Positions 1 through 64,000 of a DNA stretch of 64,000 nt are shown here, one piece after another. Source of the DNA: Mycetocola spongiae (GTDB lineage Bacteria > Actinomycetota > Actinomycetes > Actinomycetales > Microbacteriaceae). The stretch covers positions 2,852,001-2,916,000 of the forward strand of contig NZ_CP080203.1 of the NCBI RefSeq assembly GCF_020424085.1, in the 5' to 3' direction. The notes beneath the pieces are model-generated. The model searched no databases, was not told the DNA's origin, and saw only the letters and a list, made by a program, of their open reading frames with translations. The translations under genes and the position numbers were made by a program. The stretch's first letter is position 1. Every line of letters starts with the position of its first letter.

Positions 1-830
1 ACGCCGGAATCATCCGCCACCGGGGCGGGCGAGACCCCCTTAATCACGAGGGTGGTCCCGATCACGCTGTGGCGATCACCCAGGCCGAGGGCCCCCGCAC
101 CAAACTGGGCGGCGCAGCCATCGGTGGTCCCGGCGAGGATCGGGATACCCGCGGGCATCCCCGTGCGCTCGCACCACGCAGCCGAGGTCTCGCCCAGCAC
201 CGTGCCCGGCGCGACCACCTTAGGCAGCAGCTCCGGGGGCACCCCGAGGCGTTCCAGCACGGCCTCGGGCCAGCATAGATCCTGGGTATTATACCCGGTC
301 TTCAGCGCGCTGGTCCAATCGGTGGGGACCGCGTGCCCGGCCAGTGCCGCGCCGATCACATCGCCCTGATGAGCGATCCGGGCGGTACCCGCGGGCAGCC
401 CGCGGCGCAGCAGATCCATCAGCGAGGGCAGCGCCCAGGACGGCTGAATGCGCACCCCGAGCCGGGCCCAGAGCGCGGGTTCGGCGGCATGCACCTCCGG
501 GCCATGGGCCGCACCGCGGGCATCGTCATACATGATCGCCGCACCCGTGGCGCGGCCCGCGGCATCCACGGGAATGATTGTGCCCGAGGTCGAGCAGATC
601 GCGAGTGCCCGCAGATCGTGCACCCGCGCGCCCAGCGCGGCGCACACCCGGGCGGCAATATCCGCACACGCGGCGATCCACTCCGCGGGATCCTGTTCGT
701 GCCGCACTCCCTCGCGCACACCACCCAGGGGATGACCGGCCTGGGCCAGGATCTCGCCCGCCTCGTCCACCACCAGGGCCTTCACGCTCTGGGTGCCCAG
801 GTCGATGCCCAGCCACAGCGGTCCGGACAC
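1..830 (-). CDS. FGGY-family carbohydrate kinase (3' end cut by window edge)
   Basis: This reading frame opens with GTG at 830, which overlaps the TAG stop of the upstream kinase by one base (TAGTG), so the two genes are translationally coupled. Translation gives an N-terminal FGGY signature (LGIDLGTQSVKALVVD), then the N-lobe, with a GTTDG motif in the second half. The C-terminal ATP-binding lobe lies beyond the left edge. FGGY kinases phosphorylate sugars or polyols in the cytoplasm. It is the last visible gene of the leftward sugar operon and differs from its neighbour kinase, so the pathway may use two phosphorylation steps or two substrates. Substrate unknown; xylulokinase-like is only a family-level guess. 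Confidence 0.85.
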   Translation of the reverse strand, partial: MSGPLWLGIDLGTQSVKALVVDEAGEILAQAGHPLGGVREGVRHEQDPAEWIAACADIAARVCAALGARVHDLRALAICSTSGTIIPVDAAGRATGAAIMYDDARGAAHGPEVHAAEPALWARLGVRIQPSWALPSLMDLLRRGLPAGTARIAHQGDVIGAALAGHAVPTDWTSALKTGYNTQDLCWPEAVLERLGVPPELLPKVVAPGTVLGETSAAWCERTGMPAGIPILAGTTDGCAAQFGAGALGLGDRHSVIGTTLVIKGVSPAPVADDSG

Positions 831-2287
831 TAGCCGCGCCATTTCTCGCGCGCCGTGCCCAGGTCATCGCGATAGCGCGCAAAGCCCGCGTCATAGGCGC
901 GGGTATTTTCGCGGTTGGGGGTGATCACATCGCGATCGGCCCGCCACGCGGCGCGGTCGATTGGGTCGCCCAGGCTATCCCAGGCCACGAGTGCCGCGCC
1001 GCGCGCGCCCACCAGCTCCTGGCGCGGCAGATGAATCGGCCGGCCCAGCACATCCGAGAACAGCTGGGCCCAGGCGCGGGACTTCATGCCGCCGCCCGTG
1101 GCCGAGAGCTCGCCGCTCAGCCCGATGGTATCGAAGATATGCCGCGCGGAATAGGCCACGGCCTCACACATCGCCCGGATGATATCGGCCTGGGTGCTGC
1201 CGAGTTCCAGCCCGGTGAACTGGCCGCGCGCGGCGGGGGCCACAAACGGGGCGCGCTCGCCCGAGGGGGAGAGGAAGGACAGCGCCCGCACGCCGTTGGC
1301 ACCCACCGGGCTGCCCTCGATCAGCGAGCCCAGATCCTCCATTGCAAAACCAAAGAGGCCGCGCATCCAGTCCACGCTGGTGGTGCCCACCATCGAGGGC
1401 ATAACCCGCAGATAGAGGCCCTCCTCGGGGGTGGTTTGCCACATACCCGCGGGCTCGCTGCCGGGGATGACCGTGGCATCGCGGGTATAGGACTGGCAGC
1501 TCAGGGTGGTGCCCAGCACCACGGTTCCCTCGCCCTCGTTCAGCGAGCCGCAGCCGATTCCGCAGGCCTGAACATCAAACGGACCGCCGCTCACCGGGGT
1601 GCCGATGGGCAGCCCCAGCAGGTCGGCACCCTCGGCGTTCAGGGCAAAAAGAACGCCCGGGGGAGTGGGCGGCGCGAGCAGGTGCCGCCACTCGGAGATG
1701 CCACACAGGGCGATGGCCTCCTCGTTATAGGTGCGCGTGACCACGTCCAAAAACGGCATCGACGCATCCGCGGGGTCCACGGTGATCACGCCGGTCAGGC
1801 GCTGAACCACGGCATCCGCGCAGTGCCCGGCCACGGCCGCGCGCTCCAGGGACTCGGGCTCATGCCGCGCCAGATAGGCGATCAGGCCCGCATGCGAGCC
1901 GGCAAAAATACCCGAACCTGTCAGCTCAAAGGCGCGCTGCACCACCGAGGTGGCACCGCCGCGATTCCACTCGGCCACGATATCGCTCGCCCGGGCATCC
2001 AGCCAGGAGATCGGGGGGCGCACGGCGCGGCCGCGCTCATCACGCAGCCACAGTCCATCCCCCTGCGCGGTGATGGCCACGGCCTCGACCCCGCCCGGGG
2101 CGCGCACCGCAACCTCGCGGGCCACTGCCCGCACCGTGCTGATGACCTCCTCGAGGTCCTGCTCCACGCGGCCATCGGGATAGCGCAAGAGCTGTGAGGA
2201 GCGGCTGGCATGGGCGATAACCCGGCCGTCGCGATCGATCAGGGCGGCCTTGGTCACCGACGTTCCCACGTCGATTCCGAGGATCAT
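830..2287 (-). CDS. FGGY-family carbohydrate kinase
   Basis: A full-length 485-residue FGGY kinase. It begins MILGIDVGTSVTK, the phosphate-binding signature, and has a Gly-rich ATP-lobe motif (ATGGGMKSRAWAQL) near residue 390. The segment around residues 70-95 (ITAQGDGLWL followed by SWLDARAS) resembles erythritol-kinase-type FGGY proteins as I remember them; this is a family impression, not a search result. The ATG overlaps the dehydrogenase TGA (ATGA, 2284-2287) and its stop overlaps the next kinase start, so three enzymes form one coupled operon. Expected role: ATP-dependent phosphorylation of an imported sugar or sugar alcohol. The exact substrate cannot be read from sequence. Confidence 0.87.
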   Translation of the reverse strand: MILGIDVGTSVTKAALIDRDGRVIAHASRSSQLLRYPDGRVEQDLEEVISTVRAVAREVAVRAPGGVEAVAITAQGDGLWLRDERGRAVRPPISWLDARASDIVAEWNRGGATSVVQRAFELTGSGIFAGSHAGLIAYLARHEPESLERAAVAGHCADAVVQRLTGVITVDPADASMPFLDVVTRTYNEEAIALCGISEWRHLLAPPTPPGVLFALNAEGADLLGLPIGTPVSGGPFDVQACGIGCGSLNEGEGTVVLGTTLSCQSYTRDATVIPGSEPAGMWQTTPEEGLYLRVMPSMVGTTSVDWMRGLFGFAMEDLGSLIEGSPVGANGVRALSFLSPSGERAPFVAPAARGQFTGLELGSTQADIIRAMCEAVAYSARHIFDTIGLSGELSATGGGMKSRAWAQLFSDVLGRPIHLPRQELVGARGAALVAWDSLGDPIDRAAWRADRDVITPNRENTRAYDAGFARYRDDLGTAREKWRG

Positions 2288-3351
2288 GACGCGCTGGTGG
2301 GAGCGGCATCCAGCACGGCGGGATTGGCCACATAGAGCGGGCGCTCGCCGGCCAAAAAGAGCGCGGCCTCGTGGGCGATCACGCGGGCGGCGCGCTCGGC
2401 GGTCTGCCGGGTGGCCCCCGCGAGGTGCGGGGTCATCACCACATTGGGGGCGGAAAACAGCGGCCAGGTGGGTCCCGGGGGCTCCTCGTCATAAACGTCC
2501 AGGGCGAGGGCCCCGAGGGCTCCGCTCTCCAGGAGTGCGGGCAGCGGGGCATAGTCGAGGAGCCCGCCGCGCGCGCTATTAACCAGCACCGCGCCGTGCG
2601 GCAGCAGGGCGAGGTTCTCGGCGTTCAGCAGGTGGTGGGTCTCCGGGGTGAGCCGGGCGTGGATGCTGATCACATTGCTCGCGCGCAGCACATCCTCGAG
2701 CGGGAGCACACTCACGCCCTCGGCCGCGGCGGCCTCCACATTGGCATAGGGGTCATAGGCGAGCACGCGCGCCCCAAAGGCCTGCAGGATCTTGGCAACG
2801 ATCCGGCCGATTGCGCCATAGCCCACGAGGCCGATCGTATTGCCGGAGATCTCCCGCCCGGTCTGCGCATAGGTATAGTAATCGCCGCGCCACTGGCCGT
2901 TTTTCAGTTCGCCATCGGCCACGGCGATCTTGCGCATCGCCGCGAGCATCAGGCCCACGGCAAATTCGGCGGCGGCCTGGGCATTACGGGCGGGCGCGAA
3001 GGACACCACAACTCCCGCGCGGGTCGCGGCCTCAAGGTCCACGTTCACGGGGCCGCCGCGGCAGACACCGATAAAGCGCAGCTCGGGGCAGGCATCAAAT
3101 ACGCGCGCGGTGAACGGGGCCATCTGGGTCAGGGCCACCTCGGCCCCGCGCAGGCTCGCGATCAGCTCATCCACATCGCCGCTGGCCTCGTCCACGCCCT
3201 CGACCGGGCCAAACGGGGTGAGCGGCCAGTCCAGGGTGACCTCGGTGTACGTGGCCGGGGCCGCGCCCGCCGCGTGCAGTTCCTCGCTCAGCGACGCCGA
3301 GAGTGTCTCGGCGAGGATGAAGTGATCTCCGGAGGAGAGGACGTGTGTCAT
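2284..3351 (-). CDS. D-isomer-specific 2-hydroxyacid dehydrogenase
   Basis: A 355-residue NAD-dependent 2-hydroxyacid dehydrogenase of the SerA/phosphoglycerate dehydrogenase-like family. The Rossmann motif GLVGYGAIG is at residues 174-182 and Asp200 ends beta-2, which favours NAD over NADP. The catalytic triad is Arg261 (SARGG), Glu290 (YDEEPP) and His309 (TPHLAGAT). I chose ATG 3351 with an AAAGG ribosome site about 8 nt upstream; an in-frame TTG at 3357 is possible. It is the first enzyme gene after deoR, separated by 106 nt that hold a palindrome at 3427-3441. It probably oxidises or reduces a hydroxyacid intermediate of the sugar pathway. Confidence 0.88.
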   Translation of the reverse strand: MTHVLSSGDHFILAETLSASLSEELHAAGAAPATYTEVTLDWPLTPFGPVEGVDEASGDVDELIASLRGAEVALTQMAPFTARVFDACPELRFIGVCRGGPVNVDLEAATRAGVVVSFAPARNAQAAAEFAVGLMLAAMRKIAVADGELKNGQWRGDYYTYAQTGREISGNTIGLVGYGAIGRIVAKILQAFGARVLAYDPYANVEAAAAEGVSVLPLEDVLRASNVISIHARLTPETHHLLNAENLALLPHGAVLVNSARGGLLDYAPLPALLESGALGALALDVYDEEPPGPTWPLFSAPNVVMTPHLAGATRQTAERAARVIAHEAALFLAGERPLYVANPAVLDAAPTSAS

Positions 3352-3426
3352 GAGCAACCTTTTCTACATTGAAGGGTGTTGCGCGACGGAAGATCGAGCG
3401 CTGAGTTCAGATACTAACAGCACAAA

Positions 3427-3441
3427 TGTTAAGTTTTAACA
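3427..3441. promoter_or_regulatory. Palindrome TGTTAA-GTT-TTAACA, candidate DeoR operator
   Basis: A perfect 6-bp inverted repeat with a 3-bp spacer in an AT-rich patch between deoR and the dehydrogenase. The position suits an operator or promoter for the leftward catabolic operon. A second AT-rich patch lies in the divergent deoR/binding-protein gap but does not carry the same palindrome. Confidence 0.4.
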
Positions 3442-3457
3442 GCGAAGTTGTGATTTT

Positions 3458-4237
3458 TTAGAGTTCGGCCACGTGAACCGTGGTGATATCGCGGATCTGG
3501 GCGATAAATTCCTCGCTGACATCCGAGGTGAGAATCACATCGCTGAACTCGCTCAGCTCGGCAAAACGGTGCAGCGAGGTCTTGCCCACCTTGCTGGAAT
3601 CCATGAGCAGCACCGTGCGGGTTCCGCAGTCCAGCATGGCCTGCTTCATCTCGATAATGCTCTGTTCCTGATGGTAGGTGCGCGTGGTATCCATGGCCGA
3701 GGAGGAGTGGAACGTGAAGTCCACGGCGTAATTATCCAGGCCCGTGAGCGAGGCCGGGCTGATGAAGGAGTTATGCGAGCGCGAGTAGCGCCCGCCGATC
3801 ATGAAGAGCTGAATCTCGTCGATATCCACAAATAGATCCGCGATGGGACGGAAGTTGGAGACCACGGTGAGGGGCTGTACCTCCGCGAGAATCCGGGCCA
3901 GGGCGAAGACCGTGGTGCTATCGTCCAGCATCACGGACATGCCGGGTTCGATCAGCTCCAGCGCCTTGCGGGCGAGGGCATCCTTGGCCGCGGAGTTCTG
4001 TTGCATGCGGAATTCGGAGCTGGATTCAAACGCGCTGGTGGCCTGGGCGGATACGCCCCCGTGGAAGCGGCGCAGGAAGCCGCGGCCCGCGAGCTCGTCA
4101 ATATCGCGGTGGATGGTCATGGCCGATTTTTCGGTGAGTTCGGCGAGCTCGGCGGCGGTCGCGGACCCGTGCTCGGCCACATAGGCGATGATGCGCTGGT
4201 GCCGTTCGGAACGCTTATTGTGCTGTGTGTCCTTCAA
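3458..4237 (-). CDS. DeoR-family transcriptional regulator
   Basis: A 259-residue DeoR/GlpR-type repressor. It has an N-terminal winged helix (RHQRIIAYVAEHGSATAAELAEL, then SAMTIHRDIDELAGRGFLRRFHGGV, about residues 12-65) and a C-terminal DeoRC sugar-phosphate sensor domain with the typical D-D-S/T-T motif (VMLDDSTTVFALA). Such regulators are released from DNA by a phosphorylated sugar, which fits the adjacent kinases. The only start I can find is TTG at 4237; no good Shine-Dalgarno precedes it. It is divergent from the ABC importer and heads the kinase/dehydrogenase operon, so it very likely controls both arms. Confidence 0.88.
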   Translation of the reverse strand: MKDTQHNKRSERHQRIIAYVAEHGSATAAELAELTEKSAMTIHRDIDELAGRGFLRRFHGGVSAQATSAFESSSEFRMQQNSAAKDALARKALELIEPGMSVMLDDSTTVFALARILAEVQPLTVVSNFRPIADLFVDIDEIQLFMIGGRYSRSHNSFISPASLTGLDNYAVDFTFHSSSAMDTTRTYHQEQSIIEMKQAMLDCGTRTVLLMDSSKVGKTSLHRFAELSEFSDVILTSDVSEEFIAQIRDITTVHVAEL

Positions 4238-4420
4238 AGTTTTCCGCCCCCAGAGTTGGTCATGTCAGGCCATCCTATCGACTCAATTTGATAACGCGAC
4301 GATAAAAATATCATTCCGGGTGGTAGTAATCACGTTTTTAGTGTTATTCTCGCTGACAGCTGCACCAAGAACACCAACCCCCACAAACCACAGAGCTGTG
4401 GTTTAGCCCGAGGAGATTCA
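4238..4420. promoter_or_regulatory. Divergent promoter region deoR / sugar importer
   Basis: A 183-nt AT-enriched divergent gap. At 4385-4404 there is a perfect 9-bp inverted repeat AAACCACAG-AG-CTGTGGTTT ending 6 nt before the AGGAG ribosome site (4411-4415) of the binding-protein gene. This may be an operator in the 5' leader or an mRNA hairpin in front of the ribosome site. The AT-rich stretch 4288-4345 is the likeliest place for the two core promoters. Confidence 0.55.
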
Positions 4421-5500
4421 ATGATGAAGTTCTATAAGCGCAAGATTGCCGTGGTCGGCGTTATCGCCGCCCTCACCCTGTCGCTCGCGGCCTGTAGTAG
4501 CGAGGACGGCGGAAACGGAGGCGGCGGAGACGCCGCCAACGGCAAGGTCGCCTTCCTGATGCCCAACCTCGCCAGCACCCGCTTTGAGCAGCAGGACAGC
4601 CCGCTGTTCAAGGCCAAGATCAAGGAACTCTGCGAGGGCTGCGAGGTCATCTATCAGAACGCCGATGGTGATGCCGCGAAGCAGCAGCAGCAGGCCGATG
4701 CCGCGATCACCCAGGGCGCAAAGGTCCTGGTCCTGAACGCCGTGGATACCACCGCCGCCGCCTCGATCGTGGACTCCGCGCAGTCCCAGGGCGTCGCCGT
4801 GATCACCTATGACCGCCCCATCCCCAAGGTCGAGGCCGACCTGTATATCTCCTTCGATAACGAGGAGATCGGCCGCTCGATCGCGCAGAGCCTCGTGGAC
4901 CACCTGCCCCCGGCCACCGGCGAGCAGGGCATCCTGATCGTAAACGGTTCGCCCGCCGATAACGCCGCCGGCCTGATCCGCGATGGCATCCATAAGTCGG
5001 TGGACGCGAGCGACTATACCGTCCTCGCCGAATACGACACCCCCGACTGGGACCCCAAGAAGGCCCAGGACTGGGTCTCCGGACAGATCACCCAGTTTGG
5101 TGACAAGATCATCGGCGTTGTGGCCGCCAATGACGGCACCGGAGGCGGCAGCATCGCCGCCTTTAAGGCCGCCGGCTGGGCCACCGTCCCCCCGGTGACC
5201 GGAAACGACGCCGAGATCGCCGCGATCCAGCGCATCGTCTCGGGCTCGCAGTACAACACCATCTCCAAGCCGATCAAGATCGTCGCCGAGGCCGCGGCCG
5301 AGGCCTCGATGGCCTTCCTCAAGGGCGAAAAGCCCACCGGTGACGCCGATGTTTTTGGCACCTCCGCCCGGATCTTTATCCCCACCGTGGTCACCAGCGA
5401 GAACGTGAAGGAGGTCATCTTCGACGGCAAGATCTATACCGCCGCGGAGGTCTGCACCGCCGACTATAAGGCCGCCTGCGACGCCCTCGGCATCAAGTAA
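4421..5500 (+). CDS. Sugar ABC transporter substrate-binding lipoprotein (XylF/RbsB type)
   Basis: A 359-residue periplasmic-binding-protein-like lipoprotein. A Lys/Arg n-region and hydrophobic core end at the lipobox LAAC with Cys25, so it should be lipid-anchored outside the membrane. A Gly/Glu linker follows, then a type-I binding fold. The stretch around residues 105-150 (KVLVLNAVDTTAAAS, VITYDRPI) resembles xylose-binding XylF. It delivers a monosaccharide to the permease downstream. The ribosome site AGGAG lies 5 nt upstream of ATG 4421; a second ATG at 4424 is also usable. First gene of the rightward importer-aldolase operon, divergent from deoR. Confidence 0.92.
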   Translation: MMKFYKRKIAVVGVIAALTLSLAACSSEDGGNGGGGDAANGKVAFLMPNLASTRFEQQDSPLFKAKIKELCEGCEVIYQNADGDAAKQQQQADAAITQGAKVLVLNAVDTTAAASIVDSAQSQGVAVITYDRPIPKVEADLYISFDNEEIGRSIAQSLVDHLPPATGEQGILIVNGSPADNAAGLIRDGIHKSVDASDYTVLAEYDTPDWDPKKAQDWVSGQITQFGDKIIGVVAANDGTGGGSIAAFKAAGWATVPPVTGNDAEIAAIQRIVSGSQYNTISKPIKIVAEAAAEASMAFLKGEKPTGDADVFGTSARIFIPTVVTSENVKEVIFDGKIYTAAEVCTADYKAACDALGIK

Positions 5501-5536
5501 CCCCCACCGCGCTACACGAAAGACAAAGAGATCATC

Positions 5537-6328
5537 ATGACCGATCCCGGGTACGACCCGAGTTCCCTGCACCAGGTGTTGAGCCTGCGTGGCGTCAGTA
5601 AAAACTTTGGCGCGGTAGCCGCGCTGACCGATATCGATCTTGACGTGCACTCCAGCGAGGTGGTCGCCATCGTCGGCGATAACGGCGCCGGTAAGTCCAC
5701 GCTGGTCAAGATCCTGTCCGGGGTTCACGCGCCGAGCTCGGGATCGATCACCTTCGCCGGGGAACCGGTGGAGATCGTCAGCCCGATGGCGGCGATGCAG
5801 ATGGGCATTGCCACCGTGTTCCAGGACCTCGCCCTGTGCGACAACCTGGACGTGGTGAATAACCTCTTTCTGGGTCGCGAGCTCTCGCCGCTGCGCCTGA
5901 ACGAGGTGGACATGGAGGTCAAGAGCTGGGAGCTGCTGCGGCAGCTCTCGGCGAAGATCCCCTCCGTGCGCATCCCGGTGGCCTCGCTCTCGGGCGGGCA
6001 GCGACAGACCGTCGCAATCGCCCGCTCGCTACTGGGCGAGCCCAAGCTGATCATCCTGGATGAGCCCACCGCGGCCCTCGGCGTGGCCCAGACCGCGGAG
6101 GTTCTGAACCTCGTGGAGCGGCTGCGCGAGCAGGGCCTCGGCGTGATCATGATCAGCCATAATATGGCCGATGTGAAGGCCGTGGCCGACCGGGTAGCGG
6201 TGCTCCGCCTCGGGAAAAATAACGGAACGTTTGCGGTGAAGGACGTCTCCAGCGAAGACCTGATTGCGGCGATCACCGGCGCCCACGACAACGTGGTGAC
6301 CCGGCGCGCAGCCGGTCGCGAGAGCTAA
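5537..6328 (+). CDS. Sugar ABC transporter ATP-binding protein (single domain)
   Basis: A 263-residue ABC ATPase with Walker A GDNGAGKST (47-55), Q-loop near VFQDL (94-98), signature LSGGQ (151-155), Walker B LIILDE (171-176) and a switch His in MISHNM. XylG and RbsA have two fused ATPase domains; this one has a single domain, as in FrcA-type importers, so it should work as a homodimer. It lies 36 nt after the binding protein and 11 nt before the permease, consistent with one operon. It powers uptake of the unidentified sugar from the cytoplasmic face. Confidence 0.93.
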   Translation: MTDPGYDPSSLHQVLSLRGVSKNFGAVAALTDIDLDVHSSEVVAIVGDNGAGKSTLVKILSGVHAPSSGSITFAGEPVEIVSPMAAMQMGIATVFQDLALCDNLDVVNNLFLGRELSPLRLNEVDMEVKSWELLRQLSAKIPSVRIPVASLSGGQRQTVAIARSLLGEPKLIILDEPTAALGVAQTAEVLNLVERLREQGLGVIMISHNMADVKAVADRVAVLRLGKNNGTFAVKDVSSEDLIAAITGAHDNVVTRRAAGRES

Positions 6329-6339
6329 GGGAACCGATC

Positions 6340-7593
6340 ATGACCGATACTCAATCCTCCGCCCCTCCCGTGGCCACCGATCTTCAGGACGAGCGCCTGC
6401 GCACCCGCAGCGGCGTGCGCGGCGCGATCGCGAACGGCATCGACCGGGTGCGCTCGGGTGATCTGGGCTCGCTGCCCGTGATCATCGGGCTGCTGGTGAT
6501 CTGGACCATCTTCCAGATCCTGAACCCGTTTTTCCTCTCCCCCGGAAACCTCGTTAACCTCGCGATGGAATCCGCCGCCATCGGCATCATCGCCCTCGGC
6601 ATCGTGGGTGTGCTGCTGGTGGGTGAGATCGACCTCTCCGTGGGCTCGGTCTCGGGCCTGGCCGCCGCGATCGTGGGCGTCACGTTTGTCAACCAGCGCT
6701 GGCCCCTGATCCTCGCGATGCTCGCGGCCGTGGCCGCGGGTGCGCTGATCGGCTGGCTCTATGGCCAGATCCACAACCGCTTTGGTGTTCCGACATTTGT
6801 GATTACCCTCGCGGGTCTGCTGGGCTTCCTGGGCCTGCAGCTTTTTGTCCTGGGACCCACGGGAACCATTAATATTCCGTTTGACTCGGGCCTGGTCTGG
6901 TTTGGTCAGAAGGCGTTTGTCTCCGAGCCGCTGTCCTATGCCCTCGTGGTGCTGGCCGTGGCCGGCTATGCCGCAATGGCCCTGGCCACCGCGCGCCGCC
7001 GCACCCGGGCCGGGCTCTCCGCCCAGTCCCGCACCAGCATCTTTGTGAAGACCGCGGCGCTGGCCGTGCCGCTGCTCTTTGTGACCTGGTATCTCAACCA
7101 GGCCCGGGGAATCGGCTGGATGTTTGTGCTGTTCATCGCCCTGGTGCTGATCATGAACTATGCCTATACCCGCACCGCGTGGGGCCGTTCGGTCTTCGCC
7201 GTGGGCGGCAACGCCGAGGCCGCCCGCCGCTCGGGAATCCGGGTTAAGAGCGTATATACCTCGGTATTTATCCTGTGTTCCTCGCTCGCCGCCTTTGGTG
7301 GGCTGATGGCCGCCGGACGCCTCGCCGCCTCCTCGCAGAGCAGCGGCGCGGGAGACGTCAACCTGAACGCGATCGCCGCCGCGGTGATCGGCGGAACCAG
7401 CCTCTTTGGTGGCCGCGGCTCGGCCTTTGCCGCGCTGCTGGGAATCATCGTGATCCAGTCCATCTCCAGCGGCCTGACCCTGATGAACCTGGACTCCTCG
7501 TTCCGCTATATGGTGACCGGCGCGGTTCTGCTGCTCGCGGTGATCCTCGATGCCGTCTCGCGCCGCTCGCGCTCGAGCCATGGCAAGGCCTAG
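6340..7593 (+). CDS. Sugar ABC transporter permease (XylH/RbsC type)
   Basis: A 417-residue polytopic membrane protein with about ten hydrophobic segments between residues 48 and 412. It contains the family motif region EIDLSVGSVSGLAAAIVG (about residues 90-107), typical of BPD_transp_2 monosaccharide permeases. A hydrophilic linker around 215-230 (ATARRRTRAGL) gives the longer XylH-like form. With the preceding ATPase and lipoprotein it forms the complete importer. Ribosome site GGGA lies about 7 nt upstream of ATG 6340. Confidence 0.92.
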   Translation: MTDTQSSAPPVATDLQDERLRTRSGVRGAIANGIDRVRSGDLGSLPVIIGLLVIWTIFQILNPFFLSPGNLVNLAMESAAIGIIALGIVGVLLVGEIDLSVGSVSGLAAAIVGVTFVNQRWPLILAMLAAVAAGALIGWLYGQIHNRFGVPTFVITLAGLLGFLGLQLFVLGPTGTINIPFDSGLVWFGQKAFVSEPLSYALVVLAVAGYAAMALATARRRTRAGLSAQSRTSIFVKTAALAVPLLFVTWYLNQARGIGWMFVLFIALVLIMNYAYTRTAWGRSVFAVGGNAEAARRSGIRVKSVYTSVFILCSSLAAFGGLMAAGRLAASSQSSGAGDVNLNAIAAAVIGGTSLFGGRGSAFAALLGIIVIQSISSGLTLMNLDSSFRYMVTGAVLLLAVILDAVSRRSRSSHGKA

Positions 7594-7638
7594 TCACCCC
7601 TCCTCTTCCCCTCGCTTCACTACACACCTAAGGACATC

Positions 7639-9600
7639 ATGAAAAACCTGTGGCAGTCTCTCGCCCCGACCCGGAGCGAAACCGGAGCACTCGCGGAGGT
7701 GGTGCGCGGATCGCGCACCATCGGCGCCCACGAGGACCTGGTGTTGCACGGCGGCGGTAACTCCTCCATTAAGGACACCGTGACCGATGTCACCGGCGCC
7801 GAGGTAGAGGTGCTCTATGTGAAGGGCAGCGGCTGGAATATGGCCACGATCGAGCCGGCCGGTTTTGCGCCGCTGCGCATGGACCGGCTGCGCGAGCTGC
7901 TGTCGATCGAGTCGATCACCGATAGTGTGCTGGTCAACGAGCTGCGCTGCGCGATGATCCGCTCGGATGCCCCCGATGCGAGCATCGAGGCGCTCCTGCA
8001 CGCGCTGCTTCCCGCGCGCGCTGTACTGCACTCGCATGCCGATGCGATCGTGAGCCTCACCAATCAGGAGAACCCCGAGGCGCTGATCCGGGAGATCTAC
8101 GGCAGCGATGTTGTGGTGATTCCCTATGTCATGCCGGGCTTTGACCTGGCCCGCGTCTGCGCCCGGGTCTGGGCCGAGCAGGCCGGCCCCGATACCCGCG
8201 GAATGGTGCTGCTGAACCACGGGCTATTTACCTTTGGCGACACGATGGAGGAGGCCTATGGCCGCCACGTGGAACTGATCACGCTCGCCGAGGAGCGCCT
8301 GGGCGCGGCCGAGTCCGCCCCCGCCGCCCCCGTGAAGGCGCTGGACCCCGAGCGTATCGCCCGGCTCCGCGGGGAGCTTTCGGCGCAGGCCGGGCGCGCG
8401 CTGATCGTCTCCTCCGATACCGATTCCGAGGTCGCGGCATTTGTGGCCCGGCCGGATCTGGCCTCGGTGGCCTCGCGCGGCCCGGCCACCCCGGATCACG
8501 TGATTCGCACCAAGCGGCTCCCGCTGGTGGGCACCGATATTGCCGGCTATGTGGAGGAGTATCGCGCGTATTTTGAGCGCAATAAGAATCGTTCAAGCGA
8601 GCCGGTGGCGCTGCTGGATCCCACGCCGCGCATCATCCTGGACCCCGGTTTTGGCATGCTCTCGGTGGGCAATACCGTGAAGGATGCCCAGATCGTGCGC
8701 GATATCGCGCGGCATACGTTTAACATCATCGACTCCAGCGAGCGCGTGGGCACCTATACCGCGCTTGGCGAGGGCGACCTCTTTGATGTGGAGTATTGGG
8801 AGCTGGAGCAGGCCAAGCTGCGCATGAGCGGTGCCCCCGCGGAGCTGGCCGGGCAGATCGCCCTGGTCACCGGTGCCTCCTCGGGTATCGGCCGCGGCTG
8901 TGCCGAGTATCTGATGGGCCTCGGGGCCGCCGTGATCGCCGTGGATATCTCGGCCGCGGTGGTGGACCTGCACTCCGATCCGCGCTGGCTCGGCGTACAG
9001 GCCGATGTCTGCGATCCGGCGGGCATGGCCGAGGCGCTGCGCCTGGGCGTGGAGCGTTTTGGTGGCCTGGATATTCTGGTGGTGGCCGCGGGGGTCTTTG
9101 CCCAGAGCTCGCCGATTTCGGAGCTGGATGCCGCCGTGTGGGAGCGCACGTTTGCGATCAACGTGGGCTCGGTGCAGTCGCTCTTTGCGCAGGCCTATCC
9201 GCTGCTCGCGCATGCGCCGGGCTGTGGCAGGGTTGTGGTGATCGGCTCGAAGAACGTGGCAGCACCGGGTCCCGGGGCCGCGGCGTATTCCGCGTCCAAG
9301 GCCGCGCTGACCCAGCTGGCCCGCGTGGCCGCGCTGGAGTGGGCCCCCGCGGGAATCCGCGTGAATACGGTGCACCCGGATGCGGTATTTGATACCGGGC
9401 TGTGGACGGAGGATCTGCTGAATGAGCGGGCCGCCAAATACGGCATGAGCGTGGAGGACTATAAGCGTCGCAACCTGCTCTCGGCCGAGGTGACAAGCAA
9501 AAACGTGGCGCGCATGGTGGGCTCGATGGTCACCGAGACATTTGCCGTGACCACGGGGGCGCAGGTGCCGGTGGATGGTGGCAATGACCGCGTGATCTAG
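7639..9600 (+). CDS. Bifunctional class II aldolase / short-chain dehydrogenase
   Basis: A 653-residue two-domain enzyme. The N-terminal half (about 1-400) is a class II aldolase/adducin domain: phosphate-binding loop HGGGNSS (37-43), a zinc-site motif LHSHADA near 134-140 and NHGLFTFG near 193-200. The C-terminal half (about 410-653) is a short-chain dehydrogenase with TGASSGIG and the catalytic Tyr/Lys in AAYSASKA, ending DGGNDRVI. The same fusion is known in rhamnulose-1-phosphate aldolase/dehydrogenase-type proteins. It probably cleaves a phosphorylated ketose and oxidises or reduces one product. It closes the importer operon; a strong hairpin follows at 9610-9654. Confidence 0.9.
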   Translation: MKNLWQSLAPTRSETGALAEVVRGSRTIGAHEDLVLHGGGNSSIKDTVTDVTGAEVEVLYVKGSGWNMATIEPAGFAPLRMDRLRELLSIESITDSVLVNELRCAMIRSDAPDASIEALLHALLPARAVLHSHADAIVSLTNQENPEALIREIYGSDVVVIPYVMPGFDLARVCARVWAEQAGPDTRGMVLLNHGLFTFGDTMEEAYGRHVELITLAEERLGAAESAPAAPVKALDPERIARLRGELSAQAGRALIVSSDTDSEVAAFVARPDLASVASRGPATPDHVIRTKRLPLVGTDIAGYVEEYRAYFERNKNRSSEPVALLDPTPRIILDPGFGMLSVGNTVKDAQIVRDIARHTFNIIDSSERVGTYTALGEGDLFDVEYWELEQAKLRMSGAPAELAGQIALVTGASSGIGRGCAEYLMGLGAAVIAVDISAAVVDLHSDPRWLGVQADVCDPAGMAEALRLGVERFGGLDILVVAAGVFAQSSPISELDAAVWERTFAINVGSVQSLFAQAYPLLAHAPGCGRVVVIGSKNVAAPGPGAAAYSASKAALTQLARVAALEWAPAGIRVNTVHPDAVFDTGLWTEDLLNERAAKYGMSVEDYKRRNLLSAEVTSKNVARMVGSMVTETFAVTTGAQVPVDGGNDRVI

Positions 9601-9609
9601 GGATCGGCC

Positions 9610-9654
9610 GGCGGGCCCGCGCACCCCTCGGGGCGTGCGGGCCCGCCGTGTTTT
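9610..9654 (+). terminator. Rho-independent terminator of the sugar importer operon
   Basis: Arms 9610-9620 (GGCGGGCCCGC) and 9637-9647 form an 11-bp GC stem, extended inward by CCCC/GGGG, followed by TTTT at 9651-9654. The T run overlaps the -35 box of the next gene. Confidence 0.8.
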
Positions 9655-9681
9655 GACTTTAATATTATATGCGCGCATACT
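9653..9681 (+). promoter_or_regulatory. Promoter with overlapping palindromic operator; predicted leaderless mRNA
   Basis: -35 TTGACT (9653-9658), 17-bp spacer, -10 CATACT (9676-9681). The start ATG is at 9688, only 6 nt after the -10, so transcription should begin at or next to the start codon; no ribosome site is present. The perfect 12-bp palindrome TATGCGCGCATA (9668-9679) overlaps the -10 and is a good candidate operator for the MarR protein encoded by the second gene. Confidence 0.65.
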
Positions 9682-9687
9682 ATTTCC

Positions 9688-10140
9688 ATGACGGTTCTGA
9701 GTAGCTATGTGACCACCACCCACCATTCCTGCGCCGAAATCTACGCGCGCTGGGCCGATCCCGCGACCTGGTCGGACTGGGACCCCGAGGTGGCCTCGGT
9801 GCGGTTCGAGGGCCCCGCGATAGTCGGCGCACGCGGCCGGCTCACCCCTGCCAGCGGCCCGGCGCAGGCATTTATCATTAGCACGCTGCGGCCCGATCGG
9901 GAGTTCACGAACCGCGCGGCACTCCCCGGTGCGCACCTCGAATTTGAGCACCTCGTGGAGCCCGATCCCGCGGGATCGCGCATCTGCGTGACCGTGCGGG
10001 TGCACGGGGCGCTGCGCCCACTCTGGGCCCGGATCCTGCGCCGCCCACTGGGCCCCGCCGCGCGCCTGAGCGTCACCGGGCTACTCGCGGCGCTTCCCGA
10101 GGCGCGCGGTCACACGCTATGCGAGAGGATGGAGCCATGA
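9688..10140 (+). CDS. SRPBCC-family (polyketide cyclase-like) protein
   Basis: A 150-residue protein with the START/SRPBCC layout. It has an early strand-helix segment with AEIYARWADPATWSDWDPEV, a pattern typical of polyketide cyclase/dehydrase-like proteins, and a C-terminal helix (LSVTGLLAALPEA). These small helix-grip proteins bind hydrophobic ligands; no enzymatic residues can be assigned. Its stop overlaps the MarR start (ATGA, 10137-10140), so both are made from one mRNA. The pair may detect and handle a hydrophobic compound. Start ATG 9688 fits the leaderless promoter. Confidence 0.75.
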   Translation: MTVLSSYVTTTHHSCAEIYARWADPATWSDWDPEVASVRFEGPAIVGARGRLTPASGPAQAFIISTLRPDREFTNRAALPGAHLEFEHLVEPDPAGSRICVTVRVHGALRPLWARILRRPLGPAARLSVTGLLAALPEARGHTLCERMEP

Positions 10141-10601
10141 CCCCGCGCCTGAAAACCGATTATCCCGATCCCGCGGGCAGCCCCGGCCTGGCCCTGTGGC
10201 GGGTCACCCACTCCTGGCAGCGCCGGATCCGGGCGGCCCTGGCCCCGCACGGCCTCACCCATGTGCAATTTGTGCTGCTGGCCTCGCTGGCCTGGATGGA
10301 CCACGGCACGCCCGTGACCCAGCGCCGGCTCGCGGAGCTGGCCGGAACCGATGCGATGATGACCTCGCAGGTGCTGCGCGCGCTGGAGGCCCTGGGCCTG
10401 GTGCTGCGCACCCCGCATCCCACGGACCGGCGCGCGATGCTGGTACAGCCCACCGCGGCCGGGATCGAGGCGGCCAACCGGGCCAATGGCGCCGTGGAGG
10501 CGGCGGATCGCGAGTTTTTTGGTGTCCTGGGCGAGGCCGAACTGGGTGCCCTGCTGCGCGGGATGCGCCGGCTGGAGGCCGGGCCCGGCGAGCCCGGCTA
10601 G
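10137..10601 (+). CDS. MarR-family transcriptional regulator
   Basis: A 154-residue MarR protein with a winged helix at about residues 60-100 (RRLAELAGTDAMMTSQVLRALEALGLVLRTPHPTDRRAMLV, including the wing Asp-Arg-Arg). ATG 10137 is chosen because it forms an ATGA overlap with the preceding stop; an upstream in-frame start at 10119 lies inside the previous gene. MarR proteins bind short palindromes as dimers and let go when they bind small aromatic or electrophilic ligands. The palindrome on the operon promoter (9668-9679) suggests autoregulation of the pair. Confidence 0.87.
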   Translation: MTPRLKTDYPDPAGSPGLALWRVTHSWQRRIRAALAPHGLTHVQFVLLASLAWMDHGTPVTQRRLAELAGTDAMMTSQVLRALEALGLVLRTPHPTDRRAMLVQPTAAGIEAANRANGAVEAADREFFGVLGEAELGALLRGMRRLEAGPGEPG

Positions 10602-10615
10602 GCCCCGCACGAACG

Positions 10616-10664
10616 CCGGCGGCCCCGAACCCCGCGGGGTCCGGGGCCGCCGGTGGTGGTTTTT
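10616..10664. terminator. Bidirectional-type terminator hairpin
   Basis: Arms 10616-10633 and 10636-10653 form an 18-bp stem with one mismatch; TTTTT follows at 10660-10664 on the plus strand. It separates the convergent marR and nucleoside hydrolase genes and is immediately next to the hydrolase stop codon. Confidence 0.75.
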
Positions 10665-11649
10665 AGTCGCGCGGGAGCGCGTTGGAGAAGTCCAGGATGC
10701 GCTGCAGCAGGATCGGGGCCAGCGGAACATCGGTATCCAGCACCACGCGCGTGCGCACGCCGGGGGTGTCCACCGTGCCCAGGCGCTGGGCGCGCAGATC
10801 GCAGATGGTCTGGCCGCGGCCCGGGCCATCGGTGGTATCCACCACCATGTCCACGGCGGGTGCGCGTGTGGCGGTCACGGTGCCCACCGCGAGGGCCACG
10901 GCGAGCGGATCGTGCAGCGCACAGCTGCGGTGCCCATAAACGCTGACATAGAAGTTGAAATAAAGATCGAGGATATTACCCAGGGCCTGCGCAAACGGCG
11001 AGGGCGAGGCGAGCAGGGCCTGGCGGTCCTCCTCCGTGAATACGTTTTCCATCGTGACATCCAGCGGCACCAGCACGAGGTCCCACTCGGCCTCCAGCAT
11101 GACCGCAAACGCCTCGGGGTCGTTCCAAATATTGGCCTCGGCCAGCGGGGTCACATTGCCCGGGACCATCGCGGCGCCGCCCATCAGGGTGACCTCGCGG
11201 ATCAGGCCCGCGAGGGCCGGGTCGCGGCGCAGGGCGTGGGCAATATTGGTGACCGGGCCGATCGTGATCAGTTCCAGCGCGCCGCCGTGCTCATGGGCCA
11301 GGTCGATCAGCAGCTGCGCGGCATCCACCGGGGCCACCTCGCGCCCGGAATCGGGAATCTGGACATCGCCGATGCCGTTATGGCCGTGAATATGCGGAAC
11401 GCCGCCGTTAAACGGGTGGCTCAGCGGATCGTGTGCGCCCAGGGCCACCGGAATATCGGTGCGCCCGGCCAGGGCCAGCAGGTCCAGCGTGTTAATCGCG
11501 CCGCGCTCGGCACTGGTATTGCCGCTCACGGAGCCGATTCCCACCAGCTCAATCTCGGGGGAGGCCAGCAGGAGGGCGAGGGCCAGTGCGTCGTCGATGC
11601 CGGTATCGCAGTCGAGAAAAACGGGGCGGCGTGCGGGTGAGGTGGTCAT
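10663..11649 (-). CDS. Inosine-uridine preferring nucleoside hydrolase
   Basis: A 328-residue nucleoside hydrolase. The calcium-binding motif DCDTGIDDALA is at the N-terminus (about residues 11-21) and NIWNDPEAF and LHDPLA lie further on, as in the IU-NH fold. It cleaves the N-glycosidic bond of ribonucleosides to give base and ribose, normally for salvage. I use ATG 11649, preceded by GGAG about 10 nt upstream; the frame stays open further upstream but without family homology. It stands alone between two terminator-like regions, so expression is probably independent. Confidence 0.9.
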   Translation of the reverse strand: MTTSPARRPVFLDCDTGIDDALALALLLASPEIELVGIGSVSGNTSAERGAINTLDLLALAGRTDIPVALGAHDPLSHPFNGGVPHIHGHNGIGDVQIPDSGREVAPVDAAQLLIDLAHEHGGALELITIGPVTNIAHALRRDPALAGLIREVTLMGGAAMVPGNVTPLAEANIWNDPEAFAVMLEAEWDLVLVPLDVTMENVFTEEDRQALLASPSPFAQALGNILDLYFNFYVSVYGHRSCALHDPLAVALAVGTVTATRAPAVDMVVDTTDGPGRGQTICDLRAQRLGTVDTPGVRTRVVLDTDVPLAPILLQRILDFSNALPRD

Positions 11650-11752
11650 GGGGGAGTGTCTCCGATCCGGATCGGTGGGCGCGGCCTGCTGCCGCGTTCC
11701 GCTCCCAGTGTATTTGCCCGCGGGGCACCCGGCATCCGGAAACGGAAAAAAC

Positions 11753-12427
11753 CTAGGACTCGCCGAGTCCCGTCTCGCGCAGCGTGATATTGAGCCGCCC
11801 GCTCTCCAGCCCGCAGCCGGCGGGCGCGCTTCCCGATTCGATCCGGGTGACCCCGTGATACGCGAGCCGGGACGGCCCACCAAAAACAAAAAGATCCCCC
11901 GAGAGGAGGTCCAGGTCACGATATGGCCGCCCGCGCCCCTCGGTATTTCCCCAGCGGAAACGGCACGCATCGCCGATCGAGAGCGAGACCACCGGGGCCC
12001 GGGAGCGCTCATCGCGGTCCTGATGCATGCCCATGCTGGCGGCGGAATCATAAAAATTCACGAGCGCCGTATCGGGGGTATAGGCCGCACCCGCGGCGGG
12101 ATCTCCCGTGGCCTCGGTCACCGCGCGGCGGCCCAATTGCAGCAGCCACTCGGGGAAATCCAGCACCCGGTTGCCGTTCACGTCCACCGCCTCGCGGCTA
12201 TAGGCATAGGGTCGCCAGTGCCAGCCCAGGCAGACCGTGCGCACCGACATCGGGTAGGCACCGATCCGGGCCGCGCGCGGGGGAACCGGGCCGCGCGCCC
12301 ACTCGCGAAACCGCTCCACGATCCAGTGCTGCTGCTCCAGCGTGAGCCAGCCCGGAATATGGGTGGCCCCGGGGGAGGGGGTGCTGCGCTCGCGCGGCAG
12401 AAAATCCCCTGAAAACAGCGTGCTCAT
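11753..12427 (-). CDS. alkB: AlkB-like 2-oxoglutarate/Fe(II) DNA dioxygenase
   Basis: A 224-residue AlkB-family protein. Iron ligands are visible as MHQDRDE (His and Asp) and the distal His in YHGVTR; 2-oxoglutarate-binding Arg residues are in RLNITLRETG near the C-terminus. It would oxidatively demethylate 1-methyladenine and 3-methylcytosine in DNA, releasing formaldehyde. The ATG overlaps the ogt stop (ATGA, 12424-12427), so it is the third gene of a sigma-ogt-alkB operon. The coupling of direct reversal by Ogt and oxidative reversal by AlkB under one ECF sigma factor points to an alkylation response. Confidence 0.88.
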   Translation of the reverse strand: MSTLFSGDFLPRERSTPSPGATHIPGWLTLEQQHWIVERFREWARGPVPPRAARIGAYPMSVRTVCLGWHWRPYAYSREAVDVNGNRVLDFPEWLLQLGRRAVTEATGDPAAGAAYTPDTALVNFYDSAASMGMHQDRDERSRAPVVSLSIGDACRFRWGNTEGRGRPYRDLDLLSGDLFVFGGPSRLAYHGVTRIESGSAPAGCGLESGRLNITLRETGLGES

Positions 12428-13011
12428 CGCGCGTGCTCCAGTTCCAGCAGCGCGGTTTTGGCCTCCAGCCCGCCGATATAGCCGCCGAGGCCCCCATCGG
12501 TGCGCAGCACCCGGTGGCAGGGCAGGACAATCGGCAGGGGGTTGGTGGCACATGCGGAGCCCACCGCGCGCATGGCCCGCGGATTCCCCACGCGCCCCGC
12601 CACCTCGCGATAGGTGAGGGTATGGCCGTACCCGATATGCGGGAGAAACTCCTGCACGATGCGGCGGAACGGGGTGGAGAGGGTGTGATCCAGTGGCACT
12701 GAAAATCCCGTGCGCGTGCCGGAAAAATACTCCTCCAGCTGGGTGGCCACGGCGTCCAGGCGGGCGGGTGCGTGGAGGATGCGCGGGCCGATCCTTGTGG
12801 CCAGGTCCTCCAGCACGGCATCGTGATCCTCGCGGGCAAACGCCACGCGGATCAGCCCGCGCTCCGTGGCCGCCAGCAGCAGGGAACCCACGGGGGTATC
12901 CACGGTGCGATAGCCGATCCCCAGCAGATCGGCGCGCTCGGCCTCCGCGGCCAGCCGGCCGCGCAGTCGCTCAAGTGTCGTGGCCTCGGTTTGCGGTGGT
13001 AGCCAGGTCAT
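12424..13011 (-). CDS. ogt: Methylated-DNA-[protein]-cysteine S-methyltransferase
   Basis: A 195-residue O6-alkylguanine-DNA alkyltransferase. The acceptor motif LPCHRVLR with the active Cys is near residue 160, followed by GGYIGGLEAK; the DNA-binding helix-turn-helix is TYREVAGRVGNPRAMRAVGSACATNP. It transfers the alkyl group from O6-methylguanine to its own Cys, a suicide repair. ATG 13011 overlaps the sigma-factor stop and its own stop overlaps alkB. The N-terminal extension (MTWLPPQTEATTLERLRGRLAAEAERADLLG) is slightly longer than minimal Ogt. A regulatory Ada-type N-domain is absent; the sigma factor may supply that control. Confidence 0.92.
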   Translation of the reverse strand: MTWLPPQTEATTLERLRGRLAAEAERADLLGIGYRTVDTPVGSLLLAATERGLIRVAFAREDHDAVLEDLATRIGPRILHAPARLDAVATQLEEYFSGTRTGFSVPLDHTLSTPFRRIVQEFLPHIGYGHTLTYREVAGRVGNPRAMRAVGSACATNPLPIVLPCHRVLRTDGGLGGYIGGLEAKTALLELEHAR

Positions 13012-13499
13012 CTCAGGGGTCCCTTCGTGTGGTGGTGGGTGCGCAGCGTGGCCACGCCCGCGGAGCCGGCGCGGCGCGCGGCCTCGGCGCTGCCCCCGAT
13101 CAGTGCGGCCACCTCGGAATAGGGCAGCCCCCCAAAATAGTGATAGCTCAGGGCGAGGCGCTGGCGTTCGGGCAGCGCGCGCACCGCCGCCCAGAGCTCG
13201 TGTTCCTCCCCCGGGATGCCCCGCGTGGAGGCGGTCTCGGGGAGGTGCTCCACGGTGATCGCGCGGCGGGCCCGGGAGCGCGTGATATCGATGGCCTTGC
13301 GATGCGCGATGGTCACCAACCAGGCCTCGATATTGGTGTCCTCGGGCAGCGTGGGCCACGCGCGCAGGGCCGCCATAAAGGTTTCGGACCACGCATCCTC
13401 GGCATCGGCATGCGCGCCGAGCACGCCGCGGCACACCCGAAGCACCATGTCTTGATGCTCGGTGACCACCGTTTCAAAGATCCGTTTCATGTTCATCAC
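13008..13499 (-). CDS. ECF-type RNA polymerase sigma factor
   Basis: A 163-residue sigma-70 family ECF protein with region 2 (DMVLRVCRGVLGAHADAEDAWSETFMAALRAW, then IEAWLVTIAHRKAIDITRSRARR) and region 4 (LPERQRLALSYHYFGGLPYSEVAALIGGSAEAARRAG). Region 4 is intact but the C-terminus is short. No anti-sigma gene is adjacent. Its stop overlaps the ogt start (ATGA), so it is made together with the repair enzymes it presumably controls. Start candidates are ATG 13499, 13496 and 13490. How it senses alkylation, and whether it self-activates, is not visible. Confidence 0.88.
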   Translation of the reverse strand: MMNMKRIFETVVTEHQDMVLRVCRGVLGAHADAEDAWSETFMAALRAWPTLPEDTNIEAWLVTIAHRKAIDITRSRARRAITVEHLPETASTRGIPGEEHELWAAVRALPERQRLALSYHYFGGLPYSEVAALIGGSAEAARRAGSAGVATLRTHHHTKGPLR

Positions 13500-13642
13500 A
13501 CTGTAGACGCCGCGGCGGGATAAAACGTGAGGTGCGATTTTGGGTGGCCCGCGCGGAGGTGGGTCTGGCCACGATGCCGCTCCCGGGTGTAGGTTTCAGG
13601 AAACACGTGAGGCCCATACCTCTCGGAGGGAGAGAACAGATC

Positions 13643-13840
13643 ATGACCGAAGAAACTCCGAAGCCCGGCGTCCAGGTAAAGCCCGGCCCGCATCTGCACC
13701 GCTCCACCGCGCCCGCCGCACGGCGCCCGGCCGATCACGAATCCGATCCGGCGCATGATGCCCGGGTGGGAAGCGACTGGTCGGATGAGGGCGGCGCGAC
13801 GCCCGAGGGTCCCGCCACGCATACAGGTTCCACCCGCTAG
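13643..13840 (+). CDS. Small hydrophilic hypothetical protein
   Basis: A 65-residue protein read from ATG 13643, preceded by a strong purine-rich ribosome site (GGAGGGAGAG, 13625-13634). It is rich in Pro, Asp, His and Gly, has no membrane segment or recognisable domain, and is probably disordered. It is divergent from the ECF sigma-ogt-alkB operon and shares a 143-nt promoter region with it, which raises the possibility of shared control. Function unknown. Longer readings from upstream starts lack a ribosome site. Confidence 0.6.
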   Translation: MTEETPKPGVQVKPGPHLHRSTAPAARRPADHESDPAHDARVGSDWSDEGGATPEGPATHTGSTR

Positions 13841-13906
13841 CCCGGCCCCCTTTTCACGCCGTCTCGGGCCCGATAATATGGGTCCGAGACGGAAGTGGGA
13901 CATCCC

Positions 13907-14557
13907 ATGTATGAAGGTTCGGCACCGGAGATAGCCCCGGCCACGCGGATACTGGCGGTGGTGCGCCTGGCCCTGATTGCCCTGGTGGCGGCGGCGATTG
14001 CGGCCACGTTCATCGAAACCTCCTCCCGGGAAACGGTAAACCCGCTGAACTTCTTCGGATATTTCACGATGCAGGGAAATATCCTCATGGTCTTTGCGCT
14101 GCTGGAGGCAGCGCTGCGCTCGCTCGCGGGCCGCGAACCCACGCGCGGGTGGACGCTGCTGCGCGCCTGCGCGGTGTCCTATATGGCCGTGATCGGTGTG
14201 GTGTATAACACCCTGCTGATCGGCCAGGCCGGCGGGGCCACCGTGCCCTGGGCCAATACCGTGCTGCACGTGATCTTCCCGCTCTATGCGGTGCTGGACT
14301 GGGTGCTCTGCGCCGATCGCAAAGTTATTGCCTGGCGGCGGCTCTGGGTGGCCCTGATCTATCCGGCGGTATGGACCGCGGTAGTCCTCGCCCGCGGTGC
14401 CACCGATGGCTGGGTGCCCTATCCGTTCCTGGACCCGGCGAACGGATATGGCACGGTGGCGCTGTACTGCGTGGGCATCATGATCGTCTTTATCCTCGCG
14501 GCGCTGGGGTCCTTTGCCGCGACACGGATCCCCTCGCTGCGCACGCTGCGGCGCTAG
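13907..14557 (+). CDS. Pr6Pr-like integral membrane protein
   Basis: A 216-residue protein with about six hydrophobic segments (for example ILAVVRLALIALVAAAIAATF, YFTMQGNILMVFALLEAAL, LWVALIYPAVWTAVVLA). The features FFGYFTMQGNIL, conserved HVIFPLYAVLDW and DPANGYG match what I know as the Pr6Pr family of actinobacterial membrane proteins, whose function is not established. I prefer ATG 13907 with GGAAGTGGG upstream; GTG 13895 is an alternative. It meets the glycosyltransferase gene tail to tail, overlapping four bases at the stops. Confidence 0.72.
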   Translation: MYEGSAPEIAPATRILAVVRLALIALVAAAIAATFIETSSRETVNPLNFFGYFTMQGNILMVFALLEAALRSLAGREPTRGWTLLRACAVSYMAVIGVVYNTLLIGQAGGATVPWANTVLHVIFPLYAVLDWVLCADRKVIAWRRLWVALIYPAVWTAVVLARGATDGWVPYPFLDPANGYGTVALYCVGIMIVFILAALGSFAATRIPSLRTLRR

Positions 14558-15636
14558 TCCCGCTCCGGGCCCACGATCCGGGTCATGGTATCCAGGAGGG
14601 CCTGCGCCGAGGCGGTCCAGGAGAAACGACCAATATGCTCGAGCCCCAGCCGCACGCGCTCGGCGCGCAGCGCGGCGTCATCGAGCTCGGTGACCCGCGC
14701 GGCAAAATCCCGCGGATCGCGGGCGGCAAAAAAGCCGGCGCCCTCGCCCGCGACCTCGCGGAAGATGGGCATATCGCTGGCCACCGCGGGCACCCCGAGC
14801 TCAAGCGCCTCCGCGAGGGGCAGGCCGTAGCCCTCGTCGAGGCTCGCGGTGACCAGCACGGCGTTATCGCGCAGCGCGGCCAGATACTCCTCATCGCTAA
14901 CGCCGTTATGGAACGTGATATTGGCGCCCGCGGGGGCAAGCGCGTTGAGCTCGGCGCGGCGGGCGGGGGAGATCCGGCTGAGCAGGTGCAGCGTGTGTTC
15001 GGGCAGGAACTCCATGCCGCGAATCAGGGTCTCGACGTTTTTATAGTCCATAAAGGAGCCCATATACACCAGATTGCGCGGAGCGCGGGAGATATCGGCG
15101 AGTGGGGCATCCTCGCGCGGCTGCGGCGCATTGGGGATGACCACCACGGGGCGTTTGGTCAGGCGTACCCGCTCAAAATCGCGCGCGGTGGTCTCACTCA
15201 CGGTGGCCACCGCATCCGCGTGATTCAGCGTGATGCGCTGCGGAATATAGCTCAGGTGAAAGAGCCGCCAGCCGAGCCGGATGGGCCAGGCCAGATCGCG
15301 CGGGGGAGTGCGGTGGCGATAGTAGATCATGTCGTGCAGGGTCAGGATCAGGCCAAAGCGTCGCCCGCCCGTGCCCATCGTCTGCATCGGGGAGAAAACC
15401 ACCTCGGGGTTATAGCGGTTGAGGATGCGCGCGGTGAAGGGCTCCCGGATGGAGGTGGGAGCGTGGATCTTCAGCACGCTCGCGCCCTCCGGGAGGCTCG
15501 CGCGCTGGCGGTCGTCGTGAATGAGGAAGGTGACCGGGGCCAGATAGGCCAGGGCCTCGCCGAGAGAGGCGGAATAGCGGCTGATCCCGTCGTGGAAATC
15601 GGTCCGGATATAGCGCGCGTCAAAGAGGATCCTCAT
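14554..15636 (-). CDS. Glycosyltransferase family 4-like
   Basis: A 360-residue GT-B glycosyltransferase. The N-terminal half has a glycine-containing donor loop (RTDFHDGISRYSASLGEAL) and the C-terminal half has the family signature ASLDEGYGLPLAEALELGVPAVASD (about residues 260-285) with the E-x7-E-like arrangement and YMGSFMDYKNVETLI. It would transfer a nucleotide-activated sugar to a glycan, lipid or protein at the cytoplasmic membrane. It stands alone, convergent with the Pr6Pr gene and divergent from the Cys-rich protein. The acceptor is unknown; a cell-envelope role is likely. Confidence 0.88.
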   Translation of the reverse strand: MRILFDARYIRTDFHDGISRYSASLGEALAYLAPVTFLIHDDRQRASLPEGASVLKIHAPTSIREPFTARILNRYNPEVVFSPMQTMGTGGRRFGLILTLHDMIYYRHRTPPRDLAWPIRLGWRLFHLSYIPQRITLNHADAVATVSETTARDFERVRLTKRPVVVIPNAPQPREDAPLADISRAPRNLVYMGSFMDYKNVETLIRGMEFLPEHTLHLLSRISPARRAELNALAPAGANITFHNGVSDEEYLAALRDNAVLVTASLDEGYGLPLAEALELGVPAVASDMPIFREVAGEGAGFFAARDPRDFAARVTELDDAALRAERVRLGLEHIGRFSWTASAQALLDTMTRIVGPERD

Positions 15637-15667
15637 ATACGGATCGTATCAGTGTGACCCTCGACCG

Positions 15668-15683
15668 ATACCCCCTGGGGTAT
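15668..15683. promoter_or_regulatory. CsoR/FrmR-type palindrome upstream of small Cys-rich gene
   Basis: ATACCCC-CT-GGGGTAT is a perfect 7-bp inverted repeat. It has the A/T-rich ends and C-tract/G-tract form typical of operators for the CsoR/RcnR/FrmR repressor family. It overlaps a -10-like TATATT (15681-15686) and lies 26 nt before the TTG start at 15710. A related palindrome precedes the csoR-like gene at 43841-43857. Confidence 0.5.
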
Positions 15684-15709
15684 ATTGGGGGAAACGAAGG
15701 AGAATCATC

Positions 15710-15871
15710 TTGTGTCGCCTCATTATCTGTAAAACCTGCGCCAAGCCCACATGGGCCGGATGCGGCCAACATATCGAGAGCGCCCTGGCCGGGGTGCCCC
15801 GCTCGGCCCGCTGCGCGGGACATCCGAAGCCGGAACGACGCGGACCCTGGGCGCGGCTCTTCCGCCGCTAA
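15710..15871 (+). CDS. 53-residue Cys/His-rich protein
   Basis: Read from TTG 15710 with AAGGAG (15697-15702) 7 nt upstream. An overlapping GTG at 15712 is in another frame and stops after six codons. The product has Cys at 2, 7, 10, 18 and 35 and His at 21 and 38. The core is CKTCAKPTWAGCGQH, a motif I recognise from small conserved actinobacterial proteins of unknown function. The CxxC and CxxH-like spacings suggest zinc or another soft-metal site. The C-terminus is basic (WARLFRR). Its stop overlaps that of the convergent exported protein. The operator-like palindrome upstream suggests control by a metal- or aldehyde-sensing repressor. Confidence 0.75.
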   Translation: MCRLIICKTCAKPTWAGCGQHIESALAGVPRSARCAGHPKPERRGPWARLFRR

Positions 15872-16407
15872 TTGCCGCAGCGGAACCCGCCCAGCAGGAG
15901 CCCCAGGATGGGCGAAATATAGTAGATGGTGCGGGTTGCGGCCACCGGCGCGCGCCACAGTACCGCGCCCCCCGCATCGCGGAGAACCGGACGCACCTCC
16001 ATGGTGGCCGGCGGATTGGCCGGATTAATCAAAAAATCCAGGATATTGGTGAGCAGGGCCACCTCAAATTTCACCGAGGGGGTCGCCGAATAGAGCCGGG
16101 TATTGCGGGGGCCGAGGGATACCCGGATCTCGTATTCCGCGCCGGCCGGAAGCGATGCGGGGGCGGCCCAGGTCACCACGATCCAGGTGGGCATCAGTAC
16201 CCCATACTGGGTGCAGGCCAGGGGAGAGGTCACGGGCGGGATGGTGGCTGCCCGCAGGATTCCGGCCGCAGTCTCGGAGTCGCGCCACTCGGCGGTGGTG
16301 GCGGAGAACCGCGAGACCAGCCCCGGCGCGGCGAGCACCAGCCCTCCCACCAGAACCAGAGCGAGTAGGCGCGGGCGTCGGCGCGGCCGGGCATGACGTG
16401 CCGTCAC
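15868..16407 (-). CDS. Exported protein with SipW-type N-terminus
   Basis: A 179-residue protein starting GTG 16407 in a GTGA overlap with the SipW gene stop, so it is coupled to it. A basic n-region (ARPRRRPR) precedes a hydrophobic helix, followed by FSATTAEWRDSETAAG. That matches the W-x-D-x-E-x-A-x-G pattern after the signal of the two TasA-like proteins upstream. A second hydrophobic segment (TIYYISPILGLLLGG) is near the C-terminus, with a closing FRCGN and an earlier single Cys that might form a disulfide. It is probably a third client of the adjacent peptidase. Domain identity unknown. Confidence 0.72.
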   Translation of the reverse strand: MTARHARPRRRPRLLALVLVGGLVLAAPGLVSRFSATTAEWRDSETAAGILRAATIPPVTSPLACTQYGVLMPTWIVVTWAAPASLPAGAEYEIRVSLGPRNTRLYSATPSVKFEVALLTNILDFLINPANPPATMEVRPVLRDAGGAVLWRAPVAATRTIYYISPILGLLLGGFRCGN

Positions 16408-17642
16408 GATTGTCCCTCCCCGGCGAGCCGAGCCACGGCGGCCCCCAGCAGAATCACGCCCACGGCCGCGGCGAGAGGCGCCGTGAGATCCGAACCGGCC
16501 CGCGGTAGTGCGCCCAGCCGGGTGCCGGGTGCGGCGATGACCTCGCTCTCACCCCCGTCCTCGCCCATGCCCGCGGCGGAGAGGCGCAGCTCCACGCCGC
16601 CCTCGTGTCCGCCCCGCGGGCCCGGTGCGAGCCAGGCCGAAACGAGGAACCATGCCGGGGTGTGGTCCCGTAGCTCCGCGATCTGCCGGGTGATTCCGTC
16701 CACGCGCGCGGGGCCGGGCTCGCCGATCCGGGTTTCTCCCTCGGCGCAGGTTGTGCCCACCCAGCGCGTGGCGCAGCGGCTGATCGAGGTCATCAGGCCA
16801 AGCGCGTCATCGCCCGTGGCCGATACCGAGATCTCCACGGGCGGGAGGATCTGTGCGCTCATCTCGACGCCGACCTGCCAGAGCTCGGTGCGCCCCGGCA
16901 CCATCGTGGACATGAGCGCGGGATCGCCGATCGAGATAAGCGTGAGTGCGCGCCCGCGGATCACCTGTTCCGTGGGCCCGGCGGGGGCGGCCCGGGCCGC
17001 GGGTGCGGGGAGCAGGCCCAGCCCCGCAGCGCACCCGGCGATCAGGACCAGCACAAGAGCCCGACCTGCGGGTGCCGCATGCCGACCGCGCGGGGGCTCT
17101 CCCTCGGCTACCTCCCCACGCCCGCCGCCCCGGGGGCGAGGGGAGGCAGCCCGCGGCCAAAAGGCCCAGGTCACCAGGGCCGTGGCCGCGAGGGTGATGC
17201 CGCCGATCACGGGGGCCTGCCCCAGCCAGACCAGGACCGCGGCGAGCCCCGGAACCGAGGCGAGCATAATGCGGACCGTGCTCACCAGATAGGGCGCCGG
17301 GTCGTCCTGGGCATTGGCATCCCCGCGCATCGTGATGCTGCGCTCGGCCGCGTTGCCGCCCGGGGTGATGCTCGTGACCCGGTGGGTAATCGGCAGTGCC
17401 CCGGCCCGGTCCACCGTGACCACATCGCCCACCGCGATCTCGGAGGCCGGGATCTCCCGCACCACCGCCACCGAGCCCGCGGGAATACCCGGGGACATCG
17501 ACCCCGTCTTGAACATGATCAGGGTGATGTTAAAGAAAAACGCGAGGCCCGCCAGGACGATGCAGATTGCGCCACCCACCGCCGCAATATTCAGCAGAAT
17601 ATTGCCCGCGGTCCCGGCCACGCGTGCGCTCCTGGAGATCAT
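16404..17642 (-). CDS. sipW: SipW-type signal peptidase I fused to an exported, sortase-signal-like domain
   Basis: A 412-residue fusion. Residues about 1-170 are an ER/archaeal-type signal peptidase: a transmembrane helix, then FKTGSMSPGIPAGS with catalytic Ser48, ITHRVTSI with His87 replacing the usual Lys, and RGDANAQDDP. A Pro/Arg/Gly linker (170-195) leads to a second signal-peptide-like helix (RALVLVLIAGCAAGLGLLPAPAARA), an extracellular domain of about 170 residues with two Cys, and a C-terminal LPRAG-hydrophobic-RLAGEGQS tail resembling a degenerate LPxTG sorting signal. ATG 17642 has AAGGAGAAGG upstream. It should process the neighbouring TasA-like proteins. In relatives I believe the two halves are separate genes. 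Confidence 0.82.
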   Translation of the reverse strand: MISRSARVAGTAGNILLNIAAVGGAICIVLAGLAFFFNITLIMFKTGSMSPGIPAGSVAVVREIPASEIAVGDVVTVDRAGALPITHRVTSITPGGNAAERSITMRGDANAQDDPAPYLVSTVRIMLASVPGLAAVLVWLGQAPVIGGITLAATALVTWAFWPRAASPRPRGGGRGEVAEGEPPRGRHAAPAGRALVLVLIAGCAAGLGLLPAPAARAAPAGPTEQVIRGRALTLISIGDPALMSTMVPGRTELWQVGVEMSAQILPPVEISVSATGDDALGLMTSISRCATRWVGTTCAEGETRIGEPGPARVDGITRQIAELRDHTPAWFLVSAWLAPGPRGGHEGGVELRLSAAGMGEDGGESEVIAAPGTRLGALPRAGSDLTAPLAAAVGVILLGAAVARLAGEGQS

Positions 17643-17662
17643 ATTTATTCCTTCTCCTTGTA

Positions 17663-18292
17663 CTAGCTGGAGGTGGCATCCACCGACCAGCGACCGCCGA
17701 GGTTGGACCCCTGCGCCTCATTGGGGGCGGTGCTGGGGAGCGTGAACTCAAAGCAATAATTCACGCTCCCGGTCCCGCCCGCGGGCAGCACACTCGTGGC
17801 CGTGCCCCCGGCGGTGAGCGGGGAACCCGCGGCGATCTGCACCGCCGTGGAGGCCGAGTAGCTCGCCGCATCGCAGGCCGGGGTGGGCACGGTTTTTACG
17901 CCATAGCGCAGCCACGCGCCGAGACCCGCGCCGTTTCCGGGGGCCGCCGAGAGCAGGATGGTTCCCGCCACGCTATCGGCGGTGGTGCGCACACTGAACG
18001 CCGCGTAGACCGTGCGTCCCGGGGTGAGCGCGCTGGCCGCCGCCCCGCCGGGCGTGAAGGCCAGCGTGGCGGCCGCCGCATCGCTGGGATGCTCGGCAAA
18101 CGTGCTGCCATCGGTGCTGCCCACGATGCCGAAGGTGCCCGCCCCAAACCTGCCCGCCGCGTTTTCCCGGTCGGTCCAGGCCGCGAGGGTCAGGGCCGAA
18201 CCGACCCCGAGGACCAGGGCCGCCGCGAGAAGCGCCCGCACCCGCAATCGAAACGTTGGGGTGGGCCCCGGTGGGGCCGCGTGCCGCGCCAT
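17663..18292 (-). CDS. TasA/camelysin-like exported protein with SipW-cognate signal (copy A)
   Basis: A 209-residue protein read from ATG 18292. The N-terminus has a basic region, then LLAAALVLGVGSALTLAAWTDRENAAGRFGAG, the signature of SipW-dependent signal regions. The mature part is Ala/Thr/Gly/Ser-rich with little charge and two Cys (PTPACDAAS and NYCFEF), as in fibre-forming or surface proteins. It lies 8 nt downstream of a paralogue and 20 nt upstream of the peptidase gene. By analogy with TasA of Bacillus it may form an extracellular matrix component; function here is inferred. Confidence 0.8.
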   Translation of the reverse strand: MARHAAPPGPTPTFRLRVRALLAAALVLGVGSALTLAAWTDRENAAGRFGAGTFGIVGSTDGSTFAEHPSDAAAATLAFTPGGAAASALTPGRTVYAAFSVRTTADSVAGTILLSAAPGNGAGLGAWLRYGVKTVPTPACDAASYSASTAVQIAAGSPLTAGGTATSVLPAGGTGSVNYCFEFTLPSTAPNEAQGSNLGGRWSVDATSS

Positions 18293-18300
18293 GCCCGGCC

Positions 18301-18978
18301 CTATTTCGACGAGGCGCTGAACTGCCACGTGGCCGTGGTGCTCCCGCCCTGGGCCAGGGAGGGAGCGGCGGTGACCACGATGCATAGCTTGGTGGCGGCG
18401 CCCGCGGTGTGGGTATCGGCACCCTGCGGGAGCGCCACCGCGGCGGAATCTATTCCGGTATCCGTGGCGAGGGTGGGCGCGCCGGCCAGGCGGGTGCCCG
18501 CGGCCACCCCGGTGGCATCGCAGGCGGCGGTTGCCGAGTTCAGCGCATATACGCCATAGCCGAGCCGGGTGGAGTTATCGCCGCCGGTATCCACGGTGGT
18601 GAGGGCCTCGGTGCGCAGCTCGGCCGCGTCGGTGGTGCCGGCGGCCAGGCGCAGCCACAGCGGCGCAAAAACGGTGCTGCCGGGGGAGAGGTTTCCGTTT
18701 ACCGGCAGCGAGAAGGTGAGGGTGGCGGCGGCGTTGCCCGCGGTGGTGTTGTGATCGCTGAACCCCGTGGCGCCATCCGTGGTGGAGCCCTCGAGGTTAA
18801 ACGACCCGGCGGAGAAGAGCCCGCCGGCGAATTCGGAATCGTTCCAGGCGGCGAGGGTGAGGGCGGACCCCAGCCCGAGGACTAGGCCCCCGGCGAGAAT
18901 CGCCCGGACCACCCGGGGGCGGGAGGTATGCGGGGCGGCGGCCTGCGCGGTAATGGGATCGGTAATCTGGCTACTCAT
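18301..18978 (-). CDS. TasA/camelysin-like exported protein with SipW-cognate signal (copy B)
   Basis: A 225-residue paralogue of the downstream gene. It starts at ATG 18978 with GAGGAGAG about 7 nt upstream. The signal region LAGGLVLGLGSALTLAAWNDSEFAGGLFSAGSF shares nearly every position of the SipW-cognate pattern with copy A, and both mature parts end in W-x-F/V-x-A-S/T-S. Two Cys occur late (TAACDAT and TKLCIVV). It is first in a four-gene leftward operon (copy B, copy A, sipW fusion, third exported protein). Likely secreted and processed by the SipW-type peptidase. Confidence 0.82.
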   Translation of the reverse strand: MSSQITDPITAQAAAPHTSRPRVVRAILAGGLVLGLGSALTLAAWNDSEFAGGLFSAGSFNLEGSTTDGATGFSDHNTTAGNAAATLTFSLPVNGNLSPGSTVFAPLWLRLAAGTTDAAELRTEALTTVDTGGDNSTRLGYGVYALNSATAACDATGVAAGTRLAGAPTLATDTGIDSAAVALPQGADTHTAGAATKLCIVVTAAPSLAQGGSTTATWQFSASSK

Positions 18979-19195
18979 GGTGGCTCTCCTCGAAAGATGA
19001 CGTGGTTTCCTTTGGGTGATGCACGAGGGCCGTGTGAGGCCCGATATGTGCATTACCGGCTGGGTGAGCTCGGCCCGGGTGCCTCGCTCTGACGGGGAAA
19101 CCTAGCAGAACGCGGCGGAAATAGGCTGGGGTTTCGGGAGGGCGGAATACGCCCGATTGCGGCGCCGGAAAACCCGGGCGGCTACGATGGGTCGC

Positions 19196-19543
19196 ATGAC
19201 CGAAACCCTGCCTGCCTGCCCCGAGTGTTCCAGCGCCTATACCTATGAGATGGGTGCGCTCCTGGTGTGCCCCGAGTGCGCCCATGAGTGGGGCATCGAG
19301 GAGGAGGCGGCCGAGACCGCCGACGGCGTGATCACCGATGCCTTTGGCACGCCGCTGGCCGATGGTGATTCCGTCACCGTGATCAAGGATCTCAAGGTGA
19401 AGGGCCAGTCCCAGTCGATTAAGGTGGGCACAAAGGTGCGCAATATTCGGCTTGTGGACGGCGTGAACGGCCACGATATCGACTGCAAGGTGGACGGCTT
19501 TGGGCCGATGCAGCTTAAATCAAGCATCGTGAAAAAGGCCTAA
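19196..19543 (+). CDS. YjdM/PhnA-like zinc-ribbon protein
   Basis: A 115-residue protein with an N-terminal zinc ribbon (CPECSS, then CPECAHEW; four Cys in two CPEC pairs, residues 8-29) and a C-terminal beta domain with the family sequence [28 protein letters not shown]. It matches the family once named PhnA but now YjdM, which has no proven phosphonate role. ATG 19196 lies 7 nt after a -10-like TACGAT (19183-19188), so the mRNA may be leaderless; ATG 19187 is an in-frame alternative. A strong terminator follows. Confidence 0.88.
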
Positions 19544-19566
19544 CCCGTTCCTCATCAGGCTCGACC

Positions 19567-19601
19567 GCGCCGCATCCCCGCCGGGGGTGCGGCGCGTTTT
19601 T
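19567..19601 (+). terminator. Rho-independent terminator after yjdM
   Basis: GCGCCGCATCCCC (19567-19579) pairs with GGGGGTGCGGCGC (19583-19595) to give a 12-13 bp stem with a short loop, followed by TTTTT (19597-19601). Confidence 0.88.
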
Positions 19602-19697
19602 AGTATCCGTGTTTGCGGATGGGGGCGCTCGCCGCGGGCAGGCGGGACGCCCCAAAAGATTTCTCTCGGCCGTCCGCCATTGGCCGGCACGGTGCCG

Positions 19698-21353
19698 CTA
19701 GGCGAACGTCTCCCGAACCCGCCCCGCCTCGACATGCCAGCGGCGATCGGTCTGCACGTTATTGAGCATCCGGCGATCGTGGGTGACCAGCAGGAGCGTG
19801 CCGGTATAGCTCGCGAGCGCCTCCTCAAGCTGCTCGATGGCCGCCAGATCCAGGTGGTTGGTGGGCTCGTCCAGGACCAGCAGATTCACGCCGCGCGCCT
19901 GAAGCAGCGCGAGCGCCGCGCGCGTGCGCTCACCCGGGGAGAGCTCACCCACGGGGCGCAAGACATGATCGGCCCGCAGCCCAAATTTGGCCAGCAGCGT
20001 GCGCACCTCCGCGGCCGGCAGATCGGGCAGCTGGGCCTCAATCGCCTCGGCAAGCGGCGCCGTGCCCTGTAGCAGCGAGCGCGCCTGATCGATCTCGCCG
20101 ATGGCGACATTGCCGCCGAGGCTGGCCGAACCCTCATCCGGGGTGCGCCGCCCGAGCAGCACGCGCAGCAGCGTGGACTTACCCGCGCCATTGGGGCCGG
20201 TAATGCCGATGCGTTCCCCCGCGTTGACCTGCAGCGAGACGGGGCCCAGCGTGAACCCACCCTGGCGCACCACGGCCTCGCTCAGCGTGGATACCACGGT
20301 GCTGGAGCGCGGCGCGGAGCCGATCGTGAACTCCAGCTTCCACTCCTTCCGCGGCTCCTCCACCTCGTCGAGGCGCGCGATGCGGCTCTCCATCTGACGC
20401 ACCTTCTGCGCCTGCTTCTCGCTGGATTCCGTTGCTGCCTTGCGGCGGATTTTATCGTTATCGGGGGACTTCTTCATGGCGTTCCGCACCCCCTGGCTGG
20501 ACCACTCGCGCTGGGTGCGGGCCCGGCCCACCAGGTCGGCCTTCTTCTGGGCAAATTCGTCATAGTCCTCGCGGCGGTGGCGACGCTCGGTCTCCCGCTC
20601 CTCCAGATAGGACTCATAACCGCCACCAAATACCCGGTTGCGGGACTGCGCCAGATCCAGTTCCAGCACCCGCGTCACGCAGCGCGCCAGGAATTCGCGG
20701 TCGTGGCTGACCAGAACCACCCCGCCGCGCAGGCCGCGCACAAACGCCTCCAGGCGGTCCAGGCCGTCGAGGTCCAGATCGTTGGTGGGCTCATCCAGCA
20801 GGACAATATCAAATCGCGAGAGCAGCAGCGCGGCGAGGCCCACGCGCGCGGCCTGGCCGCCCGAAAGCGAGGTCATCGCGGTGTCCTCGGGGATCGTGAG
20901 CCCAAGATCGGCGAGCACCGCCGGGGTGCGCTCCTCCAGATCGGCCGCCCCGCTCGCGAGCCAGCGATCCAGCGCGACCGAATACACATCGGCGGGGTCC
21001 TCGCCGCCCGCGGGCGCGGGCTCGGCCAGCGCCGCGGCGGCAGCATCCATCTCGGCGGTTGCCCGGGCGCAGCCTGTGCGCCGGGCCAGATAATCGGTGA
21101 TCGTCTCGCCCACGACCCGCTCGGGCTCCTGCGGCAGATAGCCGATAAAGGCATCCGCGGGGCTCAGCGTGATCGTGCCCGCCTGCGGAATATCCAGGCC
21201 GGCCAGCAGGCGTAGCAGCGTGGATTTTCCGGCGCCATTCACCCCCACCACCCCCACCACATCGCGCGGAGCGACGGTGAGATCGAGGGAATCAAAGAGG
21301 GTACGGTGGCCGTGGCCTCCGGCGAGGCCCTGGGCCACGAGGGTTGCGCTCAT
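19698..21353 (-). CDS. ABC-F family ATPase
   Basis: A 551-residue soluble protein with two ABC domains. Walker A motifs are GVNGAGKST (about 37-45) and GPNGAGKST (about 370-378); signatures are LSGGQAAR and LSPGERTR; Walker B motifs VLLDEPTNDLDLD and LVLDEPTNHLDLA carry the EPTNHLD-type ABC-F mark. The charged interdomain linker (about 240-325, rich in Arg/Glu/Lys) corresponds to the P-site tRNA interaction motif. ABC-F proteins act on ribosomes, either in translation factor roles or antibiotic protection; membrane domains are absent. It is divergent from the YbaK gene. Which ABC-F subclass it belongs to cannot be fixed by eye. Confidence 0.93.
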   Translation of the reverse strand: MSATLVAQGLAGGHGHRTLFDSLDLTVAPRDVVGVVGVNGAGKSTLLRLLAGLDIPQAGTITLSPADAFIGYLPQEPERVVGETITDYLARRTGCARATAEMDAAAAALAEPAPAGGEDPADVYSVALDRWLASGAADLEERTPAVLADLGLTIPEDTAMTSLSGGQAARVGLAALLLSRFDIVLLDEPTNDLDLDGLDRLEAFVRGLRGGVVLVSHDREFLARCVTRVLELDLAQSRNRVFGGGYESYLEERETERRHRREDYDEFAQKKADLVGRARTQREWSSQGVRNAMKKSPDNDKIRRKAATESSEKQAQKVRQMESRIARLDEVEEPRKEWKLEFTIGSAPRSSTVVSTLSEAVVRQGGFTLGPVSLQVNAGERIGITGPNGAGKSTLLRVLLGRRTPDEGSASLGGNVAIGEIDQARSLLQGTAPLAEAIEAQLPDLPAAEVRTLLAKFGLRADHVLRPVGELSPGERTRAALALLQARGVNLLVLDEPTNHLDLAAIEQLEEALASYTGTLLLVTHDRRMLNNVQTDRRWHVEAGRVRETFA

Positions 21354-21493
21354 GGGTCCATTCTCGCAGAGCGCCGGGGATGCACACGAAACCGCGGGTG
21401 CGGGCCCGGACGCCGCGCGCCCCGGCGCGGGGCAGTCTTGCTATTCTGGGGCCGGGTCCGCGCGCGCGACCCGCGAGCGAGAGGGGCATTCCG

Positions 21494-21988
21494 ATGGCCA
21501 AAAAGGCGGCTAAACCGGCAGGTACACCGGCGCTCATCGCGCTCGCTCGCGCCGGAATCACCGTGGCCGTGCACGCCTATGACCATGATCCCGCCGAGAC
21601 CAATTTTGGCGAGGAGGCGGCCCGCGAACTCGGGGTGGATCCGGGGCGCGTGTTTAAAACCCTCGTCACGCTGGTGGACGGTACCCCCACCGTGGCCGTG
21701 GTTCCGGTGGCCGGAAGGCTTGACCTCAAGGCGCTGGCGCACGCGGTGGGCGGCAAAAAGGCCGAACTGGCGCCGATGGATCTGGCCGAGCGCAAGACCG
21801 GCTATGTGGCCGGGGGCATCAGCCCGATCGGGCAGAAGACCCGCCTCGCCACGGTGCTGGAGAGCGGGGCCTGGGAGCTGCCCACCATTTTTATCTCGGG
21901 CGGCCGCCGCGGCCTGGATATCGAAATCACCGCCGCGGATCTGGCCGCGGTCACCGGCGCGATCCCGGCGCCCATCGCGCGCGATTAA
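21494..21988 (+). CDS. ybaK: YbaK-type Cys-tRNA(Pro)/aminoacyl-tRNA deacylase
   Basis: A 164-residue free-standing editing domain of the YbaK/ProX superfamily. Visible features are the N-terminal YDHDP segment, RVFKTLVTLVDG with the conserved catalytic-site Lys (about residue 56), KKAELAPMDLAERKTGYVAGGISPIG and a C-terminal FISGGRRGLDIEI. YbaK hydrolyses mis-charged Cys-tRNA(Pro). ATG 21494 has GAGAGGGG upstream. Its promoter region is inside the start of the divergent ABC-F gene, and both act on translation quality. Confidence 0.92.
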   Translation: MAKKAAKPAGTPALIALARAGITVAVHAYDHDPAETNFGEEAARELGVDPGRVFKTLVTLVDGTPTVAVVPVAGRLDLKALAHAVGGKKAELAPMDLAERKTGYVAGGISPIGQKTRLATVLESGAWELPTIFISGGRRGLDIEITAADLAAVTGAIPAPIARD

Positions 21989-22329
21989 TCCCGCGCAATG
22001 GGCGCCCGCGCGTGCAGCCGGGGCCCGCTTCCGGGGAGCCGCGCGGGACGTCCCGGCGGTCCGCGCGGGCCGCGGCGGGCGCTCGTCCGCGCCCGCGATA
22101 ACCCCGCGGTGACCAGCGGTTTGACGCATTCGTGCAGCGCTCAGATGGCCCCTGATCGGCCATTTTGCTAGGGTAGAGGGTATTGCAGGAAGACCCGATG
22201 CCGCAATGTATGTCGGCTAGGGAGTGTTCCTAGCGTCGTTTCGCATTGCGTGAGCGGTGGTTTTTCTGCCCGGTGAAATCGCTTCACCGAGCCATATGAA
22301 CCACAGGCCAAGAGGCCGGAGAGGATGCT
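21989..22329 (+). promoter_or_regulatory. Intergenic region with a structured 5' leader for tmm
   Basis: This 341-nt gap contains a GC-rich tail after ybaK (21989-22110), a -10-like TAGGGT at 22169-22174, then about 150 nt with nested inverted repeats. CGCAATG (22202-22208) pairs with CATTGCG (22244-22250) and encloses GCTAGG/CCTAGC (22216-22221/22229-22234). CGGTGAA (22271-22277) pairs with TTCACCG (22283-22289). GGCC-AAGA-GGCC is at 22306-22317. ACCACAG (22300-22306) pairs with CTGTGGT (22328-22334), which contains the GTG start codon and flanks the ribosome site GGAGAGG (22318-22324). The layout is that of a translation-controlling RNA. I do not recognise it as a known class. Confidence 0.5.
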
Positions 22330-23793
22330 GTGGTAGAACGCATTGCAATTATCGGAGCCGGACCCAGCGGGATGGCACAGCTGCGAGCCTTTGAGGCCGC
22401 CCGGGCGCGCGGGGCCGTCATTCCCGACATCGTGTGTTTTGAAAAGCAGGCCGACTGGGGTGGCCAGTGGAACTACTCCTGGCGCACCGGAATCGACGAT
22501 CACGGCGAGCCCGTGCACTCCAGCATGTACCGCAACCTGTGGTCCAATGGCCCCAAGGAGGCCCTGGAATTCGCCGACTATAGCTTTGATGAGCATTTTG
22601 GCCGCCCCATCTCCTCCTATCCGCCGCGCGCCGTGCTGTGGGACTATATCGCCGGGCGCGTGGAAAAATCCGATGTCCGTAAATATGTGCGCTTTAGCAC
22701 CGTGGCGCGCTGGGTCGAGGAAACCGAGGATGGTTTTTTCCTCACGTCCCAGGATCTGATCGCGGGCACCACCGTGCGCGAGCACTTTGATAAGATCATC
22801 GTCGCCTCGGGGCATTTCTCCTTCCCCAATGTGCCCGAGTTTGAGGGCATTCATACCTTCCCCGGCACGATCTCCCACGCCCATGATTTCCGCGGCGCGG
22901 AAAACCTCGACGGGCGCGATGTGCTGCTGATCGGCGCGAGCTATTCCGCCGAGGACATCGGCATGCAGGCCTATAAGATGGGCGCCTCCTCGGTCACGCT
23001 GAGCTATCGCAGCCACCCGATGGGCTTTGACTGGCCCGAGGGCGTGGAGGAGCTTCCGCTCCTCACGCGCTTTGACGGCGAAAACGTGCTCTTCAGCGAT
23101 GGCTCAACCCGGCGCTTTGACGCGGTGGTGCTGTGCACCGGCTATCTGCATAAATATCCGTATCTGCCCACCGCGCTCGCCCTGGATTCCCCCAATAATC
23201 TCTATCCCGCGGGGCTATATAAGGGTGCCGTCTGGCAGAATAACCCGAATATTTTTTATGTGGGGGCGCAGGACCAGTGGTTCACGTTTAACATGTTTGA
23301 CGCGCAGGCCTGGTATGTGCGCGATGTGATCCTGGGGCGCGTGAGCCTGCCCGGGGAGGCCGAGCGAGCCGCGGATATCGCCGATTGGCAGGCCCGCTAT
23401 GCCGCGCTGCCCGATCACGATTCCGAGGTGGTTTTCCAGGCCGACTATATTCGCGACCTGATCGAGCGCACCGATTATCCGCTCTTTGACCTGGACGAGG
23501 TGGTGCGGATCTTCCTCGCCTGGCAGCGCGATAAGCACGTCAACATCGCCTCCTATCGCGACCAGACCTATCGTTCGGTGATGACCGGCACCATGGCCTC
23601 GCGGCATCACACGCCGTGGCTGGATGAGCTCGACGATAGCCTCGAACGCTATCTGGCCCCGCCCGCGAGCGCGCGCGGAACCCATCCGCGCTCCGTTTCC
23701 GGCAGCGCCGGGAGCAGCGAACGGGTGCGCGAGCGCGGCGTACCCGCCCGCGGAACCCTGCCTACCCGCCCCGCCTCGGCTCCTCGCAGCTAG
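22330..23793 (+). CDS. tmm: Trimethylamine monooxygenase (flavin-containing)
   Basis: A 487-residue flavin monooxygenase. It has the FAD motif GAGPSGMAQL (about residues 9-18), a second Rossmann motif LIGASYSAEDIG (NADPH) near 200, the FMO-type region GHFSFPNVPEFEG, and the long conserved blocks CFEKQADWGGQWNYSWRTG, SSMYRNLWSNGPKE and RSVMTGTMASRHHTPW that I recognise from bacterial Tmm. It oxidises trimethylamine to its N-oxide using NADPH and O2, and may also take dimethylsulfide. The C-terminus carries about 45 extra Ser/Arg/Pro/Ala-rich residues. GTG start with GGAGAGG 5 nt upstream, inside a predicted stem. No TMAO demethylase is nearby. Confidence 0.9.
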   Translation: MVERIAIIGAGPSGMAQLRAFEAARARGAVIPDIVCFEKQADWGGQWNYSWRTGIDDHGEPVHSSMYRNLWSNGPKEALEFADYSFDEHFGRPISSYPPRAVLWDYIAGRVEKSDVRKYVRFSTVARWVEETEDGFFLTSQDLIAGTTVREHFDKIIVASGHFSFPNVPEFEGIHTFPGTISHAHDFRGAENLDGRDVLLIGASYSAEDIGMQAYKMGASSVTLSYRSHPMGFDWPEGVEELPLLTRFDGENVLFSDGSTRRFDAVVLCTGYLHKYPYLPTALALDSPNNLYPAGLYKGAVWQNNPNIFYVGAQDQWFTFNMFDAQAWYVRDVILGRVSLPGEAERAADIADWQARYAALPDHDSEVVFQADYIRDLIERTDYPLFDLDEVVRIFLAWQRDKHVNIASYRDQTYRSVMTGTMASRHHTPWLDELDDSLERYLAPPASARGTHPRSVSGSAGSSERVRERGVPARGTLPTRPASAPRS

Positions 23794-23841
23794 CAGGGGT
23801 TAGGCTGGAGCTTTGGGCATAAACGGGGAGGCATCACCACG

Positions 23842-24579
23842 ATGACACAGACCAAAAAACGCTATGGACTGAGCACGCTTTTGCTCACGGCAATCACGGC
23901 CGCCGCGGCCGGTGCCGTGGTCACGGCCGTGGTGATCGCCTCCCTGACCCCGGCCACCGAGGCCCCGGTTGCCGGGCCCACCGCGGGCGCCACCCCGGGG
24001 GCGACCACGGCCGCACCCGCGCCGCAGGTGCCCGATCTGGCCCGCCGCGTGCAGGGCGACCCGCTGGCCATCGGCAGCGTGGATGCCCCCGTGGTCATGA
24101 TCGAGTACTCGGATTATCGCTGCCCGTATTGCAGCCTATTCTCGCGGGATATCCTGCCCACGCTGATCGATACCTATGTGGCCGATGGCACGCTGCGCAT
24201 CGAGTGGCGCGATCTGCCGATCTTCGGGGAGCAGTCCGAGGCCGCCGCGATGGCGGGCCGGGCCGCGGGCGAACAGGGGAAGTTCTGGGAGTATCAGCAC
24301 GCGCTGCACGCCGAGGCACCCGAGCGTGGCCACCCCGATCTGCCGCGCGAGAAGCTGATCGCGCTCGCGAGCGCCGCGGGGGTTCCCGATCTGGCGGCAT
24401 TTGAGACCGCAATGGATAATCCCGCGCACGCCCAGGCCATTGGCGCGGATGTGCGCGAGGCGCAGTCGCTGGGGATCACCGGTACCCCGGCATTCCTGAT
24501 CGGCGGCGAGGCGATGAGCGGAATGCAGCCGATGGAAATCTTCCAGGCCGCCATCGAGAGGCAGGCGGCGCGCCCGTGA
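23842..24579 (+). CDS. Membrane-anchored DsbA-family thiol oxidoreductase
   Basis: A 245-residue protein with an N-terminal transmembrane anchor (about residues 12-35), an Ala/Pro/Thr-rich extracytoplasmic linker and a DsbA-type thioredoxin fold. The active site is RCPYCSLF near residue 94 and the cis-Pro segment is GITGTPAFLIGG. It should form or rearrange disulfides in exported proteins. Its stop overlaps the CcdA-like gene (GTGA), so the two form an extracytoplasmic thiol-redox pair. Nearby exported proteins with paired Cys are potential clients, but this is inference. Confidence 0.9.
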   Translation: MTQTKKRYGLSTLLLTAITAAAAGAVVTAVVIASLTPATEAPVAGPTAGATPGATTAAPAPQVPDLARRVQGDPLAIGSVDAPVVMIEYSDYRCPYCSLFSRDILPTLIDTYVADGTLRIEWRDLPIFGEQSEAAAMAGRAAGEQGKFWEYQHALHAEAPERGHPDLPREKLIALASAAGVPDLAAFETAMDNPAHAQAIGADVREAQSLGITGTPAFLIGGEAMSGMQPMEIFQAAIERQAARP

Positions 24580-25430
24580 GCATCGGCCTCGCCGGGGCCT
24601 TCCTCGGGGGAATGCTGGCGCTGCTGAGCCCGTGTTCGGTGATGCTGCTGCCCTCGTTTTTTGCCTATGCGTTCTCCTCGCGCACGCAGCTTTTTGCGCG
24701 CACCCTGATCTTTTTTCTGGGCCTGATCACGGCCCTGGTTCCGGTGGGGATCTTCGCCGGGAGTCTCGGTGCGCTGGTCATGGATCACCGCGCAGTGATC
24801 GTGGGGATCGCCGCGATCCTGATCATTCTTTTTGGGGTGGCCCAGCTCTCGGGTATGCGGCTGCGCCTGCCGAGCCTGCGCCAGCGCGAGGGCACGGGGG
24901 TGCTCTCGGTATATATCCTGGGCATCGCATTTGGTGTGGCCGGCACGTGTTCGGGGCCCGTGCTGGGCGCGATCCTGACCGTCGCGGCGCTCGGCGGGAA
25001 CGCCGCCTATGGTGGGCTGCTGCTCGCCGTATATGCCGCCGGGATGGCCGTGCCGATGTTTATCCTGGCGCTGCTCTGGGACGGCCTGGACCTGGGCCGC
25101 AGCCGCTGGTTGCGGCCGCGTCCCGTGGTGATTGGGCGCTGGAAAACCACCGTGCTGGAGCTGGTCTCCGGGGTCTTGATGATCGGGATCGGTGTGCTGA
25201 TGCTGCTCACCGAGGGCACCGCGGGCCTGGGAGGGATGCTCACCATCACGCAGCAATTTGCCGCGGAACAGTGGGCCTCGCGCGCGGGATCGCGCGTGGG
25301 CGACCTCGCGTTCCTGGCGCTTGCCGTGCTGGTGATTGGGCTGGTGATCGCGTGGCGAATCGTGATTCGCCGCGGCCGAGCCGAGGCCCGCGCCGAGGCC
25401 CGCGCCGAGGCCCAGGACGCCGCCAACTAG
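24576..25430 (+). CDS. ccdA: CcdA/DsbD-like transmembrane thiol-reductant protein
   Basis: A 284-residue membrane protein with six or more hydrophobic segments. It has FLGGMLALLSPCSVMLLPSFFAY in helix 1 and FGVAGTCSGPVLGAIL in helix 4, the paired Cys-containing helices that carry electrons across the membrane. It moves reducing power from cytoplasmic thioredoxin to extracytoplasmic partners. GTG start at 24576, four-base overlap with the DsbA-like gene. The C-terminus is a low-complexity Arg/Ala/Glu repeat (RAEARAEARAEAQ). No cytochrome-c maturation genes are visible, so the DsbA-like neighbour is the likely partner. Confidence 0.88.
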   Translation: MSIGLAGAFLGGMLALLSPCSVMLLPSFFAYAFSSRTQLFARTLIFFLGLITALVPVGIFAGSLGALVMDHRAVIVGIAAILIILFGVAQLSGMRLRLPSLRQREGTGVLSVYILGIAFGVAGTCSGPVLGAILTVAALGGNAAYGGLLLAVYAAGMAVPMFILALLWDGLDLGRSRWLRPRPVVIGRWKTTVLELVSGVLMIGIGVLMLLTEGTAGLGGMLTITQQFAAEQWASRAGSRVGDLAFLALAVLVIGLVIAWRIVIRRGRAEARAEARAEAQDAAN

Positions 25431-25440
25431 ACTTCACTAA

Positions 25441-25459
25441 TGAGGTAAGGCTACGCTAA
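25441..25459. promoter_or_regulatory. DtxR/IdeR-type iron box
   Basis: TGAGGTAAGGCTACGCTAA closely matches the actinobacterial iron-box consensus (TWAGGTTAGSCTAACCTWA). It lies 60 nt before the ATG of the enterochelin-esterase-like gene, so that gene should be repressed in high iron. Confidence 0.75.
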
Positions 25460-25519
25460 GTACAGCCGTCCAGGTGGGCGGTGCTGACCCGGCGAGGCCG
25501 GAGTGTGGAGGCATGCCCG

Positions 25520-26104
25520 ATGAGTGACGGCTCACCCCGGGCGGCGACCGCCAGGGAGCGGGGGAGTGCCCTGCGCCCCGTGGGCGGCGGGATGGTTCCC
25601 GAGCCCCGGCGAATATGCTCGCCGTTGGTGCATCACTGGAATGCCGCGGGGCAGGGCGAGCGCGGCCGGCTCTCGATGGCGCTCATGGCCGCATCCTGGC
25701 CGCTCTATCAGCGCGCGGGGGAGGCGGAGGATTCCGCCTGGATCGTCACGTTCCTGCTGGACGATCCGCTTGCCCTAGCCGCCGTGGTGAGCGCCCGCGG
25801 CCTGGGATCGCCCGCCGGGGCCGCCGATCTGGAGCTCGAGCCGCTGAGCGATACCTCGCTCTGGGTCGCGAGCTTTTCCGTCCCCGCGCGCTGGCATACC
25901 CGCTATGCCCTCGCGGTGCATCATGGCCCGGGCGAGCCCGAGTGGAGGGCCGTCGGTTCGGGGTGGGCGCTGCGGCGCCTCGTCTCCCGGGCGCGGGTAG
26001 ATCCGCGCCGCCCGGGCGCCCCCGCGCCGGAGTGCACCCTCACGGCCACGCCCGATGCGCCGCCGCCCGCGGCCCCCGCCGGCGGATATCCGCGCGGACT
26101 CTAG
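25520..26104 (+). CDS. Stand-alone enterochelin-esterase N-terminal domain-like protein
   Basis: A 194-residue protein read from ATG 25520 with GGAGG (25507-25511) upstream. The central part (WPLYQRAGEAEDSAWIVTFLLDDPLALAAVVS, then SLWVASFSVPARWHTRYAL) resembles the N-terminal beta-sandwich of Fes/IroD ferric-enterobactin esterases. The alpha/beta-hydrolase domain with its Ser-His-Asp triad is missing, and the protein ends in a Pro/Ala tail. It is preceded by an IdeR box, which supports an iron role. It might bind siderophore without hydrolysis or be a shortened relic. The stop overlaps that of the convergent MFS gene within CTAG. Confidence 0.6.
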   Translation: MSDGSPRAATARERGSALRPVGGGMVPEPRRICSPLVHHWNAAGQGERGRLSMALMAASWPLYQRAGEAEDSAWIVTFLLDDPLALAAVVSARGLGSPAGAADLELEPLSDTSLWVASFSVPARWHTRYALAVHHGPGEPEWRAVGSGWALRRLVSRARVDPRRPGAPAPECTLTATPDAPPPAAPAGGYPRGL

Positions 26105-27321
26105 GCGCCACCGCGCGCGGGAGTGCGCCGGGGGTGGGCCTCGCCGATGCGCCGATCGCGACCCGCGAGTGCGCCCGCAATGGCCTGCGCCACCAGGATA
26201 ATCAGCAGGGTCAGGAGCGGAATATCCCAGCCCCGTGTGGCATCGTGCAGCAGGCCAATCGCGATCGGCCCCAGCGCGGCAAACGTATAGCCCACCGCCT
26301 GCGCCATACCCGAGAGCGCGGCGGCCTGATGGTGATCCACCGCGCGCAGGCCAAAGAGCGAGAGTGCGATCACGATCGTGGATCCGCAGCCGAGCCCAAT
26401 AAAGGCCACCCAGATCGCTGCGTTCCCGGGGGCCAGCGCGAGCCCGATCACCCCCACCGCCGCGAGGGCGGTCACGACCACCGCGAGCAGGCTCTGCGAA
26501 CGCGTGCGCTGCAGGATTGCGGCGGTCAGAATATTGGCCAATACCCCAAAGAGCTGCATCTCCAGCAGGTGCAGGCCCGCGGTACCCGCGCCGATCCCGG
26601 CGGAGCGCTCGATCGAGGGAAGCCAGGTGATTGCGGCATAAAACAGCGTGGACTGCAGGCCCATAAAGGCCGTAACCTGCCAGGCGAGCGCGCTGGTCCA
26701 CGGCGAGCGCCGCGGCGTGCTTTCGCCCGCGGGATGCGCGCGCGGCAGGGTGCGGGTGCGTAGCTGCGGCCAGAACACGGCCAGCGCGATCAGTGCGAGT
26801 CCCGCCCAGACCCCGAGCGCCAGTCGCCAGCCCTCGTTTCCCAGGCCCGCGATCGGCACCGCGATCCCCGAGGCGGCGGCCGCGGCCGCACCCTGCACCG
26901 CCGAGTAGAGGCCCGTGACCGAGCCCACCCGATCCGGGAAATCGCGCTTAATCAGCGAGGGCAAAACCACGTTGAGCACCGCGATGGCGATGCCCAGCAG
27001 GGCCGTGCCGAGCCAGATGCCGGGTGCCCACGGGAGAGAGCGAATCACGATGGCCGCGGCCAGGACGGCCAGCGCGAGGCCCAGGGCCCGCTCCATGCCC
27101 ACCCGCGTGGCCAGCACGGGGGCCAGCGGGGAGACCACGGCAAACGCGATCAGCGGGATGCTGATCAGGATCGAGGCGACGGCGGCGCTGATGCCCAGGT
27201 CCGCCTGGATATCGCCGAGCACGGGGCCCACCGCGGTGATTCCGGCGCGTAGATTGGCGCCGACCAGGAGGATGCCCACGAGGAGCAGGCCGGGATGCGG
27301 GCGGGGGAGGGGGGAGGTCAT
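26101..27321 (-). CDS. CynX/NimT-family MFS transporter
   Basis: A 406-residue, twelve-helix MFS protein. The N-terminus LLLVGILLVGANLRAGITAVGPVL is characteristic of the CynX/NimT (cyanate/nitroimidazole) group, whose physiological substrates are mostly unknown. A cytoplasmic loop (RTRTLPRAHPAGESTPRRSP) separates the two six-helix halves. It lies 20 nt downstream of the FadR-type regulator gene in the same direction, so the regulator probably controls this exporter or importer. Confidence 0.85.
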   Translation of the reverse strand: MTSPLPRPHPGLLLVGILLVGANLRAGITAVGPVLGDIQADLGISAAVASILISIPLIAFAVVSPLAPVLATRVGMERALGLALAVLAAAIVIRSLPWAPGIWLGTALLGIAIAVLNVVLPSLIKRDFPDRVGSVTGLYSAVQGAAAAAASGIAVPIAGLGNEGWRLALGVWAGLALIALAVFWPQLRTRTLPRAHPAGESTPRRSPWTSALAWQVTAFMGLQSTLFYAAITWLPSIERSAGIGAGTAGLHLLEMQLFGVLANILTAAILQRTRSQSLLAVVVTALAAVGVIGLALAPGNAAIWVAFIGLGCGSTIVIALSLFGLRAVDHHQAAALSGMAQAVGYTFAALGPIAIGLLHDATRGWDIPLLTLLIILVAQAIAGALAGRDRRIGEAHPRRTPARGGA

Positions 27322-27341
27322 GGGATCCTAGCGGTCGGGGG

Positions 27342-28016
27342 TTAGTGCTGGGTGCGGTGGGCCGCGGCGATCAGGCGTCCGGCCACGGACTCGGCGCGTT
27401 CACTCTCGCCCGAGGCGATCGCACGGAGGAGGTCGCGGTGGGTGGCCCCCTCGGGTTCGGCGAGCGTCTGTAGCGTGTCCAGGCTCACGGTGGTGCCGTC
27501 GAGCTGGGTGGCCACGGCGTCGAGATTGGCATAGAGCTCGGCGAGCAGGCTATTGCCCGATGCCTCGGCGATGATCTGATGGAACGCCGCATCATGGCGC
27601 ACATATTCCGCGACGCTGGGGGCGTGATCGCGGGCATCCAGCGCCTCCTCGAGGGCCGTCAGGGCGGCGGCATCGGCGTGGGTGGCGGCGCGGCCCGCGG
27701 CATATTTTTCCAGCAGGGCGCGTAATTCGCTCAGCTCACCAAGCTGGGTGGGGGTGATCCGGCGACGCAGCACCTCGCCGAGTTCGCTGCGGGCGCGCAC
27801 ATAGGTGCCATCGCCCGCGCGCGCCTCCAGGAGGCCGGCGTAGACGAGGGAGCGCACGGCCTCGCGCACGCTATTGCGGCTGATTCCCCAGCGGGCACCG
27901 AGCTCGGCCTCGGTGGGGATGCGGGTTCCCACGGCCCAGTCGCCCGCGATGATCTGCTCGCGCAATTGCTCGGCGGCCTGGCGGGAGAGCGGGATATTGC
28001 GGCGCGGTTTTTCCAT
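27342..28016 (-). CDS. FadR-subfamily GntR regulator
   Basis: A 224-residue GntR protein with an N-terminal winged helix (RQAAEQLREQIIAGDWAVGTRIPTEAELGARWGISRNSVREAVRSLVYAGLLEARAGDGTYV split over about residues 10-70) and an all-helical FCD ligand domain (ELRALLEKYAAGRAATHADA, HDAAFHQIIAEASGN with metal-site His/Asp). ATG 28016 lies 7 nt from a -10-like TACATT that overlaps the palindrome AATGT-AGG-ACATT, so autoregulation and a leaderless mRNA are plausible. First gene of a two-gene unit with the CynX-type transporter. Confidence 0.88.
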   Translation of the reverse strand: MEKPRRNIPLSRQAAEQLREQIIAGDWAVGTRIPTEAELGARWGISRNSVREAVRSLVYAGLLEARAGDGTYVRARSELGEVLRRRITPTQLGELSELRALLEKYAAGRAATHADAAALTALEEALDARDHAPSVAEYVRHDAAFHQIIAEASGNSLLAELYANLDAVATQLDGTTVSLDTLQTLAEPEGATHRDLLRAIASGESERAESVAGRLIAAAHRTQH

Positions 28017-28023
28017 AGATCCA

Positions 28024-28036
28024 AATGTAGGACATT
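28024..28036. promoter_or_regulatory. Candidate FadR/GntR operator
   Basis: AATGT-AGG-ACATT is a perfect inverted repeat 7 nt upstream of the regulator start and overlapping its minus-strand -10 (TACATT). GntR/FadR operators are often short TNGT/ACNA-type palindromes of this form. The rest of 28037-28301 is GC-rich with a run of GGGCCC-like inverted repeats (28205-28250) and no gene. Confidence 0.5.
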
Positions 28037-28301
28037 AAGCGGAAGGGGGCAACCCCGCGGGAGCCGCTGCCTCCACCGCGGGGGCATCCGGCCCGGCCTA
28101 AGAATCCCATGAGAATCGAGAGATCGGGTTTTTAGCACCCCGGAAGGGGCACATATATTAGGCACACCCGGGTGACGATGCCGGGTCCGATTTGGGGGAA
28201 GCCCGTGGGCCCGTGGCGCTCCCGGGGGCCCGGCGCTCCCGTGGCGGGCCCCCGAATATGCCGCGCCGCGTTATCGTCAGGCGGGCCGATAGGGAGGGTA
28301 T

Positions 28302-29312
28302 ATGTGGGAAACTTCGGGCCGCCTGTTGCGGCTATTAGAACTCTTGCAGACGCACGAGGCCTGGACGGCCCTGGACGTCTCCGAGCGCCTCGGCGTGACC
28401 ACCCGCACGGTGCGCCGCGATATGTCGCGGTTGCGGGATCTGGGCTATCCGATCGTCACCAATTTTGGCTCGGGCGGGGGCTATCTGCTCGAGCCCGGGG
28501 CCGCGGTGCCCCCCGTCCTACTCAACGCCGATGAGGCCGTGGCCGCCCTCCTGGCACTGCGGGCCGCCCAGTATCGCCAGCCCGCCGAAAACGATCTGCT
28601 GCGCAGCGCCAGCGAGAAGCTTGTCCAGACCCTCCCCGGGCGCATCGATACCACCCTGCGCGCGCTGGATCGGCACTCCGGATTCCACTCGCTGGCCGGG
28701 GCCATGGGGCCCGCGGAGGACATCCTCGATATCACGGTTCTGATTCGGCTGGCCCGCGCCTGCCGCGAGCGCCGCCGCGTGGAGGTGAACTATCTTGACC
28801 CCTCGCTCACCCGGATAAATCGCCGCATCGAACCGCTCCGGCTCGCCCATGTGGGGCACTACTGGTATCTGATCGCGTATTGCCTGGACCGGCGCGAGTG
28901 GGCGCTGCTGCGGGTGGACCGCCTACACAACGTGCGTATCACCGAGGCCTCCAGCTTTCCCCGGCATCCTCCCGCACAGGATCTCGACGACTATATCCGG
29001 GTGCGGGTGGGCCCGGATAGCTTCCGGTATAACATCCGGGTCCGGGTCTATGCGGAGGTGCAGTGCGTCTGGCCGTGGGTGCGCTCCCCGCGCGTGCGGG
29101 TGCAGGAGGAGCCCGAGGGCAGCTGCGTGATCCAGGCGGGGGTAGAAAACCTGACGGCGGTGGCGCGCTGGCTGCTGCTGCTGGACGCCGAGGTGGAGGT
29201 GCTGGAGCCCCCGGGCCTGGCCGATGCGTTTCGGGCCCTGGCCGAGCGGGCCCTGCGCGCGGCCGAAACGCCGGATATCCGGGAGGTCGGGGCACGCCGC
29301 CGCCCGGGCTAG
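28302..29312 (+). CDS. WYL-domain transcriptional regulator (YafY/PafC-like)
   Basis: A 336-residue regulator. A winged helix lies at about residues 6-60 (LLRLLELLQTHEAWTALDVSERLGVTTRTVRRDMSRLRDLGYPI), and a WYL domain at about 140-215 with the hallmark HYWYLIAYCLDRREWALLRVDR. A WCX-like C-terminal extension follows. WYL domains bind nucleic-acid or small-molecule ligands and often control stress or defence genes. It stands alone and meets the Lrp gene tail to tail, so its target is not evident from the neighbourhood. Confidence 0.88.
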   Translation: MWETSGRLLRLLELLQTHEAWTALDVSERLGVTTRTVRRDMSRLRDLGYPIVTNFGSGGGYLLEPGAAVPPVLLNADEAVAALLALRAAQYRQPAENDLLRSASEKLVQTLPGRIDTTLRALDRHSGFHSLAGAMGPAEDILDITVLIRLARACRERRRVEVNYLDPSLTRINRRIEPLRLAHVGHYWYLIAYCLDRREWALLRVDRLHNVRITEASSFPRHPPAQDLDDYIRVRVGPDSFRYNIRVRVYAEVQCVWPWVRSPRVRVQEEPEGSCVIQAGVENLTAVARWLLLLDAEVEVLEPPGLADAFRALAERALRAAETPDIREVGARRRPG

Positions 29313-29325
29313 CGCGCCCGGCGGG

Positions 29326-30354
29326 CTAAAAGATCACGCCGGATTCGAGTACGCGCGCGGGCAGGCGCGGCAGCGTGGGCTCGCCCACCGCGGCCCCGTC
29401 CTCGTCGAGCATCCAACCGATGCGCTTCACAAAGCGCAGCGTGAGGGTGCTCTCCACCAGCTCGATCTCGGGGGCCAGCTTCAGGATCGAGAGCTCCCCC
29501 GTGAGCACATCGCTCACCGAGCGCAGCCACATCACGATCGTAAAATTGGTGGTGCCCGTGGTGGAGGCGCAGAAGCGCACATTGGGGTGGCGGCGCAGCG
29601 CCTGGGCCGCCGCCGCATGCTCACCCGCGGGCAGCCGCCCGAACCACTGAATACTCACCGGGAAACCCGATTCGGACTGCGCGATCTCGCAGCGAAACGT
29701 GAGCACATTGCTTCGCAGTACCCGGTTAAGCTGCCGGCTCGCGGTGGTCGGATGCACCCCGATGGCGCGGGCAATCTGCGCGGCCGAGGCCCGCCCATCG
29801 CGCACCAGCTCGTGCACCACGCGCCAGTGGCTCGCGGGAAGCGGGTCGCGGTGCGGTTCGGGGGCGGGGTTCAGGGCCCGCAAGGCCACCTCCTGCGCGC
29901 GATCCAGCGTGTTCAGATGCCAGGTTTGCCCGCCCGCGTGCAGTGCCGTGCACACCGATACCTGGTATTTGGTGATGCCCGGGATTTGCGTGATCATGGG
30001 CATCACATCGCGGCCCAGCTCGGCCAGGGACGGGGCGATTACGGTCAGCATCAGGTCGCGATTACGCGCCGATTCCTCCACCGAGGCCACCTCGGGAATC
30101 GCGCATACCCGCTCCAGGATTACCCGTTTTTGATCCAGGGAACACTCCAGCTCGACAAACGAGAGTGAGGTCTCCATCGAGGTGCCCACGAGGTTGCCGG
30201 TGACCCAGGCCAGGCCCGACTCGCGCAGCCGCTCCCAGCGCCCGGCGAGCGTGGTGGGATGGGTGCCCAGCACATCGGCCAGTTGCGCCCATGTGGCGCG
30301 CGGGGCCAGCTGGAGGGCGTGAATCAGCGTGAGGTCCTCCTCGCGAAGACGCAT
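29326..30354 (-). CDS. Lrp/AsnC-family regulator, double-length form
   Basis: A 342-residue protein containing two AsnC units. HTH 1 is at about residues 5-50 (DLTLIHALQLAPRATWAQLADVLGTHPTTLAGRWERL) and HTH 2 at about 175-215 (HWRVVHELVRDGRASAAQIARAIGVHPTTASRQLNRVL); each is followed by a RAM-type ligand-binding region. Ordinary Lrp proteins have one unit (about 150 residues). It is divergent from the M20 amidohydrolase-MFS-glutaminase genes and is the obvious candidate regulator, sensing an amino acid or derivative. Confidence 0.87.
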   Translation of the reverse strand: MRLREEDLTLIHALQLAPRATWAQLADVLGTHPTTLAGRWERLRESGLAWVTGNLVGTSMETSLSFVELECSLDQKRVILERVCAIPEVASVEESARNRDLMLTVIAPSLAELGRDVMPMITQIPGITKYQVSVCTALHAGGQTWHLNTLDRAQEVALRALNPAPEPHRDPLPASHWRVVHELVRDGRASAAQIARAIGVHPTTASRQLNRVLRSNVLTFRCEIAQSESGFPVSIQWFGRLPAGEHAAAAQALRRHPNVRFCASTTGTTNFTIVMWLRSVSDVLTGELSILKLAPEIELVESTLTLRFVKRIGWMLDEDGAAVGEPTLPRLPARVLESGVIF

Positions 30355-30383
30355 CGTGACCCCTTTCCGTATGCAGTGAATCT

Positions 30384-30399
30384 TAGTATTTTAAAGCTA
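30384..30399. promoter_or_regulatory. Lrp-box-like AT palindrome in divergent region
   Basis: TAGTATTTTAAAGCTA resembles the Lrp box pattern (YAG...CTR around an AT core) and sits in the 145-nt gap between the lrp-like gene and the amidohydrolase gene, close to the lrp start. One base longer than the classical 15-bp box. Confidence 0.4.
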
Positions 30400-30499
30400 T
30401 TCTGCACGATTCCATAAAATACAGGGAAAGCAGCGCAGTCTATTTCAGAATGGAGGTCACGCGTACACCGCCCCCAATGTTGAGAAAGCGATCGAGACG

Positions 30500-31753
30500 A
30501 TGACCCATTTGGCACCCACGCCGGGCCAGGACGGCGCGACCACGGTCGCCCCCACCGATTTCGCCCGCATTGCCGCCGATGCCATTCGGCTGCGCCGCGA
30601 ACTGCACCGCCGCCCGGAGGTGGGCCTGGACCTGCCCGAGACCCGCGCCACGCTGCTGCGCGAGCTCGAGGGCCTCGGGCTGGAGATTTCGCTCGGCGAA
30701 GGATGCACCTCGATCACCGCGGTGCTGCGCGGCGGCGCCCCCACCGTATCCCCGGCCCCCGTGGTGCTGCTGCGCGCCGATATGGACGGGCTGCCCGTGC
30801 GCGAGGATACCGGCGTGGACTTCGCCTCGGAGATCCCCGGCGCGATGCACGCCTGTGGCCACGACCTGCACATGGCGATGCTGATCGGCGCGACCCGCGT
30901 CCTCGCCGCCCGCCGGGACAGCCTCGCGGGCGATGTGATCCTCATGTTCCAGCCCGGCGAGGAGGGCTTCGACGGGGCCTCCGTCATGATCCGCGAGGGC
31001 GTCCTGGAGGCCGCGGGCCCGCGCCCGCTCGCCGCCTATGCGCTGCACGTCTTCTCCTCCGGCACCGAAAACGGCCGCTTTGCGCTGCGCCCCGGCACCA
31101 TCATGTCGGCCTCCGATGTGCTCGCCGTAACCGTGCGCGGCCAGGGCGGGCACGGCTCCACACCGTATCGCGCCAAGGACCCCGTGACCGCCGCGGCCGA
31201 GATGATCACCGCGCTTCAGGTCATGATCACCCGCACCTTTGACGTATTTGATCCCGCCGTGATCTCGGTGGGGGTGCTGTCGGCGGGCATCGCCGAGAAC
31301 GTCATCCCCGATCGTGCCGAGTTCCGCGCCACCGTGCGCACCTTCTCGGTGGCCGCCCGCGAGAAGATGATGGCCACTGTGCCCGATCTGCTCCGCGGCA
31401 TCGCCTCGGCCCACGGCGTGGAGGTGGACGTGGACTATGTGCCCGGCTATCCGCCCACCGTGAACGACCCGGAGGAAACCCGCTTTGCCGAGGCCGCCAT
31501 CGTGGCGCTTGGTGGACCCGAAGCCCTCGCCGTACTCGATCACCCCATGAGTGCCTCCGAGGACTTCTCCCGCGTGCTGGAGGAGGTGCCCGGGGCCTTT
31601 ATTGGGCTCGGCGCCATCCCCATCGGGGACGATGTCTCCTCCGCCGCCTATAACCACTCACCGCACGCCGTCTTCGACGACGAGGTGGTACCGCGGGGCA
31701 TCGAGCTCCTCACCCACCTCGCCGTGACCCGGCTGGCCGCGGGCATTTCCTAG
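30500..31753 (+). CDS. M20-family amidohydrolase (hippurate/N-acyl-amino-acid hydrolase type)
   Basis: A 417-residue M20D peptidase-like hydrolase. Metal ligands are visible as HACGHDLHM (about residues 114-122), QPGEEG (about 152-157), ALHV and the C-terminal NHSPHA; a dimerisation/lid domain lies between about 200 and 315 (GGHGSTPYRAKDP). The family removes acyl groups from N-acyl amino acids or indole conjugates. It is followed after 42 nt by an MFS transporter and then glutaminase, suggesting use of acylated amino acids such as acyl-glutamine. Start ATG 30500 has only a weak GAG upstream. Confidence 0.87.
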   Translation: MTHLAPTPGQDGATTVAPTDFARIAADAIRLRRELHRRPEVGLDLPETRATLLRELEGLGLEISLGEGCTSITAVLRGGAPTVSPAPVVLLRADMDGLPVREDTGVDFASEIPGAMHACGHDLHMAMLIGATRVLAARRDSLAGDVILMFQPGEEGFDGASVMIREGVLEAAGPRPLAAYALHVFSSGTENGRFALRPGTIMSASDVLAVTVRGQGGHGSTPYRAKDPVTAAAEMITALQVMITRTFDVFDPAVISVGVLSAGIAENVIPDRAEFRATVRTFSVAAREKMMATVPDLLRGIASAHGVEVDVDYVPGYPPTVNDPEETRFAEAAIVALGGPEALAVLDHPMSASEDFSRVLEEVPGAFIGLGAIPIGDDVSSAAYNHSPHAVFDDEVVPRGIELLTHLAVTRLAAGIS

Positions 31754-31795
31754 CCCGCGCCCGCGCCTATCCCAACCCCCATCGAAGGACCTGGA

Positions 31796-33085
31796 ATGAC
31801 AAAAACCTCTCTTAGCCCCGAGAAATCGCAGCGTCGCGATCATCGCCGGACCCTCATCGGGACCGGTGTGGGCAATGCGCTGGAATGGTACGACTGGAAC
31901 GTTTATGCGGCGTTCACGGTTTTTATCGCCGCGCAGATCTTTAATAACGACAACCCCACCTCGGCCGTGCTGGCCACCCTCGCGATCTTCGCGGTGGGCT
32001 TTGTGGCCCGCCCGTTTGGTGGGTTCCTCTTTGGCTGGATCGCCGACCGCCGCGGCCGCAAGTTCTCGCTGATGCTCGCGATTGCGCTGGCCTCGCTGGG
32101 CAGCCTGATGATCGGCCTGACCCCCACGTTTGAGACCGCGGGAGTCTTCTCCTCGCTGATGCTGCTGGTGGCCCGCCTGATGCAGGGACTCGCCCACGGT
32201 GGCGAGCTGCCCTCCGCGCAGACCTATCTCTCGGAGGCAGCCCCGCGCGAGCGCCGCGGGCTGTGGTCCAGCTGGATGTACATCACCGGAACCTTCGGAA
32301 TCCTCTTTGGTCTGCTCGTGGGCGCGGTGCTGAATAGCACCATGAGCGCGCAGGCGATGGACGACTTCGGTTGGCGCATCCCGTTCCTGCTGGGTGCCGT
32401 ATTTGGCCTGTTCTCGCTGTATATGCGCAGCGGAATGAAGGAGTCCGAGGTCTTTGAGAAGAACCTCGCCGAGAAGCGCGCACACGATCCCGTCTGGCCG
32501 CAGATCTATCGCCACCGCAAGGCGGCCATGCAGGTTATCGGTATGACCCTGGGTATCACCGTGGCCTATTACGCCTGGGCCATTAACGCCCCCGCGTTTG
32601 CTGCCTCTAGCCTTGGCATCGACCGCGGCCAGACGCTGTGGGCCGGCATCATCTGCAACCTGGTCTTTATGGCCGCACTGCCGCTGTGGGGAATGCTCTC
32701 CGATAAGATCGGCCGCCGCCCCGTGCTGCTGGTGGGTACCCTCGGTTCCGCCATCGCGTATTTCCCGATGGTCTTCCTGCTGCAGGATTCGATGTGGCAG
32801 CTGATCGCCTCGATGAGCGTGATGCTGATCGCCCTCTCGGCGTTCCTCGCGATCGCCCCGGCCGTTTATGCCGAGCTGTTCCCGACCAGCGTGCGCGCGG
32901 TGGGTGTGGGCCTGCCCTATGCCCTGTGTGTGGCACTATTTGGTGGAACCGCCCCGTATCTGCAGGTATGGATGGGATCGCAGTTTGGTCATACAGCCTT
33001 CGCGATCTATGCGGTGGCACTGCTGCTGATCTCCACCGTATTTGTCTGGTTCCTGCCGGAAACCAAGGCCAAGAACCTGGCCTAG
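31796..33085 (+). CDS. MHS-family MFS transporter (ShiA/ProP-like)
   Basis: A 429-residue, twelve-helix transporter with the metabolite:H+ symporter marks: RTLIGTGVGNALEWYDWNVYAAFTVF at the N-terminus, then GWIADRRGRKFSL after helix 2 and the paired loop SDKIGRRPVLL after helix 8. Members move shikimate, proline, citrate or related carboxylates with protons. Placement between an N-acyl-amino-acid hydrolase and glutaminase suggests uptake of the acylated substrate. A striking hairpin with a duplicated arm follows at 33114. Confidence 0.88.
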   Translation: MTKTSLSPEKSQRRDHRRTLIGTGVGNALEWYDWNVYAAFTVFIAAQIFNNDNPTSAVLATLAIFAVGFVARPFGGFLFGWIADRRGRKFSLMLAIALASLGSLMIGLTPTFETAGVFSSLMLLVARLMQGLAHGGELPSAQTYLSEAAPRERRGLWSSWMYITGTFGILFGLLVGAVLNSTMSAQAMDDFGWRIPFLLGAVFGLFSLYMRSGMKESEVFEKNLAEKRAHDPVWPQIYRHRKAAMQVIGMTLGITVAYYAWAINAPAFAASSLGIDRGQTLWAGIICNLVFMAALPLWGMLSDKIGRRPVLLVGTLGSAIAYFPMVFLLQDSMWQLIASMSVMLIALSAFLAIAPAVYAELFPTSVRAVGVGLPYALCVALFGGTAPYLQVWMGSQFGHTAFAIYAVALLLISTVFVWFLPETKAKNLA

Positions 33086-33113
33086 TTCCGGCGGTCGTAG
33101 ACTGTTGGTCCAC

Positions 33114-33166
33114 GGCGCGCAATAACCTCGCCGGTTATTGCGCGCCGGTTATTGCGCGCCGGTTTT
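33114..33166 (+). terminator. Terminator with a duplicated 3' arm
   Basis: GGCGCGCAATAACC (33114-33127) pairs perfectly over 14 bp with GGTTATTGCGCGCC (33133-33146), 5-nt loop. The same 14-mer is repeated directly at 33147-33160 and is followed by GGTTTT (33161-33166). Either copy can pair with the single left arm. Confidence 0.75.
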
Positions 33167-33189
33167 GTGCGTCACGAAAGGCCCCCCAG

Positions 33190-34101
33190 ATGGATATGCA
33201 AACGCTCGTGGATGATATCGCTGCCTATGCCGGGGCGGCCGCGCCCGCGGGAACCGTGGCCGATTATATTCCCGGGCTCAGCCGCGTGGACCCCGATCGC
33301 TTTGGCATCGCCGTGGCCATGAACTCGGGCGAGGTATATACCGCCGGGGACGCCGATATTCCCTTCTCCATCCAGAGCATCTCGAAGCTGTTTACGCTGG
33401 CCCTCGCGCTGGATGAGGACGGCGACCGGCTGTGGACCCGCGTGCATCGGGAACCCTCGGGTACCCCGTTTAACTCGCTGGTGCAGCTGGAGACCGAGGC
33501 CGGGATCCCGCGCAATCCGTTTATAAACGCCGGGGCGCTTGTGGTCACCGATCATCTCCTGGACACCGCGGGGGACGTGCGGATGCGGCTGCTGAACCTG
33601 CTGCGTACCGAGAGCGGAAACTCCGAGATTTCCGTGGACCCCGCGGTATTCGCCTCCGAGCGCGAGACCGGGCATCGTAATGCCGCCCTCACCCACTTCC
33701 TGGCGAGCATGGGCAATCTGCGCGGCTCGGTGCTGGAGGTGCTGGAAACCTATTTTTGGCAGTGTTCGCTGGAGATGAGCTGCCGCGATTTGGCGCTCGC
33801 GGGCGGCTTTTTGGCGCGCGGCGGAGTGGGGGCCGACGGGGGTGCGGTGCTCGCCCCGCGCCAGGTGAAGCGCATCAACGCGATCATGCTGACCTGTGGC
33901 ATGTACGATGCCGCGGGGGACTTCGCCTATCGCGTGGGCCTGCCCGCCAAGAGCGGCGTGGGTGGCGGAATCCTCGCCGTGATCCCGGGGCGCTGCACCA
34001 TCGCGGTATGGGGTCCGCGCCTGGATCGCTCGGGTAATTCGGCGGCGGGTATCGCGGCCCTGGACGAGTTCACGAGCCGCACCGGCTGGTCTATTTTTTA
34101 G
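33190..34101 (+). CDS. glsA: Glutaminase A
   Basis: A 303-residue serine-dependent glutaminase. The beta-lactamase-like catalytic motif SIQSISK (Ser/Lys pair, about residues 60-66) is present, with NPFINAGALV, the conserved ETGHRNAA and the C-terminal KSGVGGGILAVIPG. It converts glutamine to glutamate and ammonia in the cytoplasm. Start ATG 33190 is chosen with AAAGG upstream; ATG 33196 is close. It overlaps the 3' end of the convergent transporter gene by 11 nt. It may supply glutamate from material released by the M20 hydrolase. Confidence 0.93.
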   Translation: MDMQTLVDDIAAYAGAAAPAGTVADYIPGLSRVDPDRFGIAVAMNSGEVYTAGDADIPFSIQSISKLFTLALALDEDGDRLWTRVHREPSGTPFNSLVQLETEAGIPRNPFINAGALVVTDHLLDTAGDVRMRLLNLLRTESGNSEISVDPAVFASERETGHRNAALTHFLASMGNLRGSVLEVLETYFWQCSLEMSCRDLALAGGFLARGGVGADGGAVLAPRQVKRINAIMLTCGMYDAAGDFAYRVGLPAKSGVGGGILAVIPGRCTIAVWGPRLDRSGNSAAGIAALDEFTSRTGWSIF

Positions 34102-35074
34102 GCCCGCGGATCAGCCGCGGGACGAGCCGCACATACAGCGGCATCCCGATCAGCTCCACGAGGGTCTGGGTGACCACCACAAGCGCCGCGAGGGCCAGCG
34201 GCTCGGGCAGTGCGAGGGCCAGCGGAAGCACCACCAGCGAGTTGCGGGTGGCGCCGCTGAAAATGATCGCGCGGCGCCCGGGCACATCCAGCCGCGCGGC
34301 GCGGGAGATCAGCGCGCCCACGGGCAGCATGATCAGCAAAAATCCGAGGAACACCGGCAGCACGGCGCTCAGCTCGCCCAGGTGGGCCCCCACCGCGGCG
34401 CTCTGCGAGGCCACCACCGTGAGCAGCGTGAGCATCATCAGCGGCACCATCGCCGACCCCGCCGCCCCGATCAGGGCGCGGCCGGCGCTCCCGGGTCGCC
34501 CGCCCCGGGAGGCCGCCCACTGCGTGGCCGCGGCCAGCAGCGCGGGCAGCAGGATCAGCACCACGAGTGCCTCCAGGAACGGGCCGGGCTCGATCCGCAC
34601 CGCCCCGGGCCCGGCAAAGAGCGGCAGGAGCACGGGCAGCGCAAGCGCCTGGGTCAGCATGAGGAGCGGGGCGGCGGCCAGGAGCCGATCCCGCGCACCC
34701 CCGGCCAGCGCGGTGAACGCGATCACATAGTCCACACACGGGGCCAGCAGCACCAGCAGGGCGCCCATAAGGAGCGCGGGGGAGTCCGCGAGCGGGCGGG
34801 TCAGCAGCCAGACCACCGGCGGAACCGCGAGGAAATTCACCGCAAGAATCGCGAGCATAAAGCGCCAATCGCGCAGCGCCCTCCCCAGCCGGGCGAGCGG
34901 CACCGCGAGAAACGTGGCATACAGCAGCAGCGCGATGATCGGCGACAGCAGCGGCTCCAGCGCGGGGCCCAGCGCCGGAATACCCCATCCCAGGGCGGCA
35001 CCGGCGGCGATGGCCGCCAGGCACAGCGGAACCTGGTGGGCCTCGAGGCGGGCAAGCCGGGCGTGAATACTCAT
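34091..35074 (-). CDS. Bile-acid:sodium symporter/arsenite exporter-like (BASS/ACR3 superfamily)
   Basis: A 327-residue membrane protein with about ten helices. It carries ALEPLLSPIIALLLYATFLAVPL early, the half-site motif LLAPCVDYVIAFTALAGG mid-protein and FSGATRNSLVVLPLALALP late. These resemble the crossover region of ACR3/BASS proteins. Actinobacterial copies are often labelled arsenic resistance, but no arsR or arsC is present here, so the substrate could equally be an organic anion. I use ATG 35074; the frame remains open upstream without homology. Divergent from the AraC gene. Confidence 0.78.
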   Translation of the reverse strand: MSIHARLARLEAHQVPLCLAAIAAGAALGWGIPALGPALEPLLSPIIALLLYATFLAVPLARLGRALRDWRFMLAILAVNFLAVPPVVWLLTRPLADSPALLMGALLVLLAPCVDYVIAFTALAGGARDRLLAAAPLLMLTQALALPVLLPLFAGPGAVRIEPGPFLEALVVLILLPALLAAATQWAASRGGRPGSAGRALIGAAGSAMVPLMMLTLLTVVASQSAAVGAHLGELSAVLPVFLGFLLIMLPVGALISRAARLDVPGRRAIIFSGATRNSLVVLPLALALPEPLALAALVVVTQTLVELIGMPLYVRLVPRLIRGPKK

Positions 35075-35177
35075 GTTCGTCCAGCGTAGCGGCCCGGGAC
35101 GCCGATACACCGTCGGTAACTTCCGGCCCCGGATCGGGTATATTTGCCCGACGTAACGGCAACCGGACGGAGAGATC

Positions 35178-36161
35178 ATGCACGCCGATTCCCCCTCCTC
35201 CGGCGGCCCAGCGAGCGGCACGGGACATCGCGAGTATCCGGCCCGCCCCGCCGGCCCCGAGCCCGCGGAACCGGGGGACCCCGGGACCGCGGTGGGGCTC
35301 TGGGGTGTGCCCGCGCTTGCCCCGGAAAACCTCGTGCGCCCGGTCGAGGACTGGCCCGAGGACCATCGTTTTGTCCCCGAGGGATGGACGCTGTCCACCA
35401 AGCGCTATGCGAGCGAGGACTCCCGCCGCGTCTGGGGGCTGGGCACCCATGTGGAGCATGAACTGCTGTGGTCCGGCGGCGGCACCATCACGGTGGAGGC
35501 CGATGGCCGGCTGTGGATGGTCCCGGCGATGCTGGGCATCTGGATCCCCGCCGGAATGCCCCACCGGGTGCGCGCCGACCGGGGTGCGCTCAGCTATGCC
35601 ACGTTTATCGACCCGCGCCGCCGCGATTTCCCGTGGACCGGCGTGATGGGCATTAACGTCAGCGGCCTGCTGCGTGAACTCCTGCTCTCCAATCGCCGCG
35701 ATGAGATGCCCGATGCGCGCCGCCGCGTGATCCAGGATCTCGCGGCGGAGCTGATCAGCCCCGTGGTCTCCGATTCCCTCGATATTCGCCTCCCCACCAC
35801 CGCCTCCCTGCGGGTGCTCGCCGAGACGATCCTCGCCGATCCCGCCGATGATGCCACCACCGAGCAGTGGGCCGCGCGCCTGGGCGTGAGTGGGCGCACC
35901 CTGACCCGCGCCTTTAATCGCGAGACCGGGCTGAGCCTGACCCGCTGGCGCATCCTGGTGCGGGTGCGCGCGGCGCTCCTGGATATCGCCGCGGGCCGCC
36001 CGGTCACGGCCGTGGCCGCCCGGCTGGGATATGCCAACCCGTCCACGTTCATCGACCTCTTTCGCCAGGTCACCGGGCATACCCCGGCGGCCTATTTCAG
36101 CTCCTTCGCCGATATTCACGGCGTTCATCGCGAGGTATCCCGCGATGATTCGTCCGGATAA
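35178..36161 (+). CDS. AraC-family regulator next to siderophore uptake genes
   Basis: A 327-residue regulator with a low-complexity Pro/Gly N-terminus, a cupin-like sensor (about residues 75-150, HVEHELLWSGGGTITVEADGRLW split, with IWIPAGMPHRV) and two C-terminal helix-turn-helix units (EQWAARLGVSGRTLTRAFNRETG and VAARLGYANPSTFIDLFRQVTGHTP). It precedes the binding-protein genes by 121 nt in the same direction. AraC proteins near siderophore systems often act as siderophore-responsive activators, so that is the likely role. Start ATG 35178 with GGAGAG upstream. Confidence 0.87.
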   Translation: MHADSPSSGGPASGTGHREYPARPAGPEPAEPGDPGTAVGLWGVPALAPENLVRPVEDWPEDHRFVPEGWTLSTKRYASEDSRRVWGLGTHVEHELLWSGGGTITVEADGRLWMVPAMLGIWIPAGMPHRVRADRGALSYATFIDPRRRDFPWTGVMGINVSGLLRELLLSNRRDEMPDARRRVIQDLAAELISPVVSDSLDIRLPTTASLRVLAETILADPADDATTEQWAARLGVSGRTLTRAFNRETGLSLTRWRILVRVRAALLDIAAGRPVTAVAARLGYANPSTFIDLFRQVTGHTPAAYFSSFADIHGVHREVSRDDSSG

Positions 36162-36206
36162 CGGAACCTGTTGTCCACATAACTCGGAACACTCCGCCTA
36201 CTCTTA

Positions 36207-36225
36207 TGAGGTAAGCCTTGCCTAT
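36207..36225. promoter_or_regulatory. DtxR/IdeR-type iron box 1 of the siderophore locus
   Basis: TGAGGTAAGCCTTGCCTAT fits the actinobacterial iron-box consensus and lies 58-76 nt before the start of the first binding-protein gene. Expected to repress under iron sufficiency. Confidence 0.8.
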
Positions 36226-36282
36226 CTGGGCGCGGATATCCCCCTCCGCAGATCCCGGTTTTCCGCGGGCAGAATGAGTGAA

Positions 36283-37293
36283 ATGAGAGTGGTTATTGTG
36301 TTGTCTTCCCGATCCCTGACCGCGGCGCTCGCCGCGGGCCTCGCCATGGTCCTGGGCCTATCGGCCTGCTCCGCGGGCCCCGATTCCGCCGCGGCCGGTG
36401 ATATTAAAACCCGCACCGTAACCGATGCCGCGGGCACCGTGGAGGTTCCCGAGGATCCGCAGCGCATCGTCTCGGTGGATTTCTACTCTCCCGCGATGCT
36501 GCTGGATCTGGGTTATACCCCGGTGGCCGTGGTGGAGGGCTTTGGGGTGGACGATCCCGATCTGCGCCCGACCCGCTATCACGAGGCCCTGCGCGATGCC
36601 CCCACGGTGGGCATGTTTTATGACGTGAATATCGAGGCGGTGCTCGCGGCCAAGCCGGACCTGATCCTCGCCGAGAATCGCTTCATGCAGGACGGCCAGC
36701 TGGATCGCTTGAAGAAGATTGCGCCCGTGGTGCAGATCGACGGCAGCGGGCCCGATGCCTGGCGTGAGCGTGCCCGTTTTGTGGCCGCCGCCGTGGGGAA
36801 GGACGCCGAGGCCGCCGCGCAGGAGGCCGAGTTTGATGCCCGTGCGCAGCGGGTCCACGAGGAATACGCGGATATCCTCGCGACCAAGACTTTCGCGGTG
36901 CTTAATGAGCGCGATGACTATAGCAATTGGAGCACCTACCCCGCGGGCCACTTCTATGTGCCCACCTGGGACTCGATCGGCGCCACGATGCGCGAGGCCA
37001 CCGCGGCCGAGCCGGATCCGGAAACCCCCAATATGCACGTCTGGCTGCCGATGGAGCAGCTGGGCCTGGTGGGTAACGCCGATATCATCATCGTCTCGCG
37101 CGGCGAGGGTGACGAGGACTTCGGGCGGCGCATGGCCGGGAACGCGATCTGGGAGAACCTCCCCGCCGTGACCGCGGGCCTGGTATTCCAGGATGTACCG
37201 GCCGCCACGATCTCCTCCTTCACCTGGGGGCTGGATGACCTCGCCTCGGTGGAGACGATCCTCGCCGAGGTGCGCGCGGCCATCAACCGCTAG
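36283..37293 (+). CDS. Ferric-siderophore binding lipoprotein (FhuD/FepB type), copy 1
   Basis: A type-III periplasmic-binding-fold lipoprotein of 336 residues from ATG 36283; ATG 36274 and GTG 36298 are in-frame alternatives. The lipobox LSAC gives a lipid-anchored mature protein. The core has VTDAAGTVEVPEDPQRIVSVDFYSPAMLLDLG and an EAVLAAKPDLILAE segment typical of the family. It captures a ferric siderophore outside the membrane for the FecCD permeases downstream. Copy 2 follows after 135 nt and is clearly paralogous, but each has its own iron box and they may differ in ligand. Confidence 0.92.
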   Translation: MRVVIVLSSRSLTAALAAGLAMVLGLSACSAGPDSAAAGDIKTRTVTDAAGTVEVPEDPQRIVSVDFYSPAMLLDLGYTPVAVVEGFGVDDPDLRPTRYHEALRDAPTVGMFYDVNIEAVLAAKPDLILAENRFMQDGQLDRLKKIAPVVQIDGSGPDAWRERARFVAAAVGKDAEAAAQEAEFDARAQRVHEEYADILATKTFAVLNERDDYSNWSTYPAGHFYVPTWDSIGATMREATAAEPDPETPNMHVWLPMEQLGLVGNADIIIVSRGEGDEDFGRRMAGNAIWENLPAVTAGLVFQDVPAATISSFTWGLDDLASVETILAEVRAAINR

Positions 37294-37359
37294 GCATCGG
37301 GACGTGTTGTGCCGGTTTTGTCCAGTTACCGGCACGACACGTCCACAAAACCTGATGCC
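37293..37359 (+). terminator. Long stem-loop between the two binding-protein genes
   Basis: GACGTGTTGTGCCGG (37301-37315) pairs with CCGGCACGACACGTC (37329-37343), 15 bp with one G-U wobble; outer bases GGCATC (37293-37298) pair with GATGCC (37354-37359). It starts at the stop codon of copy 1 and is probably a terminator or mRNA-stability element, though it lacks a terminal T run. Confidence 0.6.
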
Positions 37360-37375
37360 GACGGCCGTAGAGTAA

Positions 37376-37394
37376 TTAGGTAAGGCTAGCCTCC
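37376..37394. promoter_or_regulatory. DtxR/IdeR-type iron box 2 of the siderophore locus
   Basis: TTAGGTAAGGCTAGCCTCC matches the iron box consensus in its left half and centre. It is 35 nt before the GTG of the second binding-protein gene, so that gene and the downstream operon have their own iron-regulated promoter. Confidence 0.8.
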
Positions 37395-37428
37395 TTTTAT
37401 TCGAGCAGTCATCCCCAGAAAGCACCCC

Positions 37429-38430
37429 GTGATTCCGTCTTCTCTCCCCACCTCCCCGCGCCGCCTCGCGGTAGCCCTCGGCCTGAGCCTTACCCTCCTG
37501 GCCGGCCTCGCCGCCTGCTCGGGCACCGCGGCCCCCGAGTCCCAAATCCCGACCCGCACGATCACCGATATCGCCGGCGAGGTCACCATCCCCACCGACC
37601 CGCAGCGCATCGTCTCGGTGGATTATTATTCCCCCGCGATGCTTGTGGACCTCGGCATCAAGCCCGTCGGGGTGGTGGAGGGCTTTGATAGCGATGACCC
37701 CAATACCCGGCCCGATCGCTATCGCGCGGCCCTCGCCCAGACCCCCACCGTGGGCACCTATTATGAGCTGAATATCGAGGCCGTGCTTAAGCAAAAGCCC
37801 GATCTGATCCTCGCCGAAACCCGCTTCCTGGGCGATGGCGAATTGGACCGCCTGAAAAAGATCGCGCCCGTGGTGCAGCTGGACGCCGCCGGGAAGGACG
37901 CCTGGATGGCGCGCAGCGTAATGATCGGCGATGCCGTGAATAAGCGGGCAGAGGCCGAGGCCCAGCAGGAGGAATTCCTCGCCCAGGCCGCCGTGGTCGC
38001 CGCCGAGTATCGGGACGTTCTCACGGAACACAGCCTCGCGCTCTTCACCGCAAATATGGACGAAACCGAGTGGGCCACCTATCCCTCCGGCCACTTCTAT
38101 GCCCCGGTCTGGGATGCGCTAGGAGCCCGCTTCCGCGAGTTCACCGAGGGCGAGGCCCCCGAGATTCCCGGATCGGTCAGCACCTGGCTGCCGCTGGAAC
38201 AGATGGGCAAGCTGAATAATGCCGATATCATCGTCTACCCGTATGTCCTGGACGATTTTATTGCGGCCCAGTCAGGGAACGCGCTGTGGACCGGCCTTCC
38301 CGCGGTGGAAAACGGGCTGGTCTTTAAGACCATCCCCGCGGCCGTGACCTCCTCCTTCGCGTGGGGCAGCGATAACCTCACCGATATCGTTCCCCTCCTC
38401 GATCAGATTCGCGCGGCCCTGAATAAATGA
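37429..38430 (+). CDS. Ferric-siderophore binding lipoprotein (FhuD/FepB type), copy 2
   Basis: A 333-residue paralogue of the preceding gene, GTG start. Signal ends LAGLAACSG with the lipobox Cys. Conserved blocks shared with copy 1 include DPQRIVSVDYYSPAML, RLKKIAPVVQ, WATYPSGHFYAPVWD and TWLPLEQMG. Its stop overlaps the siderophore-interacting protein start (ATGA, 38427-38430), so it heads the transport operon. Divergence is concentrated between about residues 130 and 180, which could change ligand preference. Confidence 0.92.
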   Translation: MIPSSLPTSPRRLAVALGLSLTLLAGLAACSGTAAPESQIPTRTITDIAGEVTIPTDPQRIVSVDYYSPAMLVDLGIKPVGVVEGFDSDDPNTRPDRYRAALAQTPTVGTYYELNIEAVLKQKPDLILAETRFLGDGELDRLKKIAPVVQLDAAGKDAWMARSVMIGDAVNKRAEAEAQQEEFLAQAAVVAAEYRDVLTEHSLALFTANMDETEWATYPSGHFYAPVWDALGARFREFTEGEAPEIPGSVSTWLPLEQMGKLNNADIIVYPYVLDDFIAAQSGNALWTGLPAVENGLVFKTIPAAVTSSFAWGSDNLTDIVPLLDQIRAALNK

Positions 38431-39200
38431 GCACCACGGTGACCACCCGGCAGACCTATTTCCGCCCCCGCGTGAGCGCAAAAACCTGGCTGACGCCCGG
38501 CATGATTCGCATCACCCTGAGCGATCCGAGCCTATGTAGCTTCCCCGGAACCGGCATCGGCGACGAATATGTGCGCGTACACTTCCCGTTTCCCGATGGC
38601 GAGCTGCCCACCCCCGCGGTGGACGCCGAGGGTAATTGGACGTATGCGCCGGGGCGGTATCCGCCGGTGGCACCGTATACGCTGCGCCGCCATGACGCCG
38701 CCGCGGGGGAGATCGATATCGATTTTGTGATGCACGAGCGCGGGGTTGCCACCGAGTGGGCGCGCGGCGTGGACGTGGGCGGGGAGGTGGCCTTTGGGGA
38801 ACCCCGCGGCCTCTTTGCCCCGCCCGCGGGCGCCACCGATCTGGTATTTCTCACCGATGCCACCGGGCTGCCCGCCCTGGCCCGCCTGCTGGAACAGCTA
38901 TCCCCCGGGACGCGCGCCCGCTGCATCGTGGAGGTTGCCGAGGAGAGTCACCGTCAGGTGCTGTCCTCCCCGGCGCGCCTCGGCGTGGAGTGGCTCGTGG
39001 GCAGCGGCAACGGAACCGGCCTGCCCTCGGGCCTGACCGCGGCCGTGGCGCGGCTGGATCTTGCCCCCGGCAGCTATCTCTGGGTCGCGGGGGAGGCGGG
39101 CGAGCTTAAGGCCACGCGCCGCCACCTCAAGCGCGAGCGCGGATATGACCCCGAGGGCCATAAGGTCATCGGCTATTGGATCGACGAGGCCGCCGAATGA
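38427..39200 (+). CDS. Siderophore-interacting protein (NADPH-dependent ferric-siderophore reductase)
   Basis: A 257-residue SIP-family flavoprotein. The FAD-binding part has PPVAPYTLRRHD (RxYTxR-like motif, about residues 82-91) and the NADPH part has ATDLVFLTDATGLPALARLLEQL (about 133-152) and SYLWVAGEAGELKATRRHLKRERG. It reduces Fe(III)-siderophore in the cytoplasm to release iron. ATGA overlaps at both ends couple it to the binding protein and to the first permease. A second SIP is cut by the right window edge. Confidence 0.92.
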   Translation: MSTTVTTRQTYFRPRVSAKTWLTPGMIRITLSDPSLCSFPGTGIGDEYVRVHFPFPDGELPTPAVDAEGNWTYAPGRYPPVAPYTLRRHDAAAGEIDIDFVMHERGVATEWARGVDVGGEVAFGEPRGLFAPPAGATDLVFLTDATGLPALARLLEQLSPGTRARCIVEVAEESHRQVLSSPARLGVEWLVGSGNGTGLPSGLTAAVARLDLAPGSYLWVAGEAGELKATRRHLKRERGYDPEGHKVIGYWIDEAAE

Positions 39201-40351
39201 GCACGCAGCCCCCCGTCCCCACCCTGAGTTTCATGACCCGTCCCGGTCCGACACAGACAACCAACGCGGGGGAGTCTCTGAGCGGACCGGGGCGTACCCC
39301 GCCGGCCACGGGCCTGGGCGCCACCCCCGAGGACGGACCGCGCGGTCTCGTGCGCTCCACCGGGGGACGGCTCCTGGGGCTTCTTATCGTGGCCATCATC
39401 CTGGTGCTGGTAGCGATTGCGAGCCTCGCGTTTGGGTCCAAAACCATCGACCCGGCCGTGGTGTGGAGTGTGCTGCTGCGCGGCGACGGCTCCGAGGACG
39501 CCTATATCGTGCGCGATATGCGGGTGCCGCGCGCCGCGCTGGGCCTGCTGGTGGGCGCCGCCCTCGGCGTCTCCGGCGCTCTCATCCAGGCGCTCACCCG
39601 CAACCCCCTCGCCGATCCCGGAATCCTCGGGGTGGGTGCCGGGGCGAGCTTCGCGGTGACCATCGGCGCGGGTTATTTTGGTATCACCGCGGTCTCCGGC
39701 TATATCTGGTTTGCGTTTATCGGCGCGATGGCCGTGACCGTGCTGGTATATGCGCTGGGCTCGGTGGGCCGCGCCGGGGCCACCCCCATCCGGCTCACCC
39801 TCGTGGGTGTGGCGCTTGGTGCGCTGCTCTCCGGAATCTCCATGGGCATCACGCTGCTGAATCCGCAGACGCTGGATAAGATGCGGATGTGGGGTGCCGG
39901 CTCGCTCTCGGGACGCGGCTGGGATGTGATCCTCACCGTGGCGCCGTTTATCGCGCTGGGCCTGCTGCTCGCGCTGATGAGCGCGCGGCCGCTCAACGCG
40001 GTGGCGCTGGGGGATGACCTGGCCCGCTCGCTCGGCGCCAATATTATCCGCACCCGCATCCTTGTGATCATCGCGGTCACGCTCCTGGCCGGTGCGGCCA
40101 CGGCCGCCGCCGGGCCGATCGGTTTTGTGGGCCTCATGGTTCCCCATGCTGTGCGCTGGCTGGTGGGCCCCGATCAGCGCTGGATCATGCCCTATACCCT
40201 CCTGTGTGCGCCCATCCTGCTGCTGTTCTCCGATGTGCTGGGCCGCGTGGTCCTGGCCCCTATGGAGCTTCAGGTGGGTATCGTCACCGCGTTTGTGGGC
40301 GCCCCCGTGCTTATCGGGCTGGTGCGCCGAGCCAAGATCAGTGGACTCTAA
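39197..40351 (+). CDS. FecCD-family siderophore permease 1
   Basis: A 384-residue membrane protein with a hydrophilic N-terminal extension of about 60 residues and about nine or ten helices. Family marks are RLVGAALGVSGALIQALTRNPLADPGILGVGAGASF-type sequence (about residues 110-145) and AAAGPIGFVGLMVPHAVRWLVGPD (about 300-323). It pairs with the following permease to form the channel for ferric siderophore. ATG 39197 overlaps the reductase stop. Confidence 0.93.
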   Translation: MSTQPPVPTLSFMTRPGPTQTTNAGESLSGPGRTPPATGLGATPEDGPRGLVRSTGGRLLGLLIVAIILVLVAIASLAFGSKTIDPAVVWSVLLRGDGSEDAYIVRDMRVPRAALGLLVGAALGVSGALIQALTRNPLADPGILGVGAGASFAVTIGAGYFGITAVSGYIWFAFIGAMAVTVLVYALGSVGRAGATPIRLTLVGVALGALLSGISMGITLLNPQTLDKMRMWGAGSLSGRGWDVILTVAPFIALGLLLALMSARPLNAVALGDDLARSLGANIIRTRILVIIAVTLLAGAATAAAGPIGFVGLMVPHAVRWLVGPDQRWIMPYTLLCAPILLLFSDVLGRVVLAPMELQVGIVTAFVGAPVLIGLVRRAKISGL

Positions 40352-41419
40352 ATGACAAAACTTCTCCCCGCCCCGGGCCGCGTGGATTTTGGCCGCCGCG
40401 GCCTCACCTCGCGCACCCGCTACTGGCAGCTGCGCTTTGACCGGCGCACGGCCATCGTGACCACGATCATCGCCCTGGCCACGCTCGGGGTCTTCCTGTG
40501 TTCCCTCGCGTTTGGCGATTTTGAGGTGGCGATGGACGAGGTCATCCGGGTATTGCTGGGCGGCGGCGATCCGGCCAACCGCATGGTGGTCCTGGAGTGG
40601 CGGCTGCCGCGCGCGCTGCTGGCCATTGTGCTCGGCGCCGCCCTGGCGCTCTCGGGCGCGGTCTTTCAGTCCCTGACCCGTAATCCGCTCGGCTCCCCGG
40701 ATATCATCGGCTTTTCCACGGGGTCCTATACCGGGGCCCTGATCGTGATCCTCCTGGTCGGGGGCGGCTATTATCAGGTAGCGCTCGGCTCGCTGCTGGG
40801 CGGAATCGCCACCGCGGGCATCGTTTATGTGCTGGCCTGGCGCGGGGGAGTGCAGGGCTTCCGGCTGATCATCGTGGGGATCGGCGTCTCGGCGATGCTC
40901 GCCGCCGTGAATACCTGGCTGATCCTGCGCGCGAGCCTGGACGATGCCCTGATCGCCGCGGTCTGGGGCGCGGGCTCGCTCAACGGGCTGGGCCTGGATA
41001 AGCTCTGGCCCGTGCTGATCCTCTCGGCGATCATCATTCCCGTGGTGCTCGCCCACGGCCCGACCCTGCGCCAGATGGAGCTCGGCGATGATGCCTCCGC
41101 GGCCCTCGGGGTCTCCGGCAATCGCTCCCGCCTGATCCTGGTGGTGCTGGGTGTGGCCCTGACCGCGCTGGTGACCGCGGCCGCGGGCCCGATCGGATTT
41201 GTCTCGCTGGTGGCCCCGCAGCTCGCGCGCCGGCTCACCCGCTCGGCGGGCGTCTCGCTGCTGCCGGCAGCGGTGATGGGCGCGTTCCTGCTGGCGCTCG
41301 CCGATTTTGCCGCCCAGCGCCTGTTCTCGCCCACGGTGCTCCCGGTGGGTGTGCTCACCGTGTCGATCGGCGGGTTCTACTTCCTCTGGCTCCTGGTGCG
41401 CGAGGGAAAAAAATCCTGA
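40352..41419 (+). CDS. FecCD-family siderophore permease 2
   Basis: A 355-residue partner permease. The ATG directly follows the previous TAA with no gap. Family marks are GAALALSGAVFQSLTRNPLGSPDIIGF (about residues 92-118) and AAAGPIGFVSLVAPQLARRLTRSAG (about 273-297). With permease 1 and the ATPase downstream it completes a BtuCD-type importer. The product is somewhat shorter at its N-terminus than permease 1. Confidence 0.93.
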   Translation: MTKLLPAPGRVDFGRRGLTSRTRYWQLRFDRRTAIVTTIIALATLGVFLCSLAFGDFEVAMDEVIRVLLGGGDPANRMVVLEWRLPRALLAIVLGAALALSGAVFQSLTRNPLGSPDIIGFSTGSYTGALIVILLVGGGYYQVALGSLLGGIATAGIVYVLAWRGGVQGFRLIIVGIGVSAMLAAVNTWLILRASLDDALIAAVWGAGSLNGLGLDKLWPVLILSAIIIPVVLAHGPTLRQMELGDDASAALGVSGNRSRLILVVLGVALTALVTAAAGPIGFVSLVAPQLARRLTRSAGVSLLPAAVMGAFLLALADFAAQRLFSPTVLPVGVLTVSIGGFYFLWLLVREGKKS

Positions 41420-41468
41420 TGCGCCGCGCCGCCTCCCCGTTTTCACCCTCGCCCTCGAAGGACCCGTC

Positions 41469-42362
41469 ATGACCCGACCCAGCCCCATACCCGCCTCCCC
41501 GATTGCCGCGCCCGCGGATGCCGCGCATCGCCTGCACGCCCGCGATGTCACGATCGGCTATGACGGCCGGGTGATCTCCGAGAACCTCTCGGTGCGGATC
41601 CCGGACGGCTCCTTCACCGTGATCGTGGGCCCCAATGCCTGCGGAAAATCCACGCTGTTGCGGGGGCTCTCCCGGCTGCTTAAGCCCAGCTCGGGCGCGG
41701 TGATCCTGGACGGGCGGGAGATCTCCTCCTATGGGGCCAAGGAGGTTGCGCGCCGGTTGGGCCTCCTGCCGCAGACCTCGCTCTCACCCGATGGCATCAC
41801 CGTGGCCGAGCTGGTGGCCCGCGGCCGCTTCCCGCACCAGAAGCTCCTGAGGCAGTGGTCCGCGGCGGATGAGGCGGCGGTCGTGAACGCCCTGGAAAAG
41901 ACTCATACCGCGGAGCTTTCCGCGCGGCTTGTGGACGAGCTCTCGGGCGGGCAGCGCCAGCGGGTCTGGGCGGCGATGGTCCTGGCCCAGGAGACCCCGC
42001 TGCTGCTGTTGGATGAGCCCACCACGTTTTTGGATATCGCGCATCAGATCGAGCTGCTGGATCTTTTTGAGGATCTGAACGCGGAGGGGCGCACGCTGAT
42101 CGCGGTGCTGCACGACCTCAATCACGCCGCGCGCTATGCCACGCATATCATCGCGATGCGCGATGGCGTGATCGTGGCCGAGGGCCCGCCCGCCGAGGTC
42201 ATCACCGCGGATATGGTGTGGGAGGTTTTTGGATTGGAATGCGCGATCATGACCGATCCGATCTCGGGAACCCCGCTGGTCCTGCCGCTGGGCCGCTATG
42301 GGCGGCCCGCAACCGCGTCACCCATTTCTGAAAGAACTCTGGAAACTCTCGGCCAGGGCTGA
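41469..42362 (+). CDS. Ferric-siderophore ABC transporter ATP-binding protein (FepC type)
   Basis: A 297-residue ABC ATPase with Walker A GPNACGKST (about 55-63), Q-loop LLPQTSLSPDG, signature LSGGQRQR (about 157-164), Walker B LLLLDEPTTFLDI and switch HDLNHA. The Cys in Walker A and the TTFLDI block are typical of FepC/FhuC. ATG 41469 has GAAGGA upstream and is 49 nt after the permease. It completes the importer: two binding proteins, reductase, two permeases and this ATPase. Confidence 0.94.
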   Translation: MTRPSPIPASPIAAPADAAHRLHARDVTIGYDGRVISENLSVRIPDGSFTVIVGPNACGKSTLLRGLSRLLKPSSGAVILDGREISSYGAKEVARRLGLLPQTSLSPDGITVAELVARGRFPHQKLLRQWSAADEAAVVNALEKTHTAELSARLVDELSGGQRQRVWAAMVLAQETPLLLLDEPTTFLDIAHQIELLDLFEDLNAEGRTLIAVLHDLNHAARYATHIIAMRDGVIVAEGPPAEVITADMVWEVFGLECAIMTDPISGTPLVLPLGRYGRPATASPISERTLETLGQG

Positions 42363-42400
42363 CAAGCTGAGGGGTAACTCCCCGTCGGAAGGTACCGCAT

Positions 42401-43261
42401 ATGCCCAGCACCACGCCCGTCATCGCCGTCACCGGTTCCACCGGATATCTCGGGGGGAGGGTCGCCGAACTGCTGTCCGGGCAGGATGTTGAGCAGAGGC
42501 TTGTGGTGCGCAGCCCCGGCCGCGCGCCCCGGCATAATAACGCGAGCATCGTCACGGCCTCCTATGGTTATACCCCCGAGGCGCGCGATGCCCTGCGCGG
42601 CGTAAACGTGCTGTTTATGGTCTCGGCGGCGGAGAGCGCCGACCGGGTTGCCGAGCAGTTGGGGTTTATCGATGCGGCCGAGGCCGCCGGGGTGGCCCAT
42701 ATCGTCTATACGTCCTTCCTGGGTGCCGCCGAGGATGCCACGTTTACGCTCGCGCGCGATCATTTCCACACCGAGCAACACCTGCGTGCCAGCGGCATGA
42801 ACTATACAATTCTGCGCGATAGCCTGTATCTGGATGGCCTCCCGCACCTGGCCTCCGCCGAGGGCGAGATCCGCGGGCCCGCGGGCGAGGGCCGGGTATC
42901 GGCGGTGGCCCGCGATGACGTGGCCCGCGCGGCCGTCGCGGTGCTGACCGATCCGGCACGCCACCGCGGCCGGGTATATAACCTCACCGGCCGCGAGGCC
43001 CCCACCCTCAGCGAGGTGGCGGCGATCCTCGCGGCGGCGGGCACCCAGCCGGTCGCGTTTATTAACGAGACGATCGAGGAGGCCTATGCCTCGCGCGCCC
43101 ATTATGGCGTGGAGCCCTGGCGCGAGGACGCCTGGGTATCCACCTATACGGCGATCGCCGCGGGCGAGATGGCGCTGATCGATCCGATCCTCGGCGAGCT
43201 GATCGGGCGCCCGCCGCTCACCCTGGCCGAGTTTTTGGCCCCCGGCACGGACCGGGCCTAA
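42401..43261 (+). CDS. NmrA/QorB-like NAD(P)H-binding oxidoreductase
   Basis: A 286-residue atypical short-chain dehydrogenase. N-terminal VTGSTGYLGGRVAELL is the nucleotide loop (TGxTGxxG), and the region AAEAAGVAHIVYTSFLGAAEDATFTLARDH resembles QorB/NmrA quinone oxidoreductases, which lack the usual Tyr-x3-Lys pair. It could reduce quinones or act as a redox sensor. It follows the siderophore ATPase by 38 nt and could be read through with it, but no link in function is clear. Confidence 0.85.
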   Translation: MPSTTPVIAVTGSTGYLGGRVAELLSGQDVEQRLVVRSPGRAPRHNNASIVTASYGYTPEARDALRGVNVLFMVSAAESADRVAEQLGFIDAAEAAGVAHIVYTSFLGAAEDATFTLARDHFHTEQHLRASGMNYTILRDSLYLDGLPHLASAEGEIRGPAGEGRVSAVARDDVARAAVAVLTDPARHRGRVYNLTGREAPTLSEVAAILAAAGTQPVAFINETIEEAYASRAHYGVEPWREDAWVSTYTAIAAGEMALIDPILGELIGRPPLTLAEFLAPGTDRA

Positions 43262-43338
43262 ACCCCGCGCGCGAGGCCCGGTATCCTTAAGGGGTCCGGG
43301 CCCCGCGCCCACCACCCGCCCCAACCACGGGAGACCCC

Positions 43339-43794
43339 ATGAGCCTCGGGATACTGCTGTCCATCCTGATCGTCATCGTTGTGCTGATTCTGTTCCTGCG
43401 CCGCGGGCGCAAGGCCTTCGAAAAGCCCGGCGTGGAGGGCACGGTCACGGCCCAGGGCGCCGCCGCCGATGCCACCCGCTTTGATATCGTGCAGATCCCC
43501 GCGGATGAGCCGGGCGCGCGCGAATATATTCTGCGCGACGATAAAACGGGCTCCCGGATCCAGGTCGAGACGGTATTCACCCGCGCCCGCGTGGTGCAGG
43601 TGGTCATCCCGCGCAAGCACCTCGGCCAGCAGGTGGAATTTGACCTCTATCGCGCGGTGGCTGCCCACCTGCCCGATATCGAAAACTGGACCTGGCCGCC
43701 GATGACCGCGACCGGGCGCGATGCCCTCGTGGACTATGTGCGTAATAACCCGGGCACCACGTTTTATGACTCCAATGGTGTGCAGATCCGCTAG
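43339..43794 (+). CDS. Membrane-anchored hypothetical protein
   Basis: A 151-residue protein with one N-terminal helix (LGILLSILIVIVVLILFL, residues 3-20), a basic stop-transfer (RRGRK) and a cytoplasmic soluble domain rich in beta-prone segments (REYILRDDKTGSRIQVETVF). No domain is recognised. It is bounded by an oxidoreductase gene and the csoR-like gene. Orientation is most likely N-out, C-in by the positive-inside rule. Confidence 0.7.
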   Translation: MSLGILLSILIVIVVLILFLRRGRKAFEKPGVEGTVTAQGAAADATRFDIVQIPADEPGAREYILRDDKTGSRIQVETVFTRARVVQVVIPRKHLGQQVEFDLYRAVAAHLPDIENWTWPPMTATGRDALVDYVRNNPGTTFYDSNGVQIR

Positions 43795-43840
43795 CCGCGC
43801 GCGAGTTCGCTGGGAGCACACGCGGCGAGCCTAGGCTTCG

Positions 43841-43857
43841 ATACCCGGAGCGGGTAT
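43841..43857. promoter_or_regulatory. CsoR/FrmR-type operator overlapping its own promoter
   Basis: ATACCCG-GAG-CGGGTAT is a perfect 7-bp inverted repeat. Its right half overlaps a -10-like TATTCT (43854-43859) 7 nt before the GTG at 43867. It closely resembles operators of the CsoR/RcnR/FrmR family and so fits autorepression. Confidence 0.65.
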
Positions 43858-43866
43858 TCTGAAGCG

Positions 43867-44142
43867 GTGATCGCAGATATTAAGAAACGTGCCCTGCACC
43901 GCATCAAGATCCTCGAAGGACAGATGCGCGGCCTCGAAAAGCAGGTCGAAAACGAGGACTACTGCATCGACATCATTACGCAGTCGCTCGCGATTCAAAA
44001 ATCGCTCGGCTCGCTGAATAAGCTGCTCGTGGAAAACCACCTGCGTACCCACGTTGTGGACATGTTTGAGAGCGGGGGCGAGGCCAAGGAGGCAGCGCTC
44101 GCCGAGCTGATTAAGGTATTTGAACTGAGCAATAACCGCTAG
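43867..44142 (+). CDS. CsoR/RcnR/FrmR-family repressor with C-H-H ligand set
   Basis: A 91-residue all-helical DUF156 repressor. Cys33 is in EDYCIDII and the second site is ENHLRTHVVD with His58 and His62. Copper-sensing CsoR has Cys-His-Cys at these places; Cys-His-His is the pattern of E. coli FrmR (formaldehyde) and, with an extra N-terminal His, RcnR (Ni/Co). Position 3 here is Ala. So copper sensing is unlikely and an aldehyde/electrophile or other metal is more probable. GTG start, apparently leaderless. No target transporter or dehydrogenase gene is adjacent. Confidence 0.85.
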   Translation: MIADIKKRALHRIKILEGQMRGLEKQVENEDYCIDIITQSLAIQKSLGSLNKLLVENHLRTHVVDMFESGGEAKEAALAELIKVFELSNNR

Positions 44143-44173
44143 CGGCTCCCCGCGGCCGGGCCTGCTTGGCCCG

Positions 44174-44314
44174 GCCGGTGGCCGCGGTGGTTAGTCGTGG
44201 TGCCGGATCGGTCCGGTTGAGCCGGTGGCCGCGGTAGTTAGTCGTGGTGCCGGATCGGTTTGGGTGGGCCGGTGGTTGGGGTGGTTAGTCGTGGTGCCGG
44301 ATCGGGCCGAGGAG
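44174..44314. repeat. Three tandem copies of a 47-bp unit covering a gene 3' end
   Basis: Units start at 44174, 44221 and 44268. All share GTTAGTCGTGGTGCCGGATCGG, and the first two share the leading GCCGGTGGCCGCGGT. On the minus strand the third unit encodes the last codons and TAA of the acyl-CoA dehydrogenase-like gene (PIRHHD-stop), so the duplications extend the gene's 3' end into the convergent gap. Confidence 0.85.
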
Positions 44315-45463
44315 GCTCGCGGCCACGGTGGAATGGGCCGATTCGGCATCCGAGGGGTGGAAGATCCCGGCAAGCACATCGCGATAGAGCCGGCCGAGCT
44401 CTCCCGCGGAGAAATAGCTGGAGCCACCCGAGACGCGGATCGCGTGATCCACGACCTCGCGTGCGGCCTCCACGGCGCGATGTTTCAGCCCCGAGAGCAG
44501 CGCAAACCAGCGCGCCCCGTGAGCGGCACGGGCATCCACATCCCCCGCGAGGGCGTGCAGCTGCGGCAGGATGCCGTCGAGGATAAGCCCGGCCGAGGCG
44601 ATCTGCCAGCGGATATCGGGATCATCGGCATAGCGCAGCCCGGTTTTTTTGGAGCGGCGCGTGCGCACGGTATCCACGGCGATCTCGAGCGCGCGCTCGG
44701 CGATGCCGGTATATACCGAGGCCAGCAGGATCTCAAACATCGCGAAGATGCCAAAGATCAGCGGATCGGCGGAGGGACCGATCTCGAGGCGGCGCACCAC
44801 ATGCTCGGCGGGTGCATGGGCGCCGTGCAGCTCGGTGGTGCGGGACTGGCTCGCGCGCATCCCCACGGTATCCCAGTCCTCGCGGTGCACCACGTTCTCA
44901 TCGCGCGAGACAAAACCAAAAACCAGGCGCGGGGCATCCGGGGAGGTATTATCCCGCCCCATCGTGCCGAGGGAGGTCCACGCGGGCGAGAGGGACGTGA
45001 AGATTTTGGTGCCGGTGAACCGATAGCCGCCATCGGCGGCGGGCTCGGCCACGGTATCGGAGTCAAAGAGCACCAGGTCGTTGCCGGCCTCGCTCACGCC
45101 AAACGCATATACCTCTCCCGCGGCCGCCCCGGTCAGCACAAAATCCAGCGAGTGATCGCCGTTATCGTGCAGATAGCGGGCCACCGTGACCCAGACCTGG
45201 TGCATATTCACGGCCAGTGCGGTGGCGGGGGCCGCGGCCGCGAGTAGCCGCTGCTGCGCGCTCATCTCGGCCAGGCTCAGGCCCAGCCCACCCAACTCGG
45301 TGGGGACCGCGGCGCGCAGATAGCCGGCCGCGGCCAGCTCGGCGAGGTCCTCGTGGAAAAATTCGTTGCGGCGGTCGTATTCGGGTGCGCGGCCGTGGAT
45401 CGCGGCCAGCAGCTCCGGGGTCAGGACGTTGGGGCGCGCGGCGCCGGCACGGGATTCGCTCAT
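44285..45463 (-). CDS. Acyl-CoA dehydrogenase-family flavoprotein
   Basis: A 392-residue acyl-CoA dehydrogenase-fold protein. It has an N-terminal helical domain (ELLAAIHGRAPEYDRRNEFFHEDLAELAAAGYLRAAVPTELGG in pieces), a beta domain with AFGVSEAGND and YRFTGTKIFTSLSP, and a C-terminal helical domain. The usual catalytic Glu cannot be placed with certainty. The sequence style (acyl-CoA dehydrogenase/DszC-like monooxygenase) would also allow a flavin-dependent monooxygenase. A flavin reductase gene is in the window but 14 kb away. The 3' end lies in a 47-bp tandem repeat. Confidence 0.82.
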   Translation of the reverse strand: MSESRAGAARPNVLTPELLAAIHGRAPEYDRRNEFFHEDLAELAAAGYLRAAVPTELGGLGLSLAEMSAQQRLLAAAAPATALAVNMHQVWVTVARYLHDNGDHSLDFVLTGAAAGEVYAFGVSEAGNDLVLFDSDTVAEPAADGGYRFTGTKIFTSLSPAWTSLGTMGRDNTSPDAPRLVFGFVSRDENVVHREDWDTVGMRASQSRTTELHGAHAPAEHVVRRLEIGPSADPLIFGIFAMFEILLASVYTGIAERALEIAVDTVRTRRSKKTGLRYADDPDIRWQIASAGLILDGILPQLHALAGDVDARAAHGARWFALLSGLKHRAVEAAREVVDHAIRVSGGSSYFSAGELGRLYRDVLAGIFHPSDAESAHSTVAASLLGPIRHHD

Positions 45464-45508
45464 GGGTCCAGCCTACGCCTCGGCCGCGCCTCTTTTTGGG
45501 CCGCGCCC

Positions 45509-45548
45509 AAAATAAAGCGGCCGTCGTCCCGGGTGGGACGACGGCCGC
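45509..45548 (-). terminator. Rho-independent terminator after the MFS gene
   Basis: GCGGCCGTCGTCCC (45517-45530) and GGGACGACGGCCGC (45535-45548) form a perfect 14-bp stem with a 4-nt loop; on the minus strand it is followed by TTTATTTT (45516-45509). It ends the MFS transcript 10 nt after its stop. Confidence 0.88.
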
Positions 45549-45558
45549 GGCGGGGATG

Positions 45559-46770
45559 CTAGCCGGCGCTGGGGAGCGTGATCGGTTCGGTATCGGGCAG
45601 GGGGCCCACCTCGCGCCCGCGCAGATCGGGATGCCAGCGCTTGCCAAAGAGCGGCACCAGGAAGCCCACGGCGAGGAAGATGGCCGCGGCGATAAACGCG
45701 CCGTGCGGGCCGTTGTGGTCGATCAGGAAACCGGCGGCGGCCGATCCGAGCGCCGAGCCGATCAGCTGGCCGGTACCCACCCAGCCATAGGCCTCGGCGG
45801 TATCGGAGAACTTCACGCTCGAGGAGACGATTGCAAAGAGCACGGCGAGGGCCGGGGCGATGCCGATTCCGGCGATGAAAAGCATCAGGGCGAGGCCCCA
45901 GAAGTTCATCACGGCCAGCGCGGCCGCGGTGCCCACAAATACGATAAACATGCGGCGGGCCAGGGCCCACGGGCCGATCGGCAGGTGACCCATCGAGAGG
46001 CCGCCGGCGAGGCTACCGATCGAGAAGATCGCCAGGACCAGCCCGGCCTCGATGCCGTCGTGACCAAAATTGGCCACTACGCCGGCCTCGATGGCGGCGG
46101 TTCCACCGATCAGGAGGAAGCCCACCACGGTGGCGAGCAGCACCGGCGGGCGCTTCAGGACCACGCCGAGCTTGCGGCGGCTGCGCGGGATGCGCACGCG
46201 GCCCACCTCGGGCAGCACAATAAACCACACGCCTCCTGCGACCATCAGCACCATTGCCAGCAGGATGCCCCACTGGGTGCCCACCTGGGTGGAGACAAAC
46301 GTGGTGATAACCGGGCCGAGCACCCAGATGATCTCCTGGGCCGAGGCGTCGAGGGAGAACAGCGGGGTGAGCTGCTTGGAGTTGACCATCTTGGGGTAGA
46401 TGGTGCGCACGGCGGGCTGCACCGGGGGAGTGCTCAGGCCGCAGATGATCGCGATGGGGATATAAAAGAGAACATCGGCCTCAACGAGTGCGATGGTGGT
46501 TCCGGCGGCGGTGCAGATGATGGTGGTGAGGATGAGTACCGGGCGGATGCCCCAGATACCCATCCATCTACTGGTCAGGGGGCCGGCCACCGCCTGCCCC
46601 AGACTGGTCGCCGCAAGAACTAGCCCGGCCTGGCCATAGGAACCCGTTACCTGCTCGACGTGCAGCAGGAATGCCAGGGAGATCATCCCAAATGGAAAAC
46701 GCGCTACAAGCTGGGCAGTGATGATCCGACCGACTCCCGGGGTAGCCAGGAGATTCGAATATGCACTCAT
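45559..46770 (-). CDS. MFS transporter (SetA-like/unspecified)
   Basis: A 403-residue, twelve-helix MFS protein. The early segment ITAQLVARFPFGMISLAFLLHVEQVTGSYGQAGLVLAATSLGQAVAGPLTSRWMG and the loop RIPRSRRKLGVVLKRPP between halves are typical. Substrate cannot be assigned. I place the start at ATG 46770, which lies 7 nt after a -10-like TAGGAT (minus strand 46783-46778), suggesting a leaderless mRNA; ATG 46779 would fall within that element. It stands alone with its own terminator. Confidence 0.82.
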   Translation of the reverse strand: MSAYSNLLATPGVGRIITAQLVARFPFGMISLAFLLHVEQVTGSYGQAGLVLAATSLGQAVAGPLTSRWMGIWGIRPVLILTTIICTAAGTTIALVEADVLFYIPIAIICGLSTPPVQPAVRTIYPKMVNSKQLTPLFSLDASAQEIIWVLGPVITTFVSTQVGTQWGILLAMVLMVAGGVWFIVLPEVGRVRIPRSRRKLGVVLKRPPVLLATVVGFLLIGGTAAIEAGVVANFGHDGIEAGLVLAIFSIGSLAGGLSMGHLPIGPWALARRMFIVFVGTAAALAVMNFWGLALMLFIAGIGIAPALAVLFAIVSSSVKFSDTAEAYGWVGTGQLIGSALGSAAAGFLIDHNGPHGAFIAAAIFLAVGFLVPLFGKRWHPDLRGREVGPLPDTEPITLPSAG

Positions 46771-47019
46771 GCCTTCCATCCTAGATCGCGGCGCGCCCGA
46801 GTGATACGGCTCGCCGGGGGAGGTCCCGCTAGATTCCCGAGTGAGGGGTATGGCCGCCCGCGCCCCGGGGTGGAGCGGCCCGCCGCGGGGGCCGCAGTAG
46901 CATCCCCGGGAGCTTCCCGCCAGCCCTCGCCGGGGAGAGATTTTGACCCCCATTCAGACACGCCGGGGGCGGTAAATATTTAGGTTTTAAATGTCGGCGG
47001 CCCGGTTTAGTGTGCACCC

Positions 47020-47150
47020 TGTGGATGACACGCCGCGAGGGGGGCTTAAACCCCCGATCTGCTGGCCTTCCCGGGGAGCTCCCACCTGTGGACAACCCCG
47101 TGGATGAAGCGTGGATAACTCTCGAAATCGGTGGAAACTCCCGTGGATAA
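47020..47150. promoter_or_regulatory. Array of five same-orientation DnaA-box-like 9-mers
   Basis: TGTGGATGA (47020-47028), TGTGGACAA (47087-47095, identical to the actinobacterial DnaA box TTGTCCACA read on the other strand), CGTGGATGA (47099-47107), CGTGGATAA (47110-47118) and CGTGGATAA (47142-47150). Spacings of 12, 11 and 32 bp are close to whole helical turns, so DnaA molecules could line up on one face of the DNA. Confidence 0.6.
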
Positions 47151-47161
47151 CTACAGCCACG

Positions 47162-47213
47162 TAACTACTAGTTGTTGGGGTATACCCGTTCCCGAGCAAC
47201 TACATGTAGTATT
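47162..47213. promoter_or_regulatory. Pair of NrdR-type boxes
   Basis: Box 1 around 47162-47177 has CTACTAGTTG; box 2 around 47197-47212 has CTACATGTAG. Both keep the C-w-A...T-w-G frame of the NrdR consensus. Their centres are 35 bp apart and flank a -10-like TATACC (47181-47186). NrdR would repress the operon when deoxyadenosine nucleotides are plentiful. Confidence 0.65.
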
Positions 47214-47295
47214 GAACCCGGGGCGCAGCACTACGCAACGCCCCCCGGAACAGCCAGCACAAACCAAGAAATCCACCAGAAGGGGAACTGCGAAG

Positions 47296-47529
47296 ATGAC
47301 GATTACGGTTTATACGAAGCCATCCTGCGTACAGTGCACCGCGACCTATCGCGCACTGGATAATAAGGGTCTGGAATACGAGGTTCTTGACCTCTCCGCC
47401 GATGAAAACGCCCTCGAAGCGGTGAAGGCCCTCGGGTACCTGCAGGCTCCCGTGGTGATCACCGATGAGGGTCACTGGTCGGGCTTCCGTCCCGATAAGA
47501 TCGACGAGCTCGCGCAGCGCCTGGCCTAA
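47296..47529 (+). CDS. nrdH: NrdH glutaredoxin-like redoxin
   Basis: A 77-residue thioredoxin-fold redoxin with the active site CVQC (residues 11-14) and the NrdH mark WSGFRPDKI near the C-terminus. It supplies electrons to the NrdEF reductase and is itself reduced by thioredoxin reductase. First gene of the class Ib ribonucleotide reductase operon; the leader ends with AGGGGAACTGCGAAG before ATG 47296. Confidence 0.96.
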   Translation: MTITVYTKPSCVQCTATYRALDNKGLEYEVLDLSADENALEAVKALGYLQAPVVITDEGHWSGFRPDKIDELAQRLA

Positions 47530-47636
47530 CGGTCCACCCGCATTTTCTGAGCCGTCGCTCCCGGTCGACGTAACGATGCGCCGAACCCTCACCACCACAG
47601 CAATATTGCTCCATCCTTGATAGCAAAGGAGCACGC

Positions 47637-48041
47637 ATGGGTTCCGAACTCGTGTACTTCTCCAGTGTTTCTGGTAACACTCGTCGATTCGTCGATAAAC
47701 TCGCCCGCCCCGCCTCCCGGATACCTCTCTTTCCGAAAGACCCGGCCCTCGAGGTCACCAGACCATATGTCCTGGTTCTCCCCACCTACGGCGGGGGGCT
47801 CACCAGCACGGCGGTGCCCAAACAGGTCATCCGATTCCTCAATGACGTGGAAAACCGGAGCCTGATTCGCGGGGTTATCGCCGGAGGCAACACCAATTTT
47901 GGTGAGGCGTTTTGCCTCGCGGGAGACATCATCTCCCAAAAATGTCAGGTACCAGTTATGTACCGCTTCGAAGTATTTGGAACCCCGGACGATGTGGCCA
48001 TCGTCCAAGATGGATTGGATAAATTTTGGGAACAGCACTAA
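47637..48041 (+). CDS. nrdI: NrdI flavodoxin-like activator
   Basis: A 134-residue flavodoxin-like protein. The FMN phosphate loop [15 protein letters not shown] is at residues 7-21 and VLPTYGGG and [15 protein letters not shown] follow. It provides the oxidant used to assemble the dimanganese-tyrosyl radical of NrdF. It lies 107 nt after nrdH and 11 nt before nrdE. AAAGGAG precedes ATG 47637. Confidence 0.96.
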
Positions 48042-48052
48042 CGGAGTCGCCC

Positions 48053-50170
48053 GTGGCTCAGGGTATGGACTACCACTCCCTGAACGCCATGCTCAACCTG
48101 TACGGACCGAACGGCGAGATCCAGTTTGATAAGGACCGTCAGGCCGCGCGGGAGTTTTTCCTCCAGCACGTCAACCAGAACACCGTGTTCTTCCATTCCC
48201 TGCGGGAGCGCCTGGACTACCTCGTGGAGAAGGAATACTACGACCCCGAGGTCCTGGATAAGTACTCCTTTGAGTTCATCACGAAGCTTAACGACCTGGC
48301 CTATTCCAAGAAGTTCCGCTTCGCCACGTTCCTCGGCGCGTTTAAGTACTACACGTCCTATACCCTCAAAACCTTCGACGGAAAGCGCTATCTGGAGCGC
48401 TTCGAGGACCGCGTCGTGATGACCGCCCTCGGCCTGGCCGACGGTGATGAGGCCCTCGCCGTGAACCTCGTGGAGGAGATCATCGCCGGCCGTTTCCAGC
48501 CCGCGACCCCCACGTTCCTGAACTCCGGTAAGGCCCAGCGCGGCGAGCTCGTGAGCTGCTTCCTGCTGCGCATCGAAGACAACATGGAGTCGATCTCCCG
48601 CGGCATCAACTCCTCGCTGCAGCTGTCCAAGCGCGGCGGCGGAGTGGCCCTGAACCTCTCGAATATTCGCGAGGCCGGCGCCCCCATTAAGCAGATCGAA
48701 AACCAGTCCTCCGGAATCATCCCCGTGATGAAGCTGCTCGAAGACTCCTTCTCCTATGCCAACCAGCTGGGTGCCCGTCAGGGTGCCGGCGCCGTATACC
48801 TCAGCGCCCACCACCCCGACATCATGAGCTTCCTCGATACCAAGCGCGAGAACGCCGACGAGAAGATCCGCATTAAGACCCTCTCGCTGGGTGTGGTTAT
48901 TCCCGATATCGCCTTCGAGCTGGCCCGTAACGGCGAGGACATGTACCTGTTCTCCCCCTATGACGTCGAGCGCGTCTACGGCATCCCGTTTGGTGATATT
49001 TCGATCACCGAGAAGTATCACGAGATGGTGGACGATGCCCGCATCAAGAAGACCAAGATCAACGCGCGTGAGTTCTTCCAGACCATCGCCGAGATCCAGT
49101 TCGAATCGGGCTACCCCTATATCGTGTTTGAGGACACCGTAAATAAGGCCAACCCCATCGCCGGTCGCATCAACATGTCGAACCTGTGCTCGGAGATCCT
49201 CCAGGTCAATACCCCGACCACCTATAACGAGGACCTCTCCTATAAGGAGATAGGTAAGGACATCTCCTGCAACCTCGGCTCGATGAATATCGCCGCGGCC
49301 ATGGACTCGCCCGATTTTGGCCTCACCATCGAGACCGCCATCCGTGGACTCACCTCGGTCTCCGATCAGAGCCACATCTCCTCCGTGCGTTCGATCGAGG
49401 ACGGCAACGATAAGTCGCATGCCATCGGCCTCGGCCAGATGAACCTGCACGGCTATCTGGCCCGGGAGCGCGTGTATTACGGCACCGAGGAAGCCATCGA
49501 CTTCACCAATATCTACTTCTATACGGTGCTGTTCCACGCCCTGCGAGCCTCCAACCGCATCGCGACCGAGCGTGGCACCACGTTTGATGGCTTCGAGAAC
49601 TCCACGTATGCCTCGGGTGAGTTCTTTGATAAGTACATCACCCAGGAGTGGGTGCCGGCCACGGCCCGCGCCGCCGAGCTTTTTGCCGCCTCCGAGGTGA
49701 GCATCCCGACCCAGCAGGACTGGGTGGAGCTCAAGGCAGCGATCCAGCAGCACGGTATCTATAACCAGAACCTGCAGGCGGTCCCGCCCACCGGTTCGAT
49801 CTCCTATATCAATAACTCGACGTCCTCGATCCACCCGATCGCGTCGAAGATTGAGATCCGCAAGGAGGGCAAGCTCGGCCGCGTGTACTATCCCGCGCCG
49901 TTCATGACCAATGACAACCTGGACTACTACCAGGATGCCTATGAGATTGGCCCGGAGAAGATCATCGACACCTATGCCGCGGCAACGCAGCACGTGGATC
50001 AGGGTCTGTCCCTTACGCTGTTCTTCAAGGACACCGCCACCACGCGTGACATCAACCGTGCGCAGATCTACGCATGGCGCAAGGGCATCAAGACGATCTA
50101 TTACATCCGTCTGCGTCAGCTCGCCCTCGAGGGCACCGAGGTTGACGGCTGCGTCAGCTGCATGCTTTAG
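48053..50170 (+). CDS. nrdE: Class Ib ribonucleotide reductase alpha subunit
   Basis: A 705-residue large subunit from GTG 48053 (GGAG 6 nt upstream); ATG 48065 is possible. Visible marks are the first substrate-site Cys in [21 protein letters not shown] with the radical-site Cys, [18 protein letters not shown], and the C-terminal redox pair GCVSCML that NrdH reduces. It lacks the long ATP-cone of class Ia proteins, as expected for NrdE. It converts ribonucleoside diphosphates to deoxy forms. Confidence 0.97.
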
Positions 50171-50205
50171 TCCGCCCGGTCAACCATAAAGAGTGAAGGA
50201 AATAG

Positions 50206-51183
<978 letters not shown>

Positions 51184-51203
51184 CCCGTTTCTCCGAGGTT
51201 TTG

Positions 51204-51240
51204 AGGCCCGGCTCGTGAGTACTCGCGGGTCGGGCCTTTT
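51204..51240 (+). terminator. Terminator of nrdHIEF
   Basis: AGGCCCG (51204-51210) pairs with CGGGCCT (51231-51237); inner CCGGCTCG/CGGGTCGG pairing extends the stem. TTTT closes at 51237-51240. Confidence 0.75.
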
Positions 51241-51272
51241 GCGCGCGAGCGGGGCTGAAATGCGTCACCCGT

Positions 51273-51301
51273 TTGACAGACCGACTATGCGGTTTTATTC
51301 T
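51273..51301 (+). promoter_or_regulatory. Near-consensus promoter of tetR with embedded operator
   Basis: TTGACA (51273-51278), 17-bp spacer, TATTCT (51296-51301). The spacer contains ACTATGCGGTTT (51284-51295), which recurs exactly at 51977-51988 before the SDR gene; both copies are preceded by ACNNACNN. Confidence 0.7.
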
Positions 51302-51322
51302 GAGGGGAACGAAGGGACGCAT

Positions 51323-51928
51323 ATGGCGGGCAAGACTCCCAAGGGGGTGGCAACGCGGCAGGCAATTTTGGCCGCGGCCGCCGGCGTTTTTGCGCGGCAG
51401 GGTTATGCCGGCACGCGCATGGACGATATCTTTGCGGCGACCGGTCTTACCAAGGGTGCCGTTTATTTTCACTTCGCCTCGAAGGAGGCGCTGGCCTGGG
51501 CCGTGGTGGAGGATCATAAGCGGCGCTGGCTGGAGCTCGCGCGCGATGAGGTCGAATCCAGCACCGAGGCGCTGGAGCAGTTTCGGCGGCTCGCCGAACT
51601 GCTGATCCGCCTCTCATCCGCGGATGAGTCCACATGGAGCGTGGTGCGTCTCGCCGAGCAGGTGGGCGTGCACTCGGCGGCGGATATCGCGGCCTCCGCG
51701 GGGCCCATGACCGATTGGATTGCCCTGATGGATGAGGTAATTCGGCGCGGGCAGCGGCAGGGAGTGTTTGATAAGCGGCATTCGGCCGCCGATGTGGCCG
51801 TGGCCGTGGTGGCCTCCTTTGACGGGCTGAAGGCCATCAGTGACGCCCTCGGTGAGGATGAGCGCGCGGCGTTTACCCGGCGGGCGCGCCTCCTGGTATC
51901 CCTTCTGGAAACGGGAATCCGGGCCTGA
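51323..51928 (+). CDS. TetR-family regulator
   Basis: A 201-residue TetR protein with an N-terminal helix-turn-helix (ATRQAILAAAAGVFARQGYAGTRMDDIFAATGLTKGAVYFHFASKEAL, in pieces over about residues 12-60), the form seen in ScbR/gamma-butyrolactone-like or ordinary TetR repressors, and a helical ligand domain. ATG 51323 has AAGGGA upstream. It is followed after 70 nt by an SDR gene that carries the same 12-bp motif in its leader, so it probably represses both genes. Confidence 0.88.
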   Translation: MAGKTPKGVATRQAILAAAAGVFARQGYAGTRMDDIFAATGLTKGAVYFHFASKEALAWAVVEDHKRRWLELARDEVESSTEALEQFRRLAELLIRLSSADESTWSVVRLAEQVGVHSAADIAASAGPMTDWIALMDEVIRRGQRQGVFDKRHSAADVAVAVVASFDGLKAISDALGEDERAAFTRRARLLVSLLETGIRA

Positions 51929-51976
51929 GGCCCGGGCGGCGGATCCCGCCGTTTTCCTTCATTAAAAAACAAACGA

Positions 51977-51988
51977 ACTATGCGGTTT
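51977..51988. promoter_or_regulatory. Second copy of the TetR operator-like motif
   Basis: ACTATGCGGTTT lies 10 nt before the SDR start, touching the ribosome site TTTGGAGA. It is an exact match to the motif in the tetR promoter spacer. Confidence 0.6.
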
Positions 51989-51998
51989 GGAGAAATCA

Positions 51999-52763
51999 AT
52001 GTCTATACTCATCACGGGAGCTTCCTCGGGAATCGGCGAACAATTCGCGCGGGCCTATGCCGCCCGCGGACACGGCCTGATCCTGGTCGCCCGCAGCGAG
52101 AAAAAACTGGAACGGCTGGCCGCGGAACTCAGGGCAGCGCACGGCATCCGCGTCGAGGTGATCGCCCTGGACCTGGCGCGACCGGGATCGGCCGAGGCCC
52201 TGGTCGAAACCACGCGGCGGATGGGCCTGGAGATCAACACCCTGGTGAATAACGCCGGTTTCGCCACACACGGCGATATCGTGGACGCGGATCCGGTCCG
52301 CATGGTGGAACAGATCCAGCTCAACTGCTCCACACTCGCCGACCTCACCGCCCGATTCCTCCCGGCAATGCGGGAACGCGGGCGCGGCACGATCGTGAAT
52401 ATCGCCTCCACCGCGGCGTTCCAACCGCTGCCACATATGGCGGTATATGGGGCGGCCAAGGCCTTTGTTCTCTCCTTCACCGAGGCGCTGTGGGCCGAGA
52501 ACCGCCGGCACGGGATCCGCATTCTGGCGGTCTGCCCCGGGGCCACCGATACCGCGTTTTTTGAGACGGCGGGGGAGGCCGCGGCCTCGGGTACCAAACG
52601 CTCGCCGCGGCTCCTGGTTGAGCGCACTCTCCGCGAACTCGAGGGTGGAAAGCCGAGCTTTGTGGACGGCGCGGCCAATGCCCTGATTGCCCGCTGCGTG
52701 ACCAGGCTGCTGCCCCGCCGGGTGATCCTCGGAATCGCCGAGCGCAGCGTGCGGGCGGCCTAG
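51999..52763 (+). CDS. Short-chain dehydrogenase/reductase
   Basis: A 254-residue classical SDR with TGASSGIG (about residues 6-13), NNAGF (about 87-91), catalytic Ser in IASTAAF and Tyr-x3-Lys in YGAAKAF (about 151-155). It acts on an unknown alcohol or carbonyl with NAD(P). ATG 51999 has GGAGA 8 nt upstream. Regulated, by inference, by the adjacent TetR protein through the shared operator. A membrane anchor is absent. Confidence 0.9.
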   Translation: MSILITGASSGIGEQFARAYAARGHGLILVARSEKKLERLAAELRAAHGIRVEVIALDLARPGSAEALVETTRRMGLEINTLVNNAGFATHGDIVDADPVRMVEQIQLNCSTLADLTARFLPAMRERGRGTIVNIASTAAFQPLPHMAVYGAAKAFVLSFTEALWAENRRHGIRILAVCPGATDTAFFETAGEAAASGTKRSPRLLVERTLRELEGGKPSFVDGAANALIARCVTRLLPRRVILGIAERSVRAA

Positions 52764-53156
52764 CGACAGCGTTTCGGTGAATTTGCGACCGACCCGTAAA
52801 AACGCGATAGCGGCGGTGTCTTTTATTCATGAGGGTGAAAGCCCTCGCAGTATCGCCCGTCCATGCCGCCCCTCGTGCGTGGTGCGGAGCGATAGGGGGA
52901 GGGCGCCCGTGGGAAGACGGGTGCCACACGATGCCCCGGCCCGATCCCTAGTCGTGCCGGGCGGGGTCACCCGGTTGTGACCTGGCTGTCCCCGATTGCC
53001 GATCCCCGGCCGATAACGGCCGCGCCCTGCTCCCTACGCGTGGGCGCGGCCGCGCCGGGGTGGCGCGTGCCCCGTCGGCGGCGATTCTCCCCGGAAAGGC
53101 CCGGAGTCGAGTTTTCGCCGCCGACCCCTGCCCCCTCGGGGATTAGGGTGGAGGGC
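52764..53156. other. 393-nt gene-free region with inverted repeats
   Basis: No coding frame has a ribosome site or homology. Inverted repeats occur in series: GCGATA (52804-52809) with TATCGC (52851-52856), enclosing GAGGG/CCCTC (52831-52846); then GGCGCCCGT (52902-52910) with ACGGGTGCC (52917-52925). The 3' part (52975-53140) is GC-rich, and a -10-like TAGGGT lies at 53144-53149 just before the rhodanese start. A small RNA is possible but I recognise no class. Confidence 0.4.
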
Positions 53157-53996
53157 ATGAGCAACCTGATTTCCGTCGCGGAACTGCATACGCTACTGGC
53201 CGGTTCCGAGCCCGTGGTCATTCTTGACGTGCGCTGGCGGCTCGACCGCCCCGATGGCCGCGCGGAGTATCGCGAGGGACATCTGCCCGGTGCAGTCTAT
53301 GTGGACCTGGACACCGAATTGGCGGCCCCGGGCTTGCCGGCCACCGAGGGCAGGCATCCGGTCCCGGAGATCGAGGACCTGCGCGCCGCCGCCCGCCGCT
53401 GGGGCCTGCACCCCGGCAGCACCGTGATCGCCTAAGACAACTTCCACCAGCTGCCCGCCGCGCGTGCCTGGTGGCTGCTGCGGCAGGCCGGCCTTCCCGG
53501 CCTGCGGGTGCTAAATGGTGGGCTCGCGGCCTGGACCGCGGCGGGTCATCCGCTCGATAGCGGCGATGTGATCCCCGAGCCGGGCACCGTGACGCTCCCC
53601 GGCTATTCCACCGCGGGCGTCCTGGACGCCCGGGCCGCGGGGGAACGGGCCGCCGCGGGTGGCCTCCTGGATGTGCGGGCGGCCGAAAGATTCCGCGGCG
53701 AGAATGAGCCCATGGACCCCCGCGCCGGCCATATTCCGGGGGCCCGGAACCTGCCGTTTCTGCACTATCTGGAGGACGGCCTGTTTATGTCTCCGGCGCG
53801 CCTGCGCGGGTTGCTTGCAGAGGTCGGAATCGATAGCGGCGAGCCGCTGGGCACCTCCTGCGGTTCGGGCATCACCGCGGCCCATGCCGCACTCGCCCTC
53901 GCCGAGGCCGGAATCGCCGCGGATATTTATCCCGGTTCCTGGAGCCAGTGGTCCCGGCGCGATGACCTGCCGGTGGAGACCGGTCCCGCGCGCTAG
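53157..53996 (+). pseudogene. Thiosulfate/3-mercaptopyruvate sulfurtransferase interrupted by one TAA
   Basis: A two-domain rhodanese of 279 codons if read through. Codon 93 (53433-53435) is TAA where relatives have Tyr in a VVxYDD-type motif; the frame continues unchanged with DNFHQLPAARAWWLLRQAGLPG, then a full catalytic domain with active-site CGSGITA (Cys near residue 241). ATG 53157 is 7 nt after TAGGGT. A single base change (TAC or TAT to TAA) explains it. The C-terminal part could be restarted at GTG 53508, but that would lack most of domain 1. Sequencing error or recent nonsense mutation are both possible. Confidence 0.85.
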
Positions 53997-54069
53997 GGGG
54001 GATAACCCCCGGAGAAACCCGGGGGTAGGCGTCATATCGGATATCCTCCCCGCCGCGCAGAATTGAGAC

Positions 54070-55455
54070 ATGGCAATGAATGAAAGTATCCCCACCCCGG
54101 CACCCTTCCTCGCCCCGGACCGCGGCATAGACCCCGGCTATCGGCGCGGCTATGGCGCGCGCTGGGCCCGGGTGCTCCCCAACCTGGGCTATCTCATCCC
54201 CACGTTTTTTATCGCGGTCGCGGGCCTCGTGGTTTTTATCACGCTCTTCTCGCTGGGGCTGAGCCTCCTGATCCTCTATATCGGTGTTTTTATCCTCATC
54301 GCGATGTTTATGACGGCCCGCGGCTGGGGCGAAATGGAGCTGCGCCGCCTCGAGGCGGTGCGCCGAGACAGCCTCCCGCGACCGGTCTGGCGCCCCACCG
54401 GCGGCGGGCCCCTGAGCGTGATCGGCGAGATGCTGCGCGATCCGCACCGCTGGGGCTATCTGCTCTATGCCGGAATTGTGCAGCCGGTGCTGGGCCTGTT
54501 CACCTGGACCCTGATGCTTGGTGCCGTCTCGGTGGCCCTCGCCGGAACCACGTCCTGGTATTGGCGTCACTTCATCCCGGTGGGTCCCGATAATCAGCAG
54601 ATCGGTGACCTTCTGGCGCTGATTCTTCCCGCGGGAATGATCGCCAACCCCAACCTCGTGACCGATATAACCAATATCGCGCTGGGCGTGGTGATGCTGG
54701 CGCTGCTCCCGCTGATCCTCGATGGCCTGGTCTCGCTGCACCGCGTGGTGGCCGCGCAGATGCTCGGACGCTATCACTCGGATGATCTGGCCGAGGAGAT
54801 CAGCAGCCTCTCGGCCTCGCGCAGCGCCGCCGTCTCCGCCGAAAACGTGGGCCTGCGCCGCCTGGAACGCGATATTCATGACGGACCGCAGCAGCGCCTG
54901 ATCCGCCTGCAGATGGATCTTGCCGCCGCCGAGCGCGCCCTGAGCGCGGAGGACCCCGAGTGGGCCGGACAGATCCTCAGCGAGGCCCGCGGCCACGCCG
55001 GGGCCACCCTGGACGAGTTGCGCGCGCTCTCGCGCGGCTTTGCCCCGCCCCTGCTCCAGGACCGCGGACTGATCGCGGCCGTCGCGGCGATGGCCGAGTC
55101 CAGCCCGCTCGCCGTGACCGTGCATAACGACCTTCCGGAATCCGTGGTGTTAAAGCCCGAGGTGGAACTCGGCGCGTATTTCATCGTCTCCGAACTGCTG
55201 ACCAATGCGGTGAAGCACTCGGGGGCCGCCGCCGCGGATATCTCCCTGTCGCTCATCCCCTCGGGAGGGGAGGGCACCCCCGCGGATACCCTGTGGCTGC
55301 GGGTCAGCGATGCCGGGCAGGGTGGAGCCCTCGCCCGCCCCGGACACGGCCTGGCCGGGCTCGACGGCCGGGTGCGGGGACTGCGCGGAACCCTCGCGGT
55401 ACACAGCCCCCTCGGTGGACCCACCGTGGTGGACGCCACGATCCCGCTCGGCTAG
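54070..55455 (+). CDS. Sensor histidine kinase (NarL-type partner, putative-sensor domain)
   Basis: A 461-residue kinase. Residues about 30-240 form four or more transmembrane helices of the PspC/putative-sensor type. The HisKA_3 dimerisation site LERDIHDGPQQRLIRLQ (His near 272) and an ATPase domain with LLTNAVKHSGA and GHGLAGLDGRVRGL follow. It autophosphorylates at His and passes phosphate to the response regulator 97 nt downstream. The signal is unknown; the short extracytoplasmic loops suggest sensing in or near the membrane. Confidence 0.9.
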   Translation: MAMNESIPTPAPFLAPDRGIDPGYRRGYGARWARVLPNLGYLIPTFFIAVAGLVVFITLFSLGLSLLILYIGVFILIAMFMTARGWGEMELRRLEAVRRDSLPRPVWRPTGGGPLSVIGEMLRDPHRWGYLLYAGIVQPVLGLFTWTLMLGAVSVALAGTTSWYWRHFIPVGPDNQQIGDLLALILPAGMIANPNLVTDITNIALGVVMLALLPLILDGLVSLHRVVAAQMLGRYHSDDLAEEISSLSASRSAAVSAENVGLRRLERDIHDGPQQRLIRLQMDLAAAERALSAEDPEWAGQILSEARGHAGATLDELRALSRGFAPPLLQDRGLIAAVAAMAESSPLAVTVHNDLPESVVLKPEVELGAYFIVSELLTNAVKHSGAAAADISLSLIPSGGEGTPADTLWLRVSDAGQGGALARPGHGLAGLDGRVRGLRGTLAVHSPLGGPTVVDATIPLG

Positions 55456-55460
55456 CCGGT

Positions 55461-55495
55461 ACCGCCGGGCGCACCCCGCGGGTGCGCCCGGCGGT
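55461..55495 (+). terminator. Perfect 16-bp hairpin between kinase and regulator genes
   Basis: ACCGCCGGGCGCACCC (55461-55476) pairs with GGGTGCGCCCGGCGGT (55480-55495), loop CGC. No T run, so it may attenuate or protect mRNA rather than fully terminate. The regulator has its own -10 at 55540. Confidence 0.6.
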
Positions 55496-55552
55496 GCGTC
55501 ATCGCGCGGCGGCGATACACCGCACCCCCGGCCGCACGGGATAATGGGGGTT

Positions 55553-56218
55553 ATGACCAGTGAACCCCTGCGGATAGCCGTGGCCGATGACTCCGTCCTG
55601 CTGCGCGAGGGCCTGGTCCGGCTCTTTGCCGAGGCCGGCTTTAATACGGTCGCGTCCTGCGGGGACGCCGTGGAACTGATCGCATTCTTGGAATCGGTGC
55701 CCGCCGACCGGCGGCCGCGCGCCCTCGTGCTCGACGTGCGGATGCCCCCCACATTCCGCGATGAGGGTGTGCTGGCGGCCATCGAGATCCGCCGCCGCTG
55801 GCCCGAAATTGGCATCCTGTTGCTGAGCCAATACGTCGAGAGCGTTTATGCCCAGGAACTCCTGGCGGCGGGCGCATCCGGGCTGGGCTATCTGCTGAAG
55901 GACCGGGTGGCCTCGCTTGAGGATATTCGCTCGGCGGTGATCCGCGTGGCCGAGGGCGGCACCGTGCTGGACCCCGAGGTGGTGGGCGCGCTGTTCTCGC
56001 GCCACCGCGATCCGCTGGCCACGCTCACGCCGCGCGAGCGCGAGGTCCTGGAGCTGATGGCCGAGGGCCTGACCAACCGGGCCATCTCGGAGCGACTCAT
56101 GATCGGGCAGGGCGCGGTGGAGAAAAATGTCACCGCGATCTTTGGCAAGCTGGGCCTGGAGGATTCCGGCAGCGATCATCGTCGTGTGCTCGCCGTACTC
56201 TCCTGGCTGCGCGCCTAA
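55553..56218 (+). CDS. LuxR/NarL-family response regulator
   Basis: A 221-residue regulator. The receiver domain has acidic pocket ADDSVLL (about residues 10-16) and phospho-acceptor Asp in LVLDVRMPP (about 60); LLKDR contains the conserved Lys. The C-terminal LuxR helix-turn-helix is LTPREREVLELMAEGLTNRAISERLMIGQGAVEKNVTAIFGKLGL. ATG 55553 is 7 nt after GATAAT (55540-55545), so the mRNA is probably leaderless; ATG 55544 overlaps the -10. Partner of the preceding kinase. Confidence 0.92.
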   Translation: MTSEPLRIAVADDSVLLREGLVRLFAEAGFNTVASCGDAVELIAFLESVPADRRPRALVLDVRMPPTFRDEGVLAAIEIRRRWPEIGILLLSQYVESVYAQELLAAGASGLGYLLKDRVASLEDIRSAVIRVAEGGTVLDPEVVGALFSRHRDPLATLTPREREVLELMAEGLTNRAISERLMIGQGAVEKNVTAIFGKLGLEDSGSDHRRVLAVLSWLRA

Positions 56219-56352
56219 GCCCCGGACTCCCGCGGTTGCGGATATCGTGGGGTGCATCCCCGCAGTCGCACCGCAGTGCGATCACCCGCGGGGAGCCCTC
56301 GCCGCCGAGGACGCCCCGCTGCGCTCCCCGGCCCAGAACCTAGGAGACCCGC

Positions 56353-57528
56353 ATGAGCGCGCCCCGGAACGCCCGTCCCCGCATCGTGATTGCCGCCGAT
56401 AAGTTTAAGGGTTCCCTGGACGGGGCCGGGGTGGCGCGGGCGCTCACCCGCGGGCTGCTTGCGGGCCTGCCCGAGGCCCGAATCGTGACGGTTCCGGTGG
56501 CCGATGGCGGCGAGGGCAGCCTGGATGCCGCTTTGCGCGCGGGCTTCACCCGCTACGAGGCCACGGTGAGCGGACCCACCGGGGAGCCGGTCCGCGCCGC
56601 CCTTGGCCTGCGCGAGCGATCCGGGGGCGGGCGCGAGGCCCTCGTGGAGATGGCGGAGGCCTCCGGCCTGGACGCGCTGCCGGGCGGGATTCGCCGCGCC
56701 CGCACCGCGAGCAGCCGGGGAACCGGGGAGCTGATTCGGGAGGCGCTGGATCGCGGCGCGACCCGGGTGATCCTCGCGATTGGCGGAAGTGCCTGCACCG
56801 ACGGCGGCGCGGGAGCCCTCGCGGCCCTGGGGTTGGGGCTCTATGATGCCCGCGGCGACGCACTGGCCGATGGCGGGGCGGCGCTCCGCGAGCTAGACCG
56901 CGTGGAGACCGCGGGCCTGGACCCGCGGATCGCGCGGACCGAGTTTATTCTGGCCAGCGATGTGGATAATCCCCTGCTGGGTCCCCGGGGTGCGGCGGCG
57001 ATCTTTGGGCCGCAGAAGGGCGCCGATTATGCCGATATCGCGGTGCTGGAGTCGGGACTTCGCCGCCTGATGGAGTGCCTGGAACGCGCCGGGGTGCCGC
57101 GCGCGGCCGAGTGCGCCGAGGCGCCGGGGGCCGGGGCCGCGGGCGGTCTGGGATTTGGCTCGCTTATGCTGCTGGGCGCCAAACGCGAGCCGGGCACCGC
57201 GGTGATCCTCGAGCTGGCGGGCCTGGCCGAGGCCCTCGCCGGGGCCGATCTGGTGATCACGGGCGAGGGGAGCCTCGACGCGCAGAGCCTGGGCGGTAAA
57301 ACACCGATGGGGGTGGCCGCGGCCGCCCGCGCCGCGGGGGTTCCCGTGATCGCGGTATGCGGAATCAGCGATTTACCCGAGCAGCGACTCCACGACGCGG
57401 GATTTGCCGCGCGCTATCGACTGAGCGATCTGGAGCCGGATCCCGTGCGGAGTATGGCGGGGGCCGCCGGGCTCCTCACCCGAATCGGGGAGAGCATCGC
57501 CTCCGACCTCGCCGGCGGCCCCGCCTAG
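56353..57528 (+). CDS. glxK: Glycerate kinase (GlxK/GarK family)
   Basis: A 391-residue glycerate kinase. Family marks are the N-terminal AADKFKGSLDG, VPVADGGEGSLDA, AIGGSACTDGGAGAL, FGPQKGA and TGEGSLDAQSLGGKTPMG. It phosphorylates D-glycerate to 2-phosphoglycerate (or 3-phosphoglycerate in some members). It appears to stand alone after the two-component system. It might take up glycerate from other pathways, such as the 2-hydroxyacid dehydrogenase route at the left end, but this is only suggestive. Confidence 0.93.
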   Translation: MSAPRNARPRIVIAADKFKGSLDGAGVARALTRGLLAGLPEARIVTVPVADGGEGSLDAALRAGFTRYEATVSGPTGEPVRAALGLRERSGGGREALVEMAEASGLDALPGGIRRARTASSRGTGELIREALDRGATRVILAIGGSACTDGGAGALAALGLGLYDARGDALADGGAALRELDRVETAGLDPRIARTEFILASDVDNPLLGPRGAAAIFGPQKGADYADIAVLESGLRRLMECLERAGVPRAAECAEAPGAGAAGGLGFGSLMLLGAKREPGTAVILELAGLAEALAGADLVITGEGSLDAQSLGGKTPMGVAAAARAAGVPVIAVCGISDLPEQRLHDAGFAARYRLSDLEPDPVRSMAGAAGLLTRIGESIASDLAGGPA

Positions 57529-57584
57529 GCATCGCCGCGGCGCTGGCCGCGGCCCCCGCGCGGGAGCCGCGGCCGAAATCGGAA

Positions 57585-58226
57585 CTAGCCGCAGCTGATC
57601 GTGCCGCCCTGATAGCTGTGCACGCCCGGACCCAGCTCCCCGCAGACCGAGGCGAACCCAAAAAGTACCGCGATCATCCCGAAGATCGAGATGATGCTGC
57701 CGACCAGCACGATGGAGGCGACCACAATTCCGGCCACCGCGAGGCCATTGGATACCTGCGCACGCTTGGACTGCATAAGCGCCACGATGCTCAGGACGAG
57801 GCCCACGAGCGAGAGCGGACCGAGGAACGCGAGGATAAACCCGACGATGCCCAGCGTTTTGCCCGGCACGGGGGCCTGCCCATAGCCCTGCGCAGGCGCG
57901 GCCGGGGCCGGATAGCCCGCGACCGGGGGCGCGGGAGGCACCCCGGGCCCACCCGGGGCAAAGTGGCCGGGGGCGTGTGCCTCGGCCCCGAGGCTCTCGG
58001 GTGCGGGATAGGCGGGTTCGCGGCCGGCGGGGGCCGCACGGTCAAAGGCCGCCTCGGCGCCGGGGGCAGCATGTGCCTCTGCCCCGAGGCTCTCCGGGGC
58101 GGGATAGGCGGGCTCGGTCACGCCGGCCTCGGCGGGATAGGCCCGGGGATGGGACTCATCCGGTGCCGCGGCACCCTCCGGGACCGTGCTATTTTCGTCG
58201 GGCTCGCCGACAGTATTCTCTGACAT
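57585..58226 (-). CDS. DUF4190-like membrane protein with Pro/Ala-rich N-terminus
   Basis: A 213-residue protein. Residues 1-120 are Pro/Ala/Glu-rich and probably disordered, with a near-exact repeat EPAYPAPESLGAEAHA twice (about 38-53 and 70-85). Residues about 120-190 carry two hydrophobic helices joined by LMQSKRAQVSNG, typical of DUF4190 proteins. Short extracytoplasmic tail with two Cys (SVCGELG and TISCG) that could pair. Function unknown. Confidence 0.8.
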   Translation of the reverse strand: MSENTVGEPDENSTVPEGAAAPDESHPRAYPAEAGVTEPAYPAPESLGAEAHAAPGAEAAFDRAAPAGREPAYPAPESLGAEAHAPGHFAPGGPGVPPAPPVAGYPAPAAPAQGYGQAPVPGKTLGIVGFILAFLGPLSLVGLVLSIVALMQSKRAQVSNGLAVAGIVVASIVLVGSIISIFGMIAVLFGFASVCGELGPGVHSYQGGTISCG

Positions 58227-58314
58227 GCTGTGCTCCTTCGCTTTGATCAGAAGATAGCACCTGTGACCGGCGTTTCCTATGGCTGCCGCGGATAATTATC
58301 CGATTCCCGGCGCG

Positions 58315-58351
58315 AAAAAGCCCCCGTCCCTGCCGGGGCAGGGACGGGGGC
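58315..58351 (-). terminator. Terminator after flavin reductase gene
   Basis: GCCCCCGTCCCTGCC (58320-58334) pairs with GGCAGGGACGGGGGC (58337-58351), 15 bp; on the minus strand TTTTT follows (58319-58315). Confidence 0.9.
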
Positions 58352-58374
58352 CTCGGGCGTGAAACCGCGCGGCG

Positions 58375-59028
58375 CTACTTCTTCGCGGTGGGCGGCAGCT
58401 CGCTCTGGGCATCGAGCTTATGCCACGTGCGGTTGTGATAAACCAGCGGGCGGGTCTCGTGGGCCTCGGCCTCGGGGCTTCCGGGCTCCGGGGCATTGGC
58501 CTGCAGGGCGTGTACCACCACGACGGTGGAGGCACCCGCGCGCAGGCTATTCACCACCCGGCCGCGGATCCAGGTCTGGGCGGAGGGATAAAACGGCTCA
58601 CCCGTGATCAGGCGCGACCACAGCGAGGTATCGGCAAAACGATCGATGCCGCTCGTGGCCCCGAGCTGCGCAATATCCAGCTGATCGGCACCCAGCAGGT
58701 GCACCACGAGGGTATCGGCGGCAATGATGGTCTTGGCGCTGGAGGACAGATCGGAGACCGAAAATACCAGCAGCGCGGGATCGGCGCTGACCGAAAAAAC
58801 CGAGGTGACGGTCATGGCCACGGGCCCGGTGCCGTCATCGGCGGTGACCACGGCCACGCCCGCGGGGTGGTTGCGGAAGGCGGCCTTAAAGTCATCGGGG
58901 GCCAGCCCGGCATCAAAGCCCACGGCCTCCTGCTCGGCCTCGGCGCCGGACACCACATCGGATGCCACCGCGCGCAATACCTCGGGGGTATCCGCGGGTT
59001 CGGGCAGGATATTCGCTGCACTGGTCAT
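58375..59028 (-). CDS. Flavin reductase-domain oxidoreductase
   Basis: A 217-residue flavin_reduct protein. The FMN-binding part has FRNHPAGVAVVTADDGTGPVAMTVTSVFSVSADPALLVFSV in pieces (about residues 50-95), then SSAKTIIAADTLVVHLL and the closing PLVYHNRTWHKL. Such enzymes hand reduced FMN to a partner monooxygenase. ATG 59028 has a GGAGA about 11 nt upstream; ATG 59058 would add ten residues. An acyl-CoA dehydrogenase-like protein at 44285 is a possible but distant partner. Confidence 0.88.
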   Translation of the reverse strand: MTSAANILPEPADTPEVLRAVASDVVSGAEAEQEAVGFDAGLAPDDFKAAFRNHPAGVAVVTADDGTGPVAMTVTSVFSVSADPALLVFSVSDLSSSAKTIIAADTLVVHLLGADQLDIAQLGATSGIDRFADTSLWSRLITGEPFYPSAQTWIRGRVVNSLRAGASTVVVVHALQANAPEPGSPEAEAHETRPLVYHNRTWHKLDAQSELPPTAKK

Positions 59029-59209
59029 CTGCTCGGGTTCTCCTCGGTTATTACGCATATAGAGTCAGACCCTCCGCGGGGTGAATTTATTCCCCGCCGC
59101 GGGTATGGGTCTGCCCTCCACGATGCTCCGCGGGAACGATCCGGGCAAGCCCGGGCGGGCTATAAGTCGAAATATGAAGCCGCGTGACGCACCGTGTAAT
59201 CAGCGTGAC

Positions 59210-59243
59210 AAAAAACGGGCGGGGAATTTGCATTCCCCGCCCG
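59210..59243 (-). terminator. Terminator after hrpA
   Basis: CGGGCGGGGAAT (59216-59227) and ATTCCCCGCCCG (59232-59243) form a perfect 12-bp stem with loop TTGC; on the minus strand TTTTTT follows (59215-59210). Confidence 0.92.
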
Positions 59244-59254
59244 CCCGTGTCCGG

Positions 59255-62200
59255 CTAGCCGGCGTCCAGAACCTTGGTGATGCGCTGCAGGGACGTGGAC
59301 TCGCTGGTGCCCAGATGCTGCGCAAATAGGCTGATCCGGAACTCCTCCAGCATCCAGCGCGCCCGCACCAGGTTTTCCGCGGCGTGTTCGGGCAGGGGGA
59401 TCTTCCCGCCCGCGGCGGTGAAGCGCGCCGTGGCCGCCTCGATATCGTTTTGCCAGGCGCGATCGCGATTGGGATTATCCGGCAGCCGCTGCGCACGATG
59501 CGTGATCCCGGCGAGATAGCGCGGCAGATCCCGCAGCCGGGTGAGGCCGGTGGCCGAGACAAAACCCGGATAGACCAGGCCCGCGCGCTGGGCCTTCATA
59601 TCCGCCAGCGCGGGCAGCAGGCTCAGGCTGGTCGCGGAGGACAGCGCCTTATCGGCCTCGCGGGCAGCCCCGAGCACACGCGAAACGAGCGAGACGGTCT
59701 CAAACATCGAGTTCATGACCGACTGGGATACCCGATCGCGGATCTTCTCAAACTCGGCCCGCATAAACACTGCACCGCTCGGATTCATTCGATACAGCAC
59801 GTCGTTAATGCATGCCGCGAGGCAGTCCTCAAAGAGCGCCGGGGTGGAGGGATACGGGCTCGCGGCGAGCGTGAGCTTCTCGGGGGCCGTGAGATGGTTT
59901 TGGACATAGGACACCGGCGAGGCCGTCTGCAGGAGCAGCAGGCGGCGCACGCCGCCGGGCAGCGCGCGCAGTTGATCGGCCTCGGTGGCCATGATTTCGA
60001 TGGCCACGGAATCGCGGTGATCCACGAGCGCCGGATAGCCGCGCACGGTATGTCCGCCCTGATCGCTGTCGATGAAGCGCGGCAGCTCGTCAAAGTCCCA
60101 TTTGGTGAGTCCGGTGCGCTCGATCGGATCGGCGCGGCGGGCCTGGGCCACCTTGGCCACCTGGGTGCGGGTTTTTTCGGCGAGCTTGGCCTGCAGGAGC
60201 GTGAGATCCTTTTCCACGCCGAGCGCGCGCCCGCGCTCATCCACCGCGCGGAAGCTGATCCGCAGGTGATCGGGAATGCGATTCACGTCAAAATCGGAGG
60301 CCTCAACCGGGATATAGACCTGGCGTTTAATCGCGATGGCGAGCCGCGCCGCGAGGGTATCGTCCTGCGTGCCATTGGGCTGGGGCGGATCGGCGGGCAG
60401 ATCCGCGAGCAGCTTCGCGGCCCAATCGGCCGCGGGCACCACATTGCGCCGGATGGGCTTGGGGAGGGACTTAATCATCGCCGTGACCAGCTCGGCGCGC
60501 AGCCCCGGAACCTGCCAGTCAAAGCCCAGCGGGGAGATCCGCGGCAGCAGCGCTAGCGGCACCACCACGGTCACCCCGTCATCGGCCGTGCCGGGCTCAA
60601 AGCGATAGCGCAGCGTGAGCCTTTGATCGCCCTGCACCCAGATGGGCGGGAAGAGCGTGACGTCGATCTCCTCGGCGTCCTCGGGCAGCAGATCCTCGGG
60701 GCGCATCGTGAGCAGCTTGGGGGAGGCCGCCGATTCGGTGCGCCACCACTTCTCAAAGCCGCGCAGATCCGTGACCGTGGCCGGGATGCGGGCGTGATAA
60801 AAATCGTAAACGGCCTCATCGTCAAAGAGGATATCGCGGCGACGGGTGCGCTCCTCGCGCTCGGCCAGTTCGCGGCGCAGCCCGGCATTTTGCCGGTCAA
60901 ACGCAAAGAGCTTCTGGTTGAGGCGGCTGAAATCGGCGTCGCGCTCCACGAGGGCATGCCGGATGAAGAGGTCGCGGCTGACCTCGGGATCGATGCGGGA
61001 ATACTGCACCCGGCGGCGCGGAATGATCGGCACGCCAAAAAGCGTGACCTTCTCATAGGCCACCACCGCGCCCTGGGACTTCTCCCAGTGCGGCTCCGAA
61101 TAATTGCGTTTACACAGATCGGGGGCAATCTCCTCGGCCCAGGCCGGGTCGATTGCGGCCACCGTGCGGGCAAAGAGCCGGCTGGTTTCCACAAGCTCGG
61201 CGGCCATGATCGCGGCGGGCTGTTTTTTGATCAGTGAGGAGCCGGGGAAGATCACAAATCGGGCCTGGCGCGCGCCGATATAGTCGCCCTTCTTGCGTGG
61301 GCCCGCGCCCGCGCCGGTGCCGCGCTTCTTGGCCGCGGCCGCGGCGGCGGCCGCCGATTCGTCCTTAATGCCGATCTGGGAGAGTAGTCCGGCGAGGATC
61401 GAGCGGTGCACACCCTCGGGATTGGCCGCGGGATCGCCCACCCGCAGCCCCAGCGGGGAGGACAGGCGCTTGAGCTGGCGGTAAACATCCTGCCATTCGC
61501 GGATGCGCAGATAGTTCAGGAACTCGCTCTTGCACAGGCGGCGGAACGCCGAGGAGGACAGCTCGCGCTGCTTTTCCTCCAGATAGTTCCAGAGCCCCAG
61601 CAGCGAGAGGAAATCGCTGATGGGGTCGGCGAAGCGGGCATGGAATTCATCGGCCTGCTGGCGTTTTTCCACGGGGCGTTCGCGCGGGTCCTGAATGGTC
61701 AGGGCCGCCACGATCACCATGACCTCGCGGGTGGTGCCGTGTTTCTTGGACTCCAGCACCATCCGGGCAAAGCGCGGATCGATGGGCAGCCGGGAGAGGT
61801 CCTTGCCCACGCGGGTGAGCCGCGGGGTCAGCGAGGTTCCGGCCTGGACGGCACCTAGCTCGGTGAGCAGGTCCAGGCCGTCCTTAATGCCCCGTGATTC
61901 GGGGGCCTGCAGGAACGGGAACGCGGCGATATCGCCGAGGCCCAGCGAGACCATCTGTAGGATCACGGCGGCCAGGTTGGTGCGCAGAACCTCGGGTTCC
62001 GTGAACTCGGGACGCTTGGAAAAATCATCCTCGGAGTACAGCCGGATCGCGATTCCGGGGCTCGTGCGGCCCGTGCGGCCCGAGCGCTGATTTGCGGAGG
62101 CCTGGGAGATGGCCTCGATGGGCAGGCGCTGGATCTTGGCGCGCACGCTATAGCGCGAGATGCGCGCGGTACCGGCATCGATCACATATTTGATGCCGGG

Positions 62201-63118
62201 CACCGTGAGGCTGGTCTCGGCCACGTTGGTTGCGAGGATTACCCGGCGGCGCACACCCGCGCCCGAGCCCGGACGGAATACCCGGTGCTGCTCCTCGGAG
62301 CTGAGCCGGCCATAAAGCGGCAGGATCTCCGTGACGCCCCCGGCGGAGCCGGCAAAATGCGCGCGCAGCGCATCGGCGGCATCGCGGATCTCGGCCTCGC
62401 CGGAGAGGAATACCAGCACATCGCCGAGGGATTCGCGCGCGAGCTCATCCAGGCCCTCGATGATGCCCTCGATATAGTTGCGGTCATCGCGCTGCGGCTC
62501 ATCGGGGTCTTCCTCGCCCTCCTGGGCATCGGCCACGAGCGGGCGGTAGCGGATCTCCACGGGATAGGTGCGGCCCGAGACCTCGATGATCGGGGCATCG
62601 TTAAAGTGTTTGGAAAAGGATTCCGGGTCGATCGTCGCGGAGGTCACGATGATCTTCAGATCGGGGCGCTTGGGCAGCAGCTGCTTCAGATAGCCCAGCA
62701 AAAAGTCGATATTAAGGCTACGCTCGTGGGCCTCATCGATGATGATCGTGTCATATCGACGCAGGAGCCGGTCGTGGTGAATCTCGTTCAGGAGAATACC
62801 GTCGGTCATGAGCTTGATCTTGGTATCGGCGCTTGCCCGATCGGTGAAACGCACCTGATAGCCCACGGTGCCGCCCACCTCCTCGCCCAGTTCCTCGGCG
62901 ATGCGCTCGGCGATGGTGCGCGCGGCGATGCGGCGCGGCTGGGTATGGCCGATATTTTCGCGGCCCAGCTCGAGGCAGATCTTGGGCAGCTGGGTGGTCT
63001 TTCCGGAGCCCGTGGCCCCGGCCAGGATCACAACCTGGTTACCCGCGATGGCGGCCGCGATCTCATCGCGTTTCTGCGAAACCGGCAGCTCGGGCGGGAA
63101 CGTGATTGCAAGTGACAT
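59255..63118 (-). CDS. hrpA: ATP-dependent RNA helicase HrpA (DEAH box)
   Basis: A 1287-residue DEAH-box helicase, the usual length for HrpA. Motif I GATGSGKTTQ (about residues 33-42), motif II DEAH (about 128-131), motif III SATI, and motif VI QRSGRTGRT are present. Helicase-associated, OB-fold and long C-terminal DUF3418 regions follow, with a Lys/Ala-rich insert (AAAAAAAKKRGTGAGAGPRKKG) near residue 605. HrpA works on RNA and in E. coli rescues stalled or collided ribosomes. ATG 63118 lies 8 nt after TAGAAT, so a leaderless mRNA is plausible. Confidence 0.95.
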   Translation of the reverse strand: MSLAITFPPELPVSQKRDEIAAAIAGNQVVILAGATGSGKTTQLPKICLELGRENIGHTQPRRIAARTIAERIAEELGEEVGGTVGYQVRFTDRASADTKIKLMTDGILLNEIHHDRLLRRYDTIIIDEAHERSLNIDFLLGYLKQLLPKRPDLKIIVTSATIDPESFSKHFNDAPIIEVSGRTYPVEIRYRPLVADAQEGEEDPDEPQRDDRNYIEGIIEGLDELARESLGDVLVFLSGEAEIRDAADALRAHFAGSAGGVTEILPLYGRLSSEEQHRVFRPGSGAGVRRRVILATNVAETSLTVPGIKYVIDAGTARISRYSVRAKIQRLPIEAISQASANQRSGRTGRTSPGIAIRLYSEDDFSKRPEFTEPEVLRTNLAAVILQMVSLGLGDIAAFPFLQAPESRGIKDGLDLLTELGAVQAGTSLTPRLTRVGKDLSRLPIDPRFARMVLESKKHGTTREVMVIVAALTIQDPRERPVEKRQQADEFHARFADPISDFLSLLGLWNYLEEKQRELSSSAFRRLCKSEFLNYLRIREWQDVYRQLKRLSSPLGLRVGDPAANPEGVHRSILAGLLSQIGIKDESAAAAAAAAKKRGTGAGAGPRKKGDYIGARQARFVIFPGSSLIKKQPAAIMAAELVETSRLFARTVAAIDPAWAEEIAPDLCKRNYSEPHWEKSQGAVVAYEKVTLFGVPIIPRRRVQYSRIDPEVSRDLFIRHALVERDADFSRLNQKLFAFDRQNAGLRRELAEREERTRRRDILFDDEAVYDFYHARIPATVTDLRGFEKWWRTESAASPKLLTMRPEDLLPEDAEEIDVTLFPPIWVQGDQRLTLRYRFEPGTADDGVTVVVPLALLPRISPLGFDWQVPGLRAELVTAMIKSLPKPIRRNVVPAADWAAKLLADLPADPPQPNGTQDDTLAARLAIAIKRQVYIPVEASDFDVNRIPDHLRISFRAVDERGRALGVEKDLTLLQAKLAEKTRTQVAKVAQARRADPIERTGLTKWDFDELPRFIDSDQGGHTVRGYPALVDHRDSVAIEIMATEADQLRALPGGVRRLLLLQTASPVSYVQNHLTAPEKLTLAASPYPSTPALFEDCLAACINDVLYRMNPSGAVFMRAEFEKIRDRVSQSVMNSMFETVSLVSRVLGAAREADKALSSATSLSLLPALADMKAQRAGLVYPGFVSATGLTRLRDLPRYLAGITHRAQRLPDNPNRDRAWQNDIEAATARFTAAGGKIPLPEHAAENLVRARWMLEEFRISLFAQHLGTSESTSLQRITKVLDAG

Positions 63119-63153
63119 AACGTTCTATTCTACCGCGTAAGTGCGGGGAAAGA

Positions 63154-63510
63154 CTATTGCCGGGGCTGCTCGCCGATCACGGCGGGGGTGCCGGGGCCGG
63201 CGGGGGGAAATCCCTGCGCCTCCCAGTACTGCGGAAGGGCGATCGCGAGGGCCAGCAGCGCGAGGAACGTGAGAAAAACGGCGGCGCGACGGCCGTTGGC
63301 GCGGCCGCGCGGCGTATTGGCCGTGGCGCGGGCCCGGGCGAGCACCGCCGAGGGGGCATCGGTGATCGGGGGCGCGCCTACCGCGGGCAGGGGGAGCGGC
63401 TGCACGGCGGCGGCGATGCTCTCGGCAACCGGGGCCGCGGGGGTGGCCTCGACCACGGCGAGCGTGCGTGAGCGCGCGCGCAACATGGAGTTTTCCCCGA
63501 TCAAAAACAT
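63154..63510 (-). CDS. Small single-pass membrane protein
   Basis: A 118-residue protein. Residues about 20-70 are Ala/Pro-rich and cytoplasmic, then RGRANGRRAAVFLTFLALLALAIALPQYW gives a basic stop followed by one helix (about 73-92) and a short extracytoplasmic tail. AAGGGGAAAG precedes ATG 63510; ATG 63486 is in frame. 35 nt separate it from hrpA, which appears to have its own promoter. No family recognised. Confidence 0.65.
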   Translation of the reverse strand: MFLIGENSMLRARSRTLAVVEATPAAPVAESIAAAVQPLPLPAVGAPPITDAPSAVLARARATANTPRGRANGRRAAVFLTFLALLALAIALPQYWEAQGFPPAGPGTPAVIGEQPRQ

Positions 63511-63567
63511 CTTTCCCCTTCCCCTGCATTAAGGCTAGCGAGAATTCGGGGGAATACCAGGGCCCGC

Positions 63568-63587
63568 GGCCCCCGAAAACGGGGGCC
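63568..63587. terminator. Hairpin downstream of the second siderophore-interacting gene
   Basis: GGCCCCCG-AAAA-CGGGGGCC is a perfect 8-bp stem, 10 nt beyond the stop of the SIP gene on the minus strand. No T run; weak terminator candidate. Confidence 0.5.
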
Positions 63588-63597
63588 ACGGGGCGGC

Positions 63598-64000
63598 CTA
63601 CATTTCGGCGCGACCGTGCCGCCAATAGCCCATAAAGGCCACGCGTTTGCGGTCCACGCCGCTGCCGGTGACCAGCATGCGGCGCAGCGTTTTGATCACG
63701 CCCGACTCGCCCGCGAGCCAGGCATAGAGCTCGCCCGTGGCCGCGGCCTCGGGCGACTCCCAGAGAATTTCGGTATCGATGTCGACGTCCTCAAGCGCCT
63801 GCTGGCGCGGGGCCCGGGAGGCCTCGATCAGCGCGGGGTTGCGGGCAATCCACTCCTCGAGGGCGGCGGTGAGCGCCCCGCCGTGGTTGGCCTCGCCGCG
63901 GGCCAGCCAGGTGAGGGTCACGCCCGCGGGGTGTTCCACGGACAGGGCGTCCTCCGCGGTGGGGACCTCGATGTAGGCGTGGCCGCGGGCGGTGGAGGGG
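63598..64000 (-). CDS. Siderophore-interacting protein (5' end beyond window edge)
   Basis: The frame is open from the right edge (64000) to the stop at 63598, giving the last 133 residues or so. The sequence ATGELYAWLAGESGVIKTLRRMLV followed by RKRVAFMGYWRHGRAEM is the conserved C-terminus of SIP ferric-siderophore reductases. It is a second member of the family in the window and more typical of the NADPH-dependent type than the one at 38427. Its context lies outside the window. Confidence 0.9.
   Translation of the reverse strand, partial: PSTARGHAYIEVPTAEDALSVEHPAGVTLTWLARGEANHGGALTAALEEWIARNPALIEASRAPRQQALEDVDIDTEILWESPEAAATGELYAWLAGESGVIKTLRRMLVTGSGVDRKRVAFMGYWRHGRAEM

Follow-up and report, generated by a model that had tools for sequence, protein, structure and literature searches.

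The trimethylamine monooxygenase gene (tmm) of Mycetocola spongiae, which begins with GTG and occupies positions 22330-23793 on the plus strand of the window (the whole 64,000-nucleotide stretch of DNA analysed here), is preceded by what we consider, at somewhat better than even chances, to be a conserved folded RNA that controls translation in cis, most likely as a riboswitch responding to a small molecule. By determining the bacterial conversion of trimethylamine to its N-oxide, tmm is relevant to marine, soil, and host environments. The protein encoded in the window scored 733 bits against the NCBIfam equivalog model NF058570 (cut-off 675) and contains an FMO-like Pfam domain. In the arrangement we propose, the 5′ domain of the leader would be made up of an arm of three helices (P1-P2-P3) and a separate hairpin (P4), and a short linker would connect this domain to a further hairpin (P5) placed directly against the Shine-Dalgarno sequence. 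Forming or breaking P1 would then change the pairing of the linker, the Shine-Dalgarno sequence, and the GTG region, and this altered pairing would set the output of Tmm, with the signal most likely being a small molecule tied to the Tmm reaction. It is the position of the leader at the Shine-Dalgarno sequence and start codon that points to translation as the controlled step. As a defined RNA with mutable covarying helices, for which the candidate ligands are few, the tmm leader is directly testable.

When folded computationally, the segment at 22180-22334 gave an energy of −64.5 kcal/mol, as compared with −50.0 kcal/mol (sd 3.9) for shuffled sequences (z = −3.75), and none of 200 shuffles was equally stable; for the segment at 22174-22350, the z-score was −3.33. 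All of the inverted repeats quoted in the initial annotation are present in the window, and its picture of a compact structured domain in front of a trimethylamine monooxygenase is borne out both by this better-than-chance fold and by covariation in related leaders. Here, the dominant covarying helix is P1, which had been missed, and in which the 5′ strand GCAGGAAGACC (22185-22195, plus strand, as for all features of the leader) forms 11 bp with the 3′ strand GGTTTTTCTGC (22259-22269). Enclosed by P1 is the helix originally called P1 and now P2 (CGCAATG at 22202-22208 with CATTGCG at 22244-22250), of which the five inner pairs on the CAATG side reach 95% pairing in the sister leaders, with three of them changed on both sides, so that this helix is supported in part. 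The P3 hairpin (GCTAGG/CCTAGC, 22216-22234) is seen in the window, and the sisters are not alignable base by base at this place. Next comes the P4 hairpin (CGGTGAA/TTCACCG, 22271-22289), originally labelled P3, which is indeed a hairpin with a sequence conserved across four Mycetocola genomes, GGTGA/TCACC being invariant in all of them. The linker CATATGAA (22293-22300) aligns with CATGCCGA in the sisters (alignment A4), and the P5 hairpin (GGCC-AAGA-GGCC, 22306-22317), invariant in the sisters, abuts the Shine-Dalgarno sequence GGAGAGG (22318-22324), which reads GGARAGG in the sisters. The lowest-energy fold includes P1 and P4 for the window leader and for the sister leader L009, each truncated after P4, while P1 is lacking from the unconstrained fold of the sister leader L010, and is lost from the best fold of the window leader once about 22 nt of coding sequence is added. 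We also observed that CGCATTGC of P2 (22242-22249) is exactly duplicated at 22339-22346 inside the start of the tmm coding region, which places a potential competitor for the 5′ strand of P2 within the gene; inclusion of the copy alters the predicted leader fold.

For comparison within the genus, we used alignments A2 and A4 of four Mycetocola genomes. Two of the relatives, Mycetocola lacteus and M. saprophilus (L038 and L039), have nearly identical leaders, and so the independent lineages number three, with the window counted as one. The inner seven pairs of P1 are kept in all the aligned sequences, and four of these seven have changed on both sides; across the three lineages, one pair runs A-U/U-G/G-C and another G-U/C-G/U-A. 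Among the shared seven-pair helices of the alignment, P1 has the most pair types, a result equalled in 3 of 3000 column shuffles. Taking P1, P2, P4, and P5 together, 96% of the cells are paired and seven pairs have changed on both sides (0 of 500 shuffles), and shifting the helix partners lowers the pairing to 29-50%, this control being biased as the helices were chosen from these same sequences. Moreover, the covariance model of the leader (R3) has one match in the window (122.6 bits), located solely before tmm, and when it was run on 39 genomes of the genus and its relatives, the four genus genomes each gave a single strong copy, directly before tmm, with nothing better than E 0.007 in the 35 others. 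Thus, two features by which riboswitches are recognised, namely a conserved covarying secondary structure and a consistent association with one gene, are both found for this type of leader. Chance pairing in GC-rich DNA, which the initial annotation had considered the main alternative, would be favoured by the GC-rich leader and by the small number of sequences of the window's type, but it is contradicted by the energy and covariation shuffles and by the independent covarying leaders that precede the same gene elsewhere (below), and we regard it as the least credible of the explanations weighed here.

The extent of the leader was judged from its promoter. An extended −10 element, TGCTAGGGT, lies at 22166-22174, and TGNTANNNT recurs before tmm in related genomes. 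When the actinobacterial tmm leaders were grouped by sequence into types M (the genus of the window), A, B, D, and G, TGNTANNNT was found in 58 of the 59 leaders, against about five expected from mononucleotide shuffles, these leaders being partly non-independent with many from one genus. In 57 of the 59 it lies 135-216 nt 5′ of the conserved tmm start region, and in one it is at −96. The element is mostly missing from the Arthrobacter-like and Corynebacterium/Gordonia-like tmm genes, and is hence not universal. Since the extended −10 sits at 22166-22174, the transcript would start close to 22180, and a leader of roughly 150 nt (22180-22329), agreeing with the fold and the R3 match, is a credible estimate. 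The −10-like TAGGGT and leader of this length described initially are therefore upheld, with the same element at a like distance in related genomes.

How the start region is paired is less uniform. A start-hiding stem of ACCACAG (22300-22306) with CTGTGGT (22328-22334) had been suggested, and this we rejected, as it retains just three of seven pairs in each sister and has a mean pairing probability of 0.01 in the window leader, where GCCATA (22291-22296) instead occupies part of the CTGTGGT partner with a probability of 0.94. The start codon of the window is predicted to be mostly paired through partners other than ACCACAG; L009 has a start-region pairing of its own kind (ACCA..ACAU with AUGU..UGGU, probabilities 0.84-0.91), and the best fold of L010 is without an L009-like pairing there. 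Judging from these models, pairing of the start codon is the general tendency, yet without conservation of any one arrangement. Two alternative pairings can be drawn in the window, that of TTTTTCTG in the P1 3′ strand with CGGAGAGG at the Shine-Dalgarno sequence (noticed by eye) and that of GTGGTT (22257-22262) with AACCAC (22299-22304), and neither is kept throughout the sisters. In A-type leaders, matched pairing of the H3 loops with the Shine-Dalgarno sequence was not significant (p 0.10-0.22). Counting against a riboswitch reading are the incomplete conservation of these mutually exclusive pairings among the sisters, the non-significant A-type result, the small number of lineages (three), and the predicted folds that lack P1.

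The same observations can be turned toward other modes of action. Were the folds constitutive, merely protecting the mRNA or presenting the Shine-Dalgarno sequence without regulation, one would expect what is seen in that no conserved switch pairing was found and a hairpin abuts the Shine-Dalgarno sequence in most leader types. In fact, such a hairpin is present in the M, A, D, and G types with stems that vary yet stay complementary (GGCC/GGCC, GGCT/AGCC, and TGGCC/GGCCA), and an automatic count gave 23 of 31 as compared with 0.43 at random positions, figures that serve as a rough guide with some of the Shine-Dalgarno sites mis-placed. A domain of 60-90 nt with covarying long-range helices, however, exceeds the needs of a stabilising hairpin, and we find this explanation improbable. 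Transcription attenuation would draw on a terminator-like site at 22244-22259 followed by TTTTT, or on translation of a short reading frame in the window that runs from an ATG at 22199 to a TAG at 22234 (MPQCMSARECS). In the sisters, the T-run is missing and the reading frame is kept neither in frame nor in content, so that a leader peptide and terminator were rejected as unconserved, and attenuation in either form is very improbable. On balance, we suggest that the tmm leader is probably a riboswitch.

Differently built but likewise covarying leaders precede tmm in other genera. Those of the A-type, from Microbacteriaceae genera g63, g7, g64, g75, and g80 and some Microbacterium (alignment A3), have a hairpin H1 with the loop UUUACCA and an H2-H3 arm with the internal loop AAUAGU/UG, and these unpaired bases are conserved, while the window's type comprises its three lineages. 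Here, 91% of the cells are paired and 26 have changed on both sides (0 of 500 shuffles). The A-type model (R2), when run on 300 genomes of the family, gave eight matches below 1e-9, all of them lying before tmm orthologues at 91-116 nt from the conserved start; as members of the training set, these eight show that there is no other genomic site rather than supplying new copies. The next matches were above 1e-3, and the two inspected (L152 and L153) fall in coding DNA. Among 49 other sources, R2 ranked first a Microbacterium tmm leader from outside the training set (L136, E 0.04). Leaders of the B-type (Microbacterium, Nocardia, Micromonospora, and Streptomyces) form a three-way junction, in which 20 cells have changed on both sides (0 of 500 shuffles). 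Covariation, for which a check had been proposed initially, is seen in the window's type, the A-type, and the B-type. The B-type model (R1) had no matches in 395 genomes of the class, a sample that is uninformative for want of a positive control. At about 120-140 nt before tmm, several of the B-type leaders (L042, L040, L052, L060, L121, and others) have GGUYGA..UCC as a common motif (alignment A1), and in some CATGNCGAA resembles by eye the linker CATATGAA of the window. The D-type leaders, which are Dietzia-like (L043, L058, L059, L049, and L024), are long sequences, very rich in GC and heavily folded, that have CGGUGUYGAGGC in common.

A single model for all tmm leaders was tried and rejected. 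R1 and R2 both miss the window, its leader reaching at best 1.7 bits against R2 with filters off and no match to R1 being seen at E ≤ 5, and R3 matched the A-type leaders L012 and L016 weakly (E 0.005 and 0.12), mostly via the P5 end. The leader types are too unlike to unify, which is atypical for a riboswitch class, and they may represent either one class that has branched or several independent inventions. The same comparative evidence would also fit a structured leader that answers to temperature, to an RNase on which mRNA lifetime depends, or to an RNA-binding protein, be it Tmm or another, and the rapid change of architecture between genera is as compatible with protein binding or mRNA stability as with a riboswitch. 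Against this, the conserved unpaired bases and internal loop of the A-type resemble ligand pockets and no protein linked to tmm presents itself as a candidate, and we regard such governance as rather unlikely. Still more tentative, and in our view rather doubtful, is the broader proposal of a family of riboswitches that would sense trimethylamine, its N-oxide, or some methylated amine or sulfide related to these, and would serve a single enzyme gene through several unlike architectures in different actinobacteria. The tmm leaders may show several RNA solutions to the control of one gene.

The initial statement that the leader is of no known class is in agreement with our searches, as Rfam 15 at gathering cut-offs had no family match for the window or for 20 tmm loci, and relaxed searches gave nothing above chance level in the leader. 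The literature covered, which took in few subscription papers or preprints, describes neither this leader nor a riboswitch that senses trimethylamine or its N-oxide, and the one paper in which both "trimethylamine monooxygenase" and "riboswitch" occur mentions them in passages that have nothing to do with each other. By its sequence, the leader would thus represent a new candidate cis-regulatory RNA outside every described riboswitch class. It is comparable to the yjdF motif (PMC4793209) and the folE motif, now THF-II (PMC6800512), both gene-specific orphan riboswitch candidates, in being a structured leader nearly confined to genes of a single kind, with helices that covary and a ligand that was not known at the outset. 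Unlike these, the tmm leaders have several dissimilar architectures, none of which matches a model in Rfam. SAM-V (PMC6061858), a translational riboswitch with an H-type pseudoknot, is similar in that the putative regulated site of the tmm leader is the Shine-Dalgarno sequence and start codon, whereas the long P1 arm, the separate hairpin, and the Shine-Dalgarno-abutting hairpin set the tmm leader apart, and there was no sequence or model match between them.

With regard to the surroundings of the gene, tmm is present in all four Mycetocola genomes examined, and the encoded proteins share 79-80% identity. In the window, a YbaK-like gene ends at 21988, leaving a gap of about 340 nt 5′ of tmm, and a ybaK-like gene is also upstream of tmm in L009 and L010. 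The genes flanking tmm vary and are unrelated between genomes, which makes the leader the sole shared regulatory feature seen. Located about 50 nt 3′ of tmm, at 23842-25430, are two overlapping genes, one for a DsbA-like thioredoxin and one for a DsbD/CcdA-like membrane protein, a pair that is absent beside tmm in the sister genomes. Elsewhere in the window, on the minus strand at 15868-19053, we noticed by eye a SipW-like signal peptidase gene adjoined by several small genes for secreted proteins.
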